From a virus, in IMG/VR virus record IMGVR_UViG_3300027743_000093, positions 1 to 23,091 of that record: DNA of 23,091 nt; one strand, 5' to 3'. Position numbers and translations under genes: made by a program. This document shows, piece by piece, positions 1-23,091 of the stretch. Each line of letters opens with the position of its first letter. The stretch's first letter is position 1. The notes under the pieces are model-generated. The model had not been told where the DNA came from, ran no database searches, and saw nothing but the letters and a program-made list of their open reading frames with translations.

Positions 1-44
1 TCAAACTAATAGGAAACTTCTCCCCCAAAAGCCAATTCCCAAAC

Positions 45-287
45 ATGCAATCTGATATCGTTGAGGCACTATATAAAGCCTCCGGTCATGAGCTAACACG
101 GGAGAAGTTGATTTTGAGGTTCTACGGGCGTCAAGACGTATCAACCCATGAGCTAGATCGTGCAATTAACAAGCTGGTCCATCACAACCGTGTGATACAA
201 TGGACGGGACAAGGTTATAGATTGAGTGACAAGTATATGGATAGCGAAGCATACAAAGTGAGAGTCAATGAAGATCATTCCCGGTGA
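45..287 (+). CDS. Small winged-helix-like protein, hypothetical
   Basis: An 80-residue soluble protein of unknown function. Its helix-helix-strand pattern resembles a small winged-helix fold: VEALYKASG, then REKLILRFYG, then ELDRAINKLVHHNRVIQWTG followed by a GYRLS turn. The alternation of a recognition-helix-like segment (HELDRAINKLVHHNRVI) with a short beta wing (IQWTGQGYRLS) is typical of small regulators, but no family motif is decisive. No Shine-Dalgarno sequence is visible before the ATG (upstream CCAATTCCCAAAC), so the true start or its expression is uncertain. It overlaps the next gene by 20 bases, which suggests coupling. DNA binding is inference only. Confidence 0.6.
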   Translation: MQSDIVEALYKASGHELTREKLILRFYGRQDVSTHELDRAINKLVHHNRVIQWTGQGYRLSDKYMDSEAYKVRVNEDHSR

Positions 288-723
288 ATACGATATTGTC
301 TCACGCCAGACACTAAACCTCAATCGATTACGTGCGGCCCATAGAACGTCGTGTGACGCATCGATGGCATACCTTCTGGTCGCTGTAATGCATGAGCATG
401 CATTCCCTAACAGTTCAATTCAGCTACCTCGCGTAAGATTGCGTAAGCCTAGAATCGGATTGCAATCAGCTCGAGGTTGGGGCGGTGTCAAAAAAGGTAG
501 AGGCTATATGAGTCTCCCTGAAACACCGATGTCAGATCCCAATAAGCCATACGGCAGATTGCGGGCCGGTCTGGTAATTCACGAATACGCGCACGTCGTA
601 GAATTCCTGAAGTATGGTAGGTCAGATCACGGTGCGCGTTTCACGATGATCCTTGACGAGCTATTGTTCCACACAGAAAAGTTCTGGTCAGTTCAGTCCA
701 GTAAAGCAGCGGAGGCAAAGTGA
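268..723 (+). CDS. SprT-like zinc metallopeptidase
   Basis: A 151-residue protein with a zinc-protease signature: HEYAH at residues 105-109 (H105 and H109 as zinc ligands, E106 catalytic), then DHGARF at 120-125 giving the third ligand H121. HExxH followed about 12 residues later by HGxxF is the arrangement of SprT/Spartan/Wss1-like metallopeptidases, which in cells degrade DNA-protein crosslinks. The N-terminal half (1-95) has no recognisable motif, and I see no C-terminal zinc ribbon, so this is a minimal version. It sits at the head of the early operon; its stop overlaps the next GTG start. Virion-linked or host-targeted roles cannot be excluded. Family assignment is fairly sure; the biological role is inferred. 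Confidence 0.75.
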   Translation: MKIIPGEYDIVSRQTLNLNRLRAAHRTSCDASMAYLLVAVMHEHAFPNSSIQLPRVRLRKPRIGLQSARGWGGVKKGRGYMSLPETPMSDPNKPYGRLRAGLVIHEYAHVVEFLKYGRSDHGARFTMILDELLFHTEKFWSVQSSKAAEAK

Positions 724-1196
724 GTGACGAATTAAACGAGGAATCAACTGTTCACCCGATGAACACCGTAGAAGCAAGCGATAGCCCAATTCAGGAACGT
801 CTGAAAAAGGCATATATAGACAAATACAATTCGCTCAAGGTCAGTGATATGACGCCTGAACAGGTGAAATTTCATATTGCAGATCTTGAAGATGCAATCA
901 AGGTTCTACAAACTCAGGTTCAAGCGACGTTAGACGTATCTGACGAATGGGCTGAGACTGCTACTGCTGAACAGCGCGAAGCTCTGAGAATTGCTGATAA
1001 GAAGTATAGGGCCAAAGCGCGGCCCGCGATGAACAGTGACGGAACGATCAAGACAGCTCACGCTCGCGTAGCGAAGCCCGTAGTCGTAGGTGACGCTGGT
1101 TCTCAAGCATTCGAGAACCTAGTGAACAAACTGGTCGCGGCAGGTCAGACAAGAGAACAGGCTATAAAGCTCATTCAAGGTATGAAAGGTAAGTAA
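720..1196 (+). CDS. Hypothetical protein with coiled-coil region
   Basis: A 158-residue protein that starts with GTG overlapping the TGA of the metallopeptidase gene (GTGA), so it is probably translationally coupled. Residues 1-25 are acidic and disordered. Residues 27-75 (QERLKKAYIDKYNSL to VLQTQVQATL) and 80-100 look like charged amphipathic helices that could form a coiled coil. A short basic linker follows, then a C-terminal helix-turn-helix-like tail (AFENLVNKLVAAGQTREQAIKLIQGMKGK, residues 130-158) resembling a UBA-like or small helical bundle. No enzymatic motif is seen. I do not recognise the family. Confidence 0.75.
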   Translation: MSDELNEESTVHPMNTVEASDSPIQERLKKAYIDKYNSLKVSDMTPEQVKFHIADLEDAIKVLQTQVQATLDVSDEWAETATAEQREALRIADKKYRAKARPAMNSDGTIKTAHARVAKPVVVGDAGSQAFENLVNKLVAAGQTREQAIKLIQGMKGK

Positions 1197-1197
1197 G

Positions 1198-1344
1198 ATG
1201 GAAGTTACAATCGAAGCATACGCAAACTCCTATACAGTGAAAGTCAATGGTAGAGTAGTCGGGTTCTGGACATATCTAGAAGGTGCTATTGAGGGAGCGC
1301 GCCTTGAGATCCTGGCTCGATACCCTGAGGACAAGCCGGTATGA
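1198..1344 (+). CDS. Small hypothetical protein (48 aa)
   Basis: An ATG two bases after the preceding TAA opens a 48-residue frame (MEVTIEAYANSYTVKVNG to ARYPEDKPV). The upstream AAGGTAAGTAAG can serve as a weak ribosome binding site. The N-terminal half reads as two beta strands and the rest as one helix (YLEGAIEGARLEILARY). Its stop overlaps the next ATG (ATGA), consistent with a real coupled gene. The function is not recognised. Confidence 0.6.
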   Translation: MEVTIEAYANSYTVKVNGRVVGFWTYLEGAIEGARLEILARYPEDKPV

Positions 1345-1451
1345 CTCAAGATGAATTCATGGTCGTATGGACGGCAGGAGTCATGATTACATGGCTTCTG
1401 TTCGTTCTACATATGTCAGTAGAGAATCAGAGAAAGCGTAACAGAAAATAG
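1341..1451 (+). CDS. Mini membrane protein (36 aa)
   Basis: A 36-residue frame beginning in the ATGA overlap with the previous gene. It holds one hydrophobic segment at about residues 7-24 (MVVWTAGVMITWLLFVLHM) and a basic tail (ENQRKRNRK). By the positive-inside rule the N-terminus would face outward and the basic C-terminus the cytoplasm. Small single-span phage proteins can act as holin-like, superinfection-exclusion or membrane-modulating factors; nothing here decides among these. It ends six bases before the -35 element of the following promoter. Confidence 0.55.
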   Translation: MTQDEFMVVWTAGVMITWLLFVLHMSVENQRKRNRK

Positions 1452-1456
1452 GGCAC

Positions 1457-1485
1457 TTGCCAGAACCTAGAGAGTGTGGTATAAT
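1457..1485 (+). promoter_or_regulatory. Sigma70 promoter P1 (extended -10)
   Basis: TTGCCA (1457-1462), a 17-base spacer, and TATAAT (1480-1485) preceded by TGG, an extended -10 element. This is within one base of the full bacterial consensus. The expected transcription start lies about 7 bases after the -10, at or next to the ATG at 1492. Confidence 0.8.
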
Positions 1486-1491
1486 AGAATT

Positions 1492-1695
1492 ATGAAAAGA
1501 GAATTCAAGAGAACGTGTCAAGAGTGCGGCTTTAAGCTGATATCAGCGACAGGCCCACTTCCGGGTGACAAGGTCACAAACGCCTACATTTTCAAAAAAT
1601 GTCCGAAATGCAAGTCAGAGGGATTTGATTACGGGAGTTATCAGATGATCGCTGAGACTCCCGAGGAACAGAAGGAACTGGACGAGGATTTCTAA
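1492..1695 (+). CDS. Small zinc-ribbon protein, possibly leaderless
   Basis: A 67-residue protein with two CxxC knuckles, CQEC (C9, C12) and CPKC (C37, C40), the layout of a treble-clef or zinc ribbon, followed by an acidic tail (ETPEEQKELDEDF). An upstream in-frame GTG at 1474 exists but lies between the -35 and -10 elements of P1, so it would not be on the P1 transcript; the ATG at 1492 is therefore preferred. No Shine-Dalgarno precedes that ATG, and the predicted transcript starts at or beside it, so translation may be leaderless. The role is unknown; such small zinc ribbons in phages often bind nucleic acid or host RNA polymerase, which is only a possibility here. Confidence 0.7.
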   Translation: MKREFKRTCQECGFKLISATGPLPGDKVTNAYIFKKCPKCKSEGFDYGSYQMIAETPEEQKELDEDF

Positions 1696-1697
1696 TC

Positions 1698-1910
1698 ATG
1701 CAAAGATGGTATAAGCAGGTTCAGCCTGCACGACGGCTCAAGTTCGCGCTCAAGGTCACGCTTATTCAGCTTCTCATCGTCTCGGCTTCATACCTCGCAG
1801 GTTCATTTGAGGAGATTCGCACCGATGGCTCAGGCGATTGGTGCGCGCATTTCAACACTTTCATGGTCTGCAATTCGCCTGGTGGCACGGATTACGTCCT
1901 TGGCGAATAA
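1698..1910 (+). CDS. Small single-span membrane protein
   Basis: A 70-residue protein preceded by a GAGGAT ribosome binding site inside the end of the previous gene. Residues 1-17 are basic (QRWYKQVQPARRLKFALK), residues 18-38 form one hydrophobic helix (VTLIQLLIVSASYLAG), and the C-terminal 30 residues are polar and contain two cysteines (C49 and C58), which could form a periplasmic disulfide. By charge the N-terminus is cytoplasmic. The last 86 bases overlap in another frame with the ribbon-helix-helix gene. The function is unknown; a spanin, holin-like or exclusion role is possible but unsupported. Confidence 0.6.
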   Translation: MQRWYKQVQPARRLKFALKVTLIQLLIVSASYLAGSFEEIRTDGSGDWCAHFNTFMVCNSPGGTDYVLGE

Positions 1911-2130
1911 GCGAGGTAGACCGATTCACCCTGATGCACCGAACCGTGGTGCAAAGACGATCTATGTCAAGGACTGGTCCCGTTGGGATCAGTTCATTGA
2001 CCTCGCTAATAAGCGTGGTCAGTCTGTCAGTGAGCTTCTCAGTGAGGCTGTAGATCGTATGCTCGCTGGAGAGAATGCAGCTGAGTATAAGATTACACAA
2101 ATTCGTCGTATTCTGGATGGTGATCAATGA
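1825..2130 (+). CDS. Ribbon-helix-helix DNA-binding protein
   Basis: A 101-residue protein. Residues 44-48 (KTIYV) form the DNA-contacting beta strand, residues 51-64 helix A (WSRWDQFIDLANKR), and residues 67-80 helix B (SVSELLSEAVDRML), the order seen in Arc/MetJ/CopG ribbon-helix-helix repressors, which bind palindromic operators as dimers of dimers. The chosen ATG has an upstream GAGGAG (1809-1814). A later TTG at 1900 would give a 76-residue protein starting just before the conserved domain and would reduce the overlap with the membrane-protein gene, so the start is uncertain. It may control the palindromes near 3199-3260; that link is inference. Confidence 0.7.
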   Translation: MAQAIGARISTLSWSAIRLVARITSLANKRGRPIHPDAPNRGAKTIYVKDWSRWDQFIDLANKRGQSVSELLSEAVDRMLAGENAAEYKITQIRRILDGDQ

Positions 2131-2136
2131 GCGCGT

Positions 2137-2211
2137 TTGAGTATAGTGTGGATTGCAGCGTGCATGACAATCTGGGTCATTTACATCTTTTCTCGTAAGG
2201 TCAAGAAATGA
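2137..2211 (+). CDS. Possible 24-aa membrane peptide
   Basis: A TTG (2137) or GTG (2146) start would give a peptide with one hydrophobic span (VWIAACMTIWVIYIF) and a basic tail (SRKVKK). Its TGA overlaps the ATG of the next gene (ATGA at 2208-2211), which fits the coupling pattern around it. A competing frame from ATG 2127 gives 23 polar residues and is less attractive. There is no strong ribosome binding site, so this is tentative. Confidence 0.35.
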   Translation: MSIVWIAACMTIWVIYIFSRKVKK

Positions 2212-2453
2212 AAACCGCATATCAAGTGTTCCTCTGTATCGCATATGAGCCAGATCAAGTATTTGGCACATTCGCGACAGAGGAAGAGGCTAATAAGTAT
2301 TGCGACGAACTGAAGAACGAGCGCAATATGTCACACTATGCAGATATCGAGGTCGGCACGATGCGCGTGTGGGATTCTGTCGATGAAATGAAGGAGCAGA
2401 ACGCGCGTGACATCGCAGAATGGGAAAGATTGAATTCAAATGACAGAATATGA
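2208..2453 (+). CDS. Hypothetical protein (81 aa)
   Basis: An acidic 81-residue soluble protein. It begins with a hydrophobic beta strand (AYQVFLCIAYE), followed by a helix typical of small alpha/beta phage proteins (TEEEANKYCDELKNE), a strand (YADIEVGTMRVW) and a charged C-terminal helix (SVDEMKEQNARDIAEWERL). The TATEEEANKYCDEL-type segment resembles sequences in many phage proteins that report amino-acid spacing in a small ferredoxin-like fold, but no specific family is recognised. Start ATG overlaps the upstream frame; a GGTCAAG sequence upstream is a weak ribosome binding site. Confidence 0.7.
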   Translation: MKTAYQVFLCIAYEPDQVFGTFATEEEANKYCDELKNERNMSHYADIEVGTMRVWDSVDEMKEQNARDIAEWERLNSNDRI

Positions 2454-2607
2454 CAAGCTCTTGAGAACGATCGAAAAGACACGTTCTGGATCGAATGACG
2501 ATAACGTGCGCGCCTGCATGGAGATCCTCAGCAAACTCATGAGAGGAGAAGATGTATATTCTAAAGTGCGAGGCATTCAACGACGAGCCAACGACAAGGT
2601 TCAGTAA
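2440..2607 (+). CDS. Small hypothetical protein (55 aa)
   Basis: A 55-residue basic helical protein (MTEYDKLLRTIEKTRSGS to RRANDKVQ) starting within the end of the preceding gene; GGGAAAG about 14 bases upstream is only a weak ribosome binding site. Its 3' end overlaps the next gene by 56 bases in another frame. No motif is recognised. The long overlap lowers confidence, although the preceding ATG placement fits the compact operon. Confidence 0.45.
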   Translation: MTEYDKLLRTIEKTRSGSNDDNVRACMEILSKLMRGEDVYSKVRGIQRRANDKVQ

Positions 2608-2989
2608 CAAATGCTGTTCAGGTGATTGTCACAGTAAGCAATTATTTATTAACGTGACACCCTATGCAGATGATGCTACATTGGAGAACAGACGAATTGA
2701 TTGGAGTCTCGGAATCCAAGGTTATGTATGTTGTGGTAGATATGAGTTTGTAAGGTCTTTATCTCGCGAATGGTGGATCAGACGGCTAGCAATCATAGAT
2801 AACTGGTCTGAGTCTAAAGTGAGTGAGTTTCTCACACAAGGCTCATGGCACAAAACATTCGACGAGCCGAAGACGAAGTCAAGTTCAGCGAACCGAAGTA
2901 AAGTTCAGATAAAGAAAACAATTAATAGTTGCCCACAATGTGGGTCTAGATGGAATGAGGTAGCTTGTGACGAATGCGGCTATTCGTAA
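2552..2989 (+). CDS. Hypothetical protein with C-terminal zinc ribbon
   Basis: A 145-residue protein with an excellent ribosome binding site (GAGAGGAGAA just before the ATG). The N-terminal part is cysteine-rich (C6, C21, C22, C26, then C60 and C61), which could bind a first zinc. Residues 62-100 contain tryptophan-rich helices. A Ser/Lys linker (105-125) leads to a C-terminal zinc ribbon, CPQC (C127, C130) and CDEC (C139, C142). The architecture of globular domain, linker and ribbon suggests nucleic-acid or protein binding, but I cannot name the family. The next gene starts inside its 3' end. Confidence 0.75.
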   Translation: MYILKCEAFNDEPTTRFSNKCCSGDCHSKQLFINVTPYADDATLENRRIDWSLGIQGYVCCGRYEFVRSLSREWWIRRLAIIDNWSESKVSEFLTQGSWHKTFDEPKTKSSSANRSKVQIKKTINSCPQCGSRWNEVACDECGYS

Positions 2990-3197
2990 TGCGAGGATTC
3001 AAGCAGCATTGTCTGATTTTCATGTGATGAATACAGATCGGCAATGGGCGCGCGTTGTAGTAAATGGACAAAACATAATGCTACAGTATGGTGCGATTCA
3101 TTCCAATGGGATGGAAGAGATTCCTATCGGTGAGCGTTATTATACCTGGATTGGTGAGCGTGGTGTCGTGACGACACAACGACACATCTGTGGTTAG
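2967..3197 (+). CDS. Hypothetical protein (76 aa)
   Basis: A 76-residue protein from a GTG start with a GAGG motif seven bases upstream, overlapping the end of the zinc-ribbon gene by 23 bases. An N-terminal helix (AAIRNARIQAALSDFHV) is followed by a beta-rich region (RVVVNGQNIMLQYGAI, RYYTWIGERGVVTTQ). It is the last gene before the palindrome-rich regulatory region. No family is recognised. Confidence 0.6.
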   Translation: MTNAAIRNARIQAALSDFHVMNTDRQWARVVVNGQNIMLQYGAIHSNGMEEIPIGERYYTWIGERGVVTTQRHICG

Positions 3198-3198
3198 G

Positions 3199-3215
3199 TG
3201 TTCACGCGGTGAACA
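3199..3215. promoter_or_regulatory. Palindrome O1 (operator-like)
   Basis: TGTTCAC-GCG-GTGAACA is a perfect 7-3-7 inverted repeat two bases after the stop of the preceding gene. No T-run follows on either strand, so it looks more like a protein-binding site than an intrinsic terminator. Confidence 0.5.
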
Positions 3216-3222
3216 GCAACTC

Positions 3223-3239
3223 AGTGTAATTTTTACACT
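3223..3239. promoter_or_regulatory. Palindrome O2 (operator-like)
   Basis: AGTGTAA-TTT-TTACACT is a perfect 7-3-7 inverted repeat 22 bases before the -35 element. A related half-conserved copy follows 21 bases downstream, about two helical turns, so two repressor dimers would lie on the same DNA face. Confidence 0.65.
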
Positions 3240-3243
3240 ATCG

Positions 3244-3260
3244 AGTGTAATTATTACATA
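3244..3260. promoter_or_regulatory. Palindrome O3 (operator-like, imperfect)
   Basis: AGTGTAA-TTA-TTACATA repeats the O2 left half exactly and the right half imperfectly, and abuts the -35 hexamer at 3261. A protein bound here could contact RNA polymerase directly or block it. Confidence 0.6.
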
Positions 3261-3289
3261 TTGACATTCTAGCTGATCCATGCTATAAT
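3261..3289 (+). promoter_or_regulatory. Consensus sigma70 promoter P2
   Basis: TTGACA (3261-3266), exactly 17 bases, then TATAAT (3284-3289), with TGC forming an extended -10. Every position matches the bacterial consensus. The expected start of transcription is near 3296, giving a leader of about 23 bases with a GAGGTAGG ribosome binding site before the ATG at 3319. Three upstream palindromes suggest tight repression. Confidence 0.9.
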
Positions 3290-3318
3290 TTGCACTTCAG
3301 ATCGAGGTAGGTTCACTA

Positions 3319-3519
3319 ATGACGAAAAAGAATGTGACAGTAAGCTTCGGAGGTAAGCAAGTAATAAAGCAAATCAACGAGATTGATACTCTCGACGAAG
3401 CGAAGCGCGAGTTTAGTCCCAATGAGCTATTAGCACTTATCAATTATGCATACAGACTCAAACAGCTTCGAAACATTCGCAAGGATCTAGAGAGGCATCC
3501 AAGAAATGAACAGAGATAG
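3319..3519 (+). CDS. Hypothetical protein (66 aa) at P2
   Basis: A 66-residue basic protein, first gene after the consensus promoter P2, with GAGGTAGG upstream of its ATG. A short beta strand (NVTVSFGGKQVIK) is followed by two helices (DEAKREFSPNELLALINYAYRLKQLRNIRKDLERH). It may be a small DNA-binding or regulatory protein, but nothing specific is recognised. Its position makes it the most likely immediate product of the strongest promoter in the window, and its ATG overlaps nothing upstream. Confidence 0.7.
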   Translation: MTKKNVTVSFGGKQVIKQINEIDTLDEAKREFSPNELLALINYAYRLKQLRNIRKDLERHPRNEQR

Positions 3520-3694
3520 AGACTCACAATACAAAATTCTGACCGATAACGAATATCGGATCGACACACGAGGAACACGATTTATTCTGATCAAGGGTGT
3601 TTCGGGTCAGAGTTTTGATACATTCGATGAGGCGCTCAACGCTGCTCTCGTCGAAATCGATCCAAAGTTAGTTCGTTACATCACAGGAGCCTAG
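3506..3694 (+). CDS. Hypothetical protein (62 aa)
   Basis: A 62-residue protein overlapping the previous gene by 14 bases. It has two or three beta strands (YKILTDNEYRIDT, TRFILIKGVSGQSF) and a helix (TFDEALNAALVEID). The pattern resembles small phage proteins of unknown function with a strand-strand-helix core. It ends at the start of a 199-base hairpin-rich intergenic region. Confidence 0.6.
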   Translation: MNRDRDSQYKILTDNEYRIDTRGTRFILIKGVSGQSFDTFDEALNAALVEIDPKLVRYITGA

Positions 3695-3893
3695 ACTGTG
3701 CAGTAGGCCATCGCAAGCGATGGTCTTCTAGACAGCCTGAGACTTGGCCTGCTGATCACAGGCAAAGGGGAACTGGATAAGGGATCGAGCTAAGTCGCTA
3801 TGACGTCTCTTGTTACGGTTGGTTACAAATCCCCATGACTGACAATGCCTTTACAGTCACTATTCTACATGGTGCGCGCGTCGCACCTTAAAG
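3695..3893 (+). other. Hairpin-rich intergenic region, possible structured RNA
   Basis: I see no convincing gene in these 199 bases. They contain four potential stem-loops in a row: a 10-bp stem at 3705-3726 (AGGCCATCGC pairing with GCGATGGTCT, allowing one G-T), a 5-bp stem with a 7-base loop at 3747-3763 (GCCTG/CAGGC), a 6-bp stem at 3836-3859 (TGACTG/CAGTCA) and a 6-bp stem at 3871-3887 (GGTGCG/CGCACC). GGGG near 3767 could also pair with CCCC at 3831. The first hairpin may terminate or attenuate transcription from P2, although no T-run follows. The last lies 33 bases before the preferred helicase start. Confidence 0.45.
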
Positions 3894-3920
3894 ATGACGC
3901 GGAGAGGACAATTCAAGAGT

Positions 3921-5558
3921 ATGAGTACAGGTATCGCGGTCCATAAGGGCCAATCACAGTTGAGATACAAGTGTATCCATTGTGGCAAGGCTGTGTCGGA
4001 AGTTAAGAGAAATCGGCTCGGCAAGTATTGGTCGCTGACGTTGGATTGTGGTCACAACCAAATGGTTGAGGCGCTATCCGAGACCAAGGTCGAGGCTATC
4101 GTCAAGAAGTGGGAAGAATTCCAGTCAGTTGACGGTCGCAAGCTATATGAGTTTCAGAAGTCGGGCGCGTCTTTCGCTATTGAGTCGAACGGTCGATGTC
4201 TCATAGCTGATGAGATGGGCCTGGGTAAGACAGTTCAAGCACTTGCATTCCTTTGGTATATGGGCCTTAAGGCTCTACCTGCTCTGGTCGTTACTAAGAG
4301 CACGCTCAAGTATCAGTGGTCTCACGAATCATATAGATTTCTTGGTGAGGGTGTTCTCAATCAGATCATCGAGAACAAGAATCAGAAGCCTCTGACTGAA
4401 CATGGCTTCAAGATCGTCATTATCTCATTCGATATGCTCAGACGTTGTGCATGGGCTGATGATGAAGAGTTCATGAAGGATCGTTTCAAAACGGTCATCA
4501 TCGACGAAACTCAGAACATTAAGAATCCCTCCGCGACGCGCACCGCAATGGTTCGCAAACTGGCGCGCTTCTCGCCATATGTTATTGGACTGAGCGGCAC
4601 GCCAATCAAGAACAATGCTCTAGAATATTTCACGATTCTAAACATTCTCAAACCTGAGAGATTTCCAAGCTTGCGAGGATTCGAGTCCAATTATATCAAC
4701 ACCTATTCAAATGGTGGATATAAGAAGTCAGGTGGTCTGCAAGACCCCGAATACTTCGCTGAGAAGACGAACGATTTCATCATCCGTAGAACGCAGGACG
4801 AAGTTATGCCAGATCTACCGAAGCTCAATCGAACATACAGATATGCAGAGCTTGGCCCTGACGTCGAAGAGCGTTATGCAAAGCTGATGGAGAAATTTGA
4901 ACAGGCATATAATGCTGAAGCCGGAATGAAGATGTTCGGGACGGGTGGTATTCTCGAATACATGACCCACATGAAGCACCTGACAGGCTTAGCTAAGGTC
5001 GAACCTGTTGTAGACTTTGTGACTGACTTCCTTACTGATACGGATCGAAAGATCACGATCTTTGTTCATCACAAGGATGTTCATGGCAAGATTGAGGCAT
5101 TGCTTTGCACACTTTGTCAGGCACTCAATCTCGATATGCCAATTAGCCTATCTTCAGATCTGACTCCTGAACAGCGCCATGAGGTTGTGACACAATTCAA
5201 AGACAACCCTAAAGCTAGGGTCATGATAGCCTCGACGCTCGCAAGTGGTGAGGGATTGAACCTTCAGTTCTGTTCAGATTGTATCATGGCAGAGCAGCAG
5301 TGGAATCCTGCTAACGAAGAGCAGGCTGAGGCTAGATTCAAGCGTATAGGTAGTGAAGCTTCAATCATCAACGCTACTTATCAGATTGCACTTGGAACTA
5401 TTGACGAATTCCTTGCAGACCTGAAGGCCAGCAAGCGTCACATCATTGAGGAAGCTCTGACAGGGGTCAAGAATACTGCTCCCTATGTTGAACAGGAAAT
5501 GATGAAAGAGCTTGCTGATATTATCATGATGAGGGGATTGAAAAGGTGGAAGCTATGA
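3921..5558 (+). CDS. SNF2-type DNA helicase/translocase
   Basis: A 545-residue superfamily 2 ATPase. Motif I is DEMGLGKT near residues 97-104, motif II DETQ near 195-198 (in place of DEAH), motif III is SGTP in GLSGTPIKN, and motifs V-VI lie in ASGEGLNLQF and EQAEARFKRIG. A small N-terminal zinc site is visible (C18, C21, C43, H45). Phage SNF2 helicases of this length act on dsDNA in replication and recombination. ATG 3894 would add nine residues but has no ribosome binding site; ATG 3921 has GGAGAGGA (3901-3908) upstream, so I prefer it. It heads the replication module, overlapping the next gene by four bases. Confidence 0.9.
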   Translation: MSTGIAVHKGQSQLRYKCIHCGKAVSEVKRNRLGKYWSLTLDCGHNQMVEALSETKVEAIVKKWEEFQSVDGRKLYEFQKSGASFAIESNGRCLIADEMGLGKTVQALAFLWYMGLKALPALVVTKSTLKYQWSHESYRFLGEGVLNQIIENKNQKPLTEHGFKIVIISFDMLRRCAWADDEEFMKDRFKTVIIDETQNIKNPSATRTAMVRKLARFSPYVIGLSGTPIKNNALEYFTILNILKPERFPSLRGFESNYINTYSNGGYKKSGGLQDPEYFAEKTNDFIIRRTQDEVMPDLPKLNRTYRYAELGPDVEERYAKLMEKFEQAYNAEAGMKMFGTGGILEYMTHMKHLTGLAKVEPVVDFVTDFLTDTDRKITIFVHHKDVHGKIEALLCTLCQALNLDMPISLSSDLTPEQRHEVVTQFKDNPKARVMIASTLASGEGLNLQFCSDCIMAEQQWNPANEEQAEARFKRIGSEASIINATYQIALGTIDEFLADLKASKRHIIEEALTGVKNTAPYVEQEMMKELADIIMMRGLKRWKL

Positions 5559-5839
5559 GACCACTAGGCTTATTGATGGTATGGCATATCGACAAAGATA
5601 CTGAAAGCTATACCATCAGAAAGACAGGACTGTTCGGGTATTACCAGAATGGTGTTGACTATCTCAATGAATATGTTCGGATTAATGGTTGGCAGTGGGC
5701 CGAGTCTGCATCCTCACAGGTTATAGCCTATGAGAAGGGTGAGTATCGTATCGAGTTATCCCTAGTCGAAGCGACTGGGGTAGATCTTTCTAAAGAGTTA
5801 TATCTGGAGAATCTTAATGTCGAAGAAACAAAAACCTAG
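5555..5839 (+). CDS. Hypothetical protein (94 aa)
   Basis: A 94-residue protein; ATG 5555 overlaps the helicase stop (ATGA) and has AGGTGGA five bases upstream. A GTG at 5546 would add three residues and is less likely. It has a beta-strand core (LLMVWHIDKDTESYTIRKTG, GEYRIELSLV) with aromatic residues, and a Lys/Glu-rich end (NLNVEETKT). It looks like a small helicase-linked accessory protein by position only; no family is recognised. Confidence 0.7.
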   Translation: MRPLGLLMVWHIDKDTESYTIRKTGLFGYYQNGVDYLNEYVRINGWQWAESASSQVIAYEKGEYRIELSLVEATGVDLSKELYLENLNVEETKT

Positions 5840-6299
5840 AAGTATATTGTTGCCAAGATCAGTGCGGCGCCTGTTTCCTAACGTCAAGTTTGCTGTTGAT
5901 GCAGATTCAGCAATCGAAGTCTCCGTCAGTGCAAGGGATTGTAAGGATGCAGAGAAAATGAATCCCTCAGAATGTGCTCTGGCGCGCGCGGCTAAAAGGG
6001 AACTGAAAGCAGATGGAGTTATCATTGGTCTTGGTGCATCCTATGTGATTAGGGGTGATGTAGCAACTCGATATCATACACCGGAGTCAGTTCAGCGAGA
6101 GATCATATCCTTCGATAGAAGTCATGACTTCGCTCCGGGAGATTATCATCTTCCACCTAAGTCTCCGGCAGTGCGCTTCGGTATGGATAAGAGGAACAGA
6201 GCTTCAACTAAATCCAAAAAGGGTGATCCTAAGACAGCAAAGAGAAAGATTCACCACTCGGCGCGTGTGAGGACACTCCCTACCGGGGCTGGAGAATGA
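5817..6299 (+). CDS. Conserved phage/plasmid hypothetical protein, basic tail
   Basis: A 160-residue protein with GGAG upstream of its ATG, overlapping the previous gene by 23 bases. Residues 10-110 resemble a hypothetical family that I recall from phages and plasmids, with an RRLFPNVKFAVDAD start, an NPSECALARAAKRE helix, IIGLGASYVIRGDVATRYHT strands and SFDRSHDFAPGDYHLPP. The C-terminus (about 120-155) is strongly basic (RNRASTKSKKGDPKTAKRKIHH), suggesting nucleic-acid binding. No biochemical function is known to me for this family. Its position between helicase and nuclease suggests a DNA-processing role, by inference. Confidence 0.7.
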   Translation: MSKKQKPRSILLPRSVRRLFPNVKFAVDADSAIEVSVSARDCKDAEKMNPSECALARAAKRELKADGVIIGLGASYVIRGDVATRYHTPESVQREIISFDRSHDFAPGDYHLPPKSPAVRFGMDKRNRASTKSKKGDPKTAKRKIHHSARVRTLPTGAGE

Positions 6300-6300
6300 A

Positions 6301-6570
6301 ATGAAAGACCATGAACTACCGCCGAGTCAATGTCCTCGTTGCTTCGCCCATCTTGACAGGGCAGGTGAGATAGACGATAAGGCTAAACGTCCTGGTCCAG
6401 ATGACCTCACAATCTGTTTACATTGTGGCGGTATCCTCATGTTCGACGCTGATATGAAATTGATCTTCGCACCAGATGAGAAGATAACACTAGAGGCATA
6501 TGCACTCTCACTTCTCTACTACAAACCTATCATTCGCGTCTGGGTTAATGAAGATGGAAAGATACATTAA
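6301..6570 (+). CDS. Zinc-ribbon protein (89 aa)
   Basis: An 89-residue protein with a zinc ribbon formed by CPRC (C11, C14) and CLHC (C39, C42). The C-terminal half (LIFAPDEKITLEAYALSLLYY) is helical and amphipathic, ending in a short strand (IIRVWVNEDGKIH). It has a good ribosome binding site (GGAG before the ATG) and its stop overlaps the nuclease ATG. Because it is directly upstream of a Cas4/RecB-like nuclease, a DNA-binding partner is plausible but unproven. Confidence 0.75.
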   Translation: MKDHELPPSQCPRCFAHLDRAGEIDDKAKRPGPDDLTICLHCGGILMFDADMKLIFAPDEKITLEAYALSLLYYKPIIRVWVNEDGKIH

Positions 6571-7490
6571 TGGGTAGAAAAGTAATAGCGGCAGATAGTC
6601 AAATACTCAATACAGTAATGGCATGTGGAAGAAAGACTAACTTAGAGTTTAAGCTCAATCTCCGACCTCATGTAAAGGCTGAAGCGTTAGAGAAGGGTGA
6701 TTTGATGCATCGTATGCTTCATCCTTATTACTACGGTCGTATCAAGCAGCCTAAAGAACATCATTTGACAGTTAAGGATGATGTTGGCAACTCAGTCGCA
6801 CATCCGTATGCTCAATTCATAGGGATGGACCATAAAGAGTTGGTCGATACTTGCACTGAGATCGGGCGCGTCGCGTCCTTCGACATGGACCTTGAGCCGG
6901 AGTACAGAAATGAATGCCTCAAGCAATTCAGAGAGTATGCCTTCCACTTCGCAGGAGATGGATGGTTTGCTTTGGAGGTTGAGCAGAGTTTTACGCGCAC
7001 CCTCTATGAAGATGACGACCTCCGCATTGACTATGAAGGGATCGTGGACTTGGTGGCCGATGGTCCGATGGGTGTCATCGCAGTTGACCATAAGACAGCC
7101 TCACGACGCGAAGTACCATCTGACCTTTCTAATCAATTCATGGGTTATTGCTGGGCATTGGACATTCCTCGTCTCATTATCAATCGTATCGGATTTCAAA
7201 AGACCCTCGCTCCGAACGAAAGATTTCAACGAATAGTTCTCTCATATCCCCAAGGACGCATCGATGAGTGGCAATATTGGGCTACCTATTGGCTCAAGGT
7301 CTACGCATTCTATCTTGAGAATGATGTATGGCCTCCTAACTTCACGTCGTGTGATAAATACTCAGGTTGCATCTTTCAGCGTATCTGCACTCGTGTTCCT
7401 GAAGCAAGAGAATTTGAGATGCAGACAAAGTATAGAGTGGTTGAGCCTTGGTCACCTCACACACGTGACACCTCTAAGCTGTTAGGTTAA
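6570..7490 (+). CDS. Cas4/RecB-like PD-(D/E)XK Fe-S nuclease
   Basis: A 306-residue exonuclease of the PD-(D/E)XK superfamily. Visible motifs are the upstream histidine in GDLMHRML (H47), catalytic D160 in EGIVDLV, D173 and K175 in AVDHKTAS (the D-x-K core), and Q189 in SNQFMGYCW (motif QxxxY-like). Four cysteines, C19, C261, C267 and C273, match the single N-terminal plus triple C-terminal Fe-S pattern of Cas4 and AddB/RecB-type nucleases. Such phage enzymes resect dsDNA ends to give ssDNA for annealing or recombination. The neighbours, Sak4-like ATPase and SSB, fit that use. Start ATG overlaps the zinc-ribbon stop; a weak GGAAAG precedes it. Confidence 0.85.
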   Translation: MGRKVIAADSQILNTVMACGRKTNLEFKLNLRPHVKAEALEKGDLMHRMLHPYYYGRIKQPKEHHLTVKDDVGNSVAHPYAQFIGMDHKELVDTCTEIGRVASFDMDLEPEYRNECLKQFREYAFHFAGDGWFALEVEQSFTRTLYEDDDLRIDYEGIVDLVADGPMGVIAVDHKTASRREVPSDLSNQFMGYCWALDIPRLIINRIGFQKTLAPNERFQRIVLSYPQGRIDEWQYWATYWLKVYAFYLENDVWPPNFTSCDKYSGCIFQRICTRVPEAREFEMQTKYRVVEPWSPHTRDTSKLLG

Positions 7491-7492
7491 TC

Positions 7493-7783
7493 ATGCCAAG
7501 TATTAAACACATTCACAAATACTTCCGTCGAAAGATGGGAAAAGGATATATCGTCTACGCCTGTGCGCTTCCTGACTGCACACATTATATCCGTGAGGAT
7601 ATGGTTGTAGGCAAAAAGACTGTGTGCTGGGTGTGCGGCAAATATACAATCGTGTATCGAGATTCAAATGGTATTCTCGCTCGGCCGCACTGTAAGACCT
7701 GCACAAAGAAAAAGAAAGAAGATAAAGAGTCAAGCATCTTCGATCTTCCACCACTTGACATTCCTAACATTTTACCAGGATAG
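7493..7783 (+). CDS. Multi-knuckle zinc protein (96 aa)
   Basis: A 96-residue basic protein with C24 and C29, CWVC (C45, C48) and HCKTC (C67, C70), enough for a zinc ribbon plus a further knuckle. The N-terminus is highly basic (KHIHKYFRRKMGKG) and a Lys-rich stretch follows the last knuckle. A Pro-rich tail ends the protein (DLPPLDIPNILPG). It lies between nuclease and Sak4-like ATPase; binding of DNA or of a partner enzyme is an inference. Confidence 0.7.
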   Translation: MPSIKHIHKYFRRKMGKGYIVYACALPDCTHYIREDMVVGKKTVCWVCGKYTIVYRDSNGILARPHCKTCTKKKKEDKESSIFDLPPLDIPNILPG

Positions 7784-7786
7784 ATC

Positions 7787-7984
7787 ATGACTGACCAAGA
7801 GATCATTGAGTCGATGCTAACATACGGTGGGAGTTTTGTCAGAGCACTTGCCGAGTGTTGGCGTAAAGCTGACAGCAACAATCAGAAAAGGCTGAAGAAA
7901 ACTTTTGCAGACGTGTGGCAGAATTACGAGGACCTGGCGCGCGTAAGAGATGGGATAGGACCTAATGCCTCAAGATCTCGATAG
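7787..7984 (+). CDS. Small helical hypothetical protein (65 aa)
   Basis: A 65-residue mainly helical protein (IIESMLTYGGSFVRALAECWRKA, RLKKTFADVWQNYEDLARVRDG) preceded by AGGA seven bases before the ATG. Its 3' end overlaps the start of the ATPase gene by 20 bases. No motif is recognised. Its size and place beside a recombination ATPase are all that can be stated. Confidence 0.6.
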   Translation: MTDQEIIESMLTYGGSFVRALAECWRKADSNNQKRLKKTFADVWQNYEDLARVRDGIGPNASRSR

Positions 7985-8810
7985 CATAACGATGGGTGAT
8001 AAGCTCACATGTCTGTTCAAGGGTGATCCAGGAACAGGCAAGACGATTGCGGCTGCGAGCTTCTCAGGAGGTGAAGATGACATATACATCTTTGACCTAG
8101 ACCAGAGGATGCGCCCCCTGTTGTTGCACTACGGACATCCGGAACTGAAGAAATACAAAGATCACATCAAGTTCGACACCTACTCTGGAGCGACAGCGTG
8201 GGCGGATCTCTGCACAAAGCTGGACAGTCTTATCTCTTACAATCCCTACGCAGCATTGTGTATGGATTCACTTACAGCCTTGTCGCGTATGCTCATCTCG
8301 TTGATGCTTACCGCAAGAGGAGAAGCAGGGAAGCAAAAGCTCAAGAAAGGCGGCGTCGCGCTGACGCAAATCGAAGATTACTCAGGCGAAGCAAACGGCA
8401 TCAATCAAATCATCGACGCCCTCCGAGTTATTAGTGACAATGGTAAGAAGTGTCACTACATTATGACGGCACACGTTATTCAAACCTCCGAGAAAACTCG
8501 TGAAGGTAAAGTTTCGCTATCGCGATTCTTAGTCAACAGTGGTGCAAAGAAAACTGTCGCAGAACTGCCTGCATACTTCGATGAGGCTTGGCACTTCGAT
8601 GTCGGCCTAGGCCAGACAGGTAAAGCTCAGTACAGAGTGCTAACGCATAACATCGGAACAGACTGGGCGAAGACTGCTCTACCACTCCCTGATGAAATTG
8701 ACTTTACTGCCTACCCTAAGGATGAGGACTTCAATAAGAAGCATGGGTTGTTGTATCCCATGATCCAGCAACATGTCAAGTCTCATACCGAGGGCGACTC
8801 ATGGGCGTAA
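7965..8810 (+). CDS. Sak4-like RecA-fold ATPase (single-strand annealing)
   Basis: A 281-residue AAA/RecA-fold ATPase. Walker A GDPGTGKT lies at residues 20-27; the Walker B strand is AALCMDSL with D101. A DLDQRMRP motif at about 44-51 follows the second strand, and HYIMTAHVIQT carries the sensor-like strand. Compact phage RecA-fold ATPases with this layout act as single-strand annealing or strand-exchange recombinases (Sak4 group) that need a phage SSB, which is present downstream. AGGA precedes the ATG. It ends by overlapping the next gene by 10 bases. A generic AAA/AddB-associated ATPase remains possible. Confidence 0.8.
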   Translation: MPQDLDSITMGDKLTCLFKGDPGTGKTIAAASFSGGEDDIYIFDLDQRMRPLLLHYGHPELKKYKDHIKFDTYSGATAWADLCTKLDSLISYNPYAALCMDSLTALSRMLISLMLTARGEAGKQKLKKGGVALTQIEDYSGEANGINQIIDALRVISDNGKKCHYIMTAHVIQTSEKTREGKVSLSRFLVNSGAKKTVAELPAYFDEAWHFDVGLGQTGKAQYRVLTHNIGTDWAKTALPLPDEIDFTAYPKDEDFNKKHGLLYPMIQQHVKSHTEGDSWA

Positions 8811-9064
8811 GAGTTCTACCTAACGATAAAGATAGCTTGGCCGCGCTCTACTGTAGCACTACTGAGATAGCGTTCGGTCCTATCTTTCACGACAGCGAGC
8901 ATTACAGTGCAGAGATGCGCGCCGAGAGTTTTCTTAGATATCTCGGAACTCAAGATGCTCGAAAGTTTTCTGAAGCTGCTCTACTCGATAGACATCGTAA
9001 CTGGTTGGCGCAAGAGAAAGAGCAGTGGAAGAAAGAAGAGGAGGAAGATCCTGATATGGCCTAG
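8801..9064 (+). CDS. Hypothetical protein (87 aa), acidic/helical
   Basis: An 87-residue protein starting ten bases before the end of the Sak4-like ATPase gene. It has an N-terminal mixed region (VRVLPNDKDSLAALYCSTTEIAFGP) and a long charged C-terminal helix ending in a Glu-rich tail (AQEKEQWKKEEEEDP). It is immediately upstream of the SSB gene. Small acidic proteins adjacent to ATPase and SSB could be a loading partner; this is inference. Confidence 0.6.
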   Translation: MGVRVLPNDKDSLAALYCSTTEIAFGPIFHDSEHYSAEMRAESFLRYLGTQDARKFSEAALLDRHRNWLAQEKEQWKKEEEEDPDMA

Positions 9065-9077
9065 CATTAACCATCGT

Positions 9078-9108
9078 CCTGACCTGACTACCTGACAACC
9101 TGACCTGA
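9078..9108 (+). repeat. CCTGAC repeat tract before the SSB gene
   Basis: CCTGAC or its overlapping variant occurs five times within 31 bases, at about 9078, 9083, 9091, 9099 and 9104. The tract lies just before the GAGAGA ribosome binding site and the ATG at 9123. It could be a protein-binding or autoregulatory site in the mRNA leader; no function is proven. Confidence 0.55.
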
Positions 9109-9122
9109 AAGAGAGACAACAA

Positions 9123-9503
9123 ATGAAGATGCGCTTTACTGCCGAAGATCTGAGCCGTGGTACCATCGCTGACCCCAACTGGTATCCAGCAGTCGTCAAG
9201 TCGCTGGAGATCAAGCCCTCCAAAGGAGATCAGTCCACCAACTGGAATTACAAGTTGGAGATCCTTGCTGGCAAGAACAAGGATGGGAAAGATCTCGCGG
9301 GCACAAAGGTGTTCCGTCTGTTCAACGAGAAGGCGATGGGCTTCGCAATCCCCTTCTTCACGGCCATCGGCATCAACATCCAGGACGGCACCGAGGTCGA
9401 TCCGAACGTCGCGATCGGCAAGAAGCTGCTGATCTACATCAAGAACCGCGAGTACGAGGGCAAGCTTCAGAACGAGGTCGCTGACTTTCGCCCCATCGGA
9501 TAG
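9123..9503 (+). CDS. Putative single-stranded DNA-binding protein
   Basis: A 126-residue beta-rich protein. Strands AVVKSLEIKPSKG, NWNYKLEILAG, GTKVFRLFNEK, KLLIYIKNREYEG and QNEVADFRPI resemble the OB-like fold of phage DUF669-type single-strand binding proteins, in which the final strand reads y-x-G-k-x-x-N-x-v-x-x-f-x-P. It lacks the acidic C-terminal tail typical of SSBs and ends at DFRPIG. The gene uses notably more GC-rich codons than its neighbours (GAC, CTG, ATC, AAG), which suggests high expression. It follows the ATPase gene; the hairpin at 9510 may limit read-through. Confidence 0.7.
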   Translation: MKMRFTAEDLSRGTIADPNWYPAVVKSLEIKPSKGDQSTNWNYKLEILAGKNKDGKDLAGTKVFRLFNEKAMGFAIPFFTAIGINIQDGTEVDPNVAIGKKLLIYIKNREYEGKLQNEVADFRPIG

Positions 9504-9509
9504 CTTCGA

Positions 9510-9563
9510 TCCGCTACGCAGGACATATAAGACCGCCTGCGTAGCGGAATTCATTCTCTTTTT
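9510..9563 (+). terminator. Hairpin terminator/attenuator after SSB
   Basis: A perfect 13-bp stem (TCCGCTACGCAGG, 9510-9522, with its complement at 9536-9548) encloses a 13-base loop; a CTCTTTTT run follows eight bases later. The delayed T-run suggests partial termination, so it may lower expression of the acidic gene. Confidence 0.7.
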
Positions 9564-9579
9564 ACGACGGGAGTTCAAC

Positions 9580-9750
9580 ATGACAGATGAGAAGAAATCG
9601 ACAGACGAAGAACTGAAAGAGATCGAGAAGGTCGTCGAAGAGGAAGAAGCTCTCGAAGACGACGAGCAAGACGAGGACGACGACTTCGATGCTGACGACG
9701 ATGACGAAGAAGAAGATGAGTCTGATGAAGAATCAGACGTCGTAGAGTAG
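9580..9750 (+). CDS. Extremely acidic 56-aa protein
   Basis: A 56-residue protein with 35 Asp or Glu and only four Lys (K5, K6, K13, K17), so the net charge is about -31. The ATG follows GGGAG nine bases upstream. Residues 20-50 are almost entirely D/E. It has its own flanking hairpins: the SSB hairpin upstream and a strong terminator just after. Small acidic phage proteins can mimic DNA (as with Ocr) or act as chaperone-like or SSB-tail proteins. Because the neighbouring SSB lacks an acidic tail, an SSB-partner role is possible. It has no motif to decide. Confidence 0.75.
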   Translation: MTDEKKSTDEELKEIEKVVEEEEALEDDEQDEDDDFDADDDDEEEDESDEESDVVE

Positions 9751-9753
9751 TTT

Positions 9754-9780
9754 ATGGGGGGCTTCGGCCCCCTATATTTT
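9754..9780 (+). terminator. Intrinsic terminator after acidic gene
   Basis: GGGGGC-TTCG-GCCCCC (9757-9772) with further flanking pairs and a TATATTTT tail. The ultra-stable TTCG tetraloop and T-rich tail make a classic rho-independent terminator. An in-frame ATG at 9754 lies inside it, so the true start of the next gene is at 9790. Confidence 0.9.
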
Positions 9781-9789
9781 GGAGGTTGG

Positions 9790-11058
9790 ATGAAACTAGC
9801 TATAGATAGTATCATCGTTAAAGAAGGACCTGTTAATGAGGAAGAGGTTCAGAATCTTGCTGAGTCTTTTAAGGAACAAGGTCAATTACACCCACTAGCT
9901 GTCCATAGCGTAGCAGGCAGTTACGTCCTTATAACAGGACGCAAGCGTCTATCAGCCGCATTGATCTGTGGTTGGAAAGAAGTTGAGTGTGCTGTCCATG
10001 AAGGACTAAGTGATCAACAGATCGAGGAGATTGCGCTCCACGAGAATTTGAAACGATACAACTTGCCTTGGTATGAGCAGGTGACGATGGTCGAGAGACT
10101 TCACCTTCTCAAACAACAGATTCATGGCAAGCCCCCTGAGCAGGGCGGAGGACATGACAAGGTAGGTTGGTCAGTCAGAGATACGGCAGCCGCGTTGAGC
10201 CAGGCTCTGGGTAAGACCTCTCAAGACCTGCAACTCGCGCGCCACGTAAGGCTCGACCCATCCTTGTCTAAGGTCAAGGACAAGCGCACCGCACTTCGTC
10301 TAGTTCGTATTGCTGTAAAGCGAATAGATGATGAAGAGCAAGCTGGTGCGGCTGATTATGGCATAAAGATGAACCAGCTTTTTTGCGGCGACTCTGCCGT
10401 CGTATTAAAGCACATCCCAGATAATACCTTCCATGCCTGTATCACAGATCCACCTTGGCTCAGATTCTTTGATTCAACTCTGCGACTCGACGAAAGGACA
10501 TTGCCCGTTTTTCGGGAGTTGTATCGGGTCATGCGTTACGATAGCTTCATCTACATATTCGCCGGATTTGACGACTATCATTACTACTCTGGGAGGACAG
10601 AGCCAGATAGTATATTGCCGTCAGAAACCAAACGAATTCCTGGAGAACTTGAAAAAATCGGGTTCCGTGTGGCCAAGACTCCTCTCTTTTGGAGAAAGCT
10701 CAAATCTTTGTCCCGTCGGGGCGTTACTGCGTGGGAGCACGGACGTGATTTCGAGATCATTGTTTTGGCTGTTAAGGGCAATCCAGTCCTAGCAGGTGGA
10801 ACTCAGGATACCTCTTTCTTTGACTTCGACGCCGTCCCGCCAGTCAAGCTCATCCATGCTAACGAGAAACCTATCGACCTAATGAAGAAGCTGCTCGAAG
10901 AATGCACTCATGAGGGTAATGCAGTCATCGACCCATTCGCAGGTTCATTCGTTGTGCCTGATGCTTGCAAGCAGATGAAGAGGTATTGGATTGGTATAGA
11001 TAGGGATCAGGAGTCATATTCTAGAGGATGTAAGAGACTAGGAATTGAGGAACAGTAG
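9790..11058 (+). CDS. ParB-like/DNA methyltransferase fusion
   Basis: A 422-residue two-domain protein. Residues 1-95 match the ParB/sulfiredoxin-like nuclease fold (ITGRKRLSAALICGW, then ENLKRYNLPWYEQ). Residues about 120-190 look helical and may bind DNA. Residues 194-420 form a beta-class N6-adenine or N4-cytosine methyltransferase: catalytic DPPW at 220-223, NEKP at 358-361, and the SAM-binding DPFAGS at 381-386, continuing SFVVPD rather than the usual GSGT. The ATG has GGAGG four bases upstream and follows a terminator, so it may have its own promoter or use read-through. It may modify the phage genome against restriction. Confidence 0.85.
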   Translation: MKLAIDSIIVKEGPVNEEEVQNLAESFKEQGQLHPLAVHSVAGSYVLITGRKRLSAALICGWKEVECAVHEGLSDQQIEEIALHENLKRYNLPWYEQVTMVERLHLLKQQIHGKPPEQGGGHDKVGWSVRDTAAALSQALGKTSQDLQLARHVRLDPSLSKVKDKRTALRLVRIAVKRIDDEEQAGAADYGIKMNQLFCGDSAVVLKHIPDNTFHACITDPPWLRFFDSTLRLDERTLPVFRELYRVMRYDSFIYIFAGFDDYHYYSGRTEPDSILPSETKRIPGELEKIGFRVAKTPLFWRKLKSLSRRGVTAWEHGRDFEIIVLAVKGNPVLAGGTQDTSFFDFDAVPPVKLIHANEKPIDLMKKLLEECTHEGNAVIDPFAGSFVVPDACKQMKRYWIGIDRDQESYSRGCKRLGIEEQ

Positions 11059-11096
11059 TGTGGTGGTTAGCAGATGGTAGGATCTGGAGAAGATTC

Positions 11097-11282
11097 ATGA
11101 GTGAGCCTGATGTAAATTGGTATGTAGATCGCATAAAGGTAATGCTTGGTGAAATTGACAAGCTAGTCTTTGAATCCAGCGCAACCAACTCAATAAAGGA
11201 AATCATTTCTAGTAACACTGACGAAATCGAAATCACCCTCTATAAAATCATTCGGAAACTTGGAGGAGCACCACTGAAATGA
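11097..11282 (+). CDS. Hypothetical protein (61 aa)
   Basis: A 61-residue helical protein; the ATG at 11097 has GGAGA six bases upstream. A GTG at 11058 overlapping the methyltransferase stop would add 13 residues (WWLADGRIWRRF) and has no such site. The sequence is two or three helices (NWYVDRIKVMLGEIDKLVFE, SIKEIISSNTDEIEITLYKIIRKLG). No family is recognised. It is coupled to the next gene by ATGA. Confidence 0.6.
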   Translation: MSEPDVNWYVDRIKVMLGEIDKLVFESSATNSIKEIISSNTDEIEITLYKIIRKLGGAPLK

Positions 11283-11506
11283 GACTCTTAAGTGACAGAA
11301 TACAAGAGTTCATTGATTGGTTAGAGGAGATGACAGATTTTGGTGAGTGGGATGCTAATATCAAGACCGAAGTTCACAAAAAACTAATCACATTCATGAT
11401 CAGTGATGAGGTCAAACCAAAACAGCACGAGTGGGAGTTTTACGCAAACGGATCATTCTGTAAACGCTGTGGCGCATCGATTGGAAGTGGAGTAAAGTGT
11501 CGATGA
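11279..11506 (+). CDS. Small protein with C-terminal zinc knuckle
   Basis: A 75-residue protein whose ATG overlaps the preceding TGA. The N-terminal 45 residues are helical (DRIQEFIDWLEEM, EVHKKLITFMI). The C-terminus carries H50, CKRC (C61, C64) and C74, enough for one zinc site (H-C-C-C). Preceding EWEFYANGSFCKRCGA is typical of small zinc ribbons. No function is recognised; the next gene starts within its stop. Confidence 0.65.
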   Translation: MRLLSDRIQEFIDWLEEMTDFGEWDANIKTEVHKKLITFMISDEVKPKQHEWEFYANGSFCKRCGASIGSGVKCR

Positions 11507-11853
11507 GAGCTGACGTATTTGTTTATATCTCTGGTCCCATCACTGCAAAGCATGGGTATCTAGTCGAGGAGAATGTCGCAGTAGGACTGAAGATGTTTCT
11601 TGATTTGACTGCACTCGGAATACCTGCTTATTGTCCTCAGATGATAGCAGGTTTTCCTTCTGCATTCAATATAGCTTGGGAACAATGGATGGACTTGGAT
11701 TATATTATGATTTCTAAATCCACACACGTGCTCATGTTGCCTAGATGGAGAGATAGTAGGGGTGCAATGGAGGAGAGAATTTTTGCCGACACTCAGAACA
11801 TCCGCGTATGCGAGTCTCTCCCAGAGTTATTGGATGCAATCAATGAGGCATAG
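11503..11853 (+). CDS. DUF4406/nucleoside 2-deoxyribosyltransferase-like protein
   Basis: A 116-residue Rossmann-like protein. VYISGPIT at the N-terminus, EQWMDLDYIMISKSTHVLMLPRWRDSRGAMEERIFADTQNIRV in the second half, match the nucleoside 2-deoxyribosyltransferase/DUF4406 fold, whose members cleave or transfer the glycosidic bond of nucleosides or bind nucleotides. The catalytic glutamate would be in RGAMEE. A GTG at 11497 would add two residues, but the ATG overlapping the previous TGA is favoured. With the next two genes it forms a nucleotide/DNA-synthesis group. The substrate cannot be told. Confidence 0.8.
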   Translation: MRADVFVYISGPITAKHGYLVEENVAVGLKMFLDLTALGIPAYCPQMIAGFPSAFNIAWEQWMDLDYIMISKSTHVLMLPRWRDSRGAMEERIFADTQNIRVCESLPELLDAINEA

Positions 11854-11857
11854 AACA

Positions 11858-12211
11858 ATGTATGGATCGAAGACCTTCTATGATCTTCTCAAAGAAGCCG
11901 GACAACTGCACTCTTTGAAGTCACATGACTATGCGTCTGACAAAGATCCTTATGCAAACTATAAGTTTGCTGGTCAGATGTCCAAGTTGTTCGATGATCC
12001 TGATGATTCTGGTTTTGTTGGTCGTATTGCAGAGAAGCTGTACAGGCTGGCCAATCTAGAGAACAACAGGAAAGAACCAAAGAACGAAAGTGTTGAGGAT
12101 ACTGAGCGCGACCTCTGTGTGCTCATGATCCTCTGGATGAGCATGAGGAAAGACAGAAGGAAAACTGAAGTAGCTGAGCAGGGAATTAACGAGAATGTCC
12201 CAATCTCCTAG
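11858..12211 (+). CDS. DUF1599-like nucleotide-modification-associated protein
   Basis: A 117-residue helical protein starting at ATG 11858 with GAGG nine bases upstream. The core LKSHDYASDKDPYANYKFAG, FVGRIAEKLYRLANLE and ESVEDTERDLCVLMILW resembles DUF1599 (nucleotide modification associated domain 1), which is found in phages with modified bases and next to nucleotide enzymes. Its biochemical activity is not established. A frame opening 96 bases upstream adds residues inside the preceding gene and lacks a ribosome site, so it was not chosen. It overlaps the polymerase start by 17 bases. Confidence 0.7.
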   Translation: MYGSKTFYDLLKEAGQLHSLKSHDYASDKDPYANYKFAGQMSKLFDDPDDSGFVGRIAEKLYRLANLENNRKEPKNESVEDTERDLCVLMILWMSMRKDRRKTEVAEQGINENVPIS

Positions 12212-14636
12212 ATACGTTCCAGGTATAGGCCCATTCGGAGCTAAGCTAGCTATCGTTGGTGAAGCTCCAGGTGCGGCCGAAGATATATCAGGACGTCCCT
12301 TCGAAGGACCTGCTGGAGATCTTCTCAATGCTTTTCTACGTGAGGCAGGGATCAATAGAGCAGATTGCTACATCACCAATGTCGTGAAGTTCAGGCCACC
12401 TGAGAACGACATGAAGCGTCTGAATGAGATTGGTGTATCATTAGCTCAGTCTACACAAGAACTATTTGATGAGCTTCATGCACTAAATCCCAACTGCGTC
12501 CTTGCCCTCGGTAATACAGCACTCCAGGCACTAACCAACAAGACAGGTATCAAGGTATATCGAGGCTCGGTATTAAGAAGCAGTGACTTCAATCTCAAGG
12601 TAGTCTCGACCTATCACCCTGCACACTTGCTGAGGCAAGCAGGTGGTGAGGTTGCAGACTATGCAGCACGAGCCTATGTAAGTCTAGACTTTGCTAAGGC
12701 TGCTCGCGAAGCTCTGACACCTGAGTATCATGTTCCTGATAGGTTGCTCACGGTGTGCCGCAACAGTCTCGATCTGTTTAGGTTCAAGCGTCAGTACTCA
12801 GGGAAGCAGAAGGTTGCGGTAGACATCGAATCATACAAGTGCATTCCAGTCTGTGTCTCGTTTGCTTTCAGTCGCTATCATGCTATCAGTGTACCTCTAG
12901 TCAACATGACTGGCTCGCAAAGCGAGACATGGATTCCTTATCATGAACTTGTTCAGATGTGGAAATTCGTATCAGATATTCTTGATGACCCGCGCTACGA
13001 GCTTATCGGACAGAACTTTAAGTTCGACGATGCGAAGCTACGTTCGCCATGTAGTTTTAGACCAGCGAACTTGTATGCTGATACAATGCTCATGGCGCAT
13101 ACCCTTTACCCGGAGTTTCCTCTGGGTCTTGCTTTTCTGGCTAGCATTTGGACGGATGAACCCTACTACAAAACAGAAGGGAAAGAATTCAACCCAAAGA
13201 GGGATACTTATGATAGGCTCTACCTCTATAACGCTAAGGATGCGGCGATTACTTTTGAGGTATTCGAAGAGCAAGACAAAGAGCTAGCTGAGATGGGTCT
13301 TTCTGATTTCTACTACAACTATGTCAACAGATTGCACAATGCATATCGTGACATGGAACAGGTAGGATTGCTACTTGATGTTAATCGAAACAAAGAACTG
13401 AAAAAGAAATATAGAGCAGAGTTAGCTGAGGGTCAGGCAAGGCTCAATGAGTCAGTTGGGAGGCCAATTAATGTCGCATCGCCTAAGCAAGTTAACGAAT
13501 TACTATATCGTGACATGGGTTTACCCCTCCGCAAGGATACCTCGGAGGATACTCTCGTTGCACTCCAGAATAACGTCTGCAAAGTCGAGAGTGATAAAGC
13601 AATCCTCGCTGACATCCTGCTCATACGTCGTATCAGAAAGACGCTTGGAACATATCTTGAAGCAAGAGCTGACTACGACGGACGAATGCGGACTAGTTAT
13701 AGAATTGTTGGGACAGAGACGGGCCGCACCTCGACTACCCTCCTCAAAGCACCTGTAAGGCCGCACAAGATTGGCTTGGCATTTCAAACAATGACCAAGC
13801 ATGGTGAAACTGGATCAGATTTGCGTAGTCAATTCGTTGCAGACGATGGCTACGTGTTTGTAGAGATTGACTCGTCTCAAGCTGAGGCTAGAGTCGTAGC
13901 TCTACTTGCTAACGATTTAGAATTGCTGTCGCTCTTTGATACTACTGATGTTCACAAGCTAACTAGTAGTTGGATATTCAACTGCGCTCCGGAGAAGGTT
14001 ACGTATGAGCTTAGATTCGTTGGGAAGACAACGAGGCACGCAGGAAACTACGGCATGGGAAAAGCAAGGCTCATGCAAATCATTAATACTGATGCAAAGA
14101 AATTCCGCATCAACATCCAGGTCAGTGAGTGGAAAGCTGGACAGATTCTGGACGCATTCCATAACTTTTCGCCAAAGATACGTCAAGTTTTCCACACTGA
14201 AGTTGTACAAGCCTTACGCGACAATGATAGGATTCTCATTAACCCTTTCGGCAGACGTAGGCAATTCTTCGGTCGCTTCGATCACGAGTTGGAGAAAGAG
14301 TCATTTGCTCAAATTCCTCAGTCGACAATTACTGATAACACGAAGCGCGCGCTCCTCGATATCAGGGACAGAACTGCTGATGACGTTCGAATCTGGGGGT
14401 CGTTTGCTAGCACTACAGGAATATGTGTTGAGGCACACGATGCGCTTGTCGCACTAGTTCGTGAGACAGAGATAGATCAATACTTGAGCTACGCTGTTCC
14501 AGCATTCGAGTTACCTATAGATTTCTCGCAATGCACCTTGCCTCGTGGTACAATCAGTATTCCGTGTGAGGTAAAAGTTGGAAAGAATTACAAAGATTTA
14601 AAGGACTACGTTCATACCTCACACCAGAGTCTTTGA
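12195..14636 (+). CDS. UDG-like domain / DNA polymerase I fusion
   Basis: An 813-residue replicative polymerase. Residues 15-170 match a family-4-like uracil-DNA glycosylase: GEAPGAAED at 22-30, TNVVKFRPP at 61-69, HPAHLLR at 141-147. This arrangement is known from SPO1-type phage polymerases. The Fe-S cysteines of family 4 appear to be missing. Residues about 205-380 are a 3'-5' proofreading exonuclease (D210, E212, D278, and D349 in YNAKD). The family A polymerase domain has motif A around D559 (VEIDSSQAEAR), motif B with K611 and Y619 (GKTTRHAGNYGMG), and motif C HDA at 748-750 instead of the usual HDE. It likely replicates the phage genome. Confidence 0.9.
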   Translation: MSQSPRYVPGIGPFGAKLAIVGEAPGAAEDISGRPFEGPAGDLLNAFLREAGINRADCYITNVVKFRPPENDMKRLNEIGVSLAQSTQELFDELHALNPNCVLALGNTALQALTNKTGIKVYRGSVLRSSDFNLKVVSTYHPAHLLRQAGGEVADYAARAYVSLDFAKAAREALTPEYHVPDRLLTVCRNSLDLFRFKRQYSGKQKVAVDIESYKCIPVCVSFAFSRYHAISVPLVNMTGSQSETWIPYHELVQMWKFVSDILDDPRYELIGQNFKFDDAKLRSPCSFRPANLYADTMLMAHTLYPEFPLGLAFLASIWTDEPYYKTEGKEFNPKRDTYDRLYLYNAKDAAITFEVFEEQDKELAEMGLSDFYYNYVNRLHNAYRDMEQVGLLLDVNRNKELKKKYRAELAEGQARLNESVGRPINVASPKQVNELLYRDMGLPLRKDTSEDTLVALQNNVCKVESDKAILADILLIRRIRKTLGTYLEARADYDGRMRTSYRIVGTETGRTSTTLLKAPVRPHKIGLAFQTMTKHGETGSDLRSQFVADDGYVFVEIDSSQAEARVVALLANDLELLSLFDTTDVHKLTSSWIFNCAPEKVTYELRFVGKTTRHAGNYGMGKARLMQIINTDAKKFRINIQVSEWKAGQILDAFHNFSPKIRQVFHTEVVQALRDNDRILINPFGRRRQFFGRFDHELEKESFAQIPQSTITDNTKRALLDIRDRTADDVRIWGSFASTTGICVEAHDALVALVRETEIDQYLSYAVPAFELPIDFSQCTLPRGTISIPCEVKVGKNYKDLKDYVHTSHQSL

Positions 14637-14665
14637 CCTTGGGGACGGTATGGGAAGGGGTAAAG

Positions 14666-15862
14666 GTGAGTTGGCTCGACGATATAATGCAAACCTCAGC
14701 AGAGGTCGAGAGCCCTAAGCAATGGATTTGGTGGTCAGCGATAAGTGCTATTGCAGCAGTGAGTGGTAGTAATGTCTTTCTAGACAAACACTATTACAAG
14801 CTATCACCCAATCTATTTGTCATGCTTCTCGGTAAGAGTGGTCTAGGTAAAGGATGGCCCATATGGTTAGCTAAAGAACTCGTGACTGTAGTAGATACTA
14901 CCCGAGTTATCTCAGGTCGTAACTCCATACAGGCTGTAGTGAAAGAGCTAGGGACAATCACAACACGTAACGGCAAGCCAGCAATACCTGACTCAAGAGG
15001 CTTTCTAGTTTCAGGTGAGTTTGTCAACTTCGTGATTCAAGACCCGCACTCGTTGAGTATCCTTACTGAGCTATACGACACCCATTACAGTAAGGAATGG
15101 AAGAACACTCTGAAAGGTGCGGGCGTTGATACACTGAAGAATGTGTGTCTGACCATGTTGGGTGCATCCTCTCCGCCTCACTTCCGGGAGGTTGTACATT
15201 CCAAGGATATCGAGGGGGGTTTCCTTGGTAGAACTCTGATGGTGTATGAAGAAACTAGGGGTCATATCAATCCCCTAATAGACAAGCCTAAGACTCTATT
15301 CGATCCTTTACGTACTGCTGAGTACTTGGTAGAGGTATCGAAGATTCAAGGAGAGTTTAAGTATTCGGAGGGTGCGAAGAAAGTATACTCCGATTGGTAT
15401 TTCGATCTCAGAGCTAGAGACACTCAGGACAAAACCGGTACAGTGCAGAGAGTCCATAACCATGTAGAGAAGACTGCAATGTGTTTAGCTCTAGCTCGTG
15501 ACTTGACCTTAGAGATTCAACCTCAAGATATTGATAAGGCGATCGAAGTCTGTACAACTCTTTTGACGCATGTAGACAAAGTCATGCAGGGATCAGGCGG
15601 GAAGAGCGAGATTGCTCAAGAGCAGGCGATGGTTCTCAACGTCTTGATCAAAGCCCCTGAGAATGAGCTGACCAGACAGAAAGTTCTTCAAAAGCTTTTC
15701 GGGGATGTCGACAGCTTTGTTCTAAACAGAGTTGTTGAGACCCTAATCGAGGCCAAAGCAGTTACATCAAATACTCGCGGAGGTCACATCTACTACAAGC
15801 TGACCCCAGGATATCTCAAACAGCTAGATGAGTGGAAGAAAATTAAGGAGAAAAGACAATGA
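14666..15862 (+). CDS. DUF3987-like primase-helicase ATPase
   Basis: A 398-residue protein resembling DUF3987, a phage helicase/primase-type ATPase family. A Walker-A-like motif GKSGLGKG lies near residues 56-63, but the usual final Ser/Thr is glycine. VCLTMLGASSPPHF and GFLGRTLMVYEE follow as motor-domain segments, and the C-terminal 60 residues (LTRQKVLQKLFG, RVVETLIEAKAV, GGHIYYKL) form a winged helix. GTG 14666 has a strong AAGGGG site upstream; the TTG at 14633 has none and overlaps the polymerase. It probably unwinds or loads at the phage fork. An alternative is a stand-alone DNA-binding ATPase. Confidence 0.7.
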   Translation: MSWLDDIMQTSAEVESPKQWIWWSAISAIAAVSGSNVFLDKHYYKLSPNLFVMLLGKSGLGKGWPIWLAKELVTVVDTTRVISGRNSIQAVVKELGTITTRNGKPAIPDSRGFLVSGEFVNFVIQDPHSLSILTELYDTHYSKEWKNTLKGAGVDTLKNVCLTMLGASSPPHFREVVHSKDIEGGFLGRTLMVYEETRGHINPLIDKPKTLFDPLRTAEYLVEVSKIQGEFKYSEGAKKVYSDWYFDLRARDTQDKTGTVQRVHNHVEKTAMCLALARDLTLEIQPQDIDKAIEVCTTLLTHVDKVMQGSGGKSEIAQEQAMVLNVLIKAPENELTRQKVLQKLFGDVDSFVLNRVVETLIEAKAVTSNTRGGHIYYKLTPGYLKQLDEWKKIKEKRQ

Positions 15863-16068
15863 GTGAGGAGTTGAGATTGACTATGGACAAGGCAGAACCG
15901 AGTGAGGCTGACAAGGCTCTTGATAAACTGGAGGTAGCTGTTCATCTGCTGAACAGCATCAGGCAGAATCAGAGCGTTGTAGATGGCAGGGGGATTAGCA
16001 TAGCCATCACGCATATCGAGACAGCTATGCTTTGGATCAAAGACGCAGTATTGGAAGATGGAGTTTAA
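15859..16068 (+). CDS. Hypothetical helical protein (69 aa)
   Basis: A 69-residue protein whose ATG overlaps the preceding TGA. It is an acidic-start, mainly helical protein (SEADKALDKLEVAVHLLNSIRQ, ISIAITHIETAMLWIKDAVL). It resembles small phage proteins of the Acb-like or DUF7681-like size class with two packed helices, but I can name no family safely. It is near the end of the + strand block. Confidence 0.65.
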   Translation: MSEELRLTMDKAEPSEADKALDKLEVAVHLLNSIRQNQSVVDGRGISIAITHIETAMLWIKDAVLEDGV

Positions 16069-16216
16069 GCGACCAGTAGAAGAAATGGGCTGTCCTGAGT
16101 GTAATAGCGCAGCCTATTACCAAGGTACTCAGGACAGCCATTACATCTATGTTTGTCAGAATCTACATCTAACTAGAGTACGAATTCCTAGGGTCGAGGA
16201 ACCTTCGGAAGACTAG
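16058..16216 (+). CDS. Possible small zinc-ribbon protein (52 aa)
   Basis: A 52-residue frame with CPEC (C12, C15) and C33/H37 (VCQNLH), a plausible zinc site. It overlaps the previous gene by 11 bases and the end of the opposing late gene by 29 bases. The ribosome binding site is weak. A long inverted repeat (16088-16139) lies inside the frame, so the RNA structure may be the real feature and the frame a by-product, or both may be real. Confidence 0.45.
   Translation: MEFKRPVEEMGCPECNSAAYYQGTQDSHYIYVCQNLHLTRVRIPRVEEPSED
16088..16139. repeat. Long hairpin between convergent operons
   Basis: GGCTGTCCTGAGT (16088-16100) is the exact complement of 16127-16139. A second stem, GTAATAG (16101-16107) with CTATTAC (16114-16120), continues directly inside it, with a six-base bulge on the right side. 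The result is a 20-bp stem-loop with no strong T-run on either side (minus strand is CATTTCTTCT). It lies where + and - transcripts meet and may stop or stabilise both. Confidence 0.75.
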
Positions 16217-19172
16217 AACTTGCTCGCGGAGGACGGGGGAGGCCAGAAGTAGCAGAGCCTCCTCCGACTTGTGCTGCTATACCTGAACCTACAAATGGTA
16301 TAGCCTGAGCACCTTGCTTCAACAGAGGATCGAACCTATCAGTACCACCTGGCTTGTCTGTAGCAGCTTTATAAGCTCCGTAAGATAGCTTACCAGCATC
16401 AGACAAAACAGGCCCACCTAAGAACTCAGCAAACCCTGTAGTTTTAGTCCCCGCGCTTGCGAGGTCAGCCAAGATACCAAGTGCCCAAGCTTGACCGAGA
16501 TTAGAGAATATACGATCAAGCCCATCTCCTCTATCTGCTATAGCCTGACCTGCCCCAACACCAGAAACAGTTCCCTTTATTCCTGCCTTGATATCTCCAA
16601 TACCCTCACCCATTGTGGTATATAGGGCAATAGCTAGTGGAATGTTTCGAGCAGGATTCTCCATGACTGCATCCTTGATGATGCGCGTCTGGGTGAAAGC
16701 ATACTTCTTGAAGATAAGAGGTATCTCTGCAATAGGATGACCTGACCATAACCTCGGTAGGTCAATACCCTGCGCGCGCCCCTGAGTGATCTCCGACATT
16801 CTACCACCTGCGATACCTTGCTGCTCAGGAGTTAGTTCACCCTGTTTCAGCACTTTATCGATAGGTTCTAGAACTAGATTCTGCAAACGCGCTCTTGCTC
16901 TTTTGTTTGTCGGATCTTTCTTTAGCTGTGCGAATAGCTGATTAGCTGTAGTCTTACCTGCTACAGCTGAGACAGTTCTGTTCAAGGTCTCTGACTTCTT
17001 CATCAGAAACAGCTTCGATAGCGCACCTTCTCCACCTACTTCCCTGAGCAGGTCTTGATTGATCGTCTGGAGCGCGCCTGTTGCTTCAGCCTCACCTACA
17101 GCGCCTTTATAATCTGTAATGACTTTCTTCAATGCACCAGCATATGCTCCGAGATTAGCACGTAGTGGAGTAGTCGCCATCTGAGAGAAGTTCGATATAG
17201 CATAATGAGATAGGTGTGCGGCACTCACTACCTTCCTCAAACCCCGATTGACAGCAGTCCAGGATGGATTACCTGTGCTTGCTACATCGCGACCTAGATG
17301 AGCACTAATGATCTCTCTAATTCTCTTTGGATCATCAGTCCCTTTAATCAGTTTCTCAATAGCACTATTAGGATCTGCAATGTCACGCGCTCCAAACTCG
17401 CGCGCCTCTGCGATCCTTTTACCCATATCATTTAGATGCATCAGGTCTACGTCAAGATCCATTCTATATCCTGGCGCATTACCCTGACGTTCATGTGTAG
17501 CAGATATAAGGCGCTCACCATGCTGAGCTGCATTCTCTACAGCCCTTGCTGCGTCATCAACAGTCCAGCCTTCCTTCTCTAGGTCGGCAATGAACTTGTC
17601 CTTGTTCTTAACAAGGTTCTTCCTGTCATATATGTGAGGCCAATGATTGGCTCTCTCACGAAATGGAATGATCTTTCCCTCAGCAGTCCTCAGGCCCGCA
17701 CCTGATTCCTTAGCTGCCTTGACAACCTCAGCATCTATTACTGCTCGCTTTTCTAGCGCAGCCTGGACAGCAGGATCGTTAGGAACGATGCCTTTATCTC
17801 TTGATTCGACGTAGACCTTTACCTGCCCTGGCGTTAATCCAGCAGTTGCTTCCTTAGCTCGCTTGCCCCACTCACCACCTAGATAATCACCAGCCAATCT
17901 GGTTCTAGAGATAAGCTCTGCAAGTGCAGGACCAGTCTTACCTGAGTCCCGGATGACTGAGATATCACCCTTACCTACCTCAGCAGCAGCCTGAGCACCC
18001 TTTACACCTTGCACTTTTCGTCTTTGACGCTCAAAGAATCCAACCTTCTGTGCTGCGTCCTGTAATTCTGGAATACCTGACGCTGCTGCTTTACCGACAG
18101 GACCTGTATCAGGCGCTTCGCCCATTACCTTATCTGCAACAGGTCGGGCTTTGCCTCTATCGAAGGTTCCAACAGGAGGTCCCATCTTTGGTCTAGGGTC
18201 TGACACGAACTCGTTACCAGGGATAACACTATCATCCGGACCAATCCTTCCAGAGACCCTAGGCTTGCCCTCTGGAAAGAATCCAGCCTCAGGTCCGATA
18301 TCCCAAGGCATTGTAGGTTGCGCGTCAAATCCTAGCTTCTGCCTACCAATGACAGGCTGTAGTATAGGTTGAGTAGCAGGGTCATGCACTCCGTACGGAC
18401 CAACTTCAGGTCCATACAACTCCGTTGGTGGCGGAGGAGATTCTCTGAATGGTAGACCCTGCTGCTCAAACCCATACTCAAGAGGCATCTGTCGAGGTGC
18501 AGGTTTAGCTACAGGTGGTGGAATGTCTGGCAATGCTTCTCGGACTGGTAGGGTTTTCTTTCCACCCTTGCTACCTGCAAGAGCGAGCGCGCCAGCGAAC
18601 AGACCTGACCCAGCAGCATGACCGTAACGACCTTCACCTACGTCACGAGCCATCTGTGTAACAGGTACACCTAGTCCTGCCTCTGGCAAGGTAGCTAGAC
18701 TTCTCCCTAGCGCCTTTCCATATTCACCCTTCTGTTCATACCCATAAGCCTCCCTACCACCTTGCATGAAAGGCTCAGTGACACCACCGATAAGCTCCTT
18801 CGCAGCACGCGCGCGATCCTCTATACCTGCCTGTGAGAAATCGAGATTGCCTGGTGTTAGCTTACCAACATTACTGACGAAGTGTCCAACTCCCTTAGCA
18901 CCTTCCTTTATAGCTCCTAAGAATCCTGTATCTGGAGCTTTAGGAGCTTGAGCTGTCGGAAGCTGCATAGATCTATATTCTTCTGGCAGCTCTTCAAGAT
19001 CAGTGTCAGGATAATTTGGATCAGGTTTTGGTCCAGTCGGGACGTTAGGCGTTATGCTTCGACGCCTTTGCATCCAATCCTTGACATCAGACTGAGTTGG
19101 AGGTGTAGGCTTATCCCAGTCCATGTCCAGGATCTCACCATCATAGTCTATCTGAATTCTTCTACCTGGCAT
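16188..19172 (-). CDS. Large internal virion/ejection-like protein (994 aa)
   Basis: A 994-residue protein, the last gene of the - strand late block; GAGGTGA precedes its ATG. Residues 1-85 and about 200-340 are Pro- and Gly-rich and probably disordered. Residues 370-860 are mainly helical and charged (VEKAAKESGAGLRTAEG-type segments). Residues about 860-960 hold several hydrophobic stretches (IPLAIALYTTMGEGI, AWALGILADLASAG) that could enter membranes. Size, order and composition match the largest ejection protein of podoviruses, delivered with the DNA into the cell. I see no lysozyme or transglycosylase motif. The role is inferred from context, not a family match. Confidence 0.6.
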   Translation of the reverse strand: MPGRRIQIDYDGEILDMDWDKPTPPTQSDVKDWMQRRRSITPNVPTGPKPDPNYPDTDLEELPEEYRSMQLPTAQAPKAPDTGFLGAIKEGAKGVGHFVSNVGKLTPGNLDFSQAGIEDRARAAKELIGGVTEPFMQGGREAYGYEQKGEYGKALGRSLATLPEAGLGVPVTQMARDVGEGRYGHAAGSGLFAGALALAGSKGGKKTLPVREALPDIPPPVAKPAPRQMPLEYGFEQQGLPFRESPPPPTELYGPEVGPYGVHDPATQPILQPVIGRQKLGFDAQPTMPWDIGPEAGFFPEGKPRVSGRIGPDDSVIPGNEFVSDPRPKMGPPVGTFDRGKARPVADKVMGEAPDTGPVGKAAASGIPELQDAAQKVGFFERQRRKVQGVKGAQAAAEVGKGDISVIRDSGKTGPALAELISRTRLAGDYLGGEWGKRAKEATAGLTPGQVKVYVESRDKGIVPNDPAVQAALEKRAVIDAEVVKAAKESGAGLRTAEGKIIPFRERANHWPHIYDRKNLVKNKDKFIADLEKEGWTVDDAARAVENAAQHGERLISATHERQGNAPGYRMDLDVDLMHLNDMGKRIAEAREFGARDIADPNSAIEKLIKGTDDPKRIREIISAHLGRDVASTGNPSWTAVNRGLRKVVSAAHLSHYAISNFSQMATTPLRANLGAYAGALKKVITDYKGAVGEAEATGALQTINQDLLREVGGEGALSKLFLMKKSETLNRTVSAVAGKTTANQLFAQLKKDPTNKRARARLQNLVLEPIDKVLKQGELTPEQQGIAGGRMSEITQGRAQGIDLPRLWSGHPIAEIPLIFKKYAFTQTRIIKDAVMENPARNIPLAIALYTTMGEGIGDIKAGIKGTVSGVGAGQAIADRGDGLDRIFSNLGQAWALGILADLASAGTKTTGFAEFLGGPVLSDAGKLSYGAYKAATDKPGGTDRFDPLLKQGAQAIPFVGSGIAAQVGGGSATSGLPRPPRASSSLPKVPRP

Positions 19173-19180
19173 GACTCACC

Positions 19181-20410
19181 TCAGAACTTCAGACCACCAC
19201 CGGGAGGGAGATCACCAAACTTGATAGGTCTTTGCGTAGGTGTTGTCGGATTGTTTCTCGGCGCGGCACCTACAGGACGACGCGTTCGGAGAATCTCTTG
19301 CTTTCTTGCTTCGATTGCAGCTAGGTATTCTCTGGCTGTATCATCTGGTGCATTAGTTCCAAACCAATCACTTGAATGTCGTGGCTGACCTTGTTCATCC
19401 AGTGACCAACCTGCAAACTTTGGATTCGTTCTAGCTACCTCTTGAGCAGCCATCGCATTAGCAGTAAAGTTCTCACCAGCGTTGACGAATCCAGCAGAAC
19501 CTGCATTCATACCAGACTGGTCAGCATTCTGTTGTGAGATATTGAGTTGTCTATCACGAGCTGCATTAGCGATCTCGTCCTGTGCTTGACGCTGACCAAA
19601 CTCCAGGCCGCGCTGATTCAGATTGCCTTGTGCTACGCCAAGCTGGCCTCGACTAGTCTCTGCACCAAATGCCTGGATGTTTGTGCCACGTTCTCTGTCA
19701 GCTTGTGTACGACCTGCAAGAGATGGCCCAAGGCCAATACGGTCAACCGTGCCGTCCTCCATGACCTTAACCATTTCCTCATTGCCATCCGCACCAACTC
19801 GATGGGTATAACCCTTAGTTGCCATGTCTCTGATCTGAGCTTCTCGATAAGCTCTAGTTGTGTTAGCCCCGAACTCGTCGATGTCAACCTTACGCCTGTT
19901 GAGCGCTTGGTTCTCTGCATCGACTTGTTGTTGCCTGACAGCCTTGACGTAATTGAGCTGGCTTGTAGCGTCGTCCTTCTCGATATCAGCTTGCTCCTTC
20001 AGGCCCGCGCCTTTCATCTGCCAGCCCTCTAGAGCATTTCGATACGGGGCATTTGTTACCTTCTCACCTAGAGCCATACCCGACTTTAGGTCATTGAATG
20101 AGGCAGCACCCGCAATGAGCGCGCCAGCTAACCGACGTCCCCTGGAGGGAGCATATTGTTCCTGTGTCGGTAGCTTACCAATGTGCTCTCGATATGCAGC
20201 AGAGGCTTGACCTCCCTGCATACGTTTGAGTGCCAGTGAGATAGGATCGTTGTCAGCCTCTTCAGATGTAGGTCCGCTGATAGGATTGGGTGCTGTCTGC
20301 CCTCGATTGAAATCGATTTTCCGATAAGCGCCCATCAAAGGATCTTCCTGCTGAGGACTGAAGATATTGGCGAACCGACGCATGTTGAAGGCGTTATCTT
20401 CTCTGGGCAT
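19181..20410 (-). CDS. Structural/ejection-like protein (409 aa)
   Basis: A 409-residue protein rich in Gln, Ala, Gly and Asn. Residues about 125-290 form long helices suited to coiled coils (LKEQADIEKDDATSQLNYVKAVRQQQVDAENQ). The C-terminal 40 residues are Pro/Gly-rich (PRNNPTTPTQRPIKFGDLPPGGG), probably disordered. Its start overlaps the stop of the 443-residue gene (TAATG). Order and composition fit the middle of three ejection proteins in podoviruses; there is no family signature to confirm this. Confidence 0.6.
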   Translation of the reverse strand: MPREDNAFNMRRFANIFSPQQEDPLMGAYRKIDFNRGQTAPNPISGPTSEEADNDPISLALKRMQGGQASAAYREHIGKLPTQEQYAPSRGRRLAGALIAGAASFNDLKSGMALGEKVTNAPYRNALEGWQMKGAGLKEQADIEKDDATSQLNYVKAVRQQQVDAENQALNRRKVDIDEFGANTTRAYREAQIRDMATKGYTHRVGADGNEEMVKVMEDGTVDRIGLGPSLAGRTQADRERGTNIQAFGAETSRGQLGVAQGNLNQRGLEFGQRQAQDEIANAARDRQLNISQQNADQSGMNAGSAGFVNAGENFTANAMAAQEVARTNPKFAGWSLDEQGQPRHSSDWFGTNAPDDTAREYLAAIEARKQEILRTRRPVGAAPRNNPTTPTQRPIKFGDLPPGGGLKF

Positions 20411-21741
20411 TAGCCTACTCCATATCCTCTCTTATCCATCCCAGCGCCGCCACCCATGCCGCTGATACCACCACCAATCACATTGGTGAGGCCACCACTA
20501 AAGTAGGTGCCTGCCATCCCTGCCGCAGCATTTAGGGCATCACGACCCCAACCCTGATCTCTAGGTAAAGCACCTTGACTTTCGTTCCAGACTCCTCTAG
20601 ATTTCAATCTGTTTTCGTCGTAAAGTGCAACCTCACCTGGAGTATCGCTTCTCAGACCACGCAAACCACCTGCGCCAGCTAATGCATTATCAGCTAGGAA
20701 TGATGCTCTCCATCTAGAGTCAGCAGCCGCGTTAGCAGCAGACATAACTCCCCTGTTAGCCGCACCTTCAGCGAGGTCTGCAAGTCCTCTAGTTCCAGCA
20801 AGCTCATTACCTGTCTTGAGTCCTTGCCAGCTAGTCTCATTTCCAGCAGCCGCACCTGCTGCATTAGTCTTATTGCCTGCAATGGAGTTTGCCATGCCCG
20901 TAGTGGCATCTACGACTCCACCCATACCTGATAACTTGTTTCGAGAGAGAAGTTCTTGAAGACCCTGCTCCGCACTCGACAGACCTGAAGTTCCCCACTG
21001 TCGACCTTTATTGACAGCGTCCTTAATTCCTAGTTCAGTGTCTCTCGATGCTTCCGCAACTCCTCGCGATTCATCTCTCGCAAGGCGTGACATGAGAGCG
21101 GCTTGACCTGGACCACCACCCCCTTGTACCCTGCCGAGACGATTGCCTTCTTCCCTGACCCTGTCGTAGAATGCGGGTATTCCTGATGTGCCGCGCGACC
21201 TGGCGTTGGCGATGTCTTGATCGTTGTAGCCTCCAGTGCGCGAAAATTCGTCAAAGACCCCCATTCCACGGATGCGGTTTCGTCCTTCCTCATCGACGCC
21301 GCCACCTTCAGCAAAGTTTTTATACTGACCAATCGAACGATTGACATCAGCAATTTGCTCAGGTGACCAACCACCATTGTCAGCAATACCCCCAAGGATA
21401 CCCTGGTATTTGTTGAAGTTTGTTGGATCAAGTCCACCACCATTCATGAATTTTTGATAGGAAGCTGTATAATCTCCTGCTGCATCTGGAGTAGGACCTG
21501 CTCCACCTCCTCCACCTCCTCCTGGCTGACCAGCAGTAGGATTGAAAGCATAGGCTTGGTCTAAATAACCCTGACCTCCAGTAGCAGCAAAGTCCTGATA
21601 AAGTTTGTTAGCTCCAGCATAGGCTTCATTGCTACGATTATAAGCCTCACCAGATCGTTGCTTCTGCTCAGTCTCGAATTGTGATTGATAGTTCTGACTC
21701 TGCTGTAGTTGCTTATCGACGTCTTTTTTGTTGCCACCCAT
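20410..21741 (-). CDS. Gly/Ala-rich structural/ejection-like protein (443 aa)
   Basis: A 443-residue protein with a Gln/Asn-rich N-terminal helix (QQSQNYQSQFETEQKQRSGEAYNRS), a polyglycine linker near residues 72-85, and long Ala/Gly-rich helices throughout. Residues 390-443 are hydrophobic and Gly-rich (AAAGMAGTYFSGGLTNVIGGGISG), suggesting membrane interaction. GGAG lies before its ATG, which overlaps the GNAT stop (TAATG). With the next two genes it resembles the three consecutive internal proteins of podovirus capsids (for example T7 gp14-gp16 or P22 gp7, gp20, gp16), by gene order. Confidence 0.6.
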   Translation of the reverse strand: MGGNKKDVDKQLQQSQNYQSQFETEQKQRSGEAYNRSNEAYAGANKLYQDFAATGGQGYLDQAYAFNPTAGQPGGGGGGGAGPTPDAAGDYTASYQKFMNGGGLDPTNFNKYQGILGGIADNGGWSPEQIADVNRSIGQYKNFAEGGGVDEEGRNRIRGMGVFDEFSRTGGYNDQDIANARSRGTSGIPAFYDRVREEGNRLGRVQGGGGPGQAALMSRLARDESRGVAEASRDTELGIKDAVNKGRQWGTSGLSSAEQGLQELLSRNKLSGMGGVVDATTGMANSIAGNKTNAAGAAAGNETSWQGLKTGNELAGTRGLADLAEGAANRGVMSAANAAADSRWRASFLADNALAGAGGLRGLRSDTPGEVALYDENRLKSRGVWNESQGALPRDQGWGRDALNAAAGMAGTYFSGGLTNVIGGGISGMGGGAGMDKRGYGVG

Positions 21742-22124
21742 TACAGCTCCTTGACCAAAAGTTCCCCTGGTCTGTCTGCCTTGAAGAAACGGAAGTGCTT
21801 TTGCATTATAAGTGCGAAGTCTGGATCAGCACAAAAAGCATATAGCTCTTGAATCCCTGCCTGCTCTGTACCTCTAAAGCCCTCAAGTATCAACATCCTA
21901 AATGCGTTGACACGAGAACGAAGCGGAGCAGACTTATCGAGAAAGAGCATAGCTTCCGCAAAAAGCTTGACTTGGCCATAACCGATAATCTTTCCCTGGT
22001 CCTCGACCACAGCATCTATGATCGACGACCTTCTATTCGGTAGGCCGTAATAGTCTGAGTGATGGTCTTCCCAAATCTTACTGATAGCTGGGACATCGTC
22101 CCAAGTAAAGCATCTTAATTTCAT
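21741..22124 (-). CDS. GNAT-like acetyltransferase
   Basis: A 127-residue protein of GNAT shape: strand, helix (VPAISKIWEDHH), beta strands IIDAVVEDQGKIIGYGQVKL, then LRSRVNAFRMLILEGFRG as motif A, and YAFCADPDFALIMQKHFRFFKADRPGELLVKEL as the C-terminal part with motif B. The acetyl-CoA loop RSRVNA lacks the usual Q/RxxGxG/A glycines, so activity is uncertain. Similar GNAT-like genes are found beside structural genes in tailed phages. No clear ribosome site is visible, and the ATG lies just after the PEP-CTERM terminator. Confidence 0.75.
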   Translation of the reverse strand: MKLRCFTWDDVPAISKIWEDHHSDYYGLPNRRSSIIDAVVEDQGKIIGYGQVKLFAEAMLFLDKSAPLRSRVNAFRMLILEGFRGTEQAGIQELYAFCADPDFALIMQKHFRFFKADRPGELLVKEL

Positions 22125-22150
22125 ATAAAGATGGGGGGTCGAAACCCCCC
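22124..22150 (-). terminator. Terminator after the PEP-CTERM gene
   Basis: Read on the - strand: GGGGGGT-TTCG-ACCCCCC, then ATCTTTATAT. A seven-bp GC stem with a TTCG tetraloop and a T-rich tail is a good intrinsic terminator. It lies between the PEP-CTERM gene and the GNAT gene, whose start is close behind, so some read-through is needed unless the next gene has another promoter. Confidence 0.85.
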
Positions 22151-22156
22151 GTCCCC

Positions 22157-22900
22157 TTACGCACGATTGAAACGCTTACGAGCCTTACCAGCCAAAGCGA
22201 ACAGTCCCGTACCAAGAAGCAACATCGAACCAGGCTCAGGAACAGCCGCAAGCTGATCCTTGATAAGAGTCTGTCCTCGGCTAGTCAATTGCCCACCAGC
22301 AGTCAGTGACAGATCAAATGACAGCGTCATTCCGAACAACGCCGGATCGAGCACAGCGATGTTATTCACCGTATGTGAGAATGCATCAGTATCTGGTCCT
22401 GCCACATCTGCAAAGCTAGACAACAGAATACCGGGTGTATCAGTAGGTGTCTCTGCACCCTGCTGATTGGCAGGATCATTGTGCCATCGCAATGCAATGG
22501 TTGATCCTTCAGCGTCTGTCCAAGTTCCACTGCCGCTCAATGAAGCCTCAGCAATAGGTCCAAGGAAGTTGATACTACCAACTGCCACCGTGCCATTTAC
22601 CGTCGCACCAGTGTTGTTGGTGATCTGCAACGATGAGCTATTTAGCACGTTATGCGTGCCAATAGTCTCGGTATGCAGAGAACCCTGAACATTCAATCCA
22701 CCAATGGTAGCTGGCGCAAGTGACAGACTTCCAAGAGTGGGATCAATATCCAGAAGTGTCGCACCAAAGGTACAACCGATGTTGTTGTCGGATGCACAGA
22801 AATCCGTGCCTCCGATTGTCCCAGCCAACAACAGCGGACCTGCTGATGCGCGAGCTGCGACCAACAAAACGAAAACAAATACTACACAAAGTCTCTTCAT
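22157..22900 (-). CDS. Phage-encoded PEP-CTERM sorting-signal protein
   Basis: A 247-residue secreted protein. Residues 1-20 are a Sec signal peptide (basic MKR, hydrophobic CVVFVFVLLVAA, likely cut after ASA). Residues 21-219 are a low-charge, Gly/Ser/Thr/Asn-rich beta domain with C35 and C43 likely paired. The C-terminus has the complete PEP-CTERM tripartite signal: VPEPGS at 220-225, a hydrophobic helix (MLLLGTGLFALAG), and a basic tail (KARKRFNR). In bacteria exosortase (EpsH/XrtA) cleaves at this signal and exports the protein, often to the surface or into exopolysaccharide. GGGGGA precedes the ATG. It is 18 bases after the upstream late gene and ends in its own terminator. Confidence 0.9.
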   Translation of the reverse strand: MKRLCVVFVFVLLVAARASAGPLLLAGTIGGTDFCASDNNIGCTFGATLLDIDPTLGSLSLAPATIGGLNVQGSLHTETIGTHNVLNSSSLQITNNTGATVNGTVAVGSINFLGPIAEASLSGSGTWTDAEGSTIALRWHNDPANQQGAETPTDTPGILLSSFADVAGPDTDAFSHTVNNIAVLDPALFGMTLSFDLSLTAGGQLTSRGQTLIKDQLAAVPEPGSMLLLGTGLFALAGKARKRFNRA

Positions 22901-22918
22901 CTTGGTTTCCCCCGTCTG

Positions 22919-23091
22919 TCATTCACCCTTTTCGATGGTAAGAGATTCCCAGGAGTGCGCGTCTCCCTCTTTACCAATCCAGTTGATAGGCGCATCTGCC
23001 TTAGTTGGTCCGCCACCCTGAATACCAGCGAGCAGACCTGAGTTGGTGCGGAGCGCAATCTTGTCTCCCAGCTTGACAGCAGCGCAGGCTG
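22919..23091 (-). CDS. Partial protein with fascin/beta-trefoil-like end
   Basis: The last 56 residues of a - strand gene that continues past the right edge. The visible end reads VKLGDKIALRTNSGLLAGI, then GGG, then WIGKEGDAHSWESLTIEKG, which resembles a fascin/beta-trefoil repeat (G-x-x-v-a-L-r-t-x-x-G, ending W-E-x-f/L-x-l-e). Such domains bind glycans or actin-like polymers; in a phage late operon a receptor-binding or adhesion role is plausible. Only one repeat is visible, so the family is tentative. Confidence 0.55.
   Translation of the reverse strand, partial: ACAAVKLGDKIALRTNSGLLAGIQGGGPTKADAPINWIGKEGDAHSWESLTIEKGE

Follow-up and report, generated by a model that had tools for sequence, protein, structure and literature searches.

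The window analysed here is the whole 23,091-base stretch of an IMG/VR virus record, and it carries, on the minus strand, a gene for a PEP-CTERM protein set among co-oriented genes, with the following features.

22157..22900, minus strand: PEP-CTERM protein gene of family A, 247 aa (open reading frame, TIGR02595 and PF07589 matches over cut-off, homologs in other phage contigs)
22841..22900, minus strand: signal peptide, residues 1–20 (MKRLCVVFVFVLLVAARASA), predicted by eye and from hydropathy, an N-terminal helix in the structure model
22244..22840, minus strand: mature domain, residues 21–219, predicted all-beta and jelly-roll-like, with an FCASDNN..C motif (alignments, AlphaFold2 model, fold search)
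22157..22246, minus strand: PEP-CTERM sorting tail (VPEP, hydrophobic helix, basic end, stop codon), with TIGR02595 at 22172–22243 and PF07589 at 22175–22246
22919..23091, minus strand: C-terminal end of an upstream co-oriented gene, possibly beta-trefoil-like, 221 aa in contig L002, where it is complete (L002:3028-3693)
21741..22124, minus strand: downstream GNAT-like gene, 127 aa, 27% identical (E 4e-17) to L007:10804-11208
16188..21741, minus strand: three late genes (443, 409 and 994 aa) for presumed virion proteins, syntenic with L007 and L026, with pairwise matches to L007

The PEP-CTERM gene starts with ATG and lies 18 nt after the 221-aa gene and 32 nt before the GNAT-like gene, which adjoins it also in L007 and L026. 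The N-terminus of the product (MKRLCVVFVFVLLVAARASA, followed by GP) reads as a typical Sec signal peptide, with a basic n-region, a strongly hydrophobic core (hydropathy 3.7) and an AxA-type cleavage site, signal peptides being assigned here from hydropathy and by eye. No lipobox cysteine is present at the cleavage site (between ASA and GP), and a unimolecular spanin was rejected on this ground. Against TIGR02595 the C-terminus (VPEPGSMLLLGTGLFALAGKARKRFNRA) scores 25.4 bits (E 8.9e-7), where the cut-off is 16, and against Pfam PF07589 it scores 33.7 bits (E 1.4e-9 in the record), where the cut-off is 20.7; neither model found a match in 14 control genomes. The original prediction had described a PEP-CTERM protein with a signal peptide and a full tail and had proposed the TIGR02595 profile as the check; the protein is indeed genuine, with the tail above the curated cut-offs and the N-terminal signal peptide recognisable from hydropathy. 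Furthermore, the PEP motif, the hydrophobic helix and the basic tail are kept in 13 distinct homologs, and the tail is thus more than a chance resemblance.

The AlphaFold2 model, computed on a 13-row alignment (mean pLDDT 85.9), consists of an all-beta domain (residues 24–216) and a C-terminal helix (223–246). Its best Foldseek match was CBM61 (E 5e-9, TM 0.33–0.52), and among solved structures it comes closest to glycan-binding modules of jelly-roll fold and to surface proteins that bind glycans (7kwc, Z 9.5; CBM61, Z 8.8; 8–13% identity), although matches of Z 8–9.5 lie near background. The modelled beta-sandwich domain gives only a hint of a possible glycan-binding role. A PDB sequence search with the window protein returned no significant match, the best being cyanovirin (E 0.07). 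Homology of the mature domain to PraB was not accepted (NCBIfam E 0.0028, far under the PraB cut-off), and the likeness to the flocculation-associated PEP-CTERM protein PepA (NF033554) consists of the tail and a weak, mainly C-terminal similarity of 23.8 bits against a curated cut-off of 80, which places the protein outside that family.

The window contig is from a phage. Among its products, with strong PHROG matches, are an SNF2-type helicase, a DUF3987 primase-like protein and a fusion of uracil-DNA glycosylase (UDG) and exonuclease with a family A DNA polymerase. The fusion is a single open reading frame (12195-14636, plus strand) joining a family 4 uracil-DNA glycosylase, a 3'-5' exonuclease and the polymerase, with homologous frames in L014, L020 and L026; another frame (9754-11058, plus strand) joins a ParB N-terminal domain to an N6/N4 DNA methylase. 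The virus recurs in a separate assembly as L002 (contig 3300009168_000137), in which the PEP-CTERM protein is 100% identical and the 443- and 994-aa proteins are identical as well. L002 reaches approximately 3.5 kb past position 23091 and adds the rest of the 221-aa gene, a methyltransferase-like gene, a radical-SAM gene and a His/Asp-rich repeat frame. Host genes beyond 23091, which the original prediction had named as evidence for a bacterial chromosome, were looked for on this extension, and nothing recognisably chromosomal was found in it. The radical-SAM region just past the window end (L008, IMGVR_UViG_3300009168_000137, 2-3038) comprises a radical SAM/SPASM peptide-maturase-like gene (550-1716), the His/Asp-rich repeat frame (2-553, HSDVPHSD...) and the methyltransferase; the radical SAM protein carries at its C-terminus the same HGDTPHGDSHGD motif as the adjoining repeat frame, and the region is possibly a phage-borne peptide-modification cassette.

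Two larger contigs, L007 (45 kb, GC 0.40, with a terminase matching phrog_979 at 8e-30) and L026 (46 kb), share with the window the order PEP-CTERM gene, GNAT-like gene, 2 virion-like genes, a gene for a protein of approximately 950–1000 aa, and convergent primase and polymerase genes, with the proteins neighbouring the PEP-CTERM gene only 23–36% identical between L007 and the window. Placement in a phage operon is borne out by the L002 extension and by this synteny. By contrast, the labels "lectin-like" and "ejection-like" given earlier to the neighbours find no support in Pfam, NCBIfam or PHROG: the upstream 221-aa gene matched no Pfam or NCBIfam model, and the three late genes matched no known family. 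Upstream of the PEP-CTERM pair of L026 lies a 467-aa protein (L026:7759-9162) that by eye is beta-trefoil/fascin-like, like the upstream 221-aa gene of the window.

Successive profile scans of viral contigs returned 3, 18, 28 and then 103 stretches encoding relatives, 80 of which were kept; the family extends to roughly a hundred further contigs of uncultured phages in IMG/VR (up to 103), and phage terminase, portal or capsid genes occur on contigs carrying it. All members of a 13-member alignment (13/13) have the signal peptide, the conserved FCA[ST]DNN..C motif and the PEP-CTERM tail, and more divergent members have lost part of the motif but retain DN..C. A plain PEP tail was recovered by a strict pattern in 64 of the 79 loci analysed from the last scan; the others were cut by contig ends, affected by frame choice or the length limit of the pattern, or carry variant hydrophobic-basic tails (for example, VPETSTWAM..., REPGSLAL..., VTEPASLAM...), some of them near the PEPxxWA-CTERM model and below its cut-off. 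PF07589 exceeded its cut-off in 19/19 and 40/48 phage records, and most of those below it retain an EP/PE-variant hydrophobic and basic tail, some PEPxxWA-like. Values of dN/dS in six pairs were 0.06–0.27 (that of L022/L025 rests on saturated dS), and this purifying selection shows that the genes are functional. Searches with tblastn revealed no close homologs of family A in phage isolates or plasmids, and the PEP-CTERM proteins had no match in a defence-protein library.

As PEP-CTERM proteins are otherwise bacterial and misassigned pieces can occur in IMG/VR, the gene might be a captured host gene without phage function, or the viral contigs might be contaminated with bacterial DNA. This explanation is already largely refuted, and we consider it very improbable: in several lineages the gene is joined to phage operons by 4-nt overlaps, gene GC follows that of each contig across a range of 0.40–0.67, the gene is under purifying selection and synteny is conserved over deep divergence. 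Moreover, two scans across 84,980 genomes of bacteria and archaea detected no family A gene; they used peptide patterns narrower than the viral ones, such that divergent bacterial relatives could escape them. Contamination by host chromosome is rejected for the window by the L002 extension, the syntenic phages L007 and L026 and the embedding in an operon.

The genomic site of the gene differs between phages, as listed below.

Window, L007 and L026: late region
L014 and L020 lineages: replication operon, between a PD-(D/E)XK nuclease gene and an AAA_24 ATPase gene
L027: cluster of terminase, capsid and portal genes, directly downstream of the portal gene and before the next open reading frame (junctions: 4-nt overlap, 3-nt gap)
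L024: after the terminase gene
L042: before the terminase gene
L049: PEP pair two genes before the terminase gene
L044 and L046: directly after the endolysin gene
L047: downstream of a DUF3383 gene
L023: after RuvC
L003: approximately 2.2 kb from a phage integrase gene

The PEP-CTERM proteins of the window and L014 are 58% identical, compared with 40% for the polymerases, 32% for the primases, 33% for the RecA-like proteins and 27% for the nucleases, and the gene occupies different sites in the two phages. Because the PEP-CTERM protein is more similar than the replication proteins (27–40%) and the site has changed, the comparison indicates that the gene has moved between phages. The family is widespread, mobile and often tandem. 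It is not tied to ejection genes, since other lineages place the gene in early replication or packaging operons, and the variety of sites (late, lysis-adjacent, packaging and replication operons) suggests that the product acts alone rather than as part of one machine. The terminase of L027, compared with those of isolates from many hosts, is less than 60% identical to any of them, giving no host call.

These sites bear on two further explanations. Tailed phages assemble in the cytoplasm. A protein that decorates the particles would account for the location of the gene inside the structural cluster in some phages (the window, L027), yet it lies far from structural genes in others, and the Sec signal peptide would export the product from the compartment in which virions are assembled; display on virions via the host exosortase, one of the roles suggested originally, is for this reason unlikely, and we regard a virion component as the least probable of the roles considered here, hardly to be expected. 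Alternatively, the product could be a late envelope protein that helps to break or release the cell, for example, by overloading the exosortase or the outer membrane, as might be expected from a gene that in L044 and L046 comes immediately after the one for the endolysin and in the window lineage is grouped with late genes. However, the replication-operon site in L014 and L020 and the position after RuvC in L023 do not fit a lysis function, the mature domains are too variable for a conserved lysis step, and we consider this role improbable.

The architecture of the phage proteins is that of the bacterial substrates of the PEP-CTERM/exosortase (EpsH, XrtA) system recognised by TIGR02595 and PF07589, namely a signal peptide, a poorly conserved middle and a tail of VPEP, helix and basic residues, and as in the phages there are often several such genes per genome (Haft et al. 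2006, PMC1569441). In bacteria, Sec is taken to export these substrates, with the C-terminal helix retaining them and an EpsH-type exosortase acting on them (PMC1569441). Unlike the bacterial substrates, the proteins described here are encoded by phages, move between unrelated phages and have a mature domain that matches no curated family, and no exosortase was found on the same contigs: none of the phage records, which may be incomplete, contained PF09721 (0/19 and 0/48, 0/67 in total). Processing would therefore need the exosortase of the host, in line with the earlier expectation that the host supplies it, and by analogy with the bacterial system the phage protein probably uses that enzyme.

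We propose that the protein is made during infection and exported by the host Sec machinery, that its C-terminal helix would hold it in the inner membrane, and that the host's own exosortase would recognise the VPEP motif, after which the protein would either be set free or become anchored, on the outside of the cell or within the exopolysaccharide matrix, where the beta-sandwich domain may alter the infected cell's surface. Its purpose would most likely be to block the adsorption of superinfecting phages and to spare released progeny from being lost to the debris of lysed cells. That the gene is cargo directed to the host envelope is, in our judgement, very probable; the complete explanation, in which a mobile phage cargo reaches the envelope via Sec and the host exosortase and masks the surface against superinfection and loss to debris, is the best available and is put forward tentatively. 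Surface masking would fit the mobility of the gene, the exchange of mature domains described below and the indifference to genomic neighbours. Classic exclusion proteins are early products, and the grouping of the gene with late genes in the window lineage speaks against an exclusion role. Superinfection exclusion by an envelope protein has a precedent in Llp of phage T5, and exclusion proteins also keep phages from adsorbing to fragments of lysed cells (PMC9586334). Llp and similar proteins are likewise small exported phage cargo with predicted action at the envelope; Llp, however, is a lipoprotein, whereas the window protein lacks a lipobox and carries an exosortase-type tail, its exclusion function being putative.

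The main rival to surface masking is that the exported protein changes the exopolysaccharide (EPS) matrix or the aggregation of the host, aiding the escape of progeny from flocs or, in temperate phages, benefiting the lysogen. Bacterial PEP-CTERM proteins are described as required for floc formation in two reports (PMC9850573, PMC9012009), EPS genes were present in all PEP-CTERM bacteria of the first survey (PMC1569441), the predicted fold resembles glycan-binding modules and L003 has a nearby phage integrase. On the other hand, the fold match is near background, the protein has no enzyme-like motif and the available sequence of most contigs gives no indication of lysogeny; we consider matrix remodelling rather unlikely. 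Both a block to superinfection and an alteration of host EPS, as first suggested for this gene, are nonetheless plausible actions of a PEP-CTERM protein.

Further insight into the surface-masking explanation comes from phages with two PEP-CTERM genes. A second gene overlaps the first by 4 nt in L044, L046, L047, L048, L049, L052 and L072, and a different second gene adjoins the first in L007, L026 and L024. The second proteins belong to at least two families, B and C, which other contigs carry singly (15 and 8 loci in total), and their presence could reflect a function that takes two proteins, a point against the surface-masking explanation. Two of these phages, L044 and L046, are related: their endolysins are 87% identical, their 773-aa virion proteins 79% and their family A proteins 64%. 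In the products of their second genes, 24 of 25 residues agree in the signal peptide and 25 of 27 in the tail, whereas the mature domains share no significant similarity (best E 0.24). The mature domain has thus been completely exchanged between nearly identical signal peptide and tail, as expected of a surface protein under exchange. It is possible, though doubtful, that these genes form an exchangeable cassette system among uncultured phages, with a fixed signal peptide and exosortase tail, swappable and often tandem mature domains and a tail type matched to the sorting enzyme of the host, serving as weapons in a phage–phage contest over the surface of the infected cell (superinfection exclusion via the host exosortase). 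One family B protein (L055:5001-5720) has the tail PGPIVGAGLPGMLAALLAMLGLRWRRRLVA in place of PEP-CTERM, which matched no NCBIfam model and may be another sorting signal.

Descriptions of the PEP-CTERM/exosortase system so far present it as a pathway by which bacteria deliver surface and matrix proteins, and full-text searches, largely outside the subscription journals, turned up no paper that treats PEP-CTERM proteins encoded by phages as a phenomenon. The nearest is a study of Yellowstone hot-spring viruses, which mentions in passing TIGR03118 proteins that were acquired horizontally and bear a putative exosortase-interaction domain (PMC11003980). Phages appear to use the exosortase route for cargo of their own, repeatedly and in unrelated lineages. 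If so, the exosortase would be a host factor in phage infection and would offer a handle on the hosts of these phages, which must have a matching exosortase, and the phage proteins, being movable between strains, would provide test cases for PEP-CTERM protein function. Among the contigs carrying the family, L022 also encodes a terminase-like open reading frame with an internal Hint/intein-type domain (L022:6524-8128, minus strand).
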